From contig JAJQRF010000005.1 in assembly GCA_021228405.1 (NCBI GenBank), forward strand, positions 124,001 through 188,000: a stretch of 64,000 nucleotides of DNA, given 5' to 3'. Below, one piece after another: positions 1 to 64,000 of this stretch. The DNA comes from Pyrinomonadaceae bacterium (GTDB lineage Bacteria > Acidobacteriota > Blastocatellia > Pyrinomonadales > Pyrinomonadaceae). A program made the translations under genes and the position numbers. Numbering within the stretch: the stretch's first letter is position 1; every line of letters starts with the position of its first letter. The notes beneath the pieces are model-generated. The model saw only the letters and a list, made by a program, of their open reading frames with translations. It did not search any database and was not told where the DNA came from.

Positions 1-192
1 GCGGTCGCATCGGTTTAACTTTATCAAATTTTAGATTTTTTCACCCTATTTTTTTGCCGTAGCGAAAAAGTGCGCCAACCAATAGCGAACTTCGTGCAAC
101 TTAATTGACAGGCAATGATGATAATTTCAGTTAAATTTTCCCTGAGAAAATTCTTTCTTTTTTCGGCTTAATCAGCCATAATATATTTTGTT

Positions 193-738
193 ATGAGAAG
201 TAAAACAATTCTATCAATCGCCGCTTTTATTGTCGCTTTCGGATTTTCAGTTTTTCTGGCAAGTCTTTTTATGACAAAACCGCTGCAAACGGTTTTCGTA
301 TCGAGCGATTACGGTTCGCGTCCGACCTCTTGTTTCAAAGAACGTTTTATGTCGCGCGAAGCCCGTTCGATCTCTGCCTTTCTGCGTCAGGACATTAGCA
401 ACGGACGAGAGAGAGATCGGGACATATATAAATTAAGGGTCGGAACCCGCACGCCTTTCGGCGAAACTGCCTTTGACGATTATGCCGTTATTATCGATGA
501 ATATGTCAATGAGGCGAACAATCTGAACGCAAACGATCTGCCGCAGGATTTTCAGGAAAAATGGGAAAAACATTTGAAAGCCTGGCAGGATTATGCGGAG
601 TTTTTGAATGACCTGAAAGGCGAAAACGTAAAATCTTCGGAAAGAATTCTCCGTCAGGATGGTCAATTCAACAAAGAAATCGACGCAACGTGGTATGAAG
701 TTTTAAGAGTCGGCAAAACCTACGGCGCAAACAATTAA
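193..738 (+). CDS. Hypothetical membrane-anchored protein, 181 aa
   Basis: I do not recognise a family. The protein opens with a basic residue pair and a hydrophobic stretch (about residues 5-28) that reads as a single membrane anchor or uncleaved signal. The rest (about 35-181) is hydrophilic, helical and charged, with Trp-rich segments near residues 115-125. A short RPTSC motif follows the anchor; a similar RPSSC motif follows the anchor of the 59584-60153 protein, but the rest does not obviously match. The ATG at 193 is the first in frame. It stands alone and is followed by a hairpin and a 21-bp repeat array. The call as a real gene rests on the coherent anchor and codon use like its neighbours. 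Confidence 0.7.
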   Translation: MRSKTILSIAAFIVAFGFSVFLASLFMTKPLQTVFVSSDYGSRPTSCFKERFMSREARSISAFLRQDISNGRERDRDIYKLRVGTRTPFGETAFDDYAVIIDEYVNEANNLNANDLPQDFQEKWEKHLKAWQDYAEFLNDLKGENVKSSERILRQDGQFNKEIDATWYEVLRVGKTYGANN

Positions 739-761
739 TAAGTAAAACTCAAATTAAACGG

Positions 762-793
762 AAAACGTCTGCGCTAGATTCGCGGACGTTTTT
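762..793 (+). terminator. Hairpin terminator after the first gene
   Basis: Arms AAAACGTCTGCG and CGCGGACGTTTT pair with one mismatch around a 7-base loop and run into T residues, 25 bp after the stop codon of the upstream gene. Confidence 0.6.
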
Positions 794-838
794 CTTTGGG
801 AAATTTCGACTTTTTTTGTCGCAAATTTTTATTTTTTT

Positions 839-1056
839 GGCACAAATTTTCTTTTTTTTGGCACATTTTTTTTCCGAATTGGCACAAAATTTTAAATTTT
901 GTGCCAATTCAGCAATTTTTTTGGCACATTTTTTTTCTAAAGTGGCACATTTTTCTTCTAAAGTGGCAGAAATTTTCTTTTTTTTGGCACAAAATTTAAA
1001 ATTTTGTGCCACTTTTTCTCTAACATTGGCACAAAAAAAGTAATTTTGTGCCAATT
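839..1056. repeat. 21-bp phased array, GGCACA unit (array A)
   Basis: GGCACA (or GGCAGA) begins at 839, 860, 881, 923, 944, 965, 986 and 1028, so every interval is 21 or 42 bp; the missing phases near 902 and 1007 hold the inverse GTGCC. The units are separated by T-rich tracts. Two copies facing each other make near-perfect palindromes at 881-905 and 986-1010. Both strands stay partly open, giving fake Cys/Lys-rich ORFs. The gap 739-1407 lies between convergent genes and otherwise holds two small hairpins (1173-1221). Confidence 0.9.
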
Positions 1057-1172
1057 ATTTTAAATATTGTGCAGAAATTTTAGTTTTTTGTGCAGAAAAA
1101 ATTTCTTACAGTTCAAATAATTTTCCCATAAACTATTAAATAACAAGCAGTTTGAGCGAAAAATGTTCAGAG

Positions 1173-1221
1173 TTCAAACTTTAGTTTGAATATTTAAGCA
1201 AAATTCAAGATAAATCTTGAA
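1173..1221. repeat. Two adjacent small palindromes
   Basis: TTCAAACT TTAGTTTGAA at 1173-1190 and TTCAAGAT AAATCTTGAA at 1204-1221 are two perfect short palindromes, 13 bp apart, in the convergent gap before ispF. They are not followed by a T run on either strand. Function unknown. Confidence 0.5.
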
Positions 1222-1407
1222 CTGCGGAACGCGTTTGCGTAACTTCAAAATATCAATTGATTATAAAATGACTTTTTTAGGCGATTTTAGTGTAAGTAAA
1301 AGTTAAAACTTGAAATTTAAGGGTTGAAAACAGAGAGATTTTGAATTAATTAATCGGAGAATGTGACGAAGAAAAGAAAAATGGATAACAAATAACTTTT
1401 CGCTCAA

Positions 1408-1884
1408 CTAAATTCTTTGCAAAAGCACGACTGCTTCCGTTTTGATCGCTTGCAGATTTCCGACGGCATCGACTTTTTCGCCGGTCTTTGCCTTGATCGA
1501 AACCGAATCGATCCCGACTTCGAGCGCAACGGCTAATTTCTCGCGCATTGCTTCGATATGCGGGCGCAGTTTCGGCTGTTCGAGATTGATGACCGTATCG
1601 ACGTTGCCGACCGAAAAGCCTTTTTCCTTCATCATCCGCACGGCTTCGCGCAGAAAAACGAAACTGTCCGCATTTTTCCAACGTTCGTCCTTGTCCGAAA
1701 AATGCGCGCCGATGTCGCCGAGCGCAAGCGCGCCGAGAATGGCATCGGTGATCGCGTGCGTGAGCGCGTCGGCATCGGAATGTCCGACCGCGCCGAGGTT
1801 TGAGGGAATTTCGACTCCGCCGAGAATTAATTTTCTGCCTTCTTCGAGCCTGTGAATGTCGTTTCCGAAACCGATTCTGAACAT
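1408..1884 (-). CDS. ispF: 2-C-methyl-D-erythritol 2,4-cyclodiphosphate synthase
   Basis: IspF makes the cyclic diphosphate intermediate of the MEP isoprenoid pathway, releasing CMP from the IspE product; it is a cytosolic trimer. At 158 aa the length is normal. Visible motifs are the N-terminal GNDIH (metal ligands Asp9 and His11), GHSDADAL (34-41) with the following His43, and DIGAHFSD (57-64). The late KTGEK region corresponds to the CDP-binding loop. It follows ispD with a 4-bp gap on the minus strand, so the two are co-transcribed. ATG start at 1884. Confidence 0.96.
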   Translation of the reverse strand: MFRIGFGNDIHRLEEGRKLILGGVEIPSNLGAVGHSDADALTHAITDAILGALALGDIGAHFSDKDERWKNADSFVFLREAVRMMKEKGFSVGNVDTVINLEQPKLRPHIEAMREKLAVALEVGIDSVSIKAKTGEKVDAVGNLQAIKTEAVVLLQRI

Positions 1885-1888
1885 AGAT

Positions 1889-2563
1889 TTAGTCTTTCAA
1901 TAAATTTTCCGCTAACGCAAAATCCTCGCGGGTCGTGATCTTAATATTTTTCGCGCTTCCGTCAACGAATCCGATCTCAAAACCCGCTTTTTCGACCAGA
2001 AAACATTCGTCCGTTGCCGCCGCATCGAAATTTTCGTCCGAAAATGCCGTTTGCAATATCGCGAAACGAAAGGTTTGCGGCGTTAGAGCGCGGCGCAGTT
2101 TATCGCGGTCGATCGTGCCGACGATCTTGCCGCCGGAAACTTGCTTGATCGTGTCGAAAACAGGCGCAACCAGACAAACCGCGCCGATCTCGTGCGCCGT
2201 TTCGATAGTTTTTGCGATTTCTTCCGAAGAAACAAACGGTCGCGCGCCGTCGTGAACCGCAATGATTTCGACCGAATTTTTATCGAGCGAAGTTAAACCG
2301 TTTCTGACCGATTCGGCGCGTGTTTTTCCGCCTGCGATTATTTTAGTTGGTTTTGATATTTGAAATTTTTCGAGCGTTGTTTGAAATTTTTCGATCTCGT
2401 TTTCCGACAAGATCAGAATAATTTCATCGATCGCCGCGCAGTTTTCAAATTTTTCGAGGGTGTGAATCAAAAGAGGTTTCCCGCCGATTTCGAGAAATTG
2501 TTTCGGTCTGTCCGCACCGAAACGCGTTCCGCTTCCGGCGGCGACGATGATAGATACGTTCAT
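1889..2563 (-). CDS. ispD: 2-C-methyl-D-erythritol 4-phosphate cytidylyltransferase
   Basis: IspD transfers CMP from CTP to methylerythritol phosphate in the MEP pathway. The 224-aa protein has the nucleotidyltransferase signature AAGSGTRFG (8-16) followed by RPKQF with Lys21, and the AVHDGARPF motif (102-110) typical of IspD; TDECFLVE near the C-terminus is also characteristic. It sits directly before ispF and downstream of the yacL-type gene, an arrangement also known from Firmicutes. A heptamer-word inverted repeat fills the 89-bp gap upstream of the start. Confidence 0.96.
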   Translation of the reverse strand: MNVSIIVAAGSGTRFGADRPKQFLEIGGKPLLIHTLEKFENCAAIDEIILILSENEIEKFQTTLEKFQISKPTKIIAGGKTRAESVRNGLTSLDKNSVEIIAVHDGARPFVSSEEIAKTIETAHEIGAVCLVAPVFDTIKQVSGGKIVGTIDRDKLRRALTPQTFRFAILQTAFSDENFDAAATDECFLVEKAGFEIGFVDGSAKNIKITTREDFALAENLLKD

Positions 2564-2648
2564 TGTTCGTTGTTAGTCGTTCGTTGTCAGTTGTTCGTTG
2601 TTCGTATTGCCTTATGCAACGAACAACGAACAACTAACCACTAACAAA
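2562..2648. repeat. Heptamer-word inverted repeat (GTTCGTT type)
   Basis: The gap between yacL and ispD is a run of overlapping GTTCGTTGTTCG-like words followed, after a short centre, by the complementary AACGAACAACGAAC words, so the whole segment can fold into a long imperfect hairpin. It resembles short tandemly repeated repetitive sequences of cyanobacteria in style. Confidence 0.75.
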
Positions 2649-2652
2649 TATA

Positions 2653-3792
2653 TTATTCCAATTCCTCGATGATCGTTGACTGGCGCAATTCGCGGGTCGC
2701 TTTGCGAAAACCTGCCGAACGCGAATCGTGAATATTCATATTTTCGTTTTGCTCCGTGCTTTCTTCTTCCCAAAGCCTGCCGAAGATCATTTTTCCGGCG
2801 GTCGTCTGCAAAACGCTCGTGACGGCAACATCGGCGGTTTTCCCGATCAATTTACGCGCATTATCGACGACGACCATCGTTCCGTCGTCGAGATAAGCCA
2901 CGCCCTGATTATATTCCTTTCCTTCCTTAAGAATGAAAACGCGCATCGCTTCGCCCGGCAGAACGACGGGTTTCAAAGCGTTTGCAAGCTCGTTGATGTT
3001 CAAAACCGACACGCCGCGAAGCTGTGAAACCTTGTTCAGGTTGAAATCGTTCGTGACGATCACGGCATCGAGTTCCTTGCCGAGCTCGATCAATTTCAGA
3101 TCGACTTCTTTCACTGCGGGAAAATCGGTTTCGACGATCTGAATGTCGATCTTTGAGTTATTGCGAAGCCGTTGAAGCATATCGAGTCCGCGCCGTCCGC
3201 GTTGGCGTTTCGACGAATCGGGCGAATCGGCAACTTGCTGTAATTCGGTCAGAATAAACTGCGGAATGACGAGCGTTCCGCCTAAAAATCCCGTTTCGGC
3301 AACGTCCGCAATGCGCCCGTCGATGATAACCGACGTATCGAGAACTTTATAATCGCGTTTTACGCCTTTATCGGAAAAAATGCCGCCGAGTGCGGAAAGA
3401 TCGATAAATTCGCCTTTCGCCGCACCGACCATCAAACCAATGTAGCCCATAAAAAACGCGAGCGCAACCGTCAGAAAAGTCTTCATTTCCGCCGCCACGG
3501 ACTTTGTTTCCTGTGCGCTGATGAGCATTCCGATCAGATACGCGCCGATAATTCCTAAAATCGAACCGACCGCCGCACCGATCAGAGTTTTGATCGTCGC
3601 TTTGCGGGCGCGCATTTCAAAACCGATTATCAGAACGGAAATAAGCGCGCCGAGAAAAGCCGACAAAAGACGGCGTTCCGTGAATCCCAGACCGTTCAAA
3701 TAACTGCTTTCCGCCAAAGGATTCAGCAGAAAGCCCATTAACGCCAGTAACAGGACGAAACTGATTCTAATTATGAGAATATCGCTTTTCAT
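2653..3792 (-). CDS. YacL-like membrane PIN/TRAM domain protein
   Basis: A 379-aa protein with about four N-terminal membrane helices (roughly 6-24, 43-60, 67-92, 103-125), then a PIN nuclease-type domain and a C-terminal TRAM domain. The PIN domain starts with [13 protein letters not shown] (Asp152), and has a later acidic patch in [11 protein letters not shown] near residue 250. The family (PF01850 with TRAM) is called YacL in Bacillus; its substrate is not established. It is first in the minus-strand run yacL-ispD-ispF, a neighbourhood conserved in Firmicutes together with radA, which also lies close by here. The ~30 C-terminal residues are a charged tail. Confidence 0.9.
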
Positions 3793-3864
3793 TCACTAAA
3801 AATTTTATCACGAACTTTAAGGTTAAAGATAACGAAGATTTAATTTGACGCAATAAATTTTAAA

Positions 3865-4590
3865 TTACGCCACTTTTAGCGTTTGCCCGTTCAGACCGAT
3901 CGCTTCGGACGAAAGCAGAAACAGGATGGTTCGCGCCGCGTCGTCTTCGGAAACGCCGTTTTTCGGGCGAAAAAGTTCGGCATCGAGCGTTTCGGTCGGT
4001 GCGTCTTTCCTTTCGCTGAGCGCGACCGCATTTACGCGAAACTTTTTCGGTAAAGATTTTGCCAGCGATTCGGTCAATCCGACCAAAGCCTTCTGCGACG
4101 AAACGAGCAAAGCATCTTTCTCGCTTTCCGCCGTGTCCAGAGCCGAAACGACGTTGACGATCTTCGGTTTCGGACGCGAATTCATCAAACGCAACGCTTC
4201 TTTCGTCACGAAAAAAGCCGCTTTCACGCTTTGCTCGAAATTCGTTTCAAAAATTTCTTCCGAAACATCTTCAAAAAGCGAATTGTTTTCATTCTTCAGA
4301 CAATTGACGAGCAGATCGATGCGTCCGAACATAGACTCGACTTCGGAAATTAATTTTTTCGCGCCTTCGACGGTCGAAATGTCGGCTTCGACGGCGTTTG
4401 CCAACGTTCCGAGCGATTTTAATTCTTCCAGAGCGTTGCGGTTATTTTCGTCGTTCGCGTTCGAGAAACCGACGATCACGTAACTTCCCTGCAACGCCAG
4501 TTGCAGAGCAACCGCACGACCGACCGGATTTGCACCGTCGGTAATAAGCGCAACTTTTTCGGCAAATGCGTGTATTGATGGAGCAGGCAT
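3865..4590 (-). CDS. Degenerate short-chain dehydrogenase-like protein
   Basis: The fold is clearly SDR (241 aa, full length): dinucleotide-binding region at 17-24, Asp in AEAD-like position, Ser in VNVVSALD, and the C-terminal GLNGQTLKV end. However, key positions are altered. The Gly-rich TGxxxGIG motif reads TDGANPVG, the NNAG motif is replaced by NCLK, and the YxxxK active site reads VSSQK, so the catalytic Tyr is Val while the Lys stays. I infer a non-catalytic or redirected SDR, possibly a binding protein. An upstream in-frame TTG at 4605 is less likely than the ATG at 4590. No clear ribosome-binding site. Confidence 0.82.
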   Translation of the reverse strand: MPAPSIHAFAEKVALITDGANPVGRAVALQLALQGSYVIVGFSNANDENNRNALEELKSLGTLANAVEADISTVEGAKKLISEVESMFGRIDLLVNCLKNENNSLFEDVSEEIFETNFEQSVKAAFFVTKEALRLMNSRPKPKIVNVVSALDTAESEKDALLVSSQKALVGLTESLAKSLPKKFRVNAVALSERKDAPTETLDAELFRPKNGVSEDDAARTILFLLSSEAIGLNGQTLKVA

Positions 4591-4711
4591 ATTTCGAGCA
4601 TACAAAAGCGCGTCGAAAATCTCAAAATCGTGAGAAAGTAAAGTATCAAAAGCCTCGATATTTTGATAAAGTTTAACTAAGGCTTTTCAAACTGATAATT
4701 TAGGAGAATTT

Positions 4712-5305
4712 ATGAAGAAAATTTCTTTATTGATATGTTCTTTGACGATGATTTCTTTGATTTCCTTCAACGCCGAAGCAACTTCTCTGAGAATCACTTC
4801 AGGGCAAATGATCTTCGGCGGAAGCGCATACGGTTCGCCCGATTATCAAACTTATTCGAGATTTTCGATGAATTTCAACCGCCGAAATCCGTGGCGGAAT
4901 TATCAGTTGGACGCGCTACAGGTCTACAGCGTGTATCTTAATCATCCGATTCAGCCGAATGGTGAATTTACATACAAGGTCGTGATGCCTTACGGTCCGC
5001 AAAGCCTTTCCGTCAACGGGGTGAATTTTTATCCCGTTTTTTACGAAGATTGCAAATGGACGATCAAAAGTTCGGCGGTCACACCGACGGCAACGCCCGA
5101 TTCGCCGCAGTTCGTGACGGTCAATTCGATCTTTACGATCTCGGGATTGTCGGCGTTTGTCGGCGCAAACTCGTCCGTTTTCAAGTTTACGGGCGGCGGA
5201 ACAGTGAGTTTTCTGTTTCAGAAAACGCGCCCCGAAGAATATCATTTCCGCGAAGCAAATTATGTCTTTACGGACAACTCTCTGTTAGATAAAGAAACCT
5301 TTTAA
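4712..5305 (+). CDS. Hypothetical secreted protein, 197 aa
   Basis: Starts with a typical Sec signal peptide (about 1-23, ending near NAEA) after a clear AGGAG ribosome-binding site. The mature part is beta-rich with many Gly, Ser, Tyr and Phe residues and no recognised motif. Its TAA stop at 5303-5305 directly abuts the ATG of radA, so the two genes are translationally coupled or at least co-transcribed, an odd pairing of a secreted protein with a recombination factor. Function unknown. Confidence 0.8.
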   Translation: MKKISLLICSLTMISLISFNAEATSLRITSGQMIFGGSAYGSPDYQTYSRFSMNFNRRNPWRNYQLDALQVYSVYLNHPIQPNGEFTYKVVMPYGPQSLSVNGVNFYPVFYEDCKWTIKSSAVTPTATPDSPQFVTVNSIFTISGLSAFVGANSSVFKFTGGGTVSFLFQKTRPEEYHFREANYVFTDNSLLDKETF

Positions 5306-8176
5306 ATGGCAAAACAACCTGCAACGATATATGTCTGCTCGAATTGCGGCGGACAGCAAAGAAAATGGCTCGGTCGCTGTCCTGACTGCGGCGAATTCAA
5401 CACGCTCACGGAAGAAAAATTTCGCCCGTCGCCGCAGACGACGGGAAAAGCCGTTTCCGCAAACGCCAGGCTCGGCGCGGACGCGTTTCGCGTCGTCAAA
5501 CCGATGGCTTATTCCGAGATCGAATCGCAGGATGATGCGCGGACATCGAGCGGCATCGACGAATTCGACCGCGTTCTCGGCGGCGGAATCGTGGCGGGTT
5601 CGCTCGTCTTGATCGGCGGCTCGCCCGGTATCGGGAAATGTCTGAGCGGCTCGACTCGTGTTTTCGATGCCAAAACCGGAGATTTTCTGCCGATTATCGA
5701 ATGGAAAAATGCCGGTAGAAATGTTCTTTCGCTCGATGAAAAAACGTATAAATTTTCGCTTGAGAAAGCAACTGCTTTTCACGATCAAGGAAGAAGGAAA
5801 GTTTTTGAAATAGAAACAAAACTGGGACGAAAAATCCGCTGCACGGCAAATCATCCTTTTTTGACCGTCGCAGGTTGGAAACCGCTTTCGGAATTAAAAT
5901 CGGGCGACTATCTCGCCGCACCGCGTGCTTTGCCTTTTTTCGGCGAAAGCGAAATGCCCGAAAGTGAAATCAAGTTGATTGCATATCTTTTGTCGGATGG
6001 TTCGCCTCAAAACAGCATTACGATTACGGCAACTCTTTCTGAAGTTGAAAAAGACATTTATGACATTGCCGACTATTTCGATTTGAAAGTTCGCGTCTAT
6101 CAAAAGGCAAACAGTTCGGCAAAAGATTTTCGACTTACTGTTCCCAAGTGCGAGAAAGTTGTTGCCCGCCGCGCTTTTGCCCGGAATTTTGTCAAAGTTC
6201 GTAATGAAAAAAATATTTCTTGGGCGCAAATCGCCCGTCAAATCGGCGAAAAATATGAAACCGTAGGGACTTGGCGAAACGGTAACGGAGTTCCATCAAA
6301 AAATCAGTTCGCGAAATTAACAAATGTTTTTGAAATTGACGGAAATGCACTGAATTTGCAGGACAGAGATCAAGCTGACACTTTGAATAGAGCATTGCAT
6401 TTTATCGAATCCGTTGGTTTGAGATTTAAAACTGCCGTTAATAAATCTGTGCCGGATTGTATTTTCCGATTACCGAAAGTTCAGCTATCGACTTTTCTTA
6501 AGATTCTTTTTTCCTGTGACGGTTCGGTTTACGTCAATGCACACGGACAAGCCGGAATTTCATATTCGACAATTAGTCGAAGATTAGCCGAAGATGTTCA
6601 GCATCTGCTTTTGCGTTTCGGATTTGTCGCAAAATTGAGAACGAAAAAAAGCCGAGTCAATGAAAATCCTTATACGGCATACGAAATTCAACTGTTGGGC
6701 GTTGAGAATATAAAAAGGTTTTTATCTGAAATCGGCATCTACGGACGTGAAAAAGCGAAAGAAAAAATCGCCCGATTGCCTTTACCCAATTTGTCTTCAA
6801 CGCACCGCGACACAATTCCGACAGGTGAATTGTTTTGGAAGAAATTAAAAGAATTATGCGGCAATGATTCATTCAAAACCGTTTCCGAAAAAGCAGGAAT
6901 TAGTTTGCAGAACAGAAGACACGAAAGACCGCTGTGCCGTTCAACGATTAAGTCGCTTGCCAATATTTATCCGAACTCTTTTTTGGAAAATTTAGCGTTT
7001 AGTGATGTTTATTGGGACGAAATTAAAAATATAAACTCTGTCGGCGAAGAGAATGTTTATGATATTTCAGTTTCGGCACACGAAAATTTTGTCGCCAATG
7101 ATTTGATTGTTCACAATTCAACCATTGTGATCCAGATGGCGGATAAATTGAGTAGTTCGGGCGGAAACGTGCTTTATGTTTCGGGTGAAGAAAGCGAACG
7201 GCAGATAAAAATGCGCGGCGAACGCTTGGGCATCAACGCCGAAAATCTTTTCCTGCTTCCCGAAACCAATCTCGAAAATATTCTGGCGGAAATCGACCGT
7301 TTGAAACCCGAATATGTGATCGTCGATTCGATTCAGACGGTTTTTTCGGAAAAGATCGAATCCGCACCGGGCAGTGTTTCGCAGGTGCGCGAAGTCGCGG
7401 GCGCATTGATGATCTTTGCAAAGCAAACCTCAACTCCCGTTTTTCTGATCGGTCACGTCACGAAGGAAGGTTCGATCGCGGGACCGAAAGCACTCGAACA
7501 TATCGTCGATACGGTTTTATATTTTGAAGGCGACCGTCATCACAATCACCGCATTATCCGCGCCACAAAAAACCGTTTCGGCGCGGCGAACGAGATCGGG
7601 ATTTTTGAAATGACGGGCGAAGGCTTGAAGGCGGTCGGAAATCCGTCGGAAGTCTTTTTGCAGGAACGACCCGAAGGCGCGAGCGGTTCGGTCGTCACGG
7701 TTTGTATGGAAGGCACGCGCCCGATGCTGGTCGAAGTTCAGGCACTCGTGACGGGCACGAAATTCGGAACGGGCAGACGAATGGCGCAGGGTTTCGATTA
7801 CAATCGCACGTCGCTTCTGATCGCCGTTCTGGAAAAAAGATTGGAATTTCAACTCGCCGGCGACGATGTTTTCATCAACGTCGCGGGCGGTCTGGAGATC
7901 GATGAACCTGCCGCCGATTTGGGCGTGATCGCGGCAATCGCTTCGAGCTTCAGAAACTTACAAATCCCGCCCGACACGGCAGTTTTCGGCGAAGTCGGCT
8001 TAACGGGCGAAGTGCGCGGCGTTCTCCAAGCCGAAACCAGAGCGCGCGAAGCGCAAACTTTAGGATTCAAAAAATTGATCTTGCCCGCCTCGAATAAAAA
8101 AGGATTGGAAAAATTACTGGGAATGCGCGTTGTCGGCGTGCGGACTCTGGAAGAAGCATTGGACGAATTGTTTTAG
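5306..8176 (+). CDS. radA: DNA repair protein RadA, interrupted by an intein
   Basis: RadA (Sms) is a RecA-like, Lon-related ATPase that drives branch migration in recombinational repair. The 956-residue ORF becomes a normal 463-aa RadA once an intein (112-604) is removed. Visible: N-terminal zinc finger CSNCGG...CPDC (Cys11, 14, 25, 28), Walker A GGSPGIGK ending at Lys111 and continuing with Ser605-Thr606 after the intein, the RadA-specific KNRFG motif after it, and the C-terminal Lon-protease-like domain with no need of peptidase activity. The ORF is continuous and has no internal stop, so splicing is required for function. The last ~25 codons have a decayed copy at 11787-11864. Confidence 0.96.
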   Translation: MAKQPATIYVCSNCGGQQRKWLGRCPDCGEFNTLTEEKFRPSPQTTGKAVSANARLGADAFRVVKPMAYSEIESQDDARTSSGIDEFDRVLGGGIVAGSLVLIGGSPGIGKCLSGSTRVFDAKTGDFLPIIEWKNAGRNVLSLDEKTYKFSLEKATAFHDQGRRKVFEIETKLGRKIRCTANHPFLTVAGWKPLSELKSGDYLAAPRALPFFGESEMPESEIKLIAYLLSDGSPQNSITITATLSEVEKDIYDIADYFDLKVRVYQKANSSAKDFRLTVPKCEKVVARRAFARNFVKVRNEKNISWAQIARQIGEKYETVGTWRNGNGVPSKNQFAKLTNVFEIDGNALNLQDRDQADTLNRALHFIESVGLRFKTAVNKSVPDCIFRLPKVQLSTFLKILFSCDGSVYVNAHGQAGISYSTISRRLAEDVQHLLLRFGFVAKLRTKKSRVNENPYTAYEIQLLGVENIKRFLSEIGIYGREKAKEKIARLPLPNLSSTHRDTIPTGELFWKKLKELCGNDSFKTVSEKAGISLQNRRHERPLCRSTIKSLANIYPNSFLENLAFSDVYWDEIKNINSVGEENVYDISVSAHENFVANDLIVHNSTIVIQMADKLSSSGGNVLYVSGEESERQIKMRGERLGINAENLFLLPETNLENILAEIDRLKPEYVIVDSIQTVFSEKIESAPGSVSQVREVAGALMIFAKQTSTPVFLIGHVTKEGSIAGPKALEHIVDTVLYFEGDRHHNHRIIRATKNRFGAANEIGIFEMTGEGLKAVGNPSEVFLQERPEGASGSVVTVCMEGTRPMLVEVQALVTGTKFGTGRRMAQGFDYNRTSLLIAVLEKRLEFQLAGDDVFINVAGGLEIDEPAADLGVIAAIASSFRNLQIPPDTAVFGEVGLTGEVRGVLQAETRAREAQTLGFKKLILPASNKKGLEKLLGMRVVGVRTLEEALDELF
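5639..7117 (+). other. RadA intein with LAGLIDADG homing endonuclease
   Basis: The intein covers RadA residues 112-604 (493 aa). It begins with Cys (CLSGSTRV, block A), has the block B signature TANHPF about 70 residues in, and ends with block F (ENVYDISV...NFVANDLIV) and terminal His-Asn; the +1 extein residue is Ser605. Two dodecapeptide-like motifs (LIAYLLSDGS and FLKILFSCDGS) mark a LAGLIDADG (DOD) endonuclease, and a helix-turn-helix-like insert (SWAQIARQIGEKY) lies between them. All splicing residues look intact. It sits between Lys and Ser of the P-loop, the most conserved spot of RadA, which is where inteins usually settle in ATPases. Confidence 0.95.
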
Positions 8177-8254
8177 AAAATAAAAACCCGTCATCGTTAA
8201 GCAAACGGTCATTGACCATCGTTCTATTGACACAAAATATCGATTTAATTTATA

Positions 8255-8428
8255 TTATCTGACATCGCAAAATCCAACTGTTTTTGGGAAATCGGTATTC
8301 CGTAAAATTACCTGAGAACTGCAATTTTTCCACGGATAAAAGAGTTTTCGATTGCGTTCTCCCGTAAACTCGTAGATTTCCTTCCGAGCGGCAGATTTCT
8401 GATTCCCGAAAACATAGTCCATAACCAT
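8255..8428 (-). CDS. Possible small protein, 57 aa (doubtful)
   Basis: An ORF opposite to its neighbours with ATG at 8428 preceded at good distance by GGAG. The product is basic and aromatic with no recognised motif. It occupies most of the 277-bp gap after radA. It may be chance; no support other than the ribosome-binding site. Confidence 0.22.
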   Translation of the reverse strand: MVMDYVFGNQKSAARKEIYEFTGERNRKLFYPWKNCSSQVILRNTDFPKTVGFCDVR

Positions 8429-8453
8429 TTTAGAAAACTCCAACTTTAAAACT

Positions 8454-9179
8454 ATGGAATCAGGACACAATAAAAATGTTGCATATCTACAGAAAGCGAT
8501 TATCGCTTTTACAAATCTCGGCGGTGAATACGAACCGCCGCAGAATTTGATCAAACTTCCCGAACTGCAAACTCTGCACACCGCTTCGCAGACCGCGCTC
8601 GGCGAAACCGACACGGCGGAAGCGGAAAAAGCGGTTGCCGTTGACGAACTGCAAGCCGAATTTGAAGGTATCGAAAAATATGCCGTCAACATCAAACGTC
8701 AGGTACAGGTCGAGCTTAACGATCCGGCATTTACCGCCAATCTGCAAACCGTTGTCAATAAATTTACCCCGCCGGGACGGAGAACGGGCATCCCCGACGA
8801 TCCTTTAACGCCCGACATCGACGAATCGCGCACCGCGCACTCGCAATCGCAAATAAGCCGCGACAACCAGATCGCCTATCTCGCCGACATTTCCGCACTG
8901 CTCAAAACCAGACCCGAATACAAAGGTCTCGGAACGCCCTACAGCGTCGCCGCCGTCGATGCCAAAATTGCCGCGCTGACCGCCAAACTAAACACCGCCA
9001 ACGCCAAAACCGCCGCCCTCGCCCGCAAGTTCGATGCCCGCGACGCAATTATGTATGACGACCAAACGGGCATCATCGCGCGCTTCAAACTGATAAAACC
9101 CTACCTCATCCTAAAATTCGGCAAAGACAGCACGATCTACAAAGAAATAAATGCGCTCGAATTCCGAAAAGTAAAATAA
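8454..9179 (+). CDS. Hypothetical helical cytosolic protein, 241 aa
   Basis: No signal peptide or membrane segment. The sequence is rich in Ala, Glu, Lys and Thr with heptad-like stretches (about 40-100 and 150-215), so it is probably largely helical, with a Pro-rich, Asp-rich linker near residues 105-125. I do not recognise a family. Amino acid style resembles the 44183-44845 protein (Ala/Glu-rich N-terminal helix), without clear homology. Codon use and GC content match the host genes, unlike the AT-rich AIPR gene that follows. The ATG at 8454 lacks a strong ribosome-binding site. Confidence 0.72.
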   Translation: MESGHNKNVAYLQKAIIAFTNLGGEYEPPQNLIKLPELQTLHTASQTALGETDTAEAEKAVAVDELQAEFEGIEKYAVNIKRQVQVELNDPAFTANLQTVVNKFTPPGRRTGIPDDPLTPDIDESRTAHSQSQISRDNQIAYLADISALLKTRPEYKGLGTPYSVAAVDAKIAALTAKLNTANAKTAALARKFDARDAIMYDDQTGIIARFKLIKPYLILKFGKDSTIYKEINALEFRKVK

Positions 9180-9367
9180 AAGGCAGGAAACACCAACCCG
9201 AAGGATGAAAACAAACGGGCAAAATAAATTTTCATCCTTCGATTTTAATTTCAAAATACTACCGCTTTATTTTAAACGGGAATCGGCAAACTTTCGGCAA
9301 ATTGTCCAACGAATTAAATACTGATAAAAACAAAAAATAACATTTCAAAAACAACAGTAAGAAAAAT

Positions 9368-11254
9368 ATGGAAAACGAATCAACAATCAATTTTGAAGAC
9401 TACAAAAACGAATGGCTCAAAGAAATAACTGAAGGGAATCCTTCAACAGTTGAACTTGGAAATAGATTTTCAAAAAAGTTAATTATTCAATGGCTTGATT
9501 TCAATGAAGACAGTGACGATATTATTTTATGTGATGGTGGCGGTGATGGAGGAATAGATATTGCCTATTTACATAGAGGAGATAATAAAGAGGAAAATTC
9601 CAATGACGGTGATACTTGGTATTTAGTACAAAGTAAATATGGCTCTGCTTTTTCAGGAACTGAAACTTTACTTAAAGAAGCGCAAAAAGTTATTGAAACA
9701 GTTGATGAAAAAAATAAATCCCTTTCTTCCTTAGCTGAAAATCTTATCGAAAGATTACAAAATTTCAGAAAAGCGGCTTCTTCAAAAGATAAGCTCGTGT
9801 TGGTTTTCGCTACGGTTAATAGTTTGGGTGAAAATGAAAAAAGAGTTCTTGAAGATGTTAAAGCTATGGGAAAAGCCAGACTAGGACCGCTTTTTGACGT
9901 TGATTCAGTTTCAATTGAAACGATATATCAAAGAATTGTAGAAAATCATCCGCAGTTAAAAAAATATGATATTGCTTTTACTGCCAACCTTAACCCTTCG
10001 GGAAATGATTTGTTAGTTGGCTCTGTAAAACTCAACAATCTTTATAAATTCTTAAAAGATTACAAAAAAGAAACGGGCGATCTCGATTTAATTTATGAGA
10101 AGAATGTTCGTAGATTTCTCGGCAGCAGAAAAAAAGTTAATGCCGGTATTGCTCAAACAATAAATGAGAATCCTGAAAGATTCGGTCTTTACAATAACGG
10201 AATCACTATTGTTGTTGAAGATTTCCAACTAATTGAAACCGATCAATATATCTTAAATGAGCCTTACATTGTCAACGGATGTCAGACTACAAAAACGATT
10301 TGGGAAACCCTTTACAAAAAACTTGAATCAGGAGGAACAGGCTCGAATCCAGAAATTGAAGAATGGAAAAAGCGGCTTGCTCGTGGAATTGTAGTTGTTA
10401 AAGTGGTTAAAGTCGGTGAAAATGGTGATGAACTATTAAAAGCAACTACAAGATACACAAATAGTCAAAATGCTGTCGGACAAAAGGATTTTATTGCTTT
10501 AGAAAGTAGTTTTAAAGATTGGGCAAAAGCAATGGCTCACGAATATGAAATTTTTCTGGAAATTCAGCGTGGCGGTTGGGAATCTCAAAAGGTATTACAA
10601 AGAATAAATCCAAGTGCCCAAACCTATCAAGATTGGGTGAATGCCTTCGATTTAATAAAAATTTATGGCGCAGGCTGGTTTAATGAACCCGGAATAGCCT
10701 TTGGGAAAAATGCCCCGTTCGCCCCAGATGGAAGTATCTTTAAACGAATAACAGAAGATGCTACATTTTCAATTATTGATTTGTATGCCGCTTATTTACT
10801 TCACAAGTTAACCCAAAAGATTGGATTTGGACGTATAACGGATAAACAATCAAGAAAGCAAACCAAGTTTTTATTCATAAATGTTTTAATTGAATTGCTT
10901 AAGGATTGTCTAACCTATTCTGAAATGGAAACAACAAATATAGAAGTTTCAAGAAGTGTAATTAAAATCTTTAACAATTTAGATTCTGAAGCCTCTACTA
11001 ATTTGGCGGATGCTACACTAAACGTAATTGATGATTATTTAACTCAAGGAAATGAGGATTCGATTTATACAGAACCTAAATTTTCACAGACGGGCGATTT
11101 GAACAGTTTTCTCAAGTGGGAAAGACTTGGAAAAGGCTCTGAACATACTCCTAAACTAAGCAATTTAATTGCTTTTACAAAGAGAGATATGAGAAGAAGC
11201 ATTGGTGGACAAACAGCGGCAAGAGCGGTGATTTCTCAAGCAATCAAAAATTAA
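9368..11254 (+). CDS. AIPR family protein, putative phage defence
   Basis: The central region carries the AIPR (abortive infection phage resistance, PF10592) signature: FLGSRKKVNAGI, then NPERFGLYNNGITI and YIVNGCQTTKTIW (about residues 250-320). The N-terminus looks like a restriction-endonuclease fold: DGGGDGGID (56-64) followed by WYLVQSKY (Gln88, Lys90), matching a PD-(D/E)xK-type D...QxK arrangement. Family members are found in defence islands and linked to abortive infection, and the nuclease is inferred, not shown. The 628-aa gene is clearly AT-richer than flanking genes, suggesting horizontal transfer. It has its own leader after an AT-rich 180-bp gap. No modification or toxin partner is adjacent. 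Confidence 0.88.
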   Translation: MENESTINFEDYKNEWLKEITEGNPSTVELGNRFSKKLIIQWLDFNEDSDDIILCDGGGDGGIDIAYLHRGDNKEENSNDGDTWYLVQSKYGSAFSGTETLLKEAQKVIETVDEKNKSLSSLAENLIERLQNFRKAASSKDKLVLVFATVNSLGENEKRVLEDVKAMGKARLGPLFDVDSVSIETIYQRIVENHPQLKKYDIAFTANLNPSGNDLLVGSVKLNNLYKFLKDYKKETGDLDLIYEKNVRRFLGSRKKVNAGIAQTINENPERFGLYNNGITIVVEDFQLIETDQYILNEPYIVNGCQTTKTIWETLYKKLESGGTGSNPEIEEWKKRLARGIVVVKVVKVGENGDELLKATTRYTNSQNAVGQKDFIALESSFKDWAKAMAHEYEIFLEIQRGGWESQKVLQRINPSAQTYQDWVNAFDLIKIYGAGWFNEPGIAFGKNAPFAPDGSIFKRITEDATFSIIDLYAAYLLHKLTQKIGFGRITDKQSRKQTKFLFINVLIELLKDCLTYSEMETTNIEVSRSVIKIFNNLDSEASTNLADATLNVIDDYLTQGNEDSIYTEPKFSQTGDLNSFLKWERLGKGSEHTPKLSNLIAFTKRDMRRSIGGQTAARAVISQAIKN

Positions 11255-11256
11255 AG

Positions 11257-11388
11257 ATGAACTACCTAACCAATTCAGAAATCGAAAGGCGCGATGTTTT
11301 GAATAATGATTCGGCGGTGCTGGGGATTTTTGAGTTGGTGGGTTTTGTGGCGTGCGGGTTAAGTAATTACGATTCGGGCGACGGTTGA
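11257..11388 (+). CDS. Possible 43-aa ORF after the AIPR gene (doubtful)
   Basis: An ATG two bases after the AIPR stop opens a 43-codon frame (N-terminus MNYLTNSEIERR), ending just before array B. Its position invites translational coupling, but it has no recognisable motif and no good ribosome-binding site. It may be the remnant of a gene whose 3' part was replaced by the repeat array. Confidence 0.3.
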   Translation: MNYLTNSEIERRDVLNNDSAVLGIFELVGFVACGLSNYDSGDG

Positions 11389-11399
11389 ATACAATGCGG

Positions 11400-11784
11400 A
11401 CTGAACGGTTTAATTTGTGACCTGCGCGGTTTAATTTGAAGCTATCTCAAAAATACAAAAAGTATCGTTAAGCAAGCGGTCTGCGACCGCATTAACCGTT
11501 AATTTGTTACTTGAAACGCGGTCACAGACCGCTTGCTTAACCGTGAATTATATTTTTGAGATAGTTTGTTGATACCTGCGCCGTTTAATCTGTGACCTGC
11601 GCCATTTAATTTGCCACCTGCGAAGTTTAATTTGTGACCTGCGAAGTTTAATTTGTGACCTGCGAAGTTTAATTTGCGACCTGCGCGGTTTAATCTGTGA
11701 CCTGCGCGATTTAATTTGCCACCTGCGCGATTTAATTTAACGCCTGCGCGATTTAATTTGCGACCTGCGCGGTTTAATTTCAAA
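11400..11784. repeat. 21-bp phased array, CCTGCGCGGTTTAATTT unit (array B)
   Basis: CCTGCG begins at 11575, 11596, 11617, 11638, 11659, 11680, 11701, 11722, 11743 and 11764, exactly 21 bp apart, with variants (CGCGG, CGAAG, CGCGA, CGCCA) before TTTAATTT. Two more units lie at 11400 and 11421, on the other side of an inverted-repeat element that starts exactly at the next unit boundary (11442). The minus strand is open and would give a seven-residue repeat KLNRAGH, which I regard as a by-product of the period. The gap 11389-11873 holds this array, the inverted-repeat element and a radA tail fragment. Confidence 0.93.
11442..11564. mobile_element. MITE-like inverted-repeat element, 123 bp
   Basis: Outer arms CTATCTCAAAAATA (11442-11455) and its exact complement (11551-11564) enclose inner arms CGTTAAGCAAGCGGTC... 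(11466-11490) and the matching complement (11518-11543). It lies inside array B, displacing repeat phase. The inner arm has a diverged relative at 8194-8216, just after radA. No ORF inside. I infer a small non-autonomous palindromic element; no target duplication is clear. Confidence 0.6.
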
Positions 11785-11786
11785 CT

Positions 11787-11864
11787 GTTATTGAAAAATT
11801 TACCGAAATCAGTGTTGTCGGCGGAGTGCGGAATTTGGTAGAAGCGTTGGGCGAATTGTTCTAA
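11787..11864 (+). pseudogene. Decayed duplicate of the radA 3' end
   Basis: The final 78 bases before TAA at 11862-11864 align with the end of radA (8099-8176) at both DNA and protein level: VVG(G)VR..L.EAL.ELF followed by a stop. There is one 3-base insertion and about a quarter of the bases differ. No start codon or remaining domain is present, so it is a fragment. It places a radA-tail direct repeat on each side of the 3.6-kb accessory stretch. Confidence 0.72.
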
Positions 11865-11873
11865 TATTGAAAA

Positions 11874-12362
11874 ATGAAGAGAATCGAACCGAAAGAGGGA
11901 CAGGAATCAGTTTGGGATTACCCGCGACCGCCGAGATTGGAAGCGGTCAACAAACATCTGAAAATTATTTTCAACGGCGAGGTGATTGCCGAAACGAATC
12001 GGGCTTTCCGCGTGTTGGAAACGTCGCATCCGCCCGTTTATTATTTTCCGCCCGAAGATGTGCGGATGGAATTTTTGACGCAGGTAGGCGGCGCGAGCTT
12101 TTGCGAATGGAAAGGTCGCGCCGGTTATTACGATCTGCGGGTCGGTGAAAAAAAGGTCGCAAACGCGGCTTGGTTTTATCCGCAACCGACGGAAAGTTTC
12201 AAACAGATCAAAGATTATCCAGCGTTTTACCCGTCGAAAATGGATGCTTGCTACGTCAATGACGAATTGGTTCAGGCACAGGAAGGCGATTTTTACGGCG
12301 GTTGGATAACTTCCGACATCGTCGGACCGTTCAAAGGCGGCGCGGGAACCTGGGGTTGGTAA
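11874..12362 (+). CDS. DUF427 domain protein
   Basis: A 162-aa protein with the DUF427 pattern: RVLETSHPPVYYFPPEDV near residues 45-62, then FCEWKGRAGYYDL (about 75-88), AAWFYPQP and a C-terminal YGGWITSDIVGPFKG. Family members are small soluble beta-rich proteins of unknown biochemical role, common in soil bacteria. Starts with ATG at 11874, ten bases after the radA fragment, and ends in GGAGTWGW. Array C follows directly. No operon partner. Confidence 0.88.
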   Translation: MKRIEPKEGQESVWDYPRPPRLEAVNKHLKIIFNGEVIAETNRAFRVLETSHPPVYYFPPEDVRMEFLTQVGGASFCEWKGRAGYYDLRVGEKKVANAAWFYPQPTESFKQIKDYPAFYPSKMDACYVNDELVQAQEGDFYGGWITSDIVGPFKGGAGTWGW

Positions 12363-12396
12363 AATCATCGAAAAATGTCTGTTTTTCATCTTTTTG

Positions 12397-12669
12397 AGGC
12401 ATTGTTGCCTCTGAAAGTGTCAGCGATGGCACTTTCAGAGGCAACGGTGAGGCTCCGAGAGCGAAGGTTGATACTTCAAAGTGTCATCGCTCCCTCTTCG
12501 AGAGAGAATCTTCCCTCTCTGAGAGGCATCGTTGATACTTTGAGAGGGAAACTTTCCTCTTTGAGTGTCGTCGTTCCCTCTTTGTGAGGCATCGTTGATA
12601 CTTCAAAGTGTCGTCGTTCCCTCTCCAATAGGAAAACTTCACTCTCCGGGAGGAAATTTCCTTTTTTTC
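12397..12669. repeat. 21-bp phased array, GAGGCATCGTTGATACTT unit (array C)
   Basis: Unit boundaries can be set at 12460, 12481, 12502, 12523, 12544, 12565, 12586, 12607, 12628 and 12649, all 21 bp. Units alternate between GAGGCATCGTTGATACTT-like and GTGTCGTCGTTCCCTCT-like forms. It fills most of the 385-bp gap between the DUF427 and NTF2-like genes, and both strands contain spurious ORFs. Confidence 0.9.
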
Positions 12670-12747
12670 GATCAAGCAGAAACAAAATTTCTCGCAGTCC
12701 GTAAAAACCTTCAATTTTTTAATTTATTTTTTCGAGGAATTATTCTA

Positions 12748-13218
12748 ATGAAATTCAAGATTTTTCTATTTATTCTGCTCTTTTCGAGCGTTTCCGTTTT
12801 TGCCCAGTCGAAAGAAGACACGGCTTTGAAGGCTTTGGTCGGACAAATGACCGATGCCCAGCAGGATTATCAGCCGGATGCGCTCGACAAGATTTTGACG
12901 GCGGATTACATCGAAATCTCGCCCGTCGGCGAATTTGACCCGCGCGAAAAGGTTCTCGGATTTTATAAGCCCGAACTGAAACCGCCCGCCGATAAAATGT
13001 CGGCAAAGGTTGCCACGGACGAATTTTCGATCCGCGTTTACGATAAAGTGGCAATCGTCATCGCACGGCTGAATTATACCGTCACGAGCGAAGGAAAAAC
13101 CCTGCCCCCGCGCAGTATCCGCGCCACTTTCGTCTGCAAAAAAGACGGAAAAACGTGGAAGATAGCCTCCGCCCAATACACCGGAATCCGCCCGACGCAA
13201 ACACCGCCGAAGTCATAG
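12748..13218 (+). CDS. Secreted NTF2-like (DUF4440-type) protein
   Basis: The true start is ATG 12748, where a signal peptide (about 1-19, ending VFAQ) begins and a GAGGA ribosome-binding site precedes; the frame is open further upstream only because of array C. The 156-aa product has the SnoaL/NTF2 layout: helix with DALDKILTADYIEI, VRVYDKVAIVIARLNYT strand pair, and RATFVCKKDGKTWKIAS near the end. Such cone-fold proteins often bind small ligands; here export to the periplasm is predicted. Specific role unknown. Confidence 0.85.
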   Translation: MKFKIFLFILLFSSVSVFAQSKEDTALKALVGQMTDAQQDYQPDALDKILTADYIEISPVGEFDPREKVLGFYKPELKPPADKMSAKVATDEFSIRVYDKVAIVIARLNYTVTSEGKTLPPRSIRATFVCKKDGKTWKIASAQYTGIRPTQTPPKS

Positions 13219-13225
13219 AACATCG

Positions 13226-13314
13226 AACGCGGATTGGGCGAATCCGACAGATTTACAGGATAATTTCTATAAAATATATCAGCCATAATCTGCCAAATCC
13301 GCCTAATCCGCGTT
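13226..13314. repeat. Long imperfect inverted repeat (CGCGGATT words)
   Basis: AACGCGGATTGGGCGAAT at 13226-13243 pairs 16 of 18 with the complement of 13297-13314. It lies between the NTF2-like gene and the DUF6986 gene. Similar word-type inverted repeats occur at 2562-2648 and 46447-46536. Confidence 0.65.
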
Positions 13315-13361
13315 CCAAATTCCAATTCTAAGTTTCATAATGCTAAAATTTCTCAAATGTT

Positions 13362-14825
<1,464 letters not shown>

Positions 14826-14848
14826 AAGTTAAAAAGTAAAAAGTAAAA

Positions 14849-14875
14849 AAGTCTGAACTTTTCAGATTCAGACTA
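14849..14875 (-). terminator. Terminator for the PilZ gene
   Basis: AGTCTGAA (14850-14857) and TTCAGACT (14867-14874) pair perfectly; on the minus strand the hairpin is followed by a T run. It lies in the convergent gap between the DUF6986 and PilZ genes. Confidence 0.7.
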
Positions 14876-14902
14876 ATTCTTAAACTTTTAACTGTAAATA
14901 TC

Positions 14903-15346
14903 CTATTCGCTCGACATAACTTCCTGCAGAATCGCTTCTTTACGGCGACGTTTGTCGCGCATTTGCGGTTCCGGTTTGTCCTTAAACGAAGGCGGCTGTG
15001 AAAACGGGTCGACCTGCAAGGGTAAACCTTCGATAGCAAGCGAATTTGAAATGATGCGGGCGATCAATTCCTGCTCGAATTTCGTAATTTCGAGAAATCG
15101 CGCACCGATGCCGTTATTTTCAAAACGATAAAGGGCTTTGCAATTGAGCGGAAGCCAGTTTTTGTTCGGAAGCTGGATTTCAAGCCGGAATTCTTCTCCC
15201 GTAAAAATATTTTCATCCCATTCGGCAAGACAACCGCCGATGCTGATCTGCTGAAGAACGGTTTCGATCCTATCCCCGAATTTGGTGTAGCGGATCGCGG
15301 GAATATCGAGCGAAAATCTGATGTGTTGGCGTTGTGATATAGACAT
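14903..15346 (-). CDS. PilZ domain protein, probable c-di-GMP effector
   Basis: The 147-aa protein has the two PilZ binding motifs: RQHIRF (6-11) as the RxxxR loop and SIGGC (about 35-39) as the (D/N)xSxxG motif, with the usual acidic first residue replaced by Gln-Ile. PilZ domains bind cyclic di-GMP and regulate motility, polysaccharide or adhesion. The C-terminal ~45 residues are a basic tail (RDKRRRKEA) outside the domain. Single gene with its own terminator; about 300 bp upstream (15347-15644) hold no clear feature apart from AT-rich promoter-like sequence. Confidence 0.85.
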   Translation of the reverse strand: MSISQRQHIRFSLDIPAIRYTKFGDRIETVLQQISIGGCLAEWDENIFTGEEFRLEIQLPNKNWLPLNCKALYRFENNGIGARFLEITKFEQELIARIISNSLAIEGLPLQVDPFSQPPSFKDKPEPQMRDKRRRKEAILQEVMSSE

Positions 15347-15644
15347 TTTGGAAATAATCTGGAAATGATCGCGGCAGGAATTTGATTAAAACGCAGAAGC
15401 GTTCGACATCTTTTATTTTACAGACTTTTACAAACCGAAAGCAACAACTTTTTTCCGTTCGCGAAAACTTTTGCGAATGCTTTTATATCCTACATTTTAC
15501 TTCAGTGCGAAACTGCAATTATTACTATTAATTACCGGAATAAATCAGACCTTTGAAAGATTATTTTTACCTTTCAAAGAAAAAAGATTTACTCTCACGC
15601 CTCAGTTTGCAATAATTAATAATATAACAACAAGGAGGTCTTAA

Positions 15645-16475
15645 ATGGCTGAAGAATTCAAATGTTTGGATGAAATCCAATTAACGGAAGACGAACAGGC
15701 TTTATTGAACGAAATGCCCGAACTCGGCGAACTCGGCGAAGCGCGGCGCAAATTTTTAGGTCAGGCGGCGGCGATGGGTTTAGGCGCATTTGCCATTAAT
15801 TTACTACAACAGCAGGAAGTTTTCGCGCGTTGGGAAACGCCCGAAGACGCGCTGTTTGCGCCGGTTGCGGAAGAAAACGCGGTCGCCGTCAAACTCAAGA
15901 TAAACGGCGTGGAAAAATCTTTATCGCTTGATTCAAGAATGACTCTGCTCGACGCTCTGCGTGAAAAACTTGCGCTGACAGGCTCGAAAAAAGGGTGCGA
16001 TCACGGTCAATGCGGTGCCTGCACGGTCATCGTGGACGGTCGCAGGGTTTTGTCCTGCCTGACGCTGACGGCGCAATGCGAAGGAAAATCCGTGACGACG
16101 ATCGAGGGTTTGGCGGACGGCAATGAGCTGCATCCGATTCAGGCTTCGTTCATCAAGCACGATGGTTTTCAATGCGGTTACTGCACGCCCGGACAGATTT
16201 GTTCGGCGGTCGCGCTGATGAGCGAAGCGAAAAACGGCGAAGCCAGCTACGTTTCGACCAACATTCGCACGAATGCGAAAAACATCAAACTTTCCGACGA
16301 CGAAATCCGCGAACGAATGAGCGGAAACCTGTGCCGTTGCGGTGCATATCCGAATATCGTCAAGGCGATTCAGGAAGTTCACAGCGGAAAGGAACAGGCG
16401 CAAACGTGGAATTTCCATAAACCCGAAGAAAATCTCGCTGAAAACAAGGAGGAAACGAACAATGAGACCGTTTAA
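15645..16475 (+). CDS. 2Fe-2S subunit of a molybdenum hydroxylase
   Basis: Electron-transfer subunit of a xanthine dehydrogenase/aldehyde oxidoreductase type complex (PaoA/YagT-like). After a 33-residue acidic leader come RRKFLG and a hydrophobic stretch (about 34-56), a twin-arginine export-like signal. The first ferredoxin-type cluster uses CDHGQCGACTVIVDG...C, the second CGYCTPGQ and NLCRCGAY. At 276 aa the two domains are complete, with an insertion between them. Strong AAGGAGGT ribosome-binding site; its 3' end overlaps the FAD subunit gene by 14 bp. First gene of the operon 15645-21855. Confidence 0.93.
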   Translation: MAEEFKCLDEIQLTEDEQALLNEMPELGELGEARRKFLGQAAAMGLGAFAINLLQQQEVFARWETPEDALFAPVAEENAVAVKLKINGVEKSLSLDSRMTLLDALREKLALTGSKKGCDHGQCGACTVIVDGRRVLSCLTLTAQCEGKSVTTIEGLADGNELHPIQASFIKHDGFQCGYCTPGQICSAVALMSEAKNGEASYVSTNIRTNAKNIKLSDDEIRERMSGNLCRCGAYPNIVKAIQEVHSGKEQAQTWNFHKPEENLAENKEETNNETV

Positions 16476-17454
16476 ATACGAACGCGCAACCGATGCCGCC
16501 GCCGCGACCAAAGCGGTTTCCGCCAATAGTTCGGCGAAATTTCTGGCGGGCGGAACGAATATTCTCGATCTGATGAAGGAAGATGTCGAACGTCCGACCG
16601 CATTGATCGATATTACACGTCTTTCGCTTTCGCAGATTCGTTCGGCAAACGGCGGAGTTTCGCTCGGCGCGTTGGCGAAAAACACCGATACGGCAAATCA
16701 TCCGCTCGTTCGGCAAAACTTCCCGCTTCTTTCAATGGCGATTCTCGCGGGCGCGTCGGGGCAAATCCGCAATATGGCGACCAACGGCGGAAATCTTTTG
16801 CAGAGAACGCGTTGTCCTTATTTCTACGATGTCGCGATGCCTTGCAACAAACGCGAACCGAATTCGGGTTGCGCCGCGATGGAAGGATTGAATCGAATGC
16901 ACGCGATCTTCGGCTGGTCGGAAAAATGTATCGCCGTCTATCCGTCGGATATGGCGGTCGCCCTTGCCGCGCTCGATGCAACGGTCAAAGTTCAGGACGC
17001 AAACGGAAAGGAACGCACGATCAATTTCGGCGATTTTCACCGTCTGCCTGAAAATTCGCCCGAAAAAGACACGAATCTGACGAACGGCGAACTGATTACC
17101 TCGATCGAGATTCCGAAAAACAATTTCGCGGGCAAATCCTACTACCTGAAAGTCCGTGACCGTGCAAGTTATGCGTTTGCACTGGTTTCGGTTGCCGCCG
17201 CGCTCGAAACTAACGGCAACAAGATCAAAAATGTCCGTATCGCGATGGGCGGTGTCGCGCACAAACCCTGGCGTGCAATGGAAGCCGAAAAAATGCTCGT
17301 CGGCAAAGAAGCGACCGAAGCGAATTTCAAAATGGCGGCGGAAGCCGAAATGAAAAACGCGAAGCCGCTCGAACATAACAAATTCAAAGTCGAACTCGGC
17401 AAACGCGCCATCGTTCGCGCGCTCTCAATGGCGATGAATGGCGACAAGGCTTAA
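16462..17454 (+). CDS. FAD-binding subunit of the molybdenum hydroxylase
   Basis: The 330-aa FAD subunit (PaoB/YagS, CoxM family) passes electrons between FeS centres and acceptor. It shows the FAD-binding AKFLAGGTNILDLMK (about 25-39) and the second motif NMATNGGNLLQRTRCPYFYD (about 101-120), the latter with the Cys-rich insertion CNKREPNSGCAA typical of PaoB-like proteins that bind an extra FeS cluster. Start chosen at ATG 16462, after AAGGAGGA, which overlaps the previous gene; the longer frame upstream is that gene's shadow. Confidence 0.93.
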   Translation: MRPFKYERATDAAAATKAVSANSSAKFLAGGTNILDLMKEDVERPTALIDITRLSLSQIRSANGGVSLGALAKNTDTANHPLVRQNFPLLSMAILAGASGQIRNMATNGGNLLQRTRCPYFYDVAMPCNKREPNSGCAAMEGLNRMHAIFGWSEKCIAVYPSDMAVALAALDATVKVQDANGKERTINFGDFHRLPENSPEKDTNLTNGELITSIEIPKNNFAGKSYYLKVRDRASYAFALVSVAAALETNGNKIKNVRIAMGGVAHKPWRAMEAEKMLVGKEATEANFKMAAEAEMKNAKPLEHNKFKVELGKRAIVRALSMAMNGDKA

Positions 17455-17481
17455 ATTTTTACAAACATTACAAGGGGTTTT

Positions 17482-19611
17482 ATGAAAACTGGGAAAAAAT
17501 TTGTCGGCGAAGCGGTCAACCGGATTGACGGCTTATTAAAAGTTACGGGTGCGGCGGAATATGCGACGGATTATAAAATCCCGAACCCGGCTTTTGCCGT
17601 TATTTTCAAATCGGAGATCGCGGCGGGAAAGATCGTCAGTATCGATACGAGCGCGGCGCAAAAGGCAAGCGGAGTTTTGGCGGTCATCACGCCTGAAAAT
17701 GCACCGAAACTGAACGAAAAAGGCGGAATCCGCGGTGGCGGATTACTGCAAAATATGAACGTCGAATACTTCGGGCAAAGTATCGGCGTGGTCGTTGCCG
17801 AAACTTTTGAACAGGCTCGCGCGGCGACACGTCTGGTCAAAGTCAGTTATGCCAAATCGGATGCGAAAATCGATTTCGACAAATTGAAAAATTCTGCCGC
17901 CAAGCCGAAAGAACAAAATTCGCAGGACGCAATTCGCGGAAATGTCGAAACGGCGTTTGCTTCCGCCGCATATAAAGTCGAAGAAATATACGAAACGCCG
18001 ATCGAACATCATCAGCCGATGGAACCGCACGCGACGATTGCCGTCTGGGAAGCCGACGACAAGCTCGTTCTGTATAACGGTTCGCAGATCGTTAACGGCG
18101 CGCAGAGTGCCGCCGCCGCAACGCTCGGTTTGAAGCCTGAAAACGTCCGCATCGTAACGCCGCATATCGGCGGAGGTTTCGGCTCAAAAGGCGGAATGTG
18201 GAGCAATCTGGTGTTATCGGCGGTTGCCGCGAAAGCCGTCAAACGTCCCGTAAAATTAGCCTTGACGCGTCAGCAAATGTTCAATTCGGTCGGTCTTCGT
18301 CAACGAAATCATCAAAAAATCCGCATCGCGGCGACGAAAGACGGAAAAATAACGGCGATTTCGCACGAAACGACCACGCACGGCGCAATCAGTTCGGAGT
18401 TTATCGAACCCTGCGGCGACTGCACGAAATTGATGTATGATTCGCCGAATTCGCTGATCGCATACCGGACCACGCCGATGAATGTAATTATCCCGACCTA
18501 TACGCGCGGACCGGGAAAATCGACAGGCAGTTTTGCGCTGGAATCGGCAATCGACGAGCTTGCTTATAAATTAAAGATCGACCCGCTCGAACTGCGTATC
18601 AAAAACGAACCTGCGAAAGACCCGTCGAACGGCAAGCCCTGGTCGTCGCGCAAGGTCGTCGATTGCTTGAAAAAAGGCGCCGAAGTTTTCGGTTGGTCGA
18701 AGCGTAAAGCGGAACCTTTGCAGAACCGGAACGGCAATTATTTGATCGGTTACGGCGTTGCTTGCGGAACTTATCCGGCGCGTCAGCGCGACACTTCGGC
18801 AATTGTAAAACTAACGCGGAACGGCAATGACGTGAAGGCAAGCATCGAGCTTGCGGCTTCCGACCTCGGCACGGGAACGCACACGATTCTGGCGCAGACC
18901 GCCGCCGAGGTTTTGGGTTTGCCGATTGAAAAGGTCGGAATAAAAATCGGCGATTCTGCGCTTCCGCCCGCCGCCGGTTCGGTTGGTTCGGTCGGTGCGT
19001 CGAGTTTTGCAAATGCCGTCAACGATGCTTGTATGAAGGCGATCAACGAGCTTCAGGCAAAAACGAATCGGCAATGGTTTGCGCCGCCGAATATCGAACA
19101 ATTGATGGAAGCGGCGAATCTAAACGAATTTCAAACGCGCGTCGATGCAAAACCGCCCGCCGAAGCAAATGATTATTCGTCGCATAGTTTTAATGCGAAT
19201 TTTGCCGAAGTTTGGGTAAACGAATCGACGGGAATGGTGAAAATTCCGCGTTTTGTCGCGGTGACGGCGGCAGGAAAAATTCTGAATCCGAAAACTTCGC
19301 GTTCGCAGATCATCGGCGGAGTAATTTGGGGTATCGGAATGGCTTTGACGGAAGAATCGCTGCTCGATCCGCGTTACGGTCATTTCGTCACGCGTTCGTT
19401 TGCCGATTATCATATCCCGTCAAATCTCGACATCGGCGAGATCGAAACGATCTTTATTGACGAAGAAGATAAATATGTCAACAAAATGGGCGTAAAAGGA
19501 ATCGGCGAAGTCGGAATCGTCGGGGTTGCGGCGGCGGTCGCAAATGCGATTTTCAACGCGACCGGAAAACGCGTGCGAAATTTGCCGATCACGCCCGACA
19601 AACTGTTGTAG
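17482..19611 (+). CDS. Molybdopterin-binding subunit, copy 1
   Basis: Large catalytic subunit (PaoC/YagR-like, 709 aa) of a xanthine dehydrogenase family enzyme, carrying the Mo-cytosine dinucleotide cofactor. Seen: GGGFGSKG (about 229-236) cofactor loop, RGPGKSTGSFALESAIDELA with the Arg-Gly-Pro-Gly turn (about 338-357), VGSVGASSFA, and KGIGEVGIVGVAAAVANA near residue 673 with the catalytic Glu. The usual RAPGE is RGPGK here. It follows the FAD gene by 27 bp and precedes a second, different large subunit. Confidence 0.93.
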   Translation: MKTGKKFVGEAVNRIDGLLKVTGAAEYATDYKIPNPAFAVIFKSEIAAGKIVSIDTSAAQKASGVLAVITPENAPKLNEKGGIRGGGLLQNMNVEYFGQSIGVVVAETFEQARAATRLVKVSYAKSDAKIDFDKLKNSAAKPKEQNSQDAIRGNVETAFASAAYKVEEIYETPIEHHQPMEPHATIAVWEADDKLVLYNGSQIVNGAQSAAAATLGLKPENVRIVTPHIGGGFGSKGGMWSNLVLSAVAAKAVKRPVKLALTRQQMFNSVGLRQRNHQKIRIAATKDGKITAISHETTTHGAISSEFIEPCGDCTKLMYDSPNSLIAYRTTPMNVIIPTYTRGPGKSTGSFALESAIDELAYKLKIDPLELRIKNEPAKDPSNGKPWSSRKVVDCLKKGAEVFGWSKRKAEPLQNRNGNYLIGYGVACGTYPARQRDTSAIVKLTRNGNDVKASIELAASDLGTGTHTILAQTAAEVLGLPIEKVGIKIGDSALPPAAGSVGSVGASSFANAVNDACMKAINELQAKTNRQWFAPPNIEQLMEAANLNEFQTRVDAKPPAEANDYSSHSFNANFAEVWVNESTGMVKIPRFVAVTAAGKILNPKTSRSQIIGGVIWGIGMALTEESLLDPRYGHFVTRSFADYHIPSNLDIGEIETIFIDEEDKYVNKMGVKGIGEVGIVGVAAAVANAIFNATGKRVRNLPITPDKLL

Positions 19612-19704
19612 ATAAATTTTGCCGCGATTTTTGCGGATTTAACAACTGAAAATATTAAAAAGAATCCGCGTTGTCAGCTTTTATACGCGGCTTGAAATAA
19701 AATT

Positions 19705-21855
19705 ATGAGATATATCGGAAAGGAAATGAGCCGCGTTGACGGCGTGGCAAAAGTTACCGGACAGGCGAAATATGCCGCCGAATTTCAGGTCAAAAATGTC
19801 GCTTACGGGTTTATCGTCCAGAGCACTATTGCTAAAGGCTCGATCAAATCGATCGACACTTCCGAAGCCGAAAAACAATCGGGCGTTATCAAAATTTTTA
19901 CGCATCTGAATTCGGTAAAAAGAAAAGATAAAGACGATGCCTTTTGCGCTTTGCAGAATGAAAAGATCGTTTTTAACGGTCAGCCGATCGCACTCGTCGT
20001 TGCCGAATCCTTTGAACAAGCGCGTTTTGCGGCGCGTTTGGTCAAAGCCGAATATCTCAAGGAAGCGCATCTGACCGAAACCGAAAAAGCTCCGACCGTT
20101 GATTCACGCGGCGGAAAGGTGCGCGGAAATCCGAAAGAAGCATTGCAAAATGCCGCCGTCAGGATTTCCGCCGAATACACGATCCCGATCGAACATCACA
20201 ATCCGATGGAACCGCACGCGGCGATTGCAATGTGGGACGGCGACAAACTTTCGATTTTTGACAAATCGCAAGGCGTAAAGGAAGTGCAAAGGCATCTGGC
20301 AAAAAGTTTCGGCATCGCGACTGAAAATGTCAGCGTCGTTTCGCCTTTTGTCGGCGGTGCGTTCGGCGCGTCGCTCAATCCGAATTATTACCCGTTTCTG
20401 ACGGCGGCGGCGGCGCGTGAGATCAAACGTCCCGTCAAAGTTAATTACACCAGACGGCAAATGTTTACGGGACACGGCTATCGACCTTATACGATCCAGA
20501 AAGTTCAGATCGGCGCGTCGAAGGACGGAAAATTACAGGCGATCATTCACGAAGCGATCGGCAATACTTCGACGTTCGAGGATTTTTCGGAAACCCCGAA
20601 CGGATTCGGACGAACTCTATATAATTGCCCGAATTACGACACGCCCTATAAATTAGCCAAAACCGATTTGCCGACACCCACGTGGATGCGCGCGCCGGGC
20701 GCAGTTTCAGGCGCGTTTGCCATCGAATCGGCAATAGATGAACTCGCTTACGAATTAAAGATCGACCCGCTCCAACTGCGTATCATTAATTACGCCGAAA
20801 AAGACCCGGATACGGGCAAGCCGTTTTCTTCAAAGGCTTTAATGGAATGTTTCAAACAGGGAGCGGCAAAATTCGGTTGGGAAAAACGTAAGCCCGAACC
20901 GCGTTCGATGCGCGATGGGAAATGGCTCGTCGGTTGGGGAACGGCGACGGGAACGTGGGGCGCAATGCAGCTTCCCGCTTCGATCAGAATCACCTTGAAA
21001 GCTGACGGCACGGCAAATGTCGGAAGCGCGACGGCGGACATCGGTCCCGGAACTTATACGGTCATCACGATGATCGCCGCCGAATTTCTCGGAATTTCGC
21101 CCGAAAAGGTAAAGTTTGAACTGGGCGATACGAAATTGCCGAACGCGCCCGTTCAAGGCGGTTCGTTTACGACCGCTTCGGTCGGTTCGGCGGCACACGG
21201 CGCGGCATTGAACATTAAGAAAAAACTTTTCGATTTTGCGGTCAGGGATTTCGGTTTTGCGGGGGTCAGCGTTGAAGACACGGAAATGGCGAAGGGATTT
21301 TTATTTTCCAAAAAGGATAATTCAAAATCCGTCGCAATTGCGGATTTGATGAAGAAAAACAATCTGACCGAGATCGTCGAAAATTATACTTCGATGCCGA
21401 GCAAAGAACGTAATAATTATACTTCGATGGCTCACGGCGCACAGTTTGTCGAGGTCAAAGTTGACGAAGATTTGGGAATTATCAAAGTTACGAAAGTCAT
21501 CGAGGCAACCGCCGTCGGTAAAATTATGAATCCGAAAACTTCGCATTCGCAGGAAATGGGCGGAATCGTTTGGGGAATCGGGATGGCGTTGCAGGAACAA
21601 ACCGAGATCGATCATCGCTACGGGAAAATGATGACGACCAATCTGGCTGATTATCATATTCCGTCAAACGCCGACGTGCACACGGTCGAAACCGATTTTA
21701 TCGAAGAAGACGACAAGATCATCAATCCGCTCGGCATCAAAGGAATGGGCGAGCTTTGTCTGGTCGGGATTCCGGCGGCAATTGCCAATGCCGTTTTCCA
21801 CGCGACCGGAAAACGCATCCGCACTTTGCCGATCACCATCGATAAAATACTCTAG
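19705..21855 (+). CDS. Molybdopterin-binding subunit, copy 2
   Basis: A second large subunit (716 aa) of the same family, related to copy 1 over its full length but clearly diverged. It has GGAFGASLNPNY in place of GGGFGSKGGMW, MRAPGAVSGAFAIESAIDELA, GGSFTTASVGSAAHGA and KGMGELCLVGIPAAIANA with the catalytic Glu. One FeS and one FAD gene for two Mo subunits suggests either alternative catalytic subunits with different substrates or a heterotetramer. A strong hairpin terminator follows, ending the operon. Confidence 0.92.
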   Translation: MRYIGKEMSRVDGVAKVTGQAKYAAEFQVKNVAYGFIVQSTIAKGSIKSIDTSEAEKQSGVIKIFTHLNSVKRKDKDDAFCALQNEKIVFNGQPIALVVAESFEQARFAARLVKAEYLKEAHLTETEKAPTVDSRGGKVRGNPKEALQNAAVRISAEYTIPIEHHNPMEPHAAIAMWDGDKLSIFDKSQGVKEVQRHLAKSFGIATENVSVVSPFVGGAFGASLNPNYYPFLTAAAAREIKRPVKVNYTRRQMFTGHGYRPYTIQKVQIGASKDGKLQAIIHEAIGNTSTFEDFSETPNGFGRTLYNCPNYDTPYKLAKTDLPTPTWMRAPGAVSGAFAIESAIDELAYELKIDPLQLRIINYAEKDPDTGKPFSSKALMECFKQGAAKFGWEKRKPEPRSMRDGKWLVGWGTATGTWGAMQLPASIRITLKADGTANVGSATADIGPGTYTVITMIAAEFLGISPEKVKFELGDTKLPNAPVQGGSFTTASVGSAAHGAALNIKKKLFDFAVRDFGFAGVSVEDTEMAKGFLFSKKDNSKSVAIADLMKKNNLTEIVENYTSMPSKERNNYTSMAHGAQFVEVKVDEDLGIIKVTKVIEATAVGKIMNPKTSHSQEMGGIVWGIGMALQEQTEIDHRYGKMMTTNLADYHIPSNADVHTVETDFIEEDDKIINPLGIKGMGELCLVGIPAAIANAVFHATGKRIRTLPITIDKIL

Positions 21856-21863
21856 AGAAGCTA

Positions 21864-21908
21864 AAAAGCGGGACGATTTTCCCTTTGTTGCCGGATCGTC
21901 CCGCTTTC
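21864..21908 (+). terminator. Terminator of the molybdenum hydroxylase operon
   Basis: AAAGCGGGACGAT (21865-21877) pairs with ATCGTCCCGCTTT (21895-21907). It lies about ten bases after the stop of the last operon gene. The loop is 17 bases and the T run is short. Confidence 0.75.
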
Positions 21909-21991
21909 AGGCAGTCGGCGCAACAGGTCGTCCAACTCAACCCTGCGCGTTTAGTCGTCGGTTTTCGACCGCCTGATCTGTTTTTTCCGAA

Positions 21992-22069
21992 TTAATAAAT
22001 TCCGAGATAATCAAAAATCTCCGTCCAAATATCGATCGTTAATCGGATAAAGAAATATTGCCATTCCAT
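21992..22069 (-). CDS. Possible 25-aa small protein
   Basis: An ATG at 22069 is preceded by a perfect ACGGAGG with 7 bases spacing and opens a 25-codon frame (MEWQYFFIRL...YLGIY), amphipathic and aromatic. It lies directly after the 22091-22732 gene on the same strand, 21 bp beyond its stop, so it would be co-transcribed. Too short for ordinary gene calling. The strong ribosome-binding site is the main support. Confidence 0.4.
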   Translation of the reverse strand: MEWQYFFIRLTIDIWTEIFDYLGIY

Positions 22070-22090
22070 TGTTTTGCCTCCGTTTTCTTA

Positions 22091-22732
22091 TCATTGAATT
22101 TCTGTTGAAACGCCGTCGAAAAGTTCGAGAATCGTCCGGTCGTAAACGCGCATTAAGGTAATCATTTCCTTATGCGTTGCGTCTTCGATGCGCACGACGA
22201 CGTTCAGTTTTCTTCCCTGATCGGTGATCTCGAAAGTTTCCGTCAGGATATTGCCGCGCGGCGAAACCGTTTCAACCGCTAAACGGTCTTTGCTCCGGCT
22301 TGCCGATACAAGAAAATTTCCGCCTTCGATCTTGCCGATCTGCGTTTTTCCGTTCGTCAGGATCGTGCGTGTCAGGATAACGTTGCTGTAGCCTTCGTTG
22401 ATGGTCATCGCATTTTCGTTTTCATTTGCTAAAACCAGTGTTTCGGGCGGAAAGAGTGAAATCGAAATCGTCGGCTGCATATTATTTTTCTGCACTTCGG
22501 CGTTCTGCGCGAGCTGATTTTTCAAAAGTGACTGCGCTTTAACCAAAGTATTGTCCGATTCGGCGTAATTAATGCGCCAGGCACCTGTAACTCCCGCGTT
22601 TGCCAAAAGATTCGACGGCAAATTAAGTTCGTCCGCTTTTGCGGTTTGCGCCTTAGTTTGAAACGTCGCAACGAAAGCTAAAAAGATCAATGCCGAAAGA
22701 GATAAAACGAATTTTTGATGAACGAATTTCAT
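22091..22732 (-). CDS. Hypothetical secreted protein, 213 aa
   Basis: Sec signal peptide (about 1-29, ending TKAQ). The mature part begins with a short conserved-looking segment, VTGAWRINYAESDNTLVKA, then has repeated beta strands, a pattern like small periplasmic lipocalin-like or DUF-type proteins, but I cannot name a family. It is divergent from the 22993 gene (260-bp gap) and convergent with the hydroxylase operon. A possible 25-aa ORF follows. Confidence 0.75.
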   Translation of the reverse strand: MKFVHQKFVLSLSALIFLAFVATFQTKAQTAKADELNLPSNLLANAGVTGAWRINYAESDNTLVKAQSLLKNQLAQNAEVQKNNMQPTISISLFPPETLVLANENENAMTINEGYSNVILTRTILTNGKTQIGKIEGGNFLVSASRSKDRLAVETVSPRGNILTETFEITDQGRKLNVVVRIEDATHKEMITLMRVYDRTILELFDGVSTEIQ

Positions 22733-22992
22733 ATAATTACTCCACGAAAAATGATTTGAACTACATAGTTTTTAACTAAACTTGTATGAATTATACGTCC
22801 GAAAAAGACCGTCTGCTGTTAAGTCTTGGTAAAGCGTTGTTAAGAATTGTTAAGGAAACGTATTAATCGCTGATTTCTGCCGAGCGGTTGATTTTTATTT
22901 GTTTTTTTCTTTTGAAATTTGATTCAAAACCGAGTTCGTGTATTTTTATGAAAGCAAGTCGGGACTAATCAAATGCTGATTTGGTTAAATTT

Positions 22993-24117
22993 ATGAAAAT
23001 AAAAGTTTGTTTCGCATTTCTGTCGGCTTTGTTTCTCAATTTTACAATTTCCGCGCAAGCCCAATGCGGCGACCTTCCTTCGATGCCTTCGATACTTTCC
23101 GAAACGCCGATTTCGGGACGCGATCCGAAAGCCGTTGCGCTCGCGAAAAACGTTTCGGCATTGATGAAAAAAGCCGTTTCCGGCGCGAAAGGCGGACAGA
23201 TCAAGCTTGCGCCTTTTACGTCCGGCATCGTTCCGGTTCCAAACAGCAAGATTCAAAGCTTCACGATTGCGATGCGTTTTCTGCATTTCGAGTGCGTCGG
23301 CGGCAAACCGAAACCTTCCGCCGCAACCGATACCTGGATGTATGTCGGCGTTAATGAAATTCCCTTTTTCACGGAAAACTTTTCCGCATCGAAAGGCGAA
23401 AAACCCGAAGAATCTTTCAAATTGCCGAATGGAAACCAAATGTTTCTGAATCGTTATAAACTCGACGGCGATTTTAACGGCTTTCAGCAGATAAAAAAAC
23501 TTCCCGAGGAATCGGTCGTCGAAGTTTTGCTGTCGAAAGCGGGCAAACTTCCGTTTAGAAATGTGTCGCAAGCCGAATTTTTGAATGTTTACAAAGCATA
23601 TTTCGTGTCGAAAAAGAGCGAATATTTGAATCGGCTCGAAGCGGTTTTGGCGAAAGAACCGGCGGACATCGCGCGAATGCGGAACGACGCGCAAATGGAA
23701 GGACGCGAAGCAAGCATCAAGGCTTTGATCGAATCGAATAACAACGCGCGAAAGACGGTCGCGCAGATTAAAAACGAACTTGCATCTTGCAATCAACGCA
23801 TCGATTCTTACATCGAAACTTCAAATTCAAACCAGCCCGCGATCATCGAAGTGATCGACGAATATTGCAAACCAGCCGAAATTTTCGTGAAAGCCGACAA
23901 TCCGAACTCAGCAAACGTCGTCGTCTTCGATGAAAGTTTTTTCAATAAAACGCTCCCGCCGCCGTCGCCGCAGTTTATCGTCGTGCATTGGAGGCGGCGC
24001 GATGCTTTTGCGACCGATCGAAACGGCGCGATACGCTTTCCGCAAAAGCGTGATTTTATTTTTCAGTTCGAGAAAAACTTCGATCTCGCCGCTTTGAATA
24101 AATTGTTGGAAAACTAA
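22993..24117 (+). CDS. Hypothetical secreted protein, 374 aa
   Basis: Signal peptide about 1-22 (ending SAQAQ). Start set at the ATG 22993; the frame also has a TTG at 22981 without support. The mature part is soluble with a few Cys (CGD near the mature start, another at HFECVGG, and CNQR/EYCKP), a helical region around 200-290 and a C-terminal WRRRDAFATDRNGAIRFPQK segment. No domain recognised. It precedes xdhC by 38 bp and could be transcribed with it, suggesting, weakly, a link to the hydroxylase locus. Confidence 0.75.
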   Translation: MKIKVCFAFLSALFLNFTISAQAQCGDLPSMPSILSETPISGRDPKAVALAKNVSALMKKAVSGAKGGQIKLAPFTSGIVPVPNSKIQSFTIAMRFLHFECVGGKPKPSAATDTWMYVGVNEIPFFTENFSASKGEKPEESFKLPNGNQMFLNRYKLDGDFNGFQQIKKLPEESVVEVLLSKAGKLPFRNVSQAEFLNVYKAYFVSKKSEYLNRLEAVLAKEPADIARMRNDAQMEGREASIKALIESNNNARKTVAQIKNELASCNQRIDSYIETSNSNQPAIIEVIDEYCKPAEIFVKADNPNSANVVVFDESFFNKTLPPPSPQFIVVHWRRRDAFATDRNGAIRFPQKRDFIFQFEKNFDLAALNKLLEN

Positions 24118-24155
24118 TGGACAAATCTTTTTCGGAAATGGGAAAATATTTATAA

Positions 24156-25247
24156 ATGAAAGAATTTCAAGAGATTATCGAAAAGATTTCAAAATTTCAA
24201 AAAGGTGAAAAAGCCGTGCTCGCAACCGTCGTTGATGTTGTCGGTTCGGGTTATCGCCGTCCGGGTGCGCGGATGCTGATCGATGAGAACGGTTTCGGCA
24301 TCGGCACGGTTTCGGGCGGTTGTCTGGAAGCCGACGTGCTGGAACGCGCCAAGAAAGTTCTCGATTCGGGCGAAGCGACCGTCATTACTTACGACACAAC
24401 TAAGGATGAAAACTCGGTTTTCGGGCTTTCGATGGGTTGTCGCGGAATCGTGCGGATATTGCTCGAAGAAATCGACTCGGACAATATATTTTTCAACTTT
24501 CTCGGCGATTCCTTTGAAGCAAGAAAACCTTTTACAATGGCGACCGTCGTCACCGCAAACGATGATTCCGTCAATGTCGGAGCGAAATATTTTCTGCAAG
24601 ACCCGCTCATTACCCTAAAAGCCCTGAAACCGCAGATTCCCGGGGCTTTGCGCGAAAGATTGAATAGTTTTTCGGCGGAAAAAGGCTCAAAACTCGAAAC
24701 TTTCGACTTTGGCGAAGTCTTTTTTGAAAACATCGAACCGCCGCTTAATTTATTGCTTTTCGGCGCGGGTTATGACGCTTTGCCGCTCGTAAAATTTGCC
24801 AAGGAACTCGGCTGGCGTGTGACGGCGATCGATCACCGCGCCGCGTTTGCCAATGCCGAACGTTTACCGCAAGCCGATGAGATCATCGTTTCGGCATCGG
24901 AAGATTTGAAAGATGAATTATTCGCCGATGGAAATTCGGTTGCCGTGCTTATGACGCATAATTACGAGCGCGACCGCAACATTTTGCGGCTTTTACTTAA
25001 CTCGAATTGCCGATACGTCGGCGCGCTCGGACCGAAACATCGCGCCGAAAAACTTCTGAACGAAATAAACGAACCTTTCACAGAATCACAACTTGCCAAA
25101 CTTCACGCACCTGTCGGGCTCGACATCGGTGCCGATTCGCCCGAAGCAATCGCTCTGGCGATCGTTGCCGAAATTCAAGCGGTTTTGAGCGGACGCGAAG
25201 GAGGTTTTTTGCGCAAACGGCAAGGCTCTATCTATGGACGCGGTTAA
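24156..25247 (+). CDS. XdhC/CoxI family molybdenum-cofactor protein
   Basis: XdhC-type proteins bind and help sulfurate the molybdenum cofactor and insert it into hydroxylases such as those encoded at 15645-21855. The 363-aa protein has the N-terminal CoxI domain with GSGYRRPGARM (about 30-40) and GTVSGGCLEADV (about 49-60), MGCRGIVRILLE, then a C-terminal Rossmann domain starting LLLFGAGYDALPL (about 203-215) and VAVLMTHNYERD, PVGLDIGADSPEAIA. It overlaps the following nucleotidyltransferase gene by 14 bp. Confidence 0.93.
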   Translation: MKEFQEIIEKISKFQKGEKAVLATVVDVVGSGYRRPGARMLIDENGFGIGTVSGGCLEADVLERAKKVLDSGEATVITYDTTKDENSVFGLSMGCRGIVRILLEEIDSDNIFFNFLGDSFEARKPFTMATVVTANDDSVNVGAKYFLQDPLITLKALKPQIPGALRERLNSFSAEKGSKLETFDFGEVFFENIEPPLNLLLFGAGYDALPLVKFAKELGWRVTAIDHRAAFANAERLPQADEIIVSASEDLKDELFADGNSVAVLMTHNYERDRNILRLLLNSNCRYVGALGPKHRAEKLLNEINEPFTESQLAKLHAPVGLDIGADSPEAIALAIVAEIQAVLSGREGGFLRKRQGSIYGRG

Positions 25248-25845
25248 TAAATCTATCGGCATCATCGTTTTGGCGGCGGGCGCGTCCTCGCGGATGCACG
25301 AACCGAAACAATTGCTTCAATTTGAAGGAAAAACGCTTCTTCGGCGCGCTGTCGAAACTGCAATCGCGACCGGCTGCAAACCTGTCGTCGTGGTTTTGGG
25401 TGCAAATTTCAATCGGATGCTGGCGGAAATCAGCGATTTGCGCGTGGATGTTTGTCACAACACGGATTGGCGCAAAGGTTTGAGTTCTTCACTGAAATGC
25501 GGGCTTGAAAATCTGCTTAATTTAAATCCGGAAATCGATGCTTTCATCGCAACGCTTGCCGATCAGCCTTTTGTTTCCGAAGCTAATTTGCTGGAACTGA
25601 AAAATAAGTTTCTCGAATCGAAAAAACCGATCGTAGCGGCAAGATACAACGGCATTGTCGGCGTTCCCGCGCTTTTTGCAAAGAGAATTTTCAAGGAATT
25701 TGCACAAATTTCGGGCGATAAAGGCGCAAAGACGATCATCGAAAAGCACCGCAAAAGCCTTGTCACGCTGGATTTGCCCGAAGCCGCCATTGACATAGAT
25801 ACGAACGACGATTATGTGAATTTGCAGACAGAAGACTTATTTTGA
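25234..25845 (+). CDS. MobA-like (MocA-type) cofactor nucleotidyltransferase
   Basis: The 203-aa protein shows LAAGASSRMHEPKQLL (about 10-25), the NTP-transferase signature, and DAFIATLADQPFVSE (about 95-109) with the metal-binding Asp. Close relatives are MocA, which adds CMP to molybdopterin to give MCD, the cofactor form used by the hydroxylase family encoded upstream. Translation is coupled to xdhC by overlap. This supports a complete maturation set next to the enzyme genes. Confidence 0.9.
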   Translation: MDAVNKSIGIIVLAAGASSRMHEPKQLLQFEGKTLLRRAVETAIATGCKPVVVVLGANFNRMLAEISDLRVDVCHNTDWRKGLSSSLKCGLENLLNLNPEIDAFIATLADQPFVSEANLLELKNKFLESKKPIVAARYNGIVGVPALFAKRIFKEFAQISGDKGAKTIIEKHRKSLVTLDLPEAAIDIDTNDDYVNLQTEDLF

Positions 25846-25880
25846 ATTCAAGGAATTTCAAATTGAATTCGATCTTTTTT

Positions 25881-26056
25881 ACGGCTTTGCCGTCTGATTT
25901 GCGGCGACGGCTCTGGCTCGCCGAGCAAGTATTGTTAAAATTTTTGCGAAAGGCTGTGCCTTTCGCCTTTTTGCGTCTGAGGCATAGGCTCAATTTTATC
26001 CAAAATGCACTGCGGAAAGGCAAAGCCTTTCCGCACATCAGGCGGCAAAGCCGCAA
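25881..26056. repeat. REP-like palindrome cluster
   Basis: Palindromes GCGAAAGGC-TGT-GCCTTTCGC (25946-25966) and GCGGAAAGGCAAAGCCTTTCCGC (about 26012-26034) are followed by a smaller GGCGGCAAAGCCGCC-like hairpin to 26054. The same composite unit occurs at 43417-43459 in inverted orientation and at 43525-43567. The 341-bp gap 25846-26186 holds only this and short AT-rich leader sequence. Confidence 0.85.
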
Positions 26057-26186
26057 GATAATTGCGTATAACATTCCATCTTTTAATAAAAAATCATCTT
26101 TTGTTCAGTTGAATGAATAAAGCAAGATTTTCACATCTAAATCTTTCTATTGTAAAAACAAATCCGCTTTGTTTTAATTAAAACTT

Positions 26187-27680
26187 ATGGCGAAAGCTTG
26201 GGAAATCGAAAATTTTTTATCCGAACGAAACAATCAACTCTTTATCGACGGCGTTTCCGCCGTGAAGCTCGCCGAGGAATACGGCACACCGTTGTTCGTC
26301 TTTTCGGAATCACGCATCAAACACAATATTGCGCGTCTGCAAAAGACTGAAACCGTTATCGATGCCAAATTAAAGGTTTGTTATGCCGCCAAAGCCAATT
26401 CTTTAATGGCAATTTTGCGAACGGTCAAGGATGCGAACTGCGATCTCGAAGTAAATTCGGGCGGCGAACTGTGGAAGGCTCTAAAGGTCGGCTTTGCGGG
26501 CGAACAGCTTATCTTCAACGGGACGAGTAAAGAAGTTTGGGAGCTTGAACTTGCCATAAATTCCGATATTTACGCGATTCAGGTCGATTCACTCAGCGAA
26601 TTATCCCTGATTGAAGAAACGGCGCGGAGATTGGATAAAACGGCGAACGTCAGTTTGCGCCTTGTTCCTGAAATTGAAACGAAAACTCATTCGGGTTTGC
26701 AAACTGCGCTTCTAACTTCCAAGTTCGGAATGATGCCGGATGAAGCATTGGCGGCGTTTCATAAATATAAAGAGTCGAAACATCTCGATATTTGCGGCGT
26801 TCATCTGCATATCGGCTCGCAAAATCCCGAATCCGCGCCATACTCGGACGCATTGCGCGCGCTGTTTGAAAATCTCGAAACGATCTTTAAGGAAACAGGC
26901 ATTAAATTAAAGCATTTAAATCTCGGCGGCGGCTTTCCCGTCAACTATCTGCGCGATAATTCGCACGATTCCGACTTTCCGCAAGCCCAACGCGATATGT
27001 TTTCCGCCGATTTCGAGCCTTCCGACGCGATTTCTCAAGCGTGGCAGGAAGTAAAAAAAGCCGCCGCCGCTTCGGATGCGTCGGAGCTTCTGAAAGATAT
27101 TACATTATTGATCGAACCCGGCAGAAGCGTCATTGCCGATGCAGGAATCTGCCTCACGACGGTTCGCAACGTTAAGAATCGTCCAGTTCAGCAATCAGAG
27201 AATAGTGGTCGGTGGTCAGTGTTCAGTGGTCAGAATAAAAATGATGCACTTGAAATGCCGCAAATAAAAACCGACCACCGATCACTGACCACCGACTACT
27301 GGTTGTTAACTGATGCGGGCTTTAATCTGCTTTTATCGATGGAAACTTATAAATGGTATTATCATTTGATTTCCGCCGAACGAGCGAATGAAGAGGCAAA
27401 TTTTCCGTATAAAGTCGCCGGACCTTTGTGTGACGGCGGCGACGTTTATTTCGACATCGAAGGCGAAGGACGATTGCCCGATTACCGCTTGCTTCCTGCT
27501 TCAGTCAAGCCGAATGAAATCCTTGCATTACTAAACTGCGGCGCATATTCCATCGCGCAAATGTTTCAATACAACGGTCGCTTTTTACCCTGCGTCGTGC
27601 TTACCAAAGAGAACGGCAAAGTTGAATTAATCCGCAAACGCGATGCTTTTGAAGATTTGGTGAATAATGATAAATGGTAA
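26187..27680 (+). CDS. PLP-dependent diaminopimelate decarboxylase-like enzyme
   Basis: Fold type III PLP decarboxylase (LysA family): CYAAKANS with the PLP Lys (about residue 70), HLHIGSQ (about 209-215), LNLGGGFPVNY (about 249-259), IEPGRSVIADAG (about 311-322) and GPLCDGGD with the catalytic Cys. At 497 aa it is longer than usual LysA (about 420); part of this comes from a ~40-residue in-frame insertion (about 340-375) made of heptamer-word repeats in inverted orientation. The GPLCDGGD motif, not CESGD, leaves open a related carboxylase substrate such as ornithine or carboxynorspermidine. No lysine gene is adjacent. Confidence 0.85.
   Translation: MAKAWEIENFLSERNNQLFIDGVSAVKLAEEYGTPLFVFSESRIKHNIARLQKTETVIDAKLKVCYAAKANSLMAILRTVKDANCDLEVNSGGELWKALKVGFAGEQLIFNGTSKEVWELELAINSDIYAIQVDSLSELSLIEETARRLDKTANVSLRLVPEIETKTHSGLQTALLTSKFGMMPDEALAAFHKYKESKHLDICGVHLHIGSQNPESAPYSDALRALFENLETIFKETGIKLKHLNLGGGFPVNYLRDNSHDSDFPQAQRDMFSADFEPSDAISQAWQEVKKAAAASDASELLKDITLLIEPGRSVIADAGICLTTVRNVKNRPVQQSENSGRWSVFSGQNKNDALEMPQIKTDHRSLTTDYWLLTDAGFNLLLSMETYKWYYHLISAERANEEANFPYKVAGPLCDGGDVYFDIEGEGRLPDYRLLPASVKPNEILALLNCGAYSIAQMFQYNGRFLPCVVLTKENGKVELIRKRDAFEDLVNNDKW
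27204..27302. repeat. In-frame palindromic heptamer-word insertion
   Basis: AGTGGTCGGTGGTCAG-type words (27204-27233) and their complements ACCGACCACCGATCACTG (from 27270) bracket a 36-bp middle, all in frame inside the LysA-like gene. The encoded segment is low complexity (SGRWSVFSGQ, then TDHRSLTTDYWL) and lies between two conserved blocks. Confidence 0.85.
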
Positions 27681-27727
27681 AATCTACCGTTTAGTTTGTT
27701 TAATTCCTGTATTGGATTGATGAATTA

Positions 27728-27870
27728 AGACTTTGGAAATATTTACCCAAGCTTTGGATAAACTCTTCTAAGCTTTGGTAAAAATTATCCAAAGCTTGGT
27801 TTTGATTTTTTAAAGCTTGGTTTTGATTTTTCAAAGCTTGGTTTTGATTTTTCAAGCTTTGGGTAAATTT
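27728..27870. repeat. 21-bp array, AAGCTTGGTTTTGATTTTT unit (array D)
   Basis: AAGCTT(T)GG words begin at about 27749, 27770, 27792, 27813, 27834 and 27854; three units (27792-27853) are near identical and 21 bp long, the rest vary by one base of spacing. Minus-strand translation gives a heptad LKNQNQA. It lies between convergent genes; the remainder of 27681-28030 holds a terminator. Confidence 0.88.
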
Positions 27871-27943
27871 TTTCAGAAGCAGAATTTTCTTATCCGAAGA
27901 TAAGAAAAACAATTTCCGAGTCATTTTTTTAAGTTCTTAAAAG

Positions 27944-27982
27944 AAAAAGCGCGTATTCTTTATGGAAATACGCGCTTCTTTC
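27944..27982. terminator. Bidirectional hairpin terminator
   Basis: AAAGCGCGTATT (27946-27957) and AATACGCGCTTT/C complement each other across a short loop, with A and T tracts on either side, between the convergent LysA-like and TPR-like genes. Confidence 0.75.
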
Positions 27983-28030
27983 TTTATGACTGATTGTTCT
28001 GCCCTGATGATTACGAATTATTGTTTCAAA

Positions 28031-29530
28031 CTACATTTCGGCTTTGCGAATCATCGTGTAAAGAATCGTTTGTTCGGCTTCGTTCAACTCGAAATCACCT
28101 GCTTTATAAACGTCCGAAAGCTCGGCAAGCGCGACCGAGCGGATGCTTTCGTCGCGGATTTCGTCGATTATTTCGAGATTTTCGTGCGCTAATTCACGCG
28201 CTCTTTCCTTTTTGCCGTAGTTGATGAATCTCAAAGCGATTTCGTTCAAAGCGGACGAACGAAGCGACAATTGCGGCACGGTTTCGGCGAGTTCGGCGGC
28301 TTGCGTGAGATATTTGACGGCATCTTCGCGTTTTTCGGAGCGTTCTTTGGCATCGGAAACGGCGATCATCGCAAACATCCGGTCGGAGTCTTCGCGGATC
28401 GCTTGCAGGGCTTGCGCGGTCAGTTCGTCTTTTCCGCGTAATGCGTAAACCTGCGCGATCTGATTTAATGAAGAAGTTTCTTCGGTTTCACCCGGATTCG
28501 ATTGAGCGATTTCGATGGCGCGTTCGGCTTTATCATATTGCGCAAACTGCACTGAAATATTCGTGAATAACCCGAATTTTGCGCGCGAATCGCGTGTTTC
28601 GCGTTCGTGTTGCGATTTCAGCACCGCATATGCTTCTTCCAACGCTTCGATCGCGTCGTTCTTTTCATCTTTCGCCCAATATTCACGTGAGAAACCGACC
28701 AAAACCGACGCGATTTGCGTTTTATCCACGACGAGATCGAGCGTTCGGTCGGCGAGATCGACCGAACCCGCTCTGAAAAAGCCGAGCGACGACATTCCGA
28801 GCAGGAAATCCTTGTGCGTGTTGTCGAGTTGGACGGCTTCGGTCTTTGCCTTGTCGAAGGTTTCGATAGCGCGGTCGTTTCTTTTCGCTTCGATGAAAAG
28901 ATTGGCAATATCATTGAAAGCGCGAATCTTTTCTTCGGCGTGTTCGATGCTTTTCGCTTCAAAAGATGCGTTTTCGAGAAGCTCGACCGCCTTTTCATTT
29001 TCGCCTTTCGCGATGAGATTTGCCGCGATCGACTGCAAACCCGTGACTTTCGCGCTCGGAAATTCGATATTTTCGATAATTTCCGCCGCGCCCGTTTCGT
29101 TGCCGGCTTCGGCTTGACGAATCGCGATCTCGGCGTGTGCAAATTCGTTGTGCCGCAGGCTGTCGGCGATCTCGAAAGCCTTTTCGTATTCGCCTTTCGC
29201 GGCTTTCTGATGCACTAATCTTTCCAAACCCTGCAATTGCAAACCGTAATCTTCGATGGCTTCGACCAGTTGTAACGCATATTCGTCGTCATCGATCGCG
29301 GCGCATTTTTCCGCGACCGTGATCAAAAGCTTGTCGCGCATAAAAGGGTCGTCAACGCTGTTCGCAAACTCGGCGGCGAGATCGACATCATTTTTCGCAA
29401 GATAATAAGGCACGATTTTGCTCATCGCTTCGGCGTGCCCGTCGGAACTTTTGATATTTTCAGCCAGAAAAGCCGCACAAGCGAGCAGATCAGCCCGCGC
29501 ATCTTCGATAGTTATTAAATGTTCTGCCAT
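28031..29530 (-). CDS. Tetratricopeptide-like helical repeat protein, 499 aa
   Basis: Entirely helical and acidic, with about twelve 35-40 residue repeats, such as ALQLVEAIEDYGLQLQGL and KAVELLENASFEAKSI, in the TPR-like pattern (small residues at turn positions, Ala-rich). No signal peptide or membrane helix, so cytosolic. The family is common as scaffold or adaptor; no specific partner is visible. An HAD gene lies 162 bp upstream on the same strand, but a repeat-word inverted segment (29540-29690) separates them. Confidence 0.8.
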   Translation of the reverse strand: MAEHLITIEDARADLLACAAFLAENIKSSDGHAEAMSKIVPYYLAKNDVDLAAEFANSVDDPFMRDKLLITVAEKCAAIDDDEYALQLVEAIEDYGLQLQGLERLVHQKAAKGEYEKAFEIADSLRHNEFAHAEIAIRQAEAGNETGAAEIIENIEFPSAKVTGLQSIAANLIAKGENEKAVELLENASFEAKSIEHAEEKIRAFNDIANLFIEAKRNDRAIETFDKAKTEAVQLDNTHKDFLLGMSSLGFFRAGSVDLADRTLDLVVDKTQIASVLVGFSREYWAKDEKNDAIEALEEAYAVLKSQHERETRDSRAKFGLFTNISVQFAQYDKAERAIEIAQSNPGETEETSSLNQIAQVYALRGKDELTAQALQAIREDSDRMFAMIAVSDAKERSEKREDAVKYLTQAAELAETVPQLSLRSSALNEIALRFINYGKKERARELAHENLEIIDEIRDESIRSVALAELSDVYKAGDFELNEAEQTILYTMIRKAEM

Positions 29531-29692
29531 ATTTGATTTTTAACGCCAAGACGCAAAGAAACAAAGGCGCAAAGATAGACTAGTAATGGACAAAATAACT
29601 GTTATTTTGTCCCGAATCTGACGCAATTTGTTCTTTTTAACTTAAAAACTTTGCGTTTTTGCATCTTCGCGCCCTGGCTTTGAAAAGATTTC

Positions 29693-30385
29693 CTACACAA
29701 AAACCCGCCGCACCGAATCGGGCATCCAGTCGTTGAGATTTTTGGCGACGGAATCTGCGCCCGCATCGCGCATTTCGTCTGCGTCAACCGTGTTCGTTAC
29801 GCCTAACGCCATCAAATCCGCACCTTTTGCCGCCATAATTCCCTGCGGCGTGTCTTCGATGACCAAACAATCCTTGTGATTCATCGGCAAATGCCCGTGC
29901 GTGCTACGGTAAAGGTCGAGCTTGTTAAATCCGATGCGGTAACATTCGGGATTCGGCTTGCAGATGGAAACGTCTTCCGCCGAAACGATCACGGGAAAGC
30001 ATTCGCGCAAACCCGCCGTGTCCAGAACGAACTCGATCTCTTCGCGTTTCGCCATCGAAACGATGCCGAGCGTAAAATCCTGCGCCATTTTATGCACGAA
30101 ATTGCCGATTCCTTCAAAGACCGGCAATTCGTCGGCGATCAATTCGCGCCAGCGCGCCGTTTTCGCGTTCGTGATCTCCAAAACTTTGTTCGTTTCGGGC
30201 GTTTTTCCCGCACGTTTGTAAGCCGCTTCGACAAAAGTTACATCGTCCATTCCGAAACACGAACGATATTCTTCTTCGGTCAGCTCGATTCCCTCTTTTT
30301 TCAAAATTTCCTGATAAGCCTTCATCTGAATCGGCTCGTCGTCGATAATCACGCCGTTAAAATCGAAAAGTATTCCTTTAATCAT
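29693..30385 (-). CDS. HAD-superfamily hydrolase, beta-phosphoglucomutase-like
   Basis: The 230-aa protein has motif I FDFNGVIIDDEP with nucleophile Asp8 (DxN variant found in several HAD groups), motif II VSMAK near residue 117, Lys in VSAEDVSICKPNP (motif III) and motif IV LVIEDTPQGIMAAK. This is the class I cap (PGM/phosphatase) type. Probable phosphatase or phosphomutase of a sugar phosphate; substrate undetermined. Array A' lies upstream (30491-30645). Confidence 0.88.
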   Translation of the reverse strand: MIKGILFDFNGVIIDDEPIQMKAYQEILKKEGIELTEEEYRSCFGMDDVTFVEAAYKRAGKTPETNKVLEITNAKTARWRELIADELPVFEGIGNFVHKMAQDFTLGIVSMAKREEIEFVLDTAGLRECFPVIVSAEDVSICKPNPECYRIGFNKLDLYRSTHGHLPMNHKDCLVIEDTPQGIMAAKGADLMALGVTNTVDADEMRDAGADSVAKNLNDWMPDSVRRVFV

Positions 30386-30490
30386 TTCCTCTTTAAATAT
30401 TCCTTTTAATAAATATGCAACGATTTATTCTAACTTCGTTCGTTTCTTGCCGCAATTTTCAAAATTTTCTGCACAAAATTTCTCTTTTTT

Positions 30491-30645
30491 GGCACAAATT
30501 TTTATTTTTTCTGCCAATCCGCCAATTTTTTGGCACATTTTTTTCTTAAATTGGCACATTTTTTCTTTTTTTTAGCCAATTCTTCTCTTAAATTGGCACA
30601 AAATTTCTTTTTTTTGGCACATTTTTTTAAATTTTGTGCCAATTA
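30491..30645. repeat. 21-bp phased array, GGCACA unit (array A')
   Basis: GGCACA-type words begin at 30491, 30532, 30553, 30574 (variant AGCCAA), 30595 and 30616, so five intervals are 21 or about 42 bp. The array ends with an inverted copy making a TTTTGTGCC palindrome. It is a second copy of the unit of array A, 30 kb away. The gap 30386-30767 also contains a short word-type inverted repeat near 30690-30755 (ACACAGA-type words). Confidence 0.9.
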
Positions 30646-30767
30646 AAAATTATATTGCACTAATAATTAAATTATTTCTGCAAAATTCTGTGTAAATTGT
30701 GAGGAAGACAAGATAAAATCCCCTCATTTTACACAGATTTTCGCAGATTTTTTAGAATATGGATAAC

Positions 30768-32276
30768 TTAATTACTCAAAAACTTCACGTCGAACATATT
30801 TCCGCGCCCTAAAATTCCGTGCGGGTCGAAAGCGCGTTTCAATTCCGCCATTTCGTTCAAATATCTTTCGCCGTATTGCACGTAAAGGTATTTACTTTTG
30901 TGTTTTCCGATACCGTGTTCCGCCGAAATCGTCCCGCCGAGCATTATGCTTTGCGCAATAAAACGCCCGTAGAGATGCCGCGCCTTCGTTGCTTCCTCAT
31001 CCGTTTTCGGAATCATATTCGCGTGCAGATGATTGTCGCCGATATGTCCGAAAATGACGTATTCCAAACCCGATTCGTCCAGTTTTTCCTTCAAAAAACG
31101 CAAAAACGAAACGAAACAATCATCGGGCACAGCCATATCCGTCCCGATTTTTTTCTGTTTGTAGCGAACGATGCGTTCATTGACCGAAACCGGCAAAGCG
31201 TGACGAAATGCACGCATTTTTTCGCGGTCTTGTTCGGTCGTCGTAAACCACGATCGCTCTAAATCAGCCCCGTTTTTCTCCAAAAGTTCGTTCCATTGCT
31301 CCAAAAGCGCATCTTCCGTTTCGGCGTTTGTTTCCTGTTCAAAAAATATCGCACCTTTCGCATTTTCGGGAACTTCGGGAAACTTTTCGCTGATGAATTT
31401 CAACGCGTTTTCATCGAAATATTCGATTAAACTTGCATCGATTCGGTCTTTGGTTTTTGGTCTTTGGTCTTTGTCTGCGCGTGTTTGAAACGAAATAAAA
31501 CGCGCTTCATTTACGAAGTTCAAAAGATTCGTTTCATTTTCAAAAAAGATAATTCCGCTGAAAAATGATGCGGGTTTCGGTAAAAGTTTTAAGCCGATTT
31601 CGGTAATAATTCCGAGCGTTCCTTCACTTCCGATAAATAAATCTATCGCATCGATTTTCGCGCCGCTGAAATATCCGCTCGTATTTTTCCGCACGTCGGG
31701 CTGTTCGTATGTCGGGAGTTTTGCTTTGATCGTTTTTCCGCTTTCCGTGGTCAATTCGATGAATCCGTTGTCCGAAAAAACCTCGCCGCGTTTCAATTTA
31801 ACGATTTCTCCGTTCGCTAAAACGACTTCGAGGGTTTCGACAAAATTCCGTGTTGCGCCGTATTTAAAACTCCGTGCGCCCGAAGCGTTCGTCGCCACCG
31901 TTCCGCCGAGTTGACAACTCCATTCGGTCGGATCGGGCGGATAAAAAAGATTTTCCGCTTCCACCGCTTTCTGAAAATCGATCAAAGAAACGCCGCTCTC
32001 GACCGTTGCGAAAAGATTTTCCTTATCTATCGACTTTATTTTGTTAAATTTCTCCAACGAAATGACATAACCGCCGAATGGAATCGCCCCGCCGACCGTT
32101 CCCGTGCGCGCTCCCGAAACCGTCACGGCAATTTTTTTCTCATTCGCTTCCCGCAAAATCTCCGAAATCTCCAAAACTGTTTCGGGAACAAACAATTTCT
32201 CCGCAAAACCGCCCTGCATATTGCTCGCATCGGTCAAATAATTCTGTATCTCGTCTAATTGTGTCTTTACCTGCAT
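30768..32276 (-). CDS. FAD-linked oxidase, glycolate/D-lactate dehydrogenase-like
   Basis: GlcD-family flavoprotein (502 aa). The PCMH-type FAD domain holds TVSGARTGTVGGAIPFGGYVI (about 54-75, split here) and PPDPTEWSCQLGGTVATNASGARSFKYG (about 117-144); the C-terminal FAD-oxidase domain has FGHIGDNHLHANMIP and GGTISAEHGIGKHK. Probable oxidation of a 2-hydroxy acid (lactate or glycolate), membrane-associated electron acceptor. Residues about 268-277 (KDQRPKTKDR) come from an in-frame GGTCTTT heptamer repeat. It overlaps the upstream HNH gene start by 10 bp. Confidence 0.88.
   Translation of the reverse strand: MQVKTQLDEIQNYLTDASNMQGGFAEKLFVPETVLEISEILREANEKKIAVTVSGARTGTVGGAIPFGGYVISLEKFNKIKSIDKENLFATVESGVSLIDFQKAVEAENLFYPPDPTEWSCQLGGTVATNASGARSFKYGATRNFVETLEVVLANGEIVKLKRGEVFSDNGFIELTTESGKTIKAKLPTYEQPDVRKNTSGYFSGAKIDAIDLFIGSEGTLGIITEIGLKLLPKPASFFSGIIFFENETNLLNFVNEARFISFQTRADKDQRPKTKDRIDASLIEYFDENALKFISEKFPEVPENAKGAIFFEQETNAETEDALLEQWNELLEKNGADLERSWFTTTEQDREKMRAFRHALPVSVNERIVRYKQKKIGTDMAVPDDCFVSFLRFLKEKLDESGLEYVIFGHIGDNHLHANMIPKTDEEATKARHLYGRFIAQSIMLGGTISAEHGIGKHKSKYLYVQYGERYLNEMAELKRAFDPHGILGRGNMFDVKFLSN
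31444..31476. repeat. In-frame heptamer repeat in the oxidase gene
   Basis: GGTCTTTGG words in near-tandem (plus strand) encode the charged, low-complexity stretch KDQRPKTKDR in the oxidase, at a place where the family has no conserved motif. Confidence 0.75.
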
Positions 32277-32713
32277 AAATCTATAATTTTCTGCGCCGTT
32301 TCCGAGGGAAAATGTTCTATTTCGATCAATCCTTTTCTTTCCAAAACTCTTTCATCATCATTAAAACCGAATATTTTTGCAGTAACTTCGCCGATTTCGC
32401 TTAATGAAACGATTTCCGCGCCTACCAATTTGAAATGTTCGCACCAAATATCTTTTCTGGGGTTGAAAAATCTGACGAGTTCGTTTGAAACAATCGAAAT
32501 CGAGCCGAGATCGCTTCCTTTATTTCTATTGCAAGGCTGACAAGTTACCGCTAAATTTTCTTCGACGCTCTTTCCGCCGTGTTTCAGGCTTATTATATGA
32601 TCGATTTCCCCGCCGAAATATGTGTCGGAAATATTTATCAAACAATATTCGCAGATTCCTTCGGCGCGTGTTTCAACAAAAGTTCTGACTTTTTCATTTA
32701 TATATCGGCTCAT
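32267..32713 (-). CDS. HNH endonuclease
   Basis: 148 aa with a full HNH motif: CEYCLI (about 20-25), GGEIDHIISLKHGGKSVEENLAVTC split over about 34-58, and CQPCNRNKGSD (58-68) giving the second zinc Cys pair. Such nucleases are often accessory or selfish; the host function is unknown. The start overlaps the preceding small gene by 4 bp, so both are translated from one transcript. The C-terminal half (about 75-148) lacks recognised motifs. Confidence 0.88.
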   Translation of the reverse strand: MSRYINEKVRTFVETRAEGICEYCLINISDTYFGGEIDHIISLKHGGKSVEENLAVTCQPCNRNKGSDLGSISIVSNELVRFFNPRKDIWCEHFKLVGAEIVSLSEIGEVTAKIFGFNDDERVLERKGLIEIEHFPSETAQKIIDLCR

Positions 32714-32949
32714 TTCTGATTTTCATATTTGTGAGCCAAAATTTTTGCCATCCGCATCAAATGTTCGAGCTTCATATAATAATCCAACTCGCTTTTTTCT
32801 TCCGAAGAAATTTCAGCATTTTTTTCACGGTCGATCAGTTCGGAAACCCTGTTTTTTGTTTCCTCGGAAGGTCTGAAAGCTAAAACTTTTGCGGGATTTA
32901 CCGACGCGATCAGTTCCGCAACTTCTTCATAAGCCTTTAATGCCTGCAT
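32710..32949 (-). CDS. Small partner of HNH endonuclease, 79 aa
   Basis: Starts at ATG 32949 after GGAG (the TTG upstream is not needed). The protein is helical: MQALKAYEEV..., FRPSEETKNRVSELIDREK, then LEHLMRMAKILAHKY. The pattern FxPSxxxxxRVxELixRekxgxls..E..EL..y..lehlMrlaKxxA recurs in short proteins beside HNH genes of cyanobacteria and Chloroflexi, from memory. With the overlapping HNH gene this may be an antitoxin-like regulator or inhibitor; that is inference only. Confidence 0.72.
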   Translation of the reverse strand: MQALKAYEEVAELIASVNPAKVLAFRPSEETKNRVSELIDREKNAEISSEEKSELDYYMKLEHLMRMAKILAHKYENQK

Positions 32950-32966
32950 AAAATTTACTCCGTGTT

Positions 32967-34955
32967 TCAACTCAACTGCAATTGTCTGTCCTGCAAATAT
33001 TTTAATCTATCACGAATTTCGGCGGCTTGCTCGAATTTCATATTTTTTGCCGCATCGCGCATTTCGCTCTCCAATTGGGCGATGGTTTCTTTAATTTGCC
33101 TCGGCGAATATTCTTCAAAAGCGTCGAGATTGAGCGGAACTTTGAAATAATCGGCTTCATACGCGGTGACGAGCGTCGATTCGATGGATTTGATGATCGT
33201 CGTCGGCGTGATTCCGTTTTCGGCGTTGTATGTTTCCTGCACTTTGCGGCGGCGCGTGGTTTCTTCCATCGCTTTCCGCATCGAATCGGTGATTTTATCG
33301 GCATACAAAATCGCTTTTCCTTCCGCATTTCGCGCCGCGCGTCCGATTGTCTGAATCAACGAGCGTTCGGAACGCAAAAATCCTTCCTTGTCGGCATCCA
33401 AAATCGCCACGAGCGAAACTTCGGGCAAATCCAAACCTTCGCGCAGAAGATTGATTCCGACCAAAACATCGAATTCGCCGCGCCGCAGATCGCGCAAGAT
33501 GCGGATGCGTTCCAAAGTGTCGATGTCCGAATGCAAATAATTCACCTTTACGCCGACCTCGGAAAAATATTCGCTCAAGCTTTCCGCCATTTTCTTAGTT
33601 AAAGTAGTTACGAGAACGCGTTCGTTCTTTTCCGTGCGGTTTCGGCATTCATTCAATAAATCGTCGATCTGACCGCGCACCGGACGAACTTCCACGACCG
33701 GATCGAGCAAACCCGTCGGACGGATAATTTGTTCGACGACCTCGCCGCCCGATTGTTCGAGCTCGAAATTTCCCGGCGTTGCCGAAACGAAGATCGTCTG
33801 ACCTCGTCTGGCTTCAAATTCCTCAAACGAAAGCGGTCGATTGTCCATCGCCGACGGCAAACGAAAACCGTATTCGACCAGAGTGCTTTTGCGCGAACGG
33901 TCGCCTTTATACATCGCGCCCAATTGCGGCACGGTTTGGTGCGATTCGTCAATTACGATGATCGAATCGTTCGGCAGATAATCCAAAAGCGTCGGCGGCG
34001 GTTCGCCGGCGGCTTTGCCCGTCAGATGACGCGAATAATTTTCGATTCCGCGGCAAAATCCCATCTCTTTTATCATTTCGAGATCATACATCGTGCGCTG
34101 GTGAAGCCTTTGCGATTCGACGAGTTTGCCCTGCTTGATGAGTTCTTCCTCCCACCAGACGAGTTCTTCACGAATGGTTTTCACGGCGCGTTTGATCGTC
34201 GGTTTCGACATTACATAGTGCGATTTCGGATAGATCGGCAGACGTGAATCGTGTTTCTTTTTCACTTCGCCGAGCAGAGGGTCAATCGTATAAATCCCGT
34301 CGATCTCATCGCCCCAAAATTCGATGCGGTAAGCGTCTTCCTGATAACTCGGATAAATTTCCACGACATCGCCGCGCACACGAAACGTTCCGCGCTCAAA
34401 ATCGACATTCGTGCGTTCGTATTGAAGTTCGACCAGACGTTGAATCAGTTCGTCACGTTTCAAAGTTTGTCCGGGTTCGAGAAAAACCAACATTCCGAAA
34501 TATGCGTCCGGGTCGCCCAAACCGTAAATGCACGAAACCGAAGAAACGACAATGACATCGCGCCGCTCGAAAAGCGCACGCGTCGCGCTCAAACGCAGAC
34601 GGTCGATCTCATCGTTGATCGTCGCTTCTTTTTCGATATACAGATCGGACGCGGGAACATAAGCTTCGGGCTGATAATAGTCGTAATATGAAACGAAATA
34701 TTCGACCGCATTTTCGGGAAAGAAAGTTTTGAATTCCTGATAAAGTTGCGCCGCAAGAGTTTTGTTATGCGCTAAAACCAGAGTCGGACGCTGGACTTGC
34801 TGAATGACGTTTGCGATGGTAAACGTTTTCCCGCTTCCCGTGATTCCAAGCAAAACCTGATTTTTCGTATCTGAATTTAATTCGCTAACGATCTGTTCGA
34901 TTGCCGCCGGCTGATCGCCCTTCGGTTGATTTTCGGAAACTAAATTGAATTTCAT
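32967..34955 (-). CDS. uvrB: Excinuclease ABC subunit B
   Basis: UvrB (662 aa, full length) is the damage-verifying helicase-like subunit of nucleotide excision repair. Visible: [12 protein letters not shown] Walker A (about 38-49), the beta-hairpin [12 protein letters not shown] (about 91-102), Walker B DESH (about 337-340), [17 protein letters not shown] and the final GRAARN motif, then the UvrC-binding C-terminal coiled coil ([14 protein letters not shown]). It heads the minus-strand run uvrB, 79-aa protein, HNH, oxidase, with a short gap to the following small gene. Its 5' end lies 128 bp from the peroxiredoxin stop. Confidence 0.97.
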
Positions 34956-35033
34956 TTTATAAATTTTACCTTTTTTAAGTTACAAAATGAAATCAATAAA
35001 GCAAAAATATTTCACAGATGAAACAGAATTCAT

Positions 35034-35068
35034 CAAAAAAAAGAATCCGAACTTTTCAATCCGAATTC
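35034..35068 (-). terminator. Terminator of the peroxiredoxin gene
   Basis: A 9-bp stem with two G-U pairs (GAATCCGAA at 35043-35051 against TCCGAATTC) is followed on the minus strand by eight T residues, just after the stop of the peroxiredoxin gene. The short plus-strand ORF over it (34987-35172) is not supported. Confidence 0.65.
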
Positions 35069-35083
35069 CTGCGATTTTTGTTT

Positions 35084-35608
35084 CTAAACATCCGAAAATT
35101 TGCGCCGTTCACTTCTCAAATTTTCATATTTCTGCGTTAAAGCATCGCCTCTGGCACGTAAAATTTCGGTAATAACCTGTCTGTCGCTTGGTCGAAAAGC
35201 CCGTAACATCGTTTGTCTGGTTCGCAAGATTCCCCGAGCATCGATCACAACGATTGTCCGCATAAAGTTTAGCGGGAACAACCAATGATAGCCGTAAACT
35301 CTTGTAATTACCCTGTTTTGATCGGCTAAAATGTTGAGCGGCAGATTGTATTTTGCCGAAAAATTAAGATGTTCTTCGCAATTTCCCGGCGACACGGCGG
35401 CAATGACGGATTTTGTTTCAACGTAATCGTTCCAGTGATCGCGCACCGAACACATCTGTTTTGTGCAGACGAGGGTTTCATTTTGCGGATAAAAAAGTAA
35501 CGTCACGACCGAACCGAGATGATCCGACAAACGCCAAATCTCGCCTTTCTCCGTTTGAAGCGTGAAATCAGGTGCTTTCCGACCTACTTCGGCAAAATTT
35601 TCAGACAT
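35084..35608 (-). CDS. Peroxiredoxin (BCP/PrxQ type)
   Basis: 174 aa, thioredoxin fold. The active-site PQNETLVCTKQMC (about 41-53) places the peroxidatic Cys in the PxxxTxxC motif, with a second Cys five residues later as in PrxQ/BCP resolving Cys. KAPDFTLQT at the N-terminus is the usual family start. Reduces hydrogen peroxide and organic hydroperoxides with thioredoxin-type donors. Residues 150-174 form a basic tail not typical of the family. Single gene, cytosolic. Confidence 0.9.
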   Translation of the reverse strand: MSENFAEVGRKAPDFTLQTEKGEIWRLSDHLGSVVTLLFYPQNETLVCTKQMCSVRDHWNDYVETKSVIAAVSPGNCEEHLNFSAKYNLPLNILADQNRVITRVYGYHWLFPLNFMRTIVVIDARGILRTRQTMLRAFRPSDRQVITEILRARGDALTQKYENLRSERRKFSDV

Positions 35609-35649
35609 ACCGTTCCCAAATGCTCGTTAAAATTGAATATTCAGAATTA

Positions 35650-36891
35650 TTAAGCCGTCACTAAACCGCCGACCGCCTGAATCGTGATGTCGATCTCCAT
35701 TCGCAGTTCTTCGGTGAGATCGGAAGTTTCCAGCATCGAGTAAAGTCCGTCGAGCGCGCCGGGGTCCTTGGTTACTTTGATAACGTGCAGTAAGGCTTTT
35801 TTGACGTTGACATCGGGATGACTTTCCAATGATTTGAATACTTTTTCGGTTTCTCCGGCTTTAATCAAAAGTGTTACGAAGGTAAAGGCTTCATACGCGA
35901 TCTTCATATCTTCGTGAACGAGCCGGTCGAACGAACGGTCAACCAAATCGGCTTCGATGGCGGCGCGGGCGGATTGCTTCATTCTGAATTCGTCATTCGT
36001 TTCGGTAATGCGCGTCCAGGCATCAGCACGATCAAAGCTGAAACGGAAAAGTCCGCGGGCGGCGGCGGCTCTGACTTCGCGCGTCGGATCGGCGCAAGCC
36101 AGCAAAATAGTTTCAAAAACCGATTGATGATCGAAATCTGAAAGAATCGAAACGGCTTTGGAACGCAGATTCGATGAAAGATCATACAGAGCGATCTGTC
36201 CGAGCGACTCGACCGAGTTTCGCGTTTTGAACGCCGCCAAAACTCTTACTGCCAGATCGCGCACTTCTTCATCTTCTTCAAACTCGTCGTGAGCTTGTTC
36301 GACGGCACTCATCAGATCGGAATTGTTCGAGATCGGCAGAGCGTTATAAGGCTTTGAAGGCTTTAGTTCGGTAAAGGTATTAATCGGAAGTTGTGAAAAG
36401 GTCTTTTTATTCATCTTTTCGCGCAAAACCGCAACTTCGATGCTTTCTTCGACCAATTCCTCTTCGACGACAGGCTTCTTACTTAAAACATTGCTCGTCT
36501 TCGGTAAACGCTTCGGATATTTTCCGCGATCTTTGGAGATCACGTTTTGATGCTTGCGAAACCATTCCATCTCCTTATCGGCATCAACGGGTTCGCCGTC
36601 TTTTCCTTTCTGTTTTTTGGATTTCGGATCAACTTCCGCCGTTCCTTCCGTTTTTTTGGTTTTATACCACCAAACAATCGCGCCGCCCAAACCGAAAAAT
36701 AAGACCAGTAGAATGATGTAATAAAGAGTATTATCCTCGGCTGGCGGGATCATTGCCTGCGTCGGCGGCTTTTGCTGGTTTTGTTGCGGCACCTTAACGG
36801 AAGGCATCTGTGCCAGAATTTCAAAGGTAAAGAGAATCGTAAGAGAGATAATTCCGGCTGTTTTATTTCGTAATAAAGAAAGCTTCTGCAT
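35650..36891 (-). CDS. Membrane protein with HEAT-like repeats, 413 aa
   Basis: A signal-like N-terminus (about 1-28) and a second membrane helix (about 55-75, YYIILLVLFFGLGGAIVWWY) place a Gln/Pro-rich loop outside and a long soluble part inside. Residues ~205-400 hold about five HEAT repeats (for instance VRDLAVRVLAAFKTRNSVESL and TREVRAAAARGLFRF). Likely a protein-protein interaction platform at the membrane. Not linked to neighbours. Confidence 0.8.
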   Translation of the reverse strand: MQKLSLLRNKTAGIISLTILFTFEILAQMPSVKVPQQNQQKPPTQAMIPPAEDNTLYYIILLVLFFGLGGAIVWWYKTKKTEGTAEVDPKSKKQKGKDGEPVDADKEMEWFRKHQNVISKDRGKYPKRLPKTSNVLSKKPVVEEELVEESIEVAVLREKMNKKTFSQLPINTFTELKPSKPYNALPISNNSDLMSAVEQAHDEFEEDEEVRDLAVRVLAAFKTRNSVESLGQIALYDLSSNLRSKAVSILSDFDHQSVFETILLACADPTREVRAAAARGLFRFSFDRADAWTRITETNDEFRMKQSARAAIEADLVDRSFDRLVHEDMKIAYEAFTFVTLLIKAGETEKVFKSLESHPDVNVKKALLHVIKVTKDPGALDGLYSMLETSDLTEELRMEIDITIQAVGGLVTA

Positions 36892-37162
36892 AACTTTGTA
36901 AAAACTAAACTATGATTTTAAGTAGGATTTTGCGGTTTTTCGGATTGCATTTTTGGCAAGGGATTTCTCCGTGAAACCGAAGCCATTTTATATTATGCAC
37001 AGAATCATTATTTTTGTCACGTATTTTTTAAGTTTTTACAGTAATTTTTAACATTTTTAGGCATTTTACTTTTTCAGCCGGAGTTTCTTAATTTCAGACC
37101 TTTACCTGAAAGTATTTTCATAATAAAGTTAGTCATTCAAATCTATTTTCAAACGATAAATT

Positions 37163-38062
37163 ATGACTGGTGCTTTAACGGTTTCGGAAACTAAAATTCA
37201 GGATTTGCCGCTCATACATCGGGGAAAAGTCCGCGACGTTTACGAAGTTAGTGAAAATCAATTATTGCTGGTCGCGACAGACCGTCTTTCGGCTTTCGAT
37301 TGCGTTTTGCCGACCCCGATAAAAAATAAAGGTCGCGTTCTCACCGCGCTTTCCAAATTTTGGTTTGCTCATCTTAAAAATATAACGAGGCATCATCTGC
37401 TAACCGCCAATTTCGATGAAATGCCCGAAATCGTCCGTCAAAACGAAGAAGTTCGCGGACGCTCGATGTTGGTGAAAAAAACAAAGGTTTTTCCGGTCGA
37501 ATGTATCGTGCGCGGCTATCTCGAAGGTTCGGGTTGGAAGGATTATTTGATGACGGGCGAAGTTTGCGGGCACAAATTATCCGAAAACCTGAAACAATGC
37601 GACAAGCTTCCCGCACCGCTTTTCACGCCCGCGACCAAAGCCGCAAAAGGTCACGACGAAAATATCGACGAGGCGACTTTTACGGAAATTCTGGGAGAAG
37701 AAACTGCCGGGAAACTCAAAACGCTTTCATTGAATATCTATAATTCGGCGGCGGAATATGCTTTGACGCGCGGAATTATCATTGCCGATACGAAGTTTGA
37801 ATTCGGTTTGGATGAAAACGGTGATATTTTATTAATTGATGAAGTCTTGACTCCCGACTCTTCCCGGTTCTGGTCTGTCGAAAACTATGCCCCCGGCAAA
37901 GCCCAGCCGTCTTTCGACAAACAATTCGTGCGTGAATATTTGGAAACGCTCGATTGGAACAAACAACCGCCTGCCCCGGCTTTACCGAATGAAATTGCCG
38001 ACGCAACGACCGAAAGATATTTGTCGGCTTATAAATTATTGACAGGAAAAGAACTTCTTTAA
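37163..38062 (+). CDS. purC: Phosphoribosylaminoimidazole-succinocarboxamide synthase
   Basis: SAICAR synthase of purine biosynthesis (299 aa, usual for the SAICAR_synt class). Seen: LPLIHRGKVRDVYE (about 15-28), TDRLSAFDCVLP (about 40-51), the PVECIVRGYLEGSGWKDY segment (about 112-130), LIDEVLTPDSSRFW (about 222-235) and the C-terminal FDKQFVREYLE. The 5' region (36892-37162) has no motif that I recognise, including no purine riboswitch. Seven bases separate its stop from the next gene. Confidence 0.97.
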   Translation: MTGALTVSETKIQDLPLIHRGKVRDVYEVSENQLLLVATDRLSAFDCVLPTPIKNKGRVLTALSKFWFAHLKNITRHHLLTANFDEMPEIVRQNEEVRGRSMLVKKTKVFPVECIVRGYLEGSGWKDYLMTGEVCGHKLSENLKQCDKLPAPLFTPATKAAKGHDENIDEATFTEILGEETAGKLKTLSLNIYNSAAEYALTRGIIIADTKFEFGLDENGDILLIDEVLTPDSSRFWSVENYAPGKAQPSFDKQFVREYLETLDWNKQPPAPALPNEIADATTERYLSAYKLLTGKELL

Positions 38063-38069
38063 TTCGATT

Positions 38070-38315
38070 ATGCAGATACGGACACGAATGGAATTGTTGA
38101 TCGAGGAAATGCTCGACGGACGGATTTTTTTAAATGAAGCGATGACCGAATTTGAAAAGCTGTATATTCAAAAAGCGTTGGAACGCAACAACGAGCATTT
38201 GTCGAAAACCGCCAGCGCGCTCGGCATCCACCGCAACACTCTCTCAAAACGCGTATCAAATTATCAAACCGCACCGAAAACGGCGAAAAGACTGATCTCG
38301 CGCCGTTCGCGTTAG
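38070..38315 (+). CDS. Fis-type helix-turn-helix protein, 81 aa
   Basis: The protein resembles the C-terminal HTH_8 (Fis) domain of NtrC-type activators: FEKLYIQKALERNNEHLSKTASALGIHRNTLSKRVSNY (about 29-66, here split), with a short helical N-terminus. Stand-alone versions in bacteria bind DNA as dimers; targets unknown. It follows purC by 7 bp and its 3' end overlaps the convergent MOSC gene by 4 bp. Start chosen at 38070; a later ATG at 38088 is possible. Confidence 0.8.
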   Translation: MQIRTRMELLIEEMLDGRIFLNEAMTEFEKLYIQKALERNNEHLSKTASALGIHRNTLSKRVSNYQTAPKTAKRLISRRSR

Positions 38316-39121
38316 TTTTTCGTTTCGATCACTTCGATACTGTCGCCGACTTTTATAAAACTTCCCGCTTTATCTGCGATCAGATTTTGTCCGAATAAAA
38401 CCTTCCCGTTTTTCGTCCTGTATTTTGCCAGAGTTTTGAGCGGTTCCTTGCCGTCTTTTTCGCCCGTTTCCTGTTCGACGGTCGTTAAAACGCAACGCGC
38501 ACAAGGCTTGACGACGTGAAAGACCGTTTCTCCGATCCTGATTTTTTTCCAATTGTCTTCAGCAAAAGCCACGGCTCCCGAAACCACCAGATTCGGGCGA
38601 AAGCGATTCATCAAAACGGGATTTTCAAGTTTTTCGTTCAGATCGTTCAGCGAATTTTCGCCGAGCAAAAGAAACGGATAAGCGTCCGCAAAACTGACAA
38701 TATCCTTATATTTTCTGACTGCATAGTAAGGTTCGACCGCTCTTTTTGAAGTTCCGGGCATCACTACGAGTTTGCAATTCGTCCCAAGAAAATCCGAAAA
38801 CCATTGATTTATATTATCTTCATAAACATTTGATTTAACGCGGCTGCTCCAGATTTTCGCACTCGCCGTTTTCTCAACGACGGCATCAAAACGAATCTCC
38901 AGATTCTTGTCGTTTGCGGAAACCGTCAAAGATTCGCCGTTTACTTTTACTTCGATCAACGCCATTTTCGGAAATTCGCGCTGGGTCATAAATTGGTTGT
39001 TCTCATCGACCAAAAGCCAACGGCGGTCAAACTCCAAACCGCGTTCTTCGACCAGAGCGTTGGCGAGCGAAATTCCCTTCAAAGACTTTATGGGATAGAT
39101 ATTTATTTCGGATAAGATCAT
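38312..39121 (-). CDS. MOSC domain protein, YcbX/YiiM-like
   Basis: 269 aa with an N-terminal MOSC_N barrel (IYPIKSLKGISL, FDRRWLLVD, QREFPKMALI) and the MOSC domain carrying the conserved Cys region FHVVKPCARCVLTTV (about 205-219). MOSC proteins bind sulfur or molybdenum-cofactor-related ligands (as in molybdenum cofactor sulfurase and N-hydroxylated base reductases). With a Mo hydroxylase locus 13 kb away, a role in reduction of N-hydroxylated compounds is possible but unproven. Convergent with the Fis-type gene. Confidence 0.88.
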   Translation of the reverse strand: MILSEINIYPIKSLKGISLANALVEERGLEFDRRWLLVDENNQFMTQREFPKMALIEVKVNGESLTVSANDKNLEIRFDAVVEKTASAKIWSSRVKSNVYEDNINQWFSDFLGTNCKLVVMPGTSKRAVEPYYAVRKYKDIVSFADAYPFLLLGENSLNDLNEKLENPVLMNRFRPNLVVSGAVAFAEDNWKKIRIGETVFHVVKPCARCVLTTVEQETGEKDGKEPLKTLAKYRTKNGKVLFGQNLIADKAGSFIKVGDSIEVIETKN

Positions 39122-39169
39122 AAACTTGACAATAGCATCATCAGATTTTCTAAAATATATTCAGCAGAC

Positions 39170-39198
39170 TTGACAGTTAAACTATGTTTGCATAAACT
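39170..39198 (+). promoter_or_regulatory. Sigma-70 type promoter of groESL
   Basis: TTGACA (39170-39175), a 17-bp spacer and TAAACT (39193-39198). The -10 region overlaps the CIRCE operator, so HrcA binding would block polymerase. Confidence 0.7.
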
Positions 39199-39223
39199 AG
39201 CACTTTCGGAGAGAGAGTGCTAG
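39197..39223 (+). promoter_or_regulatory. CIRCE operator (HrcA site)
   Basis: Arms CTAGCACTT (39197-39205) and GAGTGCTAG (39215-39223) flank a 9-bp spacer, matching CIRCE (TTAGCACTC-N9-GAGTGCTAA) with four arm differences, all near the ends. It lies 76 bp upstream of groES. This predicts HrcA-mediated heat-shock control of groESL. Confidence 0.85.
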
Positions 39224-39298
39224 AAACAACATTTTTGCCCTTTCTGTCCGCGTTATTATCCTAAATTTTTATCAATATCAAAAGGAGTAAGAAACAAT

Positions 39299-39622
39299 AT
39301 GGCAACAAACATTAAACCATTACATGACAGAGTTATCGTTCGTCGGCTCGACGAAACAAGCAATCAAACACCGGGCGGACTTTTTATTCCCGATTCGGCA
39401 AAGGAAAAACCGCAGGAAGGTGAAATCATTGCCGCCGGAGCCGGGAAATATAAAGAAACCGGCGAACGCCAGACGCTTGATGTCAAAGCCGGCGACCGTG
39501 TCCTTTTTGGTAAATACAGTGGTTCGGAAATCAAAATTGACGGCGAAGAATTTTTAATTATGCGCGAAGACGAAATTTTGGGCATTATCGAACGCACGAA
39601 TCCACAGACTAATAGTTGGTAA
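39299..39622 (+). CDS. groES: Co-chaperonin GroES
   Basis: 107 aa, full-length co-chaperonin, cytosolic heptamer that caps GroEL. Typical motifs: [11 protein letters not shown] (about 6-16), the mobile loop [22 protein letters not shown] split around residue 30, and [36 protein letters not shown] ribosome-binding site. It precedes groEL by 78 bp and shares the CIRCE-controlled promoter. Confidence 0.98.
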
Positions 39623-39691
39623 ATGGAGAGATATTAACAGTTGATTAATATCATTCGTCTTAATTATTCACAATCAATAAAAGGAGTTTAA

Positions 39692-41347
<1,656 letters not shown>

Positions 41348-41398
41348 TCCGATTTCGGATTTTCGATTTCGGATTTCGGATTTTCCAAACCAACTACA

Positions 41399-41437
41399 AA
41401 AAAGGCTTCGTTCAAATTTGGACGAAGCCTTTTTTTC
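41399..41437 (+). terminator. Terminator after groEL
   Basis: AAGGCTTCGTTC and GGACGAAGCCTT pair around a short loop (41402-41430) followed by seven T residues. Confidence 0.9.
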
Positions 41438-41489
41438 TTTTACGCAATTCAAAGCGTGATATAATTTTCTCCGTATAAAGAGGTTGAAT

Positions 41490-41759
41490 ATGACTCTAAT
41501 GATTGAATTAAACCCCGAAATTGAGGATCGTCTTAAACATCGCGCATCGGCAAAAGGTTTTGAAGTCGGCGAATATGTAAAAAAACTGATCGAAGAAGAT
41601 TCCGAAAAGTTGCGTTCGATTGACGAGATTTTCGCGCCTTTCAGAGAGAATGTCGAAAAGAGCGGCGTTTCGGAAAATGAATTGAACGATATTTTTACAC
41701 AAGCCAGAAAAGAAGTTTTTGCCGAGAGAAAAGCCGAACAAACCCCGTGCGATGCTTAA
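41490..41759 (+). CDS. Putative antitoxin, 89 aa
   Basis: Start at ATG 41490 (the TTG upstream is not needed); AGAGG ribosome-binding site. The N-terminus IELNPEIEDRLKHRASAKG is like ribbon-helix-helix antitoxins, followed by an acidic linker, and the C-terminus overlaps the PIN gene by 13 bp. This layout (small DNA-binding antitoxin then PIN toxin) predicts a type II toxin-antitoxin module with autoregulation. Confidence 0.8.
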   Translation: MTLMIELNPEIEDRLKHRASAKGFEVGEYVKKLIEEDSEKLRSIDEIFAPFRENVEKSGVSENELNDIFTQARKEVFAERKAEQTPCDA

Positions 41760-42259
41760 CTGAAATTTCCGCCGTGTTTGATTGCAATGTCCTGCTTCAA
41801 GCGATTGCAAACGGCGCGAGTCCTGCCGCCGCCTGTTTTCGTCTGGTCGAAGAAAGAGTTGTTAAGCTTTTTGTCAGCGAAGAAACTTTGAAAGAACTGG
41901 AAGAGGTTTTGAAGCGCGATTTTATAAAAATGCGTTTTGCCTTGTCTGATGAAGCGATCGGAGAATTTATCAATAATCTTCGTATTTTAGCGGAAGTTTT
42001 AACCGATGTGCCGAAATTCTTTTCCCTTGAGCGTGATGTTGACGATGAACCGTATATAAATTTAGCCGTTCAAGCCAAAGCGGATTTCATCGTAACGCGC
42101 GATAAAGATTTACTGGATTTAATGGAGGGTTACGATGCCGCAAGCAAGGAATTCCGCCAAAGATTCAGACCGTTGAAGATTATCGAACCGCTGGATTTTC
42201 TAAAAATTGTTGAAAATGAAGTGAGCAAATATTTCGATCAGACCTTAACAAGAAAATAA
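41747..42259 (+). CDS. PIN-domain putative toxin (PIN_3 family)
   Basis: GTG start at 41747 overlaps the antitoxin gene. The 170-aa product has AVFDCNVLLQAI with the first PIN Asp (residue 12), EETLKELEEVLKRDF with acidic residues, and VTRDKDLLDL near residue 120 with the final acidic pair. The PF13470 family of putative toxin RNases fits this length. Target RNA unknown. A terminator follows directly. Confidence 0.86.
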   Translation: MRCLTEISAVFDCNVLLQAIANGASPAAACFRLVEERVVKLFVSEETLKELEEVLKRDFIKMRFALSDEAIGEFINNLRILAEVLTDVPKFFSLERDVDDEPYINLAVQAKADFIVTRDKDLLDLMEGYDAASKEFRQRFRPLKIIEPLDFLKIVENEVSKYFDQTLTRK

Positions 42260-42298
42260 AAAAGGCTTCGTTCGATTTCGGACGAAGCCTTTTTTTAT
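42259..42298 (+). terminator. Terminator of the toxin-antitoxin operon
   Basis: AAGGCTTCGTTCG and CGGACGAAGCCTT form a hairpin over about 42262-42292 followed by T7. It is near identical to the groEL terminator (41399) and resembles those at 44887 and 45206, a conserved terminator style in this genome. Confidence 0.92.
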
Positions 42299-42311
42299 TT
42301 AACGGTCAAAA

Positions 42312-43259
42312 TCAATATTTCACGACCGAATCGCTGGCGATGCCCCAGGCGACTGAAAAGATGCCGTTTTGACTGCCGTTTACCCAGAAATAGCTTTGCG
42401 TTCCGCCGCGCCAGATGGCGACATCGGTTTTGCCGTCGCCGTCGTAATCGGCAGGAACGGGCACATCGCCCGCCGTTCCCCAGTTTACGCCGTTGACCGT
42501 ATTATCCGAACTTTTGATATACCACCACGTTCCCGTCGAAGGTCGCCAAAGGACGATCTCGCCGCGACCGTCGCCGTCGAAATCGGCGGGCACGAACACA
42601 TCGCCCGCGTCGCCGAAATAAATCTGCGAAGTCGTCGAGCCGTCGAAAGCCGTCGTTTTCAGAAAATGCGTGTTCGCATCAAAGCTCGAAAAATCGGCTT
42701 TGCCGTCGCCGGTCAGGTCGCCCGTTTTTACAAATTGTCCGGCGGGAGCCTGATACGAAATATTGTTTCTGTCCAGTTGATAAACGTGCACGACGTTAAA
42801 CTGCGGTTCGAGCGTAGCAATTTTCGTTCTCCCGTCGCCGTTGTAAACCTGCGGAATAGGCTTTATCACAAAATGATAGGGAATAGTCGGAGACAAGACA
42901 AAGCCGCCGAAACCGTCACGGCTTTGCTGAATCCACCAGTAATAATGATACAAACCCGTTCCGACCGTTTCCGTTCTGAAAACCGCCGTATCGAATTTGC
43001 CGTCGCCGTCGTAGTCGCCGGGGACAATCTCATCCGTGTCGAGCCCGAAAACCGAATAAGTAAAACCGTTGGTGCTTTGCAGGATATACCAGACCTTTTG
43101 TCCGCCGACGTTTCTCGTCACGGCATAATCGGCTTTCCCGTCGCCGTCGAAATCCATCATCTTGCGAAACATATTTTGCCCGTAAGCGTTTGCCGTAAAC
43201 AGGATGAGAAAAATGCCGCTGAAAGCTATCGAAAAAGTTTTCATTTTGTGTATTTTCAT
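42312..43259 (-). CDS. Secreted FG-GAP/VCBS repeat protein
   Basis: Signal peptide (about 1-27, ending ANAYG) and then about six FG-GAP-like repeats of the form DFDGDGKADYAV, DYDGDGKFDTAV, DFDGDGRGEIVL, DYDGDGKTDVAI (33-, 94-, 223-, 270- region), with calcium-binding DxDxDG loops. Such secreted beta-propeller proteins bind sugars or protein surfaces; this one lacks an enzymatic domain. Start chosen at ATG 43259, preceded by AGGGG. Confidence 0.9.
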   Translation of the reverse strand: MKIHKMKTFSIAFSGIFLILFTANAYGQNMFRKMMDFDGDGKADYAVTRNVGGQKVWYILQSTNGFTYSVFGLDTDEIVPGDYDGDGKFDTAVFRTETVGTGLYHYYWWIQQSRDGFGGFVLSPTIPYHFVIKPIPQVYNGDGRTKIATLEPQFNVVHVYQLDRNNISYQAPAGQFVKTGDLTGDGKADFSSFDANTHFLKTTAFDGSTTSQIYFGDAGDVFVPADFDGDGRGEIVLWRPSTGTWWYIKSSDNTVNGVNWGTAGDVPVPADYDGDGKTDVAIWRGGTQSYFWVNGSQNGIFSVAWGIASDSVVKY

Positions 43260-43416
43260 AAACTACCCCTTTTTTGGTTGAAATAAATTGTTGTCGGGAA
43301 ATTGTTGCTTGATTTTTAATCGAAAATCATTGAGTCGAATGACCAAATACTAGCACTCAACATCAGAAGAAGGCAAGAAAATTTTAATCGCTCGGAAAGC
43401 AAAGTTCCCGACAATC

Positions 43417-43567
43417 GCGGCTCTGCCGCCTGATGTGCGGAAAGGTTCTGCCTTTCCGGTCGTCGGTAAAAAAACCGCCCCGACGTTCGAGGCGCAGCCT
43501 CTCACATTTTCAGGAAAATATTTAGCGGAAAGGCAAAGCCTTTCCGCACATCGACAGGCAAAGCCTG
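43417..43567. repeat. Two REP-like palindromic units
   Basis: GCGGAAAGGCAGAACCTTTCCGC is read on the minus strand at about 43417-43459 and GCGGAAAGGCAAAGCCTTTCCGC at 43525-43547, each followed in its own direction by CACATC and a second, smaller palindrome (GGCGGCAGAGCCGC; CAGGCAAAGCCTG). They match the 26012-26054 copy. The two units face each other. They lie upstream of the FG-GAP gene in the 923-bp gap 43260-44182. Confidence 0.85.
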
Positions 43568-43579
43568 ACAATCTTACTG

Positions 43580-43646
43580 TTACATTCATTTTTTTATTAC
43601 ATTCATTTTTTTGTTACATTCATTTTTTTGTTACATTCATTTTTTG
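43580..43646. repeat. 17-bp tandem repeat (TTACATTCATTTTTTTG)
   Basis: Four copies start at 43580, 43597, 43614 and 43631, each 17 bp apart, in the gap before 44183. This period differs from the 21-bp arrays. Confidence 0.92.
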
Positions 43647-43809
43647 CGTGTTTCCGTTGTCAGCTCTCACTTACAGTCGGACTGCCGATATACCGCTTGA
43701 ATTGTGCTTTACATTTTTTCAAAAATCGGCTAAGTTTCTGCTTACAGAGCAAAGGTTTATGTGCTTTGTCGGTAAGACGGCGAGCGAAGGGTCGGGTGAA
43801 AATAACTTT

Positions 43810-44082
43810 TTTCTGTCAGAGTCGGCGAAAAATTCTGCGGGATTTACGTTTGATTCTCAGGAATCGGTGAGCCGCTCCCAAGCGTCCGTTTCAGACTCCC
43901 AAGAGCCTTTCGCCCTTTCTCACGAATCTGCCTTTAATTCCCAAGAGTTTTTCAATCTCTCGTGAGAGTGTTTTGCAGATGCTTCGGAGTGTTCCGAACA
44001 TTCTTCGGAGTCGTGCAAAAACTCGTCGGAGTCAGCCGATTTTTCGCGGGAGTTTTCGCCAAACTCTCAGGAGTCAGGCTCA
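43810..44082. repeat. 21-bp degenerate array (array F)
   Basis: Thirteen 21-bp units from 43810 (43831, 43852, 43873 and so on to 44082) share a TCTCAGGA/TCCCAAGA/TTCGGAGT-type core with changing flanks. The plus strand is open over much of it and a long ORF (43435-43965) would give a heptad with SQE motifs, but its start crosses the REP units and 17-bp repeat. I treat it as non-coding. Confidence 0.85.
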
Positions 44083-44182
44083 ACCCCCGCAAAAATGAGT
44101 TTTTTTTGCCACAAAATGTATTATAATCATACATATTTTGCCGATTTTACCGTTTTATTAAAAATAGAGAGGTAAAGAAAAA

Positions 44183-44845
44183 ATGGCAGACTATATTCCT
44201 GATGGCGATGCCGAAGCCATCGCCGAGGGCAGAGTCAGAGTTAATTATGCACTGGCGCATTTGGCTGAGTTAAAACTGAAATCGGACGATGTTGCACCGC
44301 TCGAAACGGCTTTGGACGAGTTTGAGGCGGCTTTTAACGAAAAGGTCGCATTGCAGGCGCAAGCCGAAGCGGGCGTGAAAAACAGCGATACTAAAAGGGT
44401 GGATTGGGAAAGGCGCGACCGTGCGTTTAACGGGCGGATGCAGGCGGAGCTTGCCGTCACGGACGAACAGCGCGCCGCGATGCTGCTCAAAGTGCGCGAT
44501 AAAGTTCCGACCGAAGCCGCGCTCATTGAAACGCATCCCGTCGGGCAGGTCGATACGTCGCAGAAATTGCGGCACGTCATCAGCTGGCGCGATTCGGGAA
44601 CGCCTAATTCAAAGGCACGACCCGACGGCGTTTGGGGTTGCGAGATTTACTACAAGATCGGCGGCAATGCGCCCGTCGATCATAAGGAATGTCAGCAAGC
44701 CGCAATGGACAGAAGCTCGCCTTACCTGTTCGAGTTTGAGGGCGAAAACGCCAACAAAACCGTCTGGTATCTGCTCCGCTGGATTATGAACAGCGGTGAA
44801 AAAGGCGCGTGGAGTCCGCTCTTTTCGGCAACCATTACGGGATAA
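44183..44845 (+). CDS. Hypothetical protein, 220 aa, with FN3-like C-terminal part
   Basis: No signal peptide. The N-terminal ~110 residues are helical and Ala/Glu-rich (ALAHLAELKLKSDD...). The C-terminal ~100 residues look like a beta-sandwich, with RHVISWRDSGTPNSKARPDG, WGCEIYYKIGG and a WYLLRWIMNSGEKGAWSPLF end, a pattern of fibronectin type III-like domains seen in hypothetical proteins of soil bacteria. GAGAGG ribosome-binding site. Function unknown. A terminator follows. Confidence 0.75.
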   Translation: MADYIPDGDAEAIAEGRVRVNYALAHLAELKLKSDDVAPLETALDEFEAAFNEKVALQAQAEAGVKNSDTKRVDWERRDRAFNGRMQAELAVTDEQRAAMLLKVRDKVPTEAALIETHPVGQVDTSQKLRHVISWRDSGTPNSKARPDGVWGCEIYYKIGGNAPVDHKECQQAAMDRSSPYLFEFEGENANKTVWYLLRWIMNSGEKGAWSPLFSATITG

Positions 44846-44886
44846 TCAATTACGAATTATGAATTAACAATTACGGATTGATGAAT

Positions 44887-44928
44887 AAAAAAGGCTTTGT
44901 TCGATCCCGGATAAAGCCTTTTTATTGT
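44887..44928 (+). terminator. Terminator after the 220-aa protein gene
   Basis: AAAAAGGCTTTGTTC and GATAAAGCCTTTTT form a hairpin at about 44888-44923, followed by a T run. Confidence 0.85.
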
Positions 44929-45027
44929 TTCCGTCAGACATTTTATTGTAAAGAATCGACCGTTTGTTTATACTTTTAGTTACTGCTCAAGGGCGGTCAA
45001 ATTTAATTACGAACGAGGGATAAATCT

Positions 45028-45177
45028 ATGGCAGACGAAAATAACAAATGCGGACACGAAGCGTGTGTTTGCGCGGTTGGCGAAAATGAAGAATATTGTT
45101 CGCCGGAATGTGAAGCGGCGGGCGCACAGGATTTGACGGGAATCGCCTGCGATTGCGGTCACGCAGGATGCAGTTAG
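45028..45177 (+). CDS. Metallothionein-like small protein, 49 aa
   Basis: ATG at 45028 follows GAGGGA. The 49-residue product holds eight Cys (8, 13, 15, 24, 28, 41, 43, 48) and two His (10, 45) in the order CGHEACVC, YCSPEC, CDCGHAGC, which matches the pattern of bacterial SmtA/BmtA metallothioneins (Cys pairs and a Cys-Gly-His motif). It is too short for default ORF calling. Predicted role: binding zinc, copper or cadmium. The terminator at 45206 follows. No regulatory metal-sensor gene is adjacent. Confidence 0.9.
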   Translation: MADENNKCGHEACVCAVGENEEYCSPECEAAGAQDLTGIACDCGHAGCS

Positions 45178-45205
45178 GCACTCCGACAAGATAGGTTAAA
45201 TTAAA

Positions 45206-45248
45206 AAAACGGAAAAGGCTTCGTAATTTTACGAAGCCTTTTCCGTTT
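45206..45248. terminator. Bidirectional terminator, overlaps App1 gene end
   Basis: AAACGGAAAAGGCTTCG pairs with CGAAGCCTTTTCCGTTT around TAATTTTA. It serves the metallothionein gene on plus and reaches into the last codons of the App1 gene (45229). Confidence 0.85.
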
Positions 45249-46386
45249 CCGCCGCTTGCGGAAGTGTTTCGTCGATCTTTTTCTTCACACGGATATTTTC
45301 GAGTTCGCTTACGTTTATCAATCCCTCGGAGGCGGCGTGAACCGCCGCAAATTCGGTGTCTTCGGCTAAAATCAACTGCACCTTCGATTTCGCGACCCCG
45401 GCGATCAATTCGTTGAGTTTCTCAATATTTTCGGCTTCCTTGCGGATACTCCGGATATAAATATTTTTGATTCGGTCGGGATGCCTTTTCACGATCTCGG
45501 CGTAAATCTGCGGATCGCTCTCGCCGTTGTCGCCGATCAGGACGAATTGTAAATGCGGGTAAGTGTCGAGAATTTTTTCGATGCTTTCGGTCTTGTGCGT
45601 CGCGTGATCGGACGAATTAAAGATCGTGTGATTGCCGAAATCCTTGAGAAAAAGTGCGCCGCGCGGGATGTCGTGAATCTTCAAAAACTCGGTCAGAAAC
45701 GGGTAGAGGTTCCACGGACTGGACGAAACGTAAAAGATCGGGTTATTTTCGTCCGTCAAACCTTTGCGCAAGGCACGGTAAAACGCTGAAACGCCTTCAA
45801 ACGGAACGCGTGTGTGTTCGTTGTTGAGCGCGACCGTCAAAAGCATTTTCAGTTTGTTGGTCACATTCGTCGCGATCACGGTGTCGTCCAGATCGCTGAT
45901 AATACCGAAACGCGCCGTCGGCGGCGGCACGATGACCTGACCCGTATTTTTTGAAATTTCGCCGTTCTTTTGTGCCGGGGAAAGAAGTTCGAGTTCGACT
46001 TCGTGATAGAGCAATTCGACGTTTTCGATCTCGAAATCTTCGATCTCTACTTCAAAATAGCCTTCGTCGTCCGCCGTAAATTCCTCTTCGATGTTGCGAA
46101 ATTTGGCTCTGACTTTTGCAAATGGAACTTCGTCGGTCGCAAAGCGGCGGTATAAATTGGCGAGATTGCGGCGTTTTCCGTCGGTTTGGGTGGCAATAAT
46201 GTCATCTTTTTTCTCAAAAACCCGCCCGCGTAAAGTGATCTTCCGGTTCGTTCCGTAACCGAGAAAAGGAAAGATGACGAGAGGTTTTTCATAACCCTTT
46301 TTCTGTTTCCACCTGATCCGTAAGGAATCGGAAATCTTATCCATTTTCTCGATAAGATCGGATATTTTCGCTTTCCAACCTGCCAT
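45229..46386 (-). CDS. App1-type phosphatidate phosphatase domain protein
   Basis: 385 aa of the DUF2183 (App1 catalytic) family. The HAD-like core has GIISDLDDTVIATNV (about 171-185) with the DxDxT nucleophile motif, SSPWNLYPFLTEFL, LKDFGNHTIF, and LIGDNGESDPQIYAEIVKRHPD (about 290-310). In yeast the homologue dephosphorylates phosphatidic acid; bacterial members are presumed lipid phosphatases. N-terminal beta domain about 40-150. No membrane helix is visible. Its neighbours belong to the stress cluster, and it may act on envelope lipids. Confidence 0.88.
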   Translation of the reverse strand: MAGWKAKISDLIEKMDKISDSLRIRWKQKKGYEKPLVIFPFLGYGTNRKITLRGRVFEKKDDIIATQTDGKRRNLANLYRRFATDEVPFAKVRAKFRNIEEEFTADDEGYFEVEIEDFEIENVELLYHEVELELLSPAQKNGEISKNTGQVIVPPPTARFGIISDLDDTVIATNVTNKLKMLLTVALNNEHTRVPFEGVSAFYRALRKGLTDENNPIFYVSSSPWNLYPFLTEFLKIHDIPRGALFLKDFGNHTIFNSSDHATHKTESIEKILDTYPHLQFVLIGDNGESDPQIYAEIVKRHPDRIKNIYIRSIRKEAENIEKLNELIAGVAKSKVQLILAEDTEFAAVHAASEGLINVSELENIRVKKKIDETLPQAAETEKAS

Positions 46387-46446
46387 AATCTACCTTCAAG
46401 TTTATAACAGTTGAATTATGACAATCCAATTCGGCGGAAAATAATT

Positions 46447-46536
46447 AACCGCAGATGCGGCAGACGAACGCGGATTTATTAAAGGATTTATCATCCTTAA
46501 TTTTTTATCTGCGTCTATCCGCCTCTATCTGCGGTT
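46447..46536. repeat. Word-type inverted repeat between App1 and GlsB genes
   Basis: AACCGCAGAT (46447-46456) and ATCTGCGGTT (46527-46536) are exact complements, with further CGCGGAT/ATCCGC words and a small AAGGAT-ATCCTT hairpin inside. Similar to 13226-13314. Confidence 0.7.
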
Positions 46537-46566
46537 GGATAAAATGAAATACCTGCTGAATCGTCT

Positions 46567-46827
46567 TTACGTTCGGACGAACAAATACCTGTAAATCACA
46601 AGCAGAATGACCGCGCCGATAACGGACATTATGAACCCTGCCGCGTATGCTTCGCCGCCCCAGAGAGTTCTGCCGATCATAGTTCCGAGAAATGCTCCGG
46701 CGACACCGATCAACGCCGTAATCAGCCAGCCGAGCGCGCCGCTCGAAATCGCTTCGCGTCCGGGAATCAGCAATCTTGCGATCGCGCCGATAATCAAACC
46801 AACCAACAATTGCCAAATTATACTCAT
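46567..46827 (-). CDS. GlsB/YeaQ/YmgE family membrane protein
   Basis: 86 aa with three hydrophobic helices (about 5-20, 31-53, 62-82) and Gly-rich motifs GLIIGAIARLLIPGRE and GALGWLITALIGVAGAFLGTMIG. This is the transglycosylase-associated or general stress family found in many bacteria, induced by stationary phase or acid. It follows the YggT-like gene by 24 bp on the same strand, and the three genes 46567-47608 look like an operon. Confidence 0.92.
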   Translation of the reverse strand: MSIIWQLLVGLIIGAIARLLIPGREAISSGALGWLITALIGVAGAFLGTMIGRTLWGGEAYAAGFIMSVIGAVILLVIYRYLFVRT

Positions 46828-46851
46828 ATTTACCTCTCTTTATTCCTATTT

Positions 46852-47373
46852 TCAGATGGTCGTTTTGCGATGTGCGAAAACCCGCAAAAGCCCGTTAATT
46901 GCCAGATGCAAAACCATATACGCAACGATTGCGATGATGATCGGCAAAGCCAACGTAAAGCCGTCCTTAGTCGGACTCGGCACGATTCCCGCAAAAGGCG
47001 CGTAGAAAATTCCCGTTGCGGTTTTGATGAATTTTACAAAACCCGCACTTTCTCTCGCCGCAAAAAGTTCGAGCAAAAGACGGATCGCCAAAAGGCTGTA
47101 GACCACGAAAAAGACGTAATCCACGATCTGCGAAACACGCGCGAGAACTCTTCCACGCTCGACTTCCCTTTCTGTTTCGGCAACTTCAGAAACCGCTTTG
47201 CTTCGCATATCCTTCGCCAAATCTTCGACATATTCGTTCTGCGAAGCGGTCGAATACGCGGCTTTTGAAGCGATCTGCGCGTCAACGTCCGATTGCACGC
47301 TCGATTTTACGGCTTCATAATTTGCGACTCTCTGCGCTTCGTCGTATGCAAGTTTGTTATCAACCATTGACAT
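46852..47373 (-). CDS. YggT-family membrane protein, 173 aa
   Basis: Start chosen at ATG 47373, just after AGGAAGG (a second ATG six bases later is equally possible); the frame upstream is shared with the next gene. Residues 1-80 are a charged helical domain, followed by helices about 88-108 and 135-165 with PFAGIVPSP and LPIIIAIVAYMVLHL, matching YggT (PF02325) in the membrane half. It may take part in osmotic or envelope stress. Confidence 0.8.
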   Translation of the reverse strand: MSMVDNKLAYDEAQRVANYEAVKSSVQSDVDAQIASKAAYSTASQNEYVEDLAKDMRSKAVSEVAETEREVERGRVLARVSQIVDYVFFVVYSLLAIRLLLELFAARESAGFVKFIKTATGIFYAPFAGIVPSPTKDGFTLALPIIIAIVAYMVLHLAINGLLRVFAHRKTTI

Positions 47374-47608
47374 TCGCCTTCCTGTTTTTATCGTTCTTTG
47401 CTTCCTCTCTGCCGTGTGCCGTTTCGTTTTTGTCAACGCTTCCGGCAATGTCCCGATCATCGGGATTTCCCTTGCTTTCGTCGCCGCGCCGCATCTCACG
47501 CTGGATTTCGTCGCCGTCCTTCTGGCTCGCTTCGTCCGAAAGTTTTTTGGAATCCCAACCCTCGCGCTGTTTTCCTTCCTTCGTCTGATTTGAATTCTTT
47601 AAATTCAT
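47360..47608 (-). CDS. Small charged hypothetical protein, 82 aa
   Basis: Strongly hydrophilic (Lys, Glu, Asp, Asn, Gln) with no hydrophobic core: SKKLSDEASQKDGDEIQREM, GNPDDRDIAGSVDK. It is like disordered stress or hydrophilin-type proteins. ATG at 47608, 14-bp overlap with the next gene, GAGGGCAGG upstream as a weak ribosome-binding site. The overlap and operon position support it as real. Upstream to 47757 there are two small hairpins (near 47660-47715). Confidence 0.65.
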   Translation of the reverse strand: MNLKNSNQTKEGKQREGWDSKKLSDEASQKDGDEIQREMRRGDESKGNPDDRDIAGSVDKNETAHGREEAKNDKNRKANVNG

Positions 47609-47759
47609 AAAATATAAACCTGCCCTCTGCTCGTCGATATTGGTTAAATTCTGATAGTTTAGAGCCCCTTCTTGAGAAGGCTCTCTGCTTAGGTATTGCC
47701 GCCTGAAGGCAGGACTCTAAACGCTTGAAAAATCTATGAAAAAATCTATGAAACGGTTT

Positions 47760-48266
47760 TTAGTCCGTCAAACCGTCGCGTTTTTCGAGAATGTCGCGGA
47801 GCCACCATTCCTGTTTTTCGTGAATCTGCACGAAACGCGTGAAAACGTCCGCCGTTCCCGGATCGTCGCCTTCGTCGGCTTTTTTAATTGCGGCGCGCAT
47901 CTCCTTTATGATCGTGTTCGAGTTCTTATTTCCCTCGGCGATCATCGAACGCAGATCGGTCGCTTTTCCGGCTGAACCGATCGAAGCGGTTTCCAAAAAT
48001 TCTTCCATACGTGAAACCGGACTTTGCCCGATCATACGGATTCTCTCCGCCATTTCGTCGATGGTTTCGTAGACTTCGGTCGCAAACTCATCGAATAAAA
48101 GATGCAGATCGCGGAACAAAGGTCCGAAGGTCTGCCAGTGATAATGTTTATAATTCAAATAAAGAATAAATGCGTTTGCAACCTGCTTTTGCAGACTGAT
48201 AACGATCTCGTCATTCGGTTTGTTATGCTCGGTCACTTTCTTTGCGGCTGATGCTTTTTGTGCCAT
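47760..48266 (-). CDS. dps: Dps family ferritin-like DNA protection protein
   Basis: 168 aa, four-helix ferritin-like monomer of a dodecamer that oxidises and stores iron and binds DNA in starved cells. Ferroxidase residues are in NYKHYHWQTFGPLFRDLHLLFDEF (His, Asp, Glu, about 38-61). The Lys-rich N-terminus (QKASAAKKVTEHNK) matches DNA binding. A sigma-54 type promoter lies 62 bp upstream. Confidence 0.95.
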   Translation of the reverse strand: MAQKASAAKKVTEHNKPNDEIVISLQKQVANAFILYLNYKHYHWQTFGPLFRDLHLLFDEFATEVYETIDEMAERIRMIGQSPVSRMEEFLETASIGSAGKATDLRSMIAEGNKNSNTIIKEMRAAIKKADEGDDPGTADVFTRFVQIHEKQEWWLRDILEKRDGLTD

Positions 48267-48327
48267 AAAAATTCCTCTTAAATTTTGTATTGATTGAATA
48301 TTCGTAAAACTTACAAACGGCGTTATT

Positions 48328-48343
48328 ACAATAATCGTGCCAA
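48328..48343 (-). promoter_or_regulatory. Candidate sigma-54 promoter of dps
   Basis: Minus strand reads TTGGCACG-ATTA-TTGT (-24 and -12), consensus except for TTGT in place of TTGC. Sixty-two bases upstream of the dps ATG. Confidence 0.68.
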
Positions 48344-48379
48344 TATTTTGTGTATCGTTTTAAGACAAAATGAAAATAA

Positions 48380-48408
48380 AAAAAGTGAACCCGAAACCGG
48401 GTTCACCG
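48380..48408 (-). terminator. Terminator of the glycine-zipper gene
   Basis: GTGAACCCG and CGGGTTCAC form a hairpin (48384-48405) followed on the minus strand by T7. Confidence 0.88.
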
Positions 48409-48434
48409 TCAAAAAGGATAAATTATACTGCAAT

Positions 48435-50396
48435 TTATCTGACAGAATTGGGAGCCGAAGCCGTCAGCGAAAACTCCGTGCCTTGTCCGAGTTCGATATT
48501 ATCGCGTCCTTGCAGAATAACCGTTCCGGCACCGGCACCGGCACCGATCGCCGCACCGACTGCCGCACCCTGTCCGCCGCCCGCAATCGCGCCGATAATA
48601 GCCCCGAGAGCCGCGCCGATTCCGGCACGCGTCACGGTTTTCGTCGTCTGATTGCTGTCACGCACCGCGCCTTCGTTGTTAATACTGACGTTGTCGCCGT
48701 TTGCCGCTCTGACCGAATCGATCAAGCCCGCGAAACGATAGGTTTGTCCGTTTCTCAAACGAATCGAGTCAAATTCGAGCGAAATTTGTGCACGTCCCGA
48801 AACACGACCCGATTTCTCGGCGTTTGCCACGCGACCTTCGATAATTGCGCCGTTATACTGCGACGGCGAAGTCACCTCGAGCGAAAAACGGTCGCCGTCC
48901 TGCGAATTTCTCGTGTCGATCACGCCGTTCAAACGCGCCGTCAATTTCGTTCCGTTCGGAATTACAAAATCTCTCGAATTGCTTCCTGTGTTGTTATTCC
49001 AATTTCCGCCGTTGTTCATATCCGACCAACGCGCAACGTTGTCGGTTTTGTCGTAAATGCTTTGAACGGTCACGGTTTCGTTGCGGTTTTCGAGATAAAC
49101 ACGTCTTACGACCCGCAATTGCCCGTTGCTCAAAGGCAGGAAATTAACATAAAAATCATTAATGCGATCGCCTTCCGTCGTGATGGCGATGCCGTCATAA
49201 CTGTTTACCGCACTGACACGAATCGTTCTGCCGTTCGGCAAAGTTTCGGTTCGGGTCGAGCCGTCTGCCTGAAACGTTACCTGCGGTGAAAGCGAAGATG
49301 CGACGGTAATCGAAGTTCCGCGTCTTTCGAGCGCGAGCATATCCGGCGCGGTCAAACGTCTTTCGAGATTACGGCGTATGTTTTCACGCTGATTTCCCGT
49401 GTAATAACGGTTGATCGTGCTGTCGACGATCGATGATACATCGTCCGATTGACCGGCGTTCAAACGATAAGTTCCCGTCAAGTCCGCTCTTGAATTGTTG
49501 CCCGGATAATTTGTTCCGTTTCCGTCCCAGTTCCACGAAACATTATAATATCCAGACAGAGTGTTCAGATCGTTTCTGATCGCCGTCCATTGTGTTTCGA
49601 CGGTCGAGTCTAGCCGATAATCGCGCATAAATCCGTCAATATACACGGCACGATTCAAAACTTCCTGCACATCTGCCGCAGTCGAACGGCGACCGTTGAA
49701 GTTTTCTCTCAAACGGTCTGTCGCGCTCTCAAAGTCGTTAACATAATTGTTTACTGCATCTTCACTGCGCGTATTGTTGATGTAGCTCCGGTCGAGCGCA
49801 CTGCTCAGATCGCGGCGATACGAATCCGTTCGCGTTTCAAGACGTGCTAAAAGCGAACGCACCGTGCTGTCGGAAACACGGTAAGGAACGCCTCCGGTCG
49901 ATGGATAATTAGGATTCGTCGGATAATTCGGGTTCGTCGGATATGAATTGTTCCAATTCCACGAAACGCTGTAATAATTTGCAAGCGTGTTCAGATCGTT
50001 TCTTAAATTATTCCACTGATTTTGCGATGCCGCCGTCAAACGGTTCTCGCGCATAAAACTGTTGATAAAAGACGCGCGATTCAGCACTTCGCTGACATCT
50101 CCGCTGACCGAACGGCGATTATCGAAATTTCTTCTCAGATTATCGGTCGCATTTTCAAAATCGGTCACGTATCCGATAATTCTGTTTTCCGCTTCCGTAT
50201 TGTTCAGACTACTGCGGTCCAGCGCAGTGTCCAAACTTCTCCGGTAGCTGTCCGATCTGGTTTCGATTCTCGTAAGCAAAGTCCGGACTTGCCGATCCGA
50301 AACTCTATACGGATTTTGAGCCGTAACGACCGTTACCGCTGAAAAAAATAATGTAAATAATATTATGGCGTAAAAATTTTTAATTTGTTTCTTCAT
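48435..50396 (-). CDS. Secreted two-repeat protein with glycine zipper
   Basis: 653 aa with a signal peptide (about 1-27). Two tandem ~120-residue helical domains (about 31-148 and 171-293) share YRVSD..VR.LL.R.ETR.DSYRR, EVLNRA..I..FMR and W..(I/L)RNDLNTL..YY.VSWNW. Next comes a beta-rich segment (about 300-570) and a C-terminal glycine zipper (GAALGAIIGAIAGG, about 602-630). Such zippers insert into or associate with membranes. It has a perfect sigma-54 promoter. Function likely at the cell envelope; the duplication is unusual. Confidence 0.85.
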   Translation of the reverse strand: MKKQIKNFYAIILFTLFFSAVTVVTAQNPYRVSDRQVRTLLTRIETRSDSYRRSLDTALDRSSLNNTEAENRIIGYVTDFENATDNLRRNFDNRRSVSGDVSEVLNRASFINSFMRENRLTAASQNQWNNLRNDLNTLANYYSVSWNWNNSYPTNPNYPTNPNYPSTGGVPYRVSDSTVRSLLARLETRTDSYRRDLSSALDRSYINNTRSEDAVNNYVNDFESATDRLRENFNGRRSTAADVQEVLNRAVYIDGFMRDYRLDSTVETQWTAIRNDLNTLSGYYNVSWNWDGNGTNYPGNNSRADLTGTYRLNAGQSDDVSSIVDSTINRYYTGNQRENIRRNLERRLTAPDMLALERRGTSITVASSLSPQVTFQADGSTRTETLPNGRTIRVSAVNSYDGIAITTEGDRINDFYVNFLPLSNGQLRVVRRVYLENRNETVTVQSIYDKTDNVARWSDMNNGGNWNNNTGSNSRDFVIPNGTKLTARLNGVIDTRNSQDGDRFSLEVTSPSQYNGAIIEGRVANAEKSGRVSGRAQISLEFDSIRLRNGQTYRFAGLIDSVRAANGDNVSINNEGAVRDSNQTTKTVTRAGIGAALGAIIGAIAGGGQGAAVGAAIGAGAGAGTVILQGRDNIELGQGTEFSLTASAPNSVR

Positions 50397-50470
50397 TTTC
50401 GTCCCTCTGTTCGATTATTTGCAAGATAGGGGAAAGCCGGGAAAAATCTTGCATTACATATGATATGAGT

Positions 50471-50488
50471 TGGCAAGAAACGTGCCAA
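50471..50488 (-). promoter_or_regulatory. Sigma-54 promoter of the glycine-zipper gene
   Basis: Minus strand reads TTGGCACG-TTTC-TTGCCA, a full consensus match (GG at -24, GC at -12), 75 bp upstream of the start codon. Confidence 0.85.
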
Positions 50489-50568
50489 TGCTTTATTTTG
50501 CTATAATTTATAAGGTTATTTGGTGAAAAGAAGTTAAAAATAACAGAAAGTCGTATTCTTTCGATACA

Positions 50569-52398
50569 CTACTTCGTTAAATCATTCATAAGCGGTAATT
50601 TAACGGTAAATTCCGAGCCTTCGCCGCGACCTTTGCTGTTTACTTCGATAGTTCCGTTATGAAGATTGAGAATATGCTTTGAAATTGCCAAGCCGAGTCC
50701 CAAACCGCCGTATTCTCTTGTGTTCGGAGTATCAGCCTGTTTATAGCTTTCAAAAATATAAGGCAGAAATTCCGAATCGATCCCGCGTCCGTTGTCTTTA
50801 ATCTCAAAACATACCAGACCGTTTTTATGTGAAACTTTTACCTTTATTTTTCCACCTTTCGGGGTAAATTTAAGGGCGTTGGAAAAAAGATTGTTAATGA
50901 CCGTCTTGAGTTTTTCGGCATCGCCCGAAACGAACGCTTTCTCCGCGTCGCTCTCTTTCGATAAGATGATCTCGTTCTCTTCCGCGACGGATTTATTTTC
51001 CTCGAAAATCTCTTCGACCAGTTTCTGGAAATCTACTTTATCCTCGCGAAAATCGGTATTTTTCGAGATTATCTCCGAATATGTGAGAAGCTGTTCGACG
51101 AGCTTTGCCTGAAGCCGCAGATTTTTGTCTATCTTTGAAAGCGCAAGATCGCGGGTCTGCTTGGAAATATCGTCCGATTTGATAATGCGCGTCCAGCCTG
51201 CGATCGTATTCAAAGGCGTTTTCAATTCGTGCGAAACGATTGCAATAAACTCGTCCTTTGCGCTGTTTGCTTCTTCGGCGATCTTACGGGCTTTGCTTTC
51301 GTTTTCAAATAAAATCTCTCTTTCCGCTTGCAGGTCGTATAAATCCGAAGCATAGTTTTGCAGTTTTTCACGTGAGATCGCTTCCCAATAGGTCATCCCG
51401 AAAAGAAGAAAACTGAAACAAATGCCGCAGAAAAATATCAAAGGAGTCCAAACTATATTGGATTGCTCGCCGAACGACGGCAGAGTGTAAAATTCGACGA
51501 TCCACTGCCGCCCGGCAACTTCCACGATTTCTCTCGTGATATAGGTTTCATTACCGAAACGCGTATAAGCTTCTATTTCCGAATGTTGTGTTTCGGCTAA
51601 CAGATTTTGCGGAAGTATTTCGTTGTCGTAGAGCCTGATGGCAATGTCCTTATCACGTGAATTATCGTAAATCTCGTTCAAAAAATTACGGGCGCGAAAC
51701 GGGCTGTAAACGTATCCGCGCAGATCGGAAATGCGTTTTTGAAAGAGTTCGGGCGTTTGATTGTTTTTATAAATCGGCAGGTAGATCAAAAATCCTTCCT
51801 GCGCGTCCTCATCTTTTTCCTGAATCAAACGCACTTTTCCCGTTGCGACGGGTTTGCCTGTGTCGCGTGCGCGTTCGAGGGCGATGCGCCGATTTTCCTC
51901 GGTTGACATATCGAAACCGAGGGCGCGCTGATTCATTTCCGTCAGCGGAAAAAGATAGACGATTGCCTGCCTTTCAGAACTTGAAGATTCGGGAAAAACC
52001 CGAAAACCGGCAACACCTTCCGCTCTGATCTTATTTTCAAAGGCGGCTTTTTCTTCACCAATAAAGGATTGTGTAAAACCGATGCCCTGAACCCCGGTAT
52101 AATTATTTTCCAGATCGAGGCTGTTGACGTATTTGGAAAACTTTTCGTTATTCATTTCTGTCGAGGCTTCGACGAATCCGCGCGTTCCTTTGAGCAAGGC
52201 GATATAAAGGTTGACACGGTTTTCGATTGCCGATTTCAGACGTTTCGATTCATTTGTAAAACGGGCGATGTCCTTATTTCTCGAACTCGTGTAAAAAATA
52301 TAGGTAATACCGATACTGAGCAAAATTAAAACAGCAAGAACCAGATAAGATAAATTGTATATCTTGGATTTTGGTATTTTTCTCAATTTACTGCTCAT
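50569..52398 (-). CDS. CHASE-domain sensor histidine kinase
   Basis: Start at ATG 52398 (the TTG at 52434 lacks support); 609 aa. A membrane helix (about 12-33), a ~280-residue periplasmic CHASE domain (NYTGVQGIGFTQSF, FEN...EG.AGFRVFPES), a second helix (about 320-340), a coiled-coil linker, then HisKA with FIAIVSHELKTPLNT (phospho-His) and HATPase with NALKFTP, DNGRGI and GGLGLGLAISK. No receiver domain. It lies beside the NtrC-family regulator and is its likely partner, though not in one operon (a divergent small gene lies between). Confidence 0.9.
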   Translation of the reverse strand: MSSKLRKIPKSKIYNLSYLVLAVLILLSIGITYIFYTSSRNKDIARFTNESKRLKSAIENRVNLYIALLKGTRGFVEASTEMNNEKFSKYVNSLDLENNYTGVQGIGFTQSFIGEEKAAFENKIRAEGVAGFRVFPESSSSERQAIVYLFPLTEMNQRALGFDMSTEENRRIALERARDTGKPVATGKVRLIQEKDEDAQEGFLIYLPIYKNNQTPELFQKRISDLRGYVYSPFRARNFLNEIYDNSRDKDIAIRLYDNEILPQNLLAETQHSEIEAYTRFGNETYITREIVEVAGRQWIVEFYTLPSFGEQSNIVWTPLIFFCGICFSFLLFGMTYWEAISREKLQNYASDLYDLQAEREILFENESKARKIAEEANSAKDEFIAIVSHELKTPLNTIAGWTRIIKSDDISKQTRDLALSKIDKNLRLQAKLVEQLLTYSEIISKNTDFREDKVDFQKLVEEIFEENKSVAEENEIILSKESDAEKAFVSGDAEKLKTVINNLFSNALKFTPKGGKIKVKVSHKNGLVCFEIKDNGRGIDSEFLPYIFESYKQADTPNTREYGGLGLGLAISKHILNLHNGTIEVNSKGRGEGSEFTVKLPLMNDLTK

Positions 52399-52571
52399 TG
52401 TTTTTGTAATACACAAACCTTTAGTTCTGAACAACTAACGCAATGAGTATGCCTTAGCTATCTCTTTAATTTTCGTGTGTCTTATATGCGGTGTATGTAT
52501 TGATTAATTACATTTTTTTAATACACCGCTCGATTTTTGTCTTAAAAATGTAAAAAATATAAGATTTTTTA

Positions 52572-52586
52572 TGGCACTTTAATTGC
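52572..52586 (+). promoter_or_regulatory. Sigma-54 promoter of the 55-aa membrane protein
   Basis: TGGCACT-TTAA-TTGC on the plus strand, 53 bp upstream of the ATG at 52639. Inverted words GCGGTGTAT (52488-52496) and ATACACCGC (52521-52529) upstream could be an enhancer site. Confidence 0.8.
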
Positions 52587-52638
52587 TTTGAGTTTCACTG
52601 ATTTATTAAAAATTTATAATCAAAGGAGATTTATTAAA

Positions 52639-52806
52639 ATGTCAGAAGAAAATTCAACCGGAAGTAATCTAATTTGGGCAATCGCTATGATAATCATTGT
52701 CGCGATCATCGCCGGAGCACTTTATTACAGCGGATTTCTCGGCGGCACCAAGAAAGAGAAAATCGATATTAATATCAGCGCACCTTCTGCTCCGAATTCC
52801 AGATAA
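52639..52806 (+). CDS. Small single-helix membrane protein, 55 aa
   Basis: ATG at 52639 after AAAGGAG. Residues 10-31 form one membrane helix (LIWAIAMIIIVAIIAGALYY), followed by a basic-acidic tail. No family recognised. It is divergent from the CHASE kinase and convergent with the NtrC regulator; its sigma-54 promoter and its own terminator make a stand-alone unit likely controlled by this regulator. Confidence 0.85.
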   Translation: MSEENSTGSNLIWAIAMIIIVAIIAGALYYSGFLGGTKKEKIDINISAPSAPNSR

Positions 52807-52826
52807 AATTTTCTAACATACTATCT

Positions 52827-52860
52827 AAAAGAGGTTCTTTATAAAGAACCTCTTTTTTTT
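52827..52860. terminator. Strong bidirectional terminator
   Basis: AAAGAGGTTCTTT and AAAGAACCTCTTT form a 13-bp perfect stem with flanking A and T tracts, serving the 55-aa gene and the convergent regulator gene. Confidence 0.95.
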
Positions 52861-54379
52861 AATATTTATCCTCCAGATTATGACGTTTTATCATCCCGTA
52901 AAGACGCGGACGGTATAATCCCAAAAGATTTGCGGCGGCTTGTTTATTGCCCTTCGTTCTTTTTAAGGCGGCGGAAACAACCACGTTTTCCAATTCGTTG
53001 AAAACGTCCTTCTGTGCTTCATCATCTTTCGGCTCAGGCAGTTTATCAACGATAAATTTTCCGATCTCTTCAAATAATTGTTCCTCGGAAAGATGCGTCG
53101 TATGGAAAAAATTCTCTCCGTTTGCGGCAACGCTGACTGCCGCAGGTCGGCTCACTGCCGAGGCGACCGCGACGTTTTCCATCCGGTTCAAATCACTGAA
53201 ACTAAACGCACTTTCCAGATTTTTCGGAATGTTCAGATTCGTGATTCTTTCGCCTTTGCTCAATAAAACCGCTCTTTCGACGACGTGCTGAAGCTCGCGC
53301 ACGTTTCCGCGCCAGTTATAATTCAGCATCTGATCGTAAGCTTCCTGCGAAAATCCCATTTCGTCGCGATTATATTTTTCGGAATAAATTTGCAGGAAAT
53401 GTTCGGCAAGCATCGGCACGTCTTCCATCCTGTCGCGCAAAGGCGGAATTTTTATTTCAATGGTATTGATTCTGTAATATAAATCCTCACGCAGATTTCC
53501 GTCTTGAATGGCATCGAAGGGATTTCGGTTCGTTGCGGAAATCAGCCGGAAATCAACTTCCTGCGGTTTGTCGCTTCCGACGCGGTAATAAATTTTTTCC
53601 TGTAGAACACGCAATAATTTAGGTTGCAGATCGATCGGCATTTCTCCGATTTCGTCTAAAAGCAAACTTCCCGTGTTCGCCTGTCCGATAAATCCGACCT
53701 TGTCTGCGTGTGCACCGGTAAATGATCCTTTCACGTGCCCGAAAAGCTGTGATTCGATCAAATCCTTCGGCAATGCCGAACAATTTACCTTAACGAAAGG
53801 TTTCTTTGAGCGATGACTTTTGTAGTGAATGGCGTTGGCGATGACTTCTTTACCTGTTCCCGATTCTCCGAGTATCAAAATATTTGCGTCGGAATCGGCA
53901 ACGTTTTCGATGATCTCGAAAACTTCCTGCATCGAACGGCTTCCGCCGATGATTCCTTCATATTCCGAACGGCTCGAAAGTTTTCCGCGCAGTTCTTTGA
54001 TTTCTAAATTTTGCTGTTTTCTCTCGACCGCTTTTTCGATCAGGACGAGCAGTTCTTCAAACTCGACCGGCTTTTGAAAATACCAGAAGGCTCCGGCTTT
54101 GGTGGCTTCGATGGCTTTTTCTGTCGAGCCGAAACCGGTAATCATAATGATTTCGGTGTTCGGCGATTGAGCTTTTGAACGTTTGACCATCTCGATCCCG
54201 CTGATGTCGGGAAGATTAAGATCGGTCAGGATAATGTCGTATTCTTTTTCCTGTATAAAATTAAGTCCTTGTGCGCCGTTTTCGGCGATCGATGTTTGAA
54301 ACCCTTCAGCTTCCAGTTGGAATTTCAACAGATCGAGCGTCGCTTTGTCGTCATCAATGACCAATGCTTTATATGCCAT
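52859..54379 (-). CDS. NtrC-family sigma-54 response regulator
   Basis: 506 aa: REC domain with acidic pocket and phospho-Asp in DIILTDLNLP (about 53-62), AAA+ domain with LGESGTGKE (Walker A, about 173-181), GSFTGA loop (the GAFTGA-type sigma-54 contact) and LLLDEIGEMP (Walker B), and a C-terminal Fis HTH (about 480-506, AANLLGLYRPRLYGMI). All residues for sigma-54 activation are present. Neighbouring sigma-54 promoters (48328-55394) make it the probable activator. Confidence 0.93.
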   Translation of the reverse strand: MAYKALVIDDDKATLDLLKFQLEAEGFQTSIAENGAQGLNFIQEKEYDIILTDLNLPDISGIEMVKRSKAQSPNTEIIMITGFGSTEKAIEATKAGAFWYFQKPVEFEELLVLIEKAVERKQQNLEIKELRGKLSSRSEYEGIIGGSRSMQEVFEIIENVADSDANILILGESGTGKEVIANAIHYKSHRSKKPFVKVNCSALPKDLIESQLFGHVKGSFTGAHADKVGFIGQANTGSLLLDEIGEMPIDLQPKLLRVLQEKIYYRVGSDKPQEVDFRLISATNRNPFDAIQDGNLREDLYYRINTIEIKIPPLRDRMEDVPMLAEHFLQIYSEKYNRDEMGFSQEAYDQMLNYNWRGNVRELQHVVERAVLLSKGERITNLNIPKNLESAFSFSDLNRMENVAVASAVSRPAAVSVAANGENFFHTTHLSEEQLFEEIGKFIVDKLPEPKDDEAQKDVFNELENVVVSAALKRTKGNKQAAANLLGLYRPRLYGMIKRHNLEDKY

Positions 54380-54538
54380 AATTTTAGCTTTGCATTCCCT
54401 TTAATTTATTTGATTGTATCAGACCTAAAAACAGATTAATAAACTTCATCTGCGATTTTTCTTTATAAACGGAAAGAGGCAAGCCCCCTTTAACTTACCT
54501 CTTTCATGATGTCCACGCTCCCCGATTATTGATAGGAT

Positions 54539-54973
54539 TTAACTAGTTTTCCTGCCTACCAATAAGCCGATAAGTAACCCGAAAATCCCTGCTAAAGCAA
54601 TTCCGATCTGAGGTTTTTGCTTGACCGTGTTTTTGATTTTATTGCCCGCTTCGGCAATATCGAAATTTTTCACATAATCCGACGAAGTTTCAATTGCGGT
54701 TGCCGCACGATGTCCGAATTTGTTCGCCTTTTCGATCTTTTCGTGAGCGGTTTCGTTAAGTTTGTCCGCCTTTTCTTTCAGGTAAACCTGCGCCGTGTCG
54801 GAATTCTTATGAATTTTCTCCGCCGCGCCCGAAAGATTATCCGAGATTTTGCTTTTAGCCGTTTCCAGCTTCTCACCCGAATTTTCCAAATACTGTCCTA
54901 TTTTTGATTCGGCAGTGGTTGCCGCTTCTTTAATGTTGTCCTTCACTTTTTTAGTAGCCGTATTTGTATTCAT
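54539..54973 (-). CDS. YtxH/DUF883-like protein with C-terminal anchor
   Basis: 144 aa. The N-terminal ~110 residues are amphipathic helical repeats (AAEKIHKNSDTAQVYLKEKA) in the style of apolipoprotein-like stress proteins. The C-terminus holds one membrane helix with a GxxxG motif (GIALAGIFGLLIGLLVGRK, about 122-140). Such proteins are often induced under stress and associate with the membrane. A full-consensus sigma-54 promoter lies 59 bp upstream. Confidence 0.85.
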   Translation of the reverse strand: MNTNTATKKVKDNIKEAATTAESKIGQYLENSGEKLETAKSKISDNLSGAAEKIHKNSDTAQVYLKEKADKLNETAHEKIEKANKFGHRAATAIETSSDYVKNFDIAEAGNKIKNTVKQKPQIGIALAGIFGLLIGLLVGRKTS

Positions 54974-55031
54974 ATAAAAATAAAATCTCCTCGTATATCA
55001 AAATTAATAAATTAAATTACGTCGGAACACT

Positions 55032-55050
55032 TTGGCAATGAACGTGCCAG
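55032..55050 (-). promoter_or_regulatory. Sigma-54 promoter of the YtxH-like gene
   Basis: Minus strand reads CTGGCACG-TTCA-TTGCC, full consensus, 59 bp from the ATG at 54973. Confidence 0.87.
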
Positions 55051-55378
55051 ATGTCTTAAATGCCTTTTACATTAATCACTTACAGTCAACGCGACAGGAA
55101 ATTGACCAAGAGCATCTTCATTAAAACGCATCATTTCAATACACTCCAATTATGACTTAATATTTTAATAATCGCCTGAAATTATTTGCTCTATCCCCGC
55201 AAGTTTCATAATAGAATCCCGAAAATATCAAAATGAGTAATGATTTTCCCGATTGGATCAGAATTCTTAAATTAATACTGTTTTATCTGTATTATTTTCA
55301 TACTAAGACAGCCTGATTATTTCCGTCCGAAATTAAGATAAATCTGCTAATCTCTGTCTTTTCATAGGTTTATTATTT

Positions 55379-55394
55379 TTGGCACACATCTTGT
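55379..55394 (+). promoter_or_regulatory. Candidate sigma-54 promoter of the Lmo0937-like gene
   Basis: TTGGCACA-CATC-TTGT on the plus strand, with TTGT at -12 instead of TTGC, 59 bp upstream of the ATG at 55453. The 479-bp gap 54974-55452 contains the two divergent sigma-54 promoters and no ORF of note. Confidence 0.68.
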
Positions 55395-55452
55395 TTACGA
55401 GATTGACAGATGCTTTTGAGCAATTAATTTTTTGAAAGGGAGAAATAAAGAG

Positions 55453-55602
55453 ATGTTAGAAACGATTATTGTTATCTTATTGGTTTTGTGGCTTTTAGGT
55501 TTAGTTGCGGGGCAGACTTTCGGCGGCATTTTGCACGTTCTTTTAGTGGTCGCGCTCGTGGTTTTCTTAATTCGTCTTTTGACCGGCAGACGCGTAGTTT
55601 AA
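55453..55602 (+). CDS. Lmo0937-family membrane protein, 49 aa
   Basis: ATG at 55453 after AAAGGGAG. Two short hydrophobic helices (4-20 and 27-43) separated by GQTFGG; ends GRRVV. Such 45-55 aa double-helix proteins (Lmo0937 family) are common and often stress-induced. It is not in the default ORF size range. The gene lies 132 bp before the hybrid kinase gene. Confidence 0.85.
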   Translation: MLETIIVILLVLWLLGLVAGQTFGGILHVLLVVALVVFLIRLLTGRRVV

Positions 55603-55682
55603 TTTACTTCAAGATAAGAAGAAGGATTTTTTTCATTTATCAGCAACATTTGAACTGGAGTAATTAATCGCATTTATGCTTT

Positions 55683-55712
55683 AAACCTCGTTCCTTTTAA
55701 GGGGCGAGGTTA
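55683..55712 (+). terminator. Hairpin after the Lmo0937-like gene
   Basis: AACCTCGTTCCTT pairs with AAGGGGCGAGGTT (some G-U) over 55684-55711. The T run that follows is split, so termination is uncertain. Confidence 0.55.
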
Positions 55713-55751
55713 TTCCCGTTTTTAATAAATATTTTGCCAAATAGTGAAAGT

Positions 55752-57767
55752 ATGTTAAGAATAAGGTCTAATCCCCTTTTTATGGATAATAATCTCGAAC
55801 ATATTTCAGATAAAAATTTTCAATCTGAATTTTATTTTAATGACCAAACATCCTCTATTTTTGAGAATGTTTTTGCCTTTTACGGAATTCTCGACTCTAA
55901 AGGACGCGTTCTACAGCTTAAGGGGACGATTTTTGACCAAACCAATCTCGACACCGATCTGCTTGTCGGACAGAAATTTTCCGAAACGGTCTTTTGGCAG
56001 TCGTCGGAGATCACGGCGCAATTGCTGGAAAAAGCGATCGAAGAAACTGCCAACGGAATGAAGTCAAAGATATTTCTCGATTTCAGACTGAGTTCGGAAG
56101 ACAAACGTTTTGTCGAACTGTATTTGCAACCTTCAAGCAACGGTAATTTTCAGGAAATTTTCTTTTGTGCGCAGGACATCACCGTTAAGGAAAAAGAGGT
56201 CGAATATTATAAACAGCGCAGTGAGCAATTGCTTTACGCCGCTGAAAGTGCCGAAATCGGTTTGTGGTCGTGGGATTTAAAAACGGGTTTGGTTTATTCG
56301 ACACCGCGATGCAATGAACTCTTTGAAACCTCGCCTTATGACCTTTTGAATTACGATTCTTTTATGCAGGTCGTTTACCCCGAAGACCGTCAACGCGTTG
56401 AGGAAGTTCTCGGACATTCGCAACAAACGGGCTCCGAATACAACGAACAGTTTCGCGTGATTTATTCGGATGCGCGCATCGAATGGGTTTCGGCACGCGG
56501 CAAAACTTTTCTCGATGCGGAAGGAATGCCCGAAAAAATGATGGGCGTTGTGCGTAAGATCACCGAGCAAAAAGTTGCCGAAAAAGAGCTTTCAAAAATT
56601 TACGATCGCGAAAAACAAGCCCGCGATGAAGCCGTCGAAGCTAATCGCGCAAAGGATTTTTTCCTTGCCTTCGTATCGCACGAGCTTCGTTCGCCTTTGA
56701 ACGCGATCTTAGGTTGGTCAAAGATTTTACTGACCAAGAAAGTCGATGAGGAAATGCAGAAAAACGCGCTCGAAACCATCGAAAGAAGTGCGCGCTCGCA
56801 GGCAAAACTAATCAATGATCTGGTCGATTCGGCGCGCATCGCATCGGGCAAACTGCGGCTCGAATTTCTTCCCGTCAATCTTTTTGAGATCATCCGCACC
56901 GTTTATAATTCGCAGAAACCGCTTGCCGACAGCAAAGAGATCAGGTTTGAATTAGTCGCCGATCAGGAAGAAATTCCGATCTTCGGCGACGTTAACAGGC
57001 TTCAGCAGGTTTTCAACAATCTGGTCACGAATGCCCTGAAATTTACCCCGAAAAGCGGAAAGATTTCCTTAAACATCAAAACTCTTAACCAATCCGCTAC
57101 GGTTTCGATAACCGACAGCGGACAAGGAATCGAACCAAATGTTTTGCCGAACATCTTTCGTCAGTTTTCGCAGGGCGAAGACGGAATAGCCGCTGACAAA
57201 GGCGGTTTGGGTTTAGGTCTATCGATCGTAAAAATACTCGTTGAAAAACACAACGGAACGGTCACGGCGGAAAGCGAAGGAAGCGGAAAAGGCTCGACTT
57301 TTACGGTTTCACTGCCGCTGACGAGCGAAGCAATCCCATCGGAAAACGAAGTAACCGAAAGTAATACCGACGAAAAACCTCTGCGCGGCGTTAATATTCT
57401 TCTCATCGAGGACGACAACGATTCGCGCGAAGTTTTATCGCTTTTCCTGACGCAGTGCGGCGCGGTTGTCACGAGTGCGGAATCGGCTAAAACGGCGATG
57501 GAAATATTGGCGCAATGCCATATATTTCAGCCCGATGTAATCATTTCCGATCTGGCAATGCCGATCGAGGACGGTTATTCGCTGATCGCCCGAATTCGTC
57601 AATTATCCGATCAAAAATGCAGTCAAATTCCGGCGATTGCATTGAGCGCGTTTGCGACCAATGAAAATAAACAGAGGGCTTTTCAGGCGGGCTTTCAAAA
57701 ATACAGCACGAAACCTTTTGAACCCGATCTTTTGATCGAAGAAATCTTGAGTTTGGTAAAAAAATAA
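55752..57767 (+). CDS. PAS-domain hybrid histidine kinase
   Basis: First ATG 55752 gives 671 aa (a TTG at 55734 could add six residues). Two PAS-like domains (about 20-140 and 160-285, the second with GLWSWDLKTG and GVVRKITEQK), HisKA with FLAFVSHELRSPLNAILG (phospho-His), HATPase with NALKFTP, DSGQGI and GLGLGLSIVK, and a C-terminal REC domain with DVIISDLAMP. No membrane segment, so cytosolic. Not clearly joined to the NtrC system but in the same cluster; its phosphotransfer partner is not evident. Confidence 0.92.
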   Translation: MLRIRSNPLFMDNNLEHISDKNFQSEFYFNDQTSSIFENVFAFYGILDSKGRVLQLKGTIFDQTNLDTDLLVGQKFSETVFWQSSEITAQLLEKAIEETANGMKSKIFLDFRLSSEDKRFVELYLQPSSNGNFQEIFFCAQDITVKEKEVEYYKQRSEQLLYAAESAEIGLWSWDLKTGLVYSTPRCNELFETSPYDLLNYDSFMQVVYPEDRQRVEEVLGHSQQTGSEYNEQFRVIYSDARIEWVSARGKTFLDAEGMPEKMMGVVRKITEQKVAEKELSKIYDREKQARDEAVEANRAKDFFLAFVSHELRSPLNAILGWSKILLTKKVDEEMQKNALETIERSARSQAKLINDLVDSARIASGKLRLEFLPVNLFEIIRTVYNSQKPLADSKEIRFELVADQEEIPIFGDVNRLQQVFNNLVTNALKFTPKSGKISLNIKTLNQSATVSITDSGQGIEPNVLPNIFRQFSQGEDGIAADKGGLGLGLSIVKILVEKHNGTVTAESEGSGKGSTFTVSLPLTSEAIPSENEVTESNTDEKPLRGVNILLIEDDNDSREVLSLFLTQCGAVVTSAESAKTAMEILAQCHIFQPDVIISDLAMPIEDGYSLIARIRQLSDQKCSQIPAIALSAFATNENKQRAFQAGFQKYSTKPFEPDLLIEEILSLVKK

Positions 57768-57769
57768 GA

Positions 57770-57803
57770 AAAGAGCGGAAATGATTTTCCGCTCTTTTTC
57801 ATC
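57770..57803. terminator. Bidirectional terminator, kinase and VWA genes
   Basis: AAAAGAGCGGAAA and TTTCCGCTCTTTT form a perfect stem with T run, between the convergent hybrid kinase and VWA genes. Confidence 0.93.
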
Positions 57804-57821
57804 AACCCGGCAATTTTCGAT

Positions 57822-59462
57822 CTATCCCTTTAATCTCTGTGCTTTGCGGACGAGTTCGAGAAATTCGCCGCGATAGTTTCGCAGATCGTCGCCCATCGAG
57901 TTTTCGACGAGATTGTTGATATTACTGAACGACGCATTTCCCTTGAATCGCGAATCGCGCAAAAGCAATCCGAATTGCGCGACCGCCGAAGCGAATTTCA
58001 GATTTTGCGAAGCCATTTCAATCGTTTTGTCATTATCCATAACGCCGACCGTCAAAAGTTTCGACGCGTTTTCGTCAGGCTCTTTGTAGCGGAGTTTGAG
58101 CGTCAGCATTTCTTTTCCGAAACGTGTTTCCGAAGGCTCGTATTTTGAATATTTCAACTCGATTCCGTCATTTTCCAAAGGTTGTCCGGCGGGAACCACT
58201 TCATACAAAGCCGTCACGGAATGTCCCGCGCCGATGTCGCCCGCGTCCTTCTTGTCGTCGTTAAAATCGCGATTTGCCATCACGCGGTTTTCGTAACCGA
58301 TCAGGCGATAACCCGCCACCTTCGCGGGATTGAATTCGACTTGAATCTTCACGTCCTTGGCGATCGTGTAAAGCGTTCCGGCGGCTTGCTGTCCGAGGGC
58401 TTTGCGCGCTTCTTCGGTCGTGTCTATGTAGGCATAGTTTCCGTTGCCTTTGTCGGCGAGTTTTTCCATCATCGAATCGTTATAATTTCCCGAACCGAAT
58501 CCCAAAACCGAGAGAAAAACGCCACTTTTGCGTTTGTTTTCGATGAGATTGACGAGTTCGTTATCGCTCGAAAGTCCGACGTTAAAATCGCCGTCGGTCG
58601 CTAAAATGACGCGGTTGTTTCCGCCCTGAATGAAATTGTCGAGCGCAACGCGGTAAGCGAGCTGAATTCCCGCACCGCCGTTGGTCGAGCCGCCCGCGCT
58701 GAGATCGTCGAGCGCGTTGAGGATTTCGCTTTTATTATTCGTCGAAGGCAAAACCAGTCCGCTCGCACCCGCATAAACGACGATCGCCACGCGGTCTTTC
58801 GATGAAAGCTGATTGACGAGCATCTGCAAGGAATCCTTCAAAAGCGGAAGTTTGTTCGGGTCGCTCATCGAACCCGAAACGTCTAAAAGAAACACCAGAT
58901 TCGACGGCGGAACGTCATCGAGCGAAACTTTTCTGCCTTGCAGTCCGATGTGCACGAGCTTGTGTTTCCGATTCCAGGGGCAAACCGCCACGTCCGTATG
59001 CACTGAAAACGGCACATCGCCCACAGGCGACGGATAATCGTATTCAAAATAATTTATTAATTCTTCGATGCGAACGGCATCTTTCGGCGGAAGCTGTCCC
59101 TGATTCAAAAATCTGCGGACATTTGCATAAGAAGCCGTATCAACATCGATCGAAAACGTCGAAAGCGGCGCACGCGACGTTTCCAAGTAAGGATTTTCTT
59201 CGATCTCGGCATATCGTTCGCCTTTGGCATCCGCTTCCTGATCGCCATAAGGCGTGCCTTTTCCGACCGCTATGCTCGAAGTATTTGAAGCGGAATTTGC
59301 CGCCGCCGTCGGTTTTGAATAAGCAACGTCTTCACCTCGACTCGGCGCGTTTTGCGAAATAGCCGTATTTGAACTTTGACTCGACGAACACGCCGAAAAA
59401 AAGATTGAAAAAATCAAAAAACCAACCAACCACTGACTACGAGTAACTGACCACTGTTTCAT
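57822..59462 (-). CDS. VWA-domain lipoprotein, YfbK-like
   Basis: Start ATG 59462 after GGAGGAA, 546 aa. The N-terminus ends with a lipobox-like FFSACSS near residue 25, a likely lipoprotein. The N-terminal von Willebrand segment (PLSTFSIDVDTASYANVRRFL, split), a VWA domain with LLDVSGSMSDPNK (MIDAS DxSxS) and ATDGDFNVG, and a C-terminal DUF3520-like domain. Metal-dependent protein binding outside the cytoplasm is probable. The signal region is partly encoded by a CAGTGGT-type heptamer repeat (59431-59460). Confidence 0.9.
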   Translation of the reverse strand: MKQWSVTRSQWLVGFLIFSIFFSACSSSQSSNTAISQNAPSRGEDVAYSKPTAAANSASNTSSIAVGKGTPYGDQEADAKGERYAEIEENPYLETSRAPLSTFSIDVDTASYANVRRFLNQGQLPPKDAVRIEELINYFEYDYPSPVGDVPFSVHTDVAVCPWNRKHKLVHIGLQGRKVSLDDVPPSNLVFLLDVSGSMSDPNKLPLLKDSLQMLVNQLSSKDRVAIVVYAGASGLVLPSTNNKSEILNALDDLSAGGSTNGGAGIQLAYRVALDNFIQGGNNRVILATDGDFNVGLSSDNELVNLIENKRKSGVFLSVLGFGSGNYNDSMMEKLADKGNGNYAYIDTTEEARKALGQQAAGTLYTIAKDVKIQVEFNPAKVAGYRLIGYENRVMANRDFNDDKKDAGDIGAGHSVTALYEVVPAGQPLENDGIELKYSKYEPSETRFGKEMLTLKLRYKEPDENASKLLTVGVMDNDKTIEMASQNLKFASAVAQFGLLLRDSRFKGNASFSNINNLVENSMGDDLRNYRGEFLELVRKAQRLKG

Positions 59463-59480
59463 AAAAAAGATTCCTCCAAC

Positions 59481-59566
59481 AAAAAAGATTGCAAGTTTGA
59501 AAAACTCGCCTGAATTTATGATTCGACATAGAACGCAGGGCAAATTTCAAACTTGCAATCTTTTTT
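59481..59566. repeat. Perfect 22-bp inverted repeat in the VWA gene leader
   Basis: Positions 59481-59502 and 59545-59566 are exact complements, 42 bp apart, both ending in A6 or T6, just upstream of the VWA start and downstream of the 59584 gene. It may act as a terminator for the latter or fold in the VWA transcript; it is larger than the usual terminators here. Confidence 0.85.
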
Positions 59567-59583
59567 ACAAAATTCCGTTTTTT

Positions 59584-60153
59584 TTAGCGTATGATAAATT
59601 TTCCTTTTTTCACGCTCTCCGAATTTTTTCCGTGAGAAACTACAACGGGAAAATTGTTTGAATAACTTTCATCTAGTTTGGCATTAACGAACTGTTCGGA
59701 AAAAGAATATTTAGCGTAAATATTTTCATTCTTGTAGTTTTTTGTAAATTTATTGCTCAAATTCGATTTAAGCAAAATTTCAGTCGTATTTCCGACATTG
59801 AAAGCCGTAACGACGTTGGTTGAATCATAGAGCGAATATTCTTCCGAAGGAACCATCAAATTAACGTTTACGAAAAGATTTTTCGGTGCAGGTCTGCGTC
59901 CGCTCCATTTTAATAAAACGCGTGTGTAAAGTTTTCCTTCCTGAAGATCGAGTTGCGAACTGAGTATCTCATAGGAAAGTTTCTTCGCGCTTTTATGACA
60001 GCTCGACGGTCTTTCCGATTTATAGACAGGAACGCCGAAAACTTCTACCGCGTCACCCTGCGGCATCGACGGCGCGTAGATAAAAGCATAAGCGACCGCA
60101 AAAAATGCGAAAATAAAACTGAAAACGGCTAAACCCAAAATATGTTTTCTCAT
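59584..60153 (-). CDS. Hypothetical membrane-anchored or secreted protein, 189 aa
   Basis: Hydrophobic N-terminus (about 5-27) as anchor or signal. The remainder is polar with Tyr, Ser and Asn, including VPVYKSERPSSCHKS after the anchor and strands such as LYTRVLLKWSGRRPAPK. No recognised family. The gene lies upstream of the VWA lipoprotein gene on the same strand, with a large inverted repeat between them. Confidence 0.7.
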   Translation of the reverse strand: MRKHILGLAVFSFIFAFFAVAYAFIYAPSMPQGDAVEVFGVPVYKSERPSSCHKSAKKLSYEILSSQLDLQEGKLYTRVLLKWSGRRPAPKNLFVNVNLMVPSEEYSLYDSTNVVTAFNVGNTTEILLKSNLSNKFTKNYKNENIYAKYSFSEQFVNAKLDESYSNNFPVVVSHGKNSESVKKGKFIIR

Positions 60154-60294
60154 AGCAAACTTCTCCTTTTCCTGAACAGAACGATTTTAGCGAGTTTAAT
60201 TGCAAAAAAGCAAGATATTTTTCAACTATTGCTTTTTATGAGCGGTCGCAAAGCTATGACACAGGTATTATTCAATATAACAGACTCGCAAAGG

Positions 60295-60855
60295 CTATTC
60301 GGACAAATTTTGTTGGTTAAACCGCGCTTCGATCAGATTTCCGTTCTTTTTGCCGAACTTGTGCGTCAAATGCGGATAGGTTTCGTGTTCCGTTTCAAAA
60401 TCTTCAGCTTCCAGAAAGATTTCAGCTTCCTCGATTGCCGTGATCGAACCTTCGATCTCCATAAAACTGCCGAAAGGCAATTCGTCCAAAACTATTTCGA
60501 CATCGCGAAAATGCCACGTCCTGCGCCGTTTTTCGTAAACTAACGAACGATAAAAACCGAGGCTTTCAAGGATTTCCACGCTCTCTTCAAAATCGGCGGT
60601 TTCGGTTTCGTGCTCACGGTAATGTTTTATCCCTGATTCGTTTTGAATCTTTTCCTTATAAGTCAAAATCGTTTTTTCGCCGATTTTTCGCAGACGCAAC
60701 ACGGCTTGCTTTTCAACCAGAATGCCGCCGTAAAACAAAAGATTTTCCTCGAAATCCTCGCCTTTATATTCCGCGCCGATCTCGGCAAGATTTTTCAAAA
60801 CGATCTCGCGTTGCAATTCGTTCAGCCGATACTTCTTTTCGATCTCAATCGCCAT
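60295..60855 (-). CDS. CYTH-domain protein (class IV adenylate cyclase/thiamine triphosphatase type)
   Basis: 186 aa. The ExExK signature is present as EIEKKY (4-9), then LRLRKIGEKTILTYKEK (about 53-70, triphosphate-binding basic residues) and a later EIVLDELPFGSFMEIEG (about 120-137). CYTH enzymes act on triphosphate substrates: adenylate cyclase, thiamine triphosphatase or inorganic triphosphatase. Which is unclear. The start overlaps the end of the DUF4385 gene by 11 bp, so the two are co-transcribed. Confidence 0.88.
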   Translation of the reverse strand: MAIEIEKKYRLNELQREIVLKNLAEIGAEYKGEDFEENLLFYGGILVEKQAVLRLRKIGEKTILTYKEKIQNESGIKHYREHETETADFEESVEILESLGFYRSLVYEKRRRTWHFRDVEIVLDELPFGSFMEIEGSITAIEEAEIFLEAEDFETEHETYPHLTHKFGKKNGNLIEARFNQQNLSE

Positions 60856-61351
60856 TTTCGTATTTTTCTTTATGCTCCTTCATCAGCTTTTGATAAACCT
60901 CATCATTTTTGGCGAGATAATATTTTTCGCTGAAAATCTTTGCGCTTTCCGCCTTTTCCGCGTCGAAACCTTTCGGCAATTCCTTGCGACCGTGTGCGCC
61001 TGAAACGCCTTTTTTATCCTTCGGAACAGGTCCGTCATATTTTTTGCCCGACGGGTGATTCGCATAACGTCTTGCCCGCGTAATGCCCATCTGCAAAAAC
61101 TTGCGTGCCATATCCATCCCGACAAAATCCTTTTGTTTCTTATATTCGAGAAACATTTCGTAGATTTTTTCGGAAGATTCACGCGCGATTTCCGGCGTTT
61201 TGAAACGCCAGTGCGGGACGATCTCACTTTTATAAGGTTCAACCGTCAAAACGCCCTGTTCGCCCTTCCCGATCCGGTAAAGTTCGGGATGTTTGCGAAG
61301 ATCGAGATTTTTATAATTGAGAGAATAATCAAACTTATTTTTTTTTGTCAT
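60845..61351 (-). CDS. DUF4385 domain protein
   Basis: 168 aa matching DUF4385: FDYSLNYKNLDLRKHPELYRIGKGEQGVL (split, about 7-35), VEPYKSEIVPHWRFKTPEIA and MDMARKFLQMGITRARRYANH. Function unknown; widespread in bacteria and phages. Runs into the CYTH gene with an 11-bp overlap. Confidence 0.9.
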   Translation of the reverse strand: MTKKNKFDYSLNYKNLDLRKHPELYRIGKGEQGVLTVEPYKSEIVPHWRFKTPEIARESSEKIYEMFLEYKKQKDFVGMDMARKFLQMGITRARRYANHPSGKKYDGPVPKDKKGVSGAHGRKELPKGFDAEKAESAKIFSEKYYLAKNDEVYQKLMKEHKEKYENGD

Positions 61352-61542
61352 TTTAATTTAATAACTAAAAGTAAGTCGGCATCAAACCAAATAAATGCCG
61401 GATTGAAATGAAATTTTATTAGACCTGTTGTTCCTGTATTTTACATAATCATATCCATTTCTTTTAATGCAGTTCTATAAAATAACTTCGCTGATGCTAT
61501 TTTTGAAAAGATTCTCCCGGTTCAAATTCATTCTGACTTTAA

Positions 61543-61716
61543 ATAATCAATTCAACGGGTGCGGTATCAACTCCGATCACGGCTTCGACCGGAACCTGCG
61601 GTGAAACTCCCGGCGATGGTGAACTTTATATCTACGAACATATTTCCAGTCAGGACGAAGGCGGGAAATGTGTTAAATTGACAGTCGGCGAATATAATGA
61701 TGCCGCGATGGAATAG
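61543..61716 (+). pseudogene. Remnant of a beta/gamma-crystallin-like gene
   Basis: The frame ending at TAG 61714-61716 encodes GELYIYEHISSQDEGGKCVKLTVGEYND, here divided, which resembles the Greek-key motif of beta/gamma-crystallin-type or peptidase-inhibitor I36 domains (vtlYEhanfgGksvtLtvGeYnd). A stop lies at 61540-61542 and no start codon or signal peptide is present. It is a 5'-truncated gene or an unrecognised exon-like fragment. The rest of 61352-61832 has no clear feature. Confidence 0.45.
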
Positions 61717-61832
61717 CAGATAACACTATGAGTTCGATCAGAGGTAAAATCAAAGAAGAATTCTTCACATTCATCATTTGTCATATGCAAATAAGGAAAA
61801 AATCAATTGTTTATTAATCAGGAGAGAACAAA

Positions 61833-62120
61833 ATGAGAAATAAAATATTTATCACAGCCACAATCGCCGCCGTCCTTTCGGTTTCGGCGTTTTTCACTCA
61901 AACAACCGCCGCGCAGACCAAGCCGGTTCTCTGCAAAGTCAGGAAAAACAACGCCGATTTCTTTATCGAAGCGACCGAGAAAACTGTCAAGCTGAAAAAA
62001 GGAACCGTTCTCAGATGGTCGATCTTCGATCTTCAGCAGGGCTTGATCGTCGTCGAAACGAAAATCGGCGGCAAATGGACGCGCGGCGAAATTCTGATGG
62101 ACGATACGACTTGCAGATAA
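61833..62120 (+). CDS. Small secreted protein, 95 aa
   Basis: GGAG ribosome-binding site and signal peptide (about 1-27, ending TTAAQ). The mature 68 residues have one Cys pair (CKVRK near the start and CR at the end), possibly a disulfide, and are beta-rich. No family recognised. It lies near the crystallin-like remnant, another small secreted-type fragment. Confidence 0.8.
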   Translation: MRNKIFITATIAAVLSVSAFFTQTTAAQTKPVLCKVRKNNADFFIEATEKTVKLKKGTVLRWSIFDLQQGLIVVETKIGGKWTRGEILMDDTTCR

Positions 62121-62226
62121 ACCGCCGTAAAATCGAAATGGATGCGATAAGTTAATATGAGAGCGAAATTCCGAATAACTTTTTATACTTTTCAGAATCA
62201 TTATCGGAAATATTTCCTGTGCTGTC

Positions 62227-63492
62227 TTAGCTGACTCTTAAAAGTTCGTTCCAGTTTGTCGTGTAGCTTTGGCTCTTGCGCGTCTGTTTCATCTTCCAAC
62301 TGCCGTGCGGGTTGACGTTGGCGAATCTGACCGTGTCTTTGCCGAATTTTTTGTTTACTTCGTCGATCGCTTTCATTAACTTGTGCTGTTTTTCAAAATG
62401 TGCGTCATCGAACATCCTTTTAGTCAGATTTTCAGCCGGAACCAAGCCGTTTAAAATAATTCCGGCTTTGCGGTATTCGTAGTAAGGTTTGTAGATTCTT
62501 TCGAGTGTTTGGATCGCCCAGTCCTGAATTTCCCGGTTGCTGTCGGTCGCGTAATTTGCAGAATATGTCGCCGTGTTTGAATAAAACGAAGGGACGGGAC
62601 GAAAACGGTCGGTCGCGATAAAAACATTGATGCTTTGCGCGGCAAGATTCTGTGAACGCATCTTTTCCGAGGCTCGCGTTAAGAAATACAAAATTGCTTC
62701 TTTGATCTCGGAATATTCCGAAACGGTTTGTCCGAAACTTCTCGAACAGGTGACGCTGTGTTTCTTTGCCGATGACAGATCGAACGGCAGACACTTGATG
62801 CCGCGCAATTCCAACGCGATTCGCGCGCCCGTGACGGTCAAAAGCCTTCGTGCAAAACGACTGTCCATTTCTCTGAATGCCCAGGCTGTCAGGATGTTGT
62901 TCGCTTTCAGCTTCAACGCGGAACGATAACCGATTCCCCATAGATCATCGATCAGAGTGTCTTTGAGAATGGCTTCAATCTTCTCGGAACGATAGAGATT
63001 CAAAAAGCCTTTTTCACGAAACTCGACTTTTTTGGCGCGTTTGTTAGCAACTTTCGCCAAAACCTTCGTTTCGGCAATCCCGATGGAAACGGGAATGCCC
63101 GTCCATTTATACATTTTTTCGCGGATGCTTTCCGCGAGATGGTCGAGCGATTTCTTGCGCGGTTCGAGATTCATAAAGGCTTCATCGATCGAATAAATTT
63201 CAACTTCGGGCGTGAAATTTTGCAGCAGATTCATTACTCTGCCCGACATATCGCCGTAAAGCGGATAATTCGATGAAAAGATTTCTGCTTCATTTTCATC
63301 GAGCAGAGCTTCGACCTTGAAGAGCGGCGCGCCCATCGTCACGCCGATCTGTTTCGCTTCCTCACTGCGGGAAATCACGCATCCGTCATTGTTCGAGAGA
63401 ATGACGACCGGCTTATTCTTGACCGACGCATCAAAAACACGCTCACAGGAAGCGTAAAAATTGTTGCAATCCAAAAGCGCGATGGCAGACAT
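62227..63492 (-). CDS. umuC: Translesion DNA polymerase V subunit UmuC
   Basis: Start ATG 63492, 421 aa, normal UmuC. Y-family motifs: LLDCNNFYASCE (about 5-16), the metal-binding Asp/Glu in SIDEAFM (about 101-107), GIAETKVLAKVANK, and the little finger domain with SRSFG and TYSANYATDSN. UmuC with cleaved UmuD forms Pol V for error-prone SOS repair. It follows umuD with 62 bp, minus strand; a word repeat lies just upstream of the start. Confidence 0.94.
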   Translation of the reverse strand: MSAIALLDCNNFYASCERVFDASVKNKPVVILSNNDGCVISRSEEAKQIGVTMGAPLFKVEALLDENEAEIFSSNYPLYGDMSGRVMNLLQNFTPEVEIYSIDEAFMNLEPRKKSLDHLAESIREKMYKWTGIPVSIGIAETKVLAKVANKRAKKVEFREKGFLNLYRSEKIEAILKDTLIDDLWGIGYRSALKLKANNILTAWAFREMDSRFARRLLTVTGARIALELRGIKCLPFDLSSAKKHSVTCSRSFGQTVSEYSEIKEAILYFLTRASEKMRSQNLAAQSINVFIATDRFRPVPSFYSNTATYSANYATDSNREIQDWAIQTLERIYKPYYEYRKAGIILNGLVPAENLTKRMFDDAHFEKQHKLMKAIDEVNKKFGKDTVRFANVNPHGSWKMKQTRKSQSYTTNWNELLRVS

Positions 63493-63554
63493 AAAGTTAA
63501 GATTCAAGATTCAAAGTTAAAAATAAAACCATCCCCTAAAACATATTTCTGCTC

Positions 63555-63959
63555 TTAGTGTTTATTGATCGAACAAACGACCTTTCCCCAAATCTCGAAA
63601 TCCATATTTTCATCGATAACGATCGGTTTATAGTTTTCATTTTTCGGCACTAAAAGTACTCTGCCCGCGTCATCGATAAAAAGCTGTTTGACACACATTT
63701 CATCGCCGATTCGTGCCACGACAATATCGCCCGACTTTGTTTCGACCGCACGGTCAACGATCAAAACGGCTTCGGGCTGAATGCCGACATCGATCATCGA
63801 ATCGCCGGTTGCACGAACGAAAAATGTCGCAAACGGGTGACGGATCAACTCCTGATTCAGATCGATCGCCGTTTCGATATAATCGTCGGCAGGTGAGGGA
63901 AACCCGCAAGAAGCACGCCATAATGCCAGCGGGATCAAAACCGAATCGGGATTTTCCAT
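63555..63959 (-). CDS. umuD: UmuD, SOS mutagenesis protein (5' end uncertain)
   Basis: S24/LexA-type self-cleaving protein, 134 aa from ATG 63959. Cleavage site Cys-Gly in ASCGFPSPADDY (about 13-25), catalytic Ser in GDSMID (about 52-57) and Lys in ETKSGDIVVA (about 73-82). Cleaved UmuD' partners UmuC. The frame stays open upstream to the window edge (codons for AFL, GR, IAGR), so a start beyond position 64000 is possible. An SOS box would lie outside the window. Confidence 0.9.
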   Translation of the reverse strand: MENPDSVLIPLALWRASCGFPSPADDYIETAIDLNQELIRHPFATFFVRATGDSMIDVGIQPEAVLIVDRAVETKSGDIVVARIGDEMCVKQLFIDDAGRVLLVPKNENYKPIVIDENMDFEIWGKVVCSINKH

Positions 63960-64000
63960 CAAAAAGGCACGTCCGGCGATGAAACTTTTTATCTCATTCA

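Follow-up and report, generated by a model that had tools for sequence, protein, structure and literature searches.

A predicted self-splicing, endonuclease-bearing intein with a putative repressor-type DNA-binding domain in the P-loop of bacterial RadA/Sms

Inteins are well known from the P-loops of ATPases that act in replication and repair. A radA gene in the 64,000-nucleotide stretch of acidobacterial (Pyrinomonadaceae) DNA analysed here (the window) is interrupted at this motif, raising the question of whether the intervening sequence is an active homing element, a remnant of one or a switch on its host. We identified a single 956-codon reading frame on the forward strand (5306–8176) that is stop-free through an intein occupying exactly 5639–7117 (1479 bases, 493 codons). 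Walker A of radA is interrupted between Lys and Ser: GGSPGIGK ends at 5638, Cys1 begins at 5639, the terminal His-Asn ends at 7117 and STIVIQ follows from 7118. The gene has the following parts:

5306–5638, forward strand: radA N-extein, with the zinc ribbon and the start of the ATPase up to the Walker A Lys (GGSPGIGK); TIGR00416, zinc ribbon and KaiC/ATPase matches.
5639–7117, forward strand: RadA intein, 493 residues, class 1 (Cys1...His-Asn, Ser+1); profiles and alignment.
5639–5950, forward strand: N-terminal splicing (HINT) half, with C1, block B T69-x-x-H72 and C68; profiles and alignment.
5951–6142, forward strand: first LAGLIDADG half, with block C IAYLLSDGS and D120; alignment and structure model.
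6146–6412 (Pfam core 6194–6340), forward strand: Cro/CI (XRE)-like helix-turn-helix (HTH) between the LAGLIDADG repeats; profiles and models.
6413–6766, forward strand: second LAGLIDADG half, with block E ILFSCDGSVY and D294; Pfam LAGLIDADG_3, alignment and model.
6767–7003, forward strand: helical segment before the C-terminal splicing half, a putative accessory domain by position; model helices, with its role suggested by analogy to PMC8966425.
7004–7117, forward strand: C-terminal splicing half, with block F D475 and block G H492-N493; profiles and alignment.
7118–8176, forward strand: radA C-extein, with Ser+1 as the Walker A Ser (TCA codon), the remaining ATPase, the Lon-like domain and the stop; frame and profiles.

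The host is a bacterial RadA/Sms (TIGR00416, 587 bits against an NCBIfam cut-off of 403) with a complete domain set of zinc ribbon, Walker A and Lon-like C-terminal domain (Pfam and NCBIfam). This match, together with a Pfam Rad51 score of 12.2 bits (below the cut-off of 22), rules out an archaeal RadA-type (Rad51-type recombinase) host. A radA search of the source genome (96.5% complete) returned the window gene together with a dnaB intein and a single short match to the Lon-like C-terminal region; a second intact radA, which an earlier note on this DNA had named as evidence that would count against its own reading, was not found there. Bacterial RadA/Sms is described as a DnaB-type helicase (PMC5512693) and as dispensable in bacteria (PMC9129000).

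All residues by which we defined class 1 (Cys or Ser at position 1, block B TxxH, block F Asp, a His-Asn end and Cys, Ser or Thr at +1) are in place in the window intein: C1, T69-x-x-H72, D475, H492-N493 and Ser+1. The intein matches Pfam Intein_splicing (E 4e-29) and the NCBIfam profiles intein_Nterm (39.7 bits against a cut-off of 24.5) and intein_Cterm (20.9 against 15.6), with TIGR01445 and TIGR01443 both above cut-off. The resemblance is not due to chance. An AlphaFold model (mean pLDDT 89.7) has a HINT fold close to that of the Ssp DnaB intein (1mi8, Z 25.4, rmsd 0.9, 136 aligned). Its closest solved structure is the TliVMA intein (7qss, Z 33.1, rmsd 3.6, 375 residues), and 2cw7 (Z 31.9) and 1dq3 (Z 25.5) are further matches to endonuclease-bearing inteins. 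Coordinates, single frame, profiles and predicted fold confirm the earlier note's observation of a full-length intein within the RadA P-loop. Our overall reading, very probably correct, is of a class-1, endonuclease-bearing intein in the P-loop of bacterial RadA/Sms that is predicted to self-splice and to home.

Eleven full-length RadA inteins, including the window copy, were aligned. C1, T69, H72, D475, H492 and N493 are identical across all 11, as are the catalytic D120 and D294 of the two LAGLIDADG motifs; the intact splicing residues and paired endonuclease motifs that had been claimed for the window copy are therefore shared by the whole set. Pfam LAGLIDADG_3 (E 3e-20, 72.6 bits against a cut-off of 22.5) covers the second endonuclease half alone, and Hom_end scores below its cut-off over the first. 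Mean pairwise identity is 62% in the second LAGLIDADG half, 54% in the N-terminal splicing half and 65% in the C-terminal splicing half. No frameshift or lost catalytic Asp was found among the 11 copies. With both Asp retained throughout and its second LAGLIDADG half ranking among the most conserved stretches of the intein, the endonuclease looks maintained rather than a remnant.

We identified a RadA intein in 3 of 119 Pyrinomonadaceae genomes, a family scan in which intein matches were opened selectively. According to record titles, inteins at the same site occur in at least five phyla (Acidobacteriota, Chloroflexota/Thermomicrobia, Patescibacteria, Rokubacteria and Armatimonadota). Besides the 11 full-length inteins (493 residues in nine, 491 and 495 in the others), the set includes one partial copy, L101, cut to about 220 residues by the end of its contig and present in no alignment. 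The ten aligned carriers other than the window are all metagenome assemblies. Loci were sought by a single motif each for the endonuclease and for splicing, a procedure that would count too few RadA mini-inteins. Two candidates with about 40% partial identity (G001:C151 and G135:C48) were rejected as RadA inteins, their hosts appearing dCTP-deaminase-like by eye.

An uninterrupted GK-S P-loop was identified by motif in 46 of 47 intein-free loci inspected; at the remaining locus (L088) the motif failed, yet both radA parts adjoin. The empty sites that the earlier note had proposed to look for thus exist in related genomes: G035 carries the intein, and G011, of the same genus, is without it. This patchy distribution and the empty sites in close relatives back the suggestion that the element may still be mobile, and on this sequence evidence it probably is. 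We did not find a RadA-type intein in the phage, plasmid or viral-contig collections searched for a vehicle. Scanning IMG/VR with the single intein protein gave no match, and scanning it with the alignment gave a single intein, 24% identical, whose host frame is terminase-like; the 10 phage and 5 plasmid records matched were all below 60% identity and none lay in a gene named radA.

In trees with DnaB and HerA inteins, the RadA inteins form a single clade of their own. Later trees leave out L071 (SMC-like) and L061 (a 411-residue DnaB P-loop intein), both on long branches, and L068 (a 144-residue mini-intein) as too short; no tree includes L057 (a DnaB P-loop intein whose sequence has N bases), L060, L062 or L064, L047 is truncated and L048 (terminase-like) was unused. 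Similarity among RadA inteins does not follow host relatedness. Identity to the window copy is 43–52% alike for hosts of the same family (exteins 72–74%) and of other phyla (exteins 46–51%), no relative above 52% was found, and intein and host divergence across the 11 carriers are weakly correlated (Mantel r 0.20, p 0.16). A single clade of the three Pyrinomonadaceae inteins was not rejected (AU test, p 0.27); on this result we set aside recent transfer among members of the family, and vertical descent with repeated loss may account for the three copies within it.

The window intein is AT-rich, with a GC3 of 36.7% against 60.3% in the exteins and below that of 24 of 25 compared window ORFs (31 minus radA and minus five that overlap a longer one). 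This composition suggests that it arrived recently. A search for a co-conversion trace gave no clear identity step in 60-base bins beside the site, whether the comparison was with four empty relatives or of G035 with G011. The first downstream bin alone has somewhat lower identity, and the bins are not interpretable at such divergence. The Ser+1 codon is TCN in 11/11 carriers and in 31 of 46 readable empty sites (one-sided Fisher p 0.023; p 0.22 within Pyrinomonadaceae alone). As all 46 empty sites come from the window's class and 8/11 carriers from other phyla, this excess at most hints at a nuclease requirement for TC at +1/+2.

The HTH insert reported by the earlier note lies between the LAGLIDADG repeats. 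In the whole window intein, Pfam HTH_3 matches residues 186–234 with 22.7 bits (E 1e-4), marginally below the 23-bit cut-off; the isolated segment scores 23.2. Whole-intein scans identified HTH_3 in 7/11 and HTH_31 in 6/11 RadA inteins. As isolated segments, 9/11 match one or both profiles at E<=0.1, three of these above the curated cut-off, and the segments of L034 and L043 match no HTH profile at that threshold. The segment is nevertheless alignable, at equal length, in all 11. A model of this domain (residues ~170–258) resembles C.AhdI (Z 11.4, rmsd 1.3, 69 residues) and many other Cro/CI-type chains; Foldseek on the domain alone gave weak matches (best E 0.0055). It is the least conserved part of the intein, with 37% mean pairwise identity and 4 of 82 positions invariant. 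The modelled fold is that of Cro/CI (XRE) repressors and C-proteins (C.AhdI, C.BclI, lambda and P22 repressors), to which the profile matches around the cut-off also point; here the domain is embedded within a homing endonuclease.

Comparison with other P-loop inteins places the HTH in context. DnaB P-loop inteins (site b in Mycobacterium numbering), here from Pyrinomonadaceae and Chloroflexota-centred genomes, likewise insert at GK/(S/T) of a DnaB-type RecA-fold ATPase and share Cys1/HN ends, two LAGLIDADG motifs and a comparable stretch ahead of the C-terminal splicing half. They differ in forming a separate group, in having Thr at +1 and in that 12 of 13 (409–431 residues) are without the HTH segment, nine of them by alignment and three as judged from length; the exception is L102. 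The Mycobacterium smegmatis DnaB site-b intein is described as a class-3 mini-intein (PMC6195587). Archaeal HerA-like inteins (L044–L046) and the SMC-like L071, host names that we assigned by eye from sequence, have the GK/S site and class-1 ends of the RadA intein; the HerA-like inteins form their own clade and have 32–33 residues between repeats against 85 in the RadA intein, and L071 has a very long branch. The Pyrococcus horikoshii RadA intein also occupies the P-loop of a recombination protein called RadA. However, that host is a RecA/Rad51-family recombinase, and that intein is described as a mini-intein without an endonuclease (PMC5790916); it matches the window intein weakly (E 0.054). 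TliVMA (7qss) and PI-PkoII/PI-TkoII (2cw7), among the top structural matches, similarly combine HINT, a two-repeat LAGLIDADG and an accessory domain. All are archaeal, and VMA accessory domains, which are said to resemble HTH (PMC8966425), sit between endonuclease and C-terminal splicing half rather than between the repeats.

We propose that, after translation, the HINT domain would splice by an N-S shift at Cys1, transesterification to Ser+1 and cyclisation of Asn493, restoring GGSPGIGKST and hence ATP binding. The LAGLIDADG domain (D120, D294) would cut intein-free radA at the conserved P-loop codons, and repair of the cut allele would copy the intein in. The HTH and the helical segment that precedes the C-terminal splicing half (model helices 397–407, 412–419, 434–443 and 447–454) most likely add DNA contacts that adjust target choice.

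The HTH is probably a captured DNA-recognition module. A fuller account, tentative and as a whole rather unlikely, is that a P-loop intein lineage specialised on radA by capturing a Cro/CI-type domain between its LAGLIDADG halves; the HTH would contact further DNA next to the P-loop codons, a second recognised stretch, and let the nuclease tell radA from other P-loop genes such as dnaB, L102 being a second capture or a swap. Such accessory-domain acquisition was proposed, and imitated by a 434-repressor graft, in PMC8966425. That the HTH is instead a structural spacer held off DNA, or minor for target choice, seems a little less doubtful, if still unlikely. Its poor conservation and the two segments missed by profiles favour a spacer, as does TliVMA, which reportedly still cleaved the same substrate without its accessory domain; the same study describes weaker DNA binding and an altered cleavage profile upon that loss (PMC8966425), and the modelled Cro/CI-like fold, the profile matches and the retention of an equal-length segment in 11/11 also argue against it. 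It is improbable that the intein is a degenerate passenger, still splicing but with a dead endonuclease and a pattern of old transfers and ongoing loss. The variable HTH, the want of a close relative and the unrejected clade of three family members are consistent with this; intact frames and catalytic Asp in 11 copies and the recent entry suggested by the AT-rich window copy speak against it.

With Walker A interrupted, an unspliced RadA precursor would not be expected to use ATP and should not be an active ATPase. The earlier note's statement that the host is inactive until spliced stands as an expectation from established knowledge and precedent. Its further suggestion, that DNA repair might thereby come to depend on splicing conditions, is a hypothesis. 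A domesticated switch, in which slow or conditional splicing (redox, ssDNA or temperature) gates RadA and the endonuclease is a remnant, is highly improbable. Conditional P-loop inteins are described in P. horikoshii RadA (triggered by ssDNA and heat; PMC5790916) and M. smegmatis DnaB (oxidation-dependent; PMC6195587), precedents that come from other hosts, archaeal and mycobacterial. C68, directly before block-B T69, is invariant in 11/11 RadA inteins and occurs in 1/10 DnaB P-loop, 0/5 DnaB-H4 and 0/3 HerA inteins; a putative C1–C68 disulfide would act as an oxidation switch. Against this stand the conserved endonuclease and the sporadic presence in the family (3/119), unlike what a useful switch predicts. 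Under the capture reading, oxidation-sensitive splicing through this clade-specific Cys could be an extra element, and a fast-splicing parasitic intein would place no condition on RadA whatever.

The element is of an ordinary, known sort, and its details seem new. Among the titles and abstract openings returned by our literature search, with most subscription journals and InBase outside its scope, none concerned an intein of bacterial RadA/Sms. Such inteins may well have been catalogued before; a table in one review places 'RecA/RadA ... Eubacteria/Archaea' in a single row (PMC5874633). What is notable is a little-described RadA intein family across several phyla, together with a putative repressor-type DNA-binding domain. 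Together with DnaB P-loop inteins that have or lack an HTH, the RadA/Sms inteins form a useful set and make the gain of new homing-endonuclease target specificity directly testable through a naturally inserted domain. P-loop inteins in a dispensable DnaB-type helicase would also allow conditional splicing to be measured without cell death, given the dispensability described in PMC9129000. If the capture reading is true, the radA-intein HTH would exemplify in nature the accessory-domain gain proposed in PMC8966425.

The window encodes a RadA/Sms protein (TIGR00416, 587 bits, cut-off 403, the match split into two stretches) that is interrupted by an intein. The earlier note had placed this intein between GGSPGIGK, ending at 5638, and STIVIQ, starting at 7118, and the frame, the ends and the Pfam domains show the placement to be correct to the base. 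Pfam identifies Intein_splicing (4e-29) and LAGLIDADG_3 (3e-20) domains, with HTH_3 (1e-4) marginally below its cut-off. The element is a real, intact class-1 intein of a known kind at a classic P-loop site.

Features of the window and of its genome
5306-8176, + strand: radA frame, 956 residues encoded
5639-7117, + strand: RadA intein, 493 residues, first residue Cys, ending in His-Asn
9368-11254, + strand: AIPR-family gene (Pfam AIPR E 9e-45; PADLOC AbiU E 3e-37)
13362-14825, + strand: DUF6986-family gene (E 2e-146)
G000:C12:20823-22118, - strand: dnaB H4-site intein (L002, L003), 429 aa, both endonuclease Asp kept

The AIPR-family gene, 1.2 kb after radA, has the lowest GC3 (24%) of 25 long window ORFs compared and is likely an acquired phage-defence gene.

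Domain borders of the RadA intein (approximate; from a predicted model with mean pLDDT 89.7 and an 11-row alignment)
Residues 1-104: N splicing half
Residues 105-168: first LAGLIDADG half, containing D120
Residues about 170-258: HTH domain
Residues 259-376: second LAGLIDADG half, containing D294
Residues 377-455: helical segment
Residues 456-493: C splicing half

The full model aligns best with endonuclease-bearing inteins, namely 7qss (Z 33.1, 375 residues) and 2cw7 (Z 31.9, 345 residues), and also with 1dq3 (Z 25.5, 383 residues). The best alignment of the splicing part alone is to the Ssp DnaB intein 1mi8 (Z 25.4, rmsd 0.9, 136 residues). By sequence, DnaB inteins are nearest to the splicing domain among solved structures (6frg, E 1.6e-23), and the intein's top NCBIfam match is the DnaB model PRK07773 (251 bits, well under its whole-protein cut-off of 780).

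Both of the endonuclease motifs claimed earlier are present, and D120 and D294 are kept in all 11 full-length RadA inteins. Mean pairwise identity is 50% and 62% for the first and second LAGLIDADG halves, 54% and 65% for the N and C splicing halves, 37% for the HTH and 44% for the helical segment. Constraint on the endonuclease appears similar to that on the splicing domain, which would fit active homing; the window intein is probably mobile.

We identified RadA inteins in 3 of 119 genomes of the family: the window's own, G035 (52% identity) and G007 (48%). The loci of the latter two recur in records titled as Pyrinomonadaceae MAGs (L034 and L039). In an even sample of 396 genomes across the phylum, one passed E 1e-60, the window's own; since G035 and G007 would also have matched, the sample must have missed them. 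Of 400 genomes from the phylum to which G493 (a Ktedonobacteria record) belongs, four passed: two already known, a partial RadA intein (L101) and a DnaB P-loop intein (L102). A GTDB scan yielded 14 loci: in 10 the host gene is bacterial radA, and in the other 4 it encodes an archaeal ATPase that we read as HerA-like. Record titles assign the radA carriers to Pyrinomonadaceae (2), Thermomicrobiales, Ktedonobacteria/Ktedonobacterales (2), Chloroflexi, Patescibacteria, Uhrbacteria, Rokuibacteriota and Armatimonadetes, and all ten are interrupted between GK and S.

Empty sites are close at hand. The P-loop motif is uninterrupted at 46 of the 47 intein-free radA loci inspected; the motif expression missed the other (L088), yet its two radA parts adjoin. 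The C-exteins with the highest identity to that of the window come from alleles lacking the intein (G023, 93%; G005, 91%). G035 and G011 share one genus code and have sister exteins (100/100), with the intein in G035 only. Two genomes of genus code g13, G012 and G036 (completeness 89% and 82%), gave no radA match (best E 6e-8 and 2e-8); their radA may be absent or may have been overlooked in the first search.

RadA inteins form a single clade (100/100) and are 43-52% identical to the window copy regardless of host. Within the family, inteins are 52% and 48% identical to the window's, versus 74% and 72% for exteins; for the Thermomicrobiales carrier the values are 51% and 49%. Across all 11 carriers, intein identity shows no significant correlation with extein identity (Mantel r 0.20, p 0.16). 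Counting against horizontal movement, the tree within the RadA clade is poorly resolved and a Pyrinomonadaceae-only intein clade survives the AU test (p 0.27). The window intein has a GC content of 40.5% and a GC3 of 36.7%, lower than all but one of 25 compared window ORFs, and its exteins have a GC3 of 60.3%; the compositional gap between intein and extein is far smaller in G035 and G007. The simplest reading is that the window lineage received its intein recently, from an AT-richer or unrelated donor, although no donor was found among the searched genomes.

A search of the window's own genome (5.7 Mb, 20 contigs, 96.5% complete) found no second radA. Further matches were a short one to a Lon-like C-terminal region and a separate dnaB intein in an 891-residue frame. 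The dnaB intein sits after SDLRESG, the H4-motif site, leaving the dnaB P-loop uninterrupted, and groups with those of G026, G101, G014 and G030. A 144-residue mini-intein at the dnaB H4 site (L068, G016:C177) occurs in the same family as full-length ones, with which it forms a possible endonuclease-loss pair.

Other inteins were encountered in these searches. The archaeal HerA-like ATPases (L044, L045, L046, L047; Diapherotrites, Woesearchaeota, Pacearchaeota) carry P-loop inteins related to those of RadA and DnaB, with the first LAGLIDADG Asp replaced by Glu in all three aligned (L044-L046). L071 (G075:C190) has an intein in the P-loop VGPNGCGK/S of a host that reads by eye as SMC, and an HTH-like stretch ahead of the first LAGLIDADG motif; G026, G074 and G076 have intein-matching frames of similar length. 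Two more inteins, L060 (G135:C48) and L062 (G001:C151), share about 40% identity with the window's over part of their length and interrupt a gene that by eye is dCTP-deaminase-like; in L060 the two halves lie in different frames.

Bacterial RadA is described as a DnaB-type helicase working with RecA (PMC5512693). With Walker A split at Lys/Ser, the precursor should be unable to use ATP until splicing. In Pyrococcus horikoshii RadA, a different protein despite its name, the intein is reported to disrupt ATPase function (PMC6195587), and its splicing to depend on ssDNA and temperature (PMC5790916). Cys68, adjoining block B, is clade-specific and present in all 11 RadA inteins; it is the sole sequence feature noticed that would make redox-sensitive splicing worth considering. 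The scattered occurrence of the intein argues against a switch that the host needs.

The HTH insert proposed in the earlier note is supported by a Cro/CI-like fold in the predicted model and by profile matches in most copies, the majority of them below curated cut-offs. The insert separates the LAGLIDADG repeats, and all 11 RadA inteins have an aligned segment of 85-87 residues there. In isolation, nine of these segments hit HTH_3, HTH_31 or both at E<=0.1, the exceptions being L034 and L043, and three exceed curated cut-offs: the window's (23.2 vs 23), L037 (31.5 vs 23) and L042 (HTH_31, 30.1 vs 27). Modelled alone (pLDDT 79.9), the domain aligns with C.AhdI (Z 11.4, rmsd 1.3, 69 residues), C.BclI, the P22 c2 repressor and many Cro/CI-type chains; Foldseek on this model gave no match at E <0.005. 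The tree includes 13 DnaB P-loop inteins, of which 12 lack the HTH (409-431 aa; nine from the alignment, three judged by length). The exception is L102, from the Chloroflexota-centred draw (495 aa, HTH_31 31.8 bits vs cut-off 27). In a tree built without HTH columns, L102 remains within the DnaB group (88/90 overall), at 100/99 with seven HTH-less inteins. The placement points to an HTH gained more than once, swapped or repeatedly lost.

Accessory domains of HEN inteins are described as diverse, two of them HTH-like, with a proposed origin in genes such as transcription factors; a 434-repressor domain has also been grafted experimentally (PMC8966425). In VMA inteins these domains lie between the endonuclease and the C-terminal splicing half (PMC8966425), whereas the RadA-clade HTH lies between the LAGLIDADG repeats. 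We found no description, in the literature searched, of a RadA/Sms intein clade across phyla or of a Cro/CI-like HTH at such a position; both the clade and the placement of its HTH are apparently new. By analogy, accessory-domain acquisition may well have happened naturally in the RadA clade, at another position.
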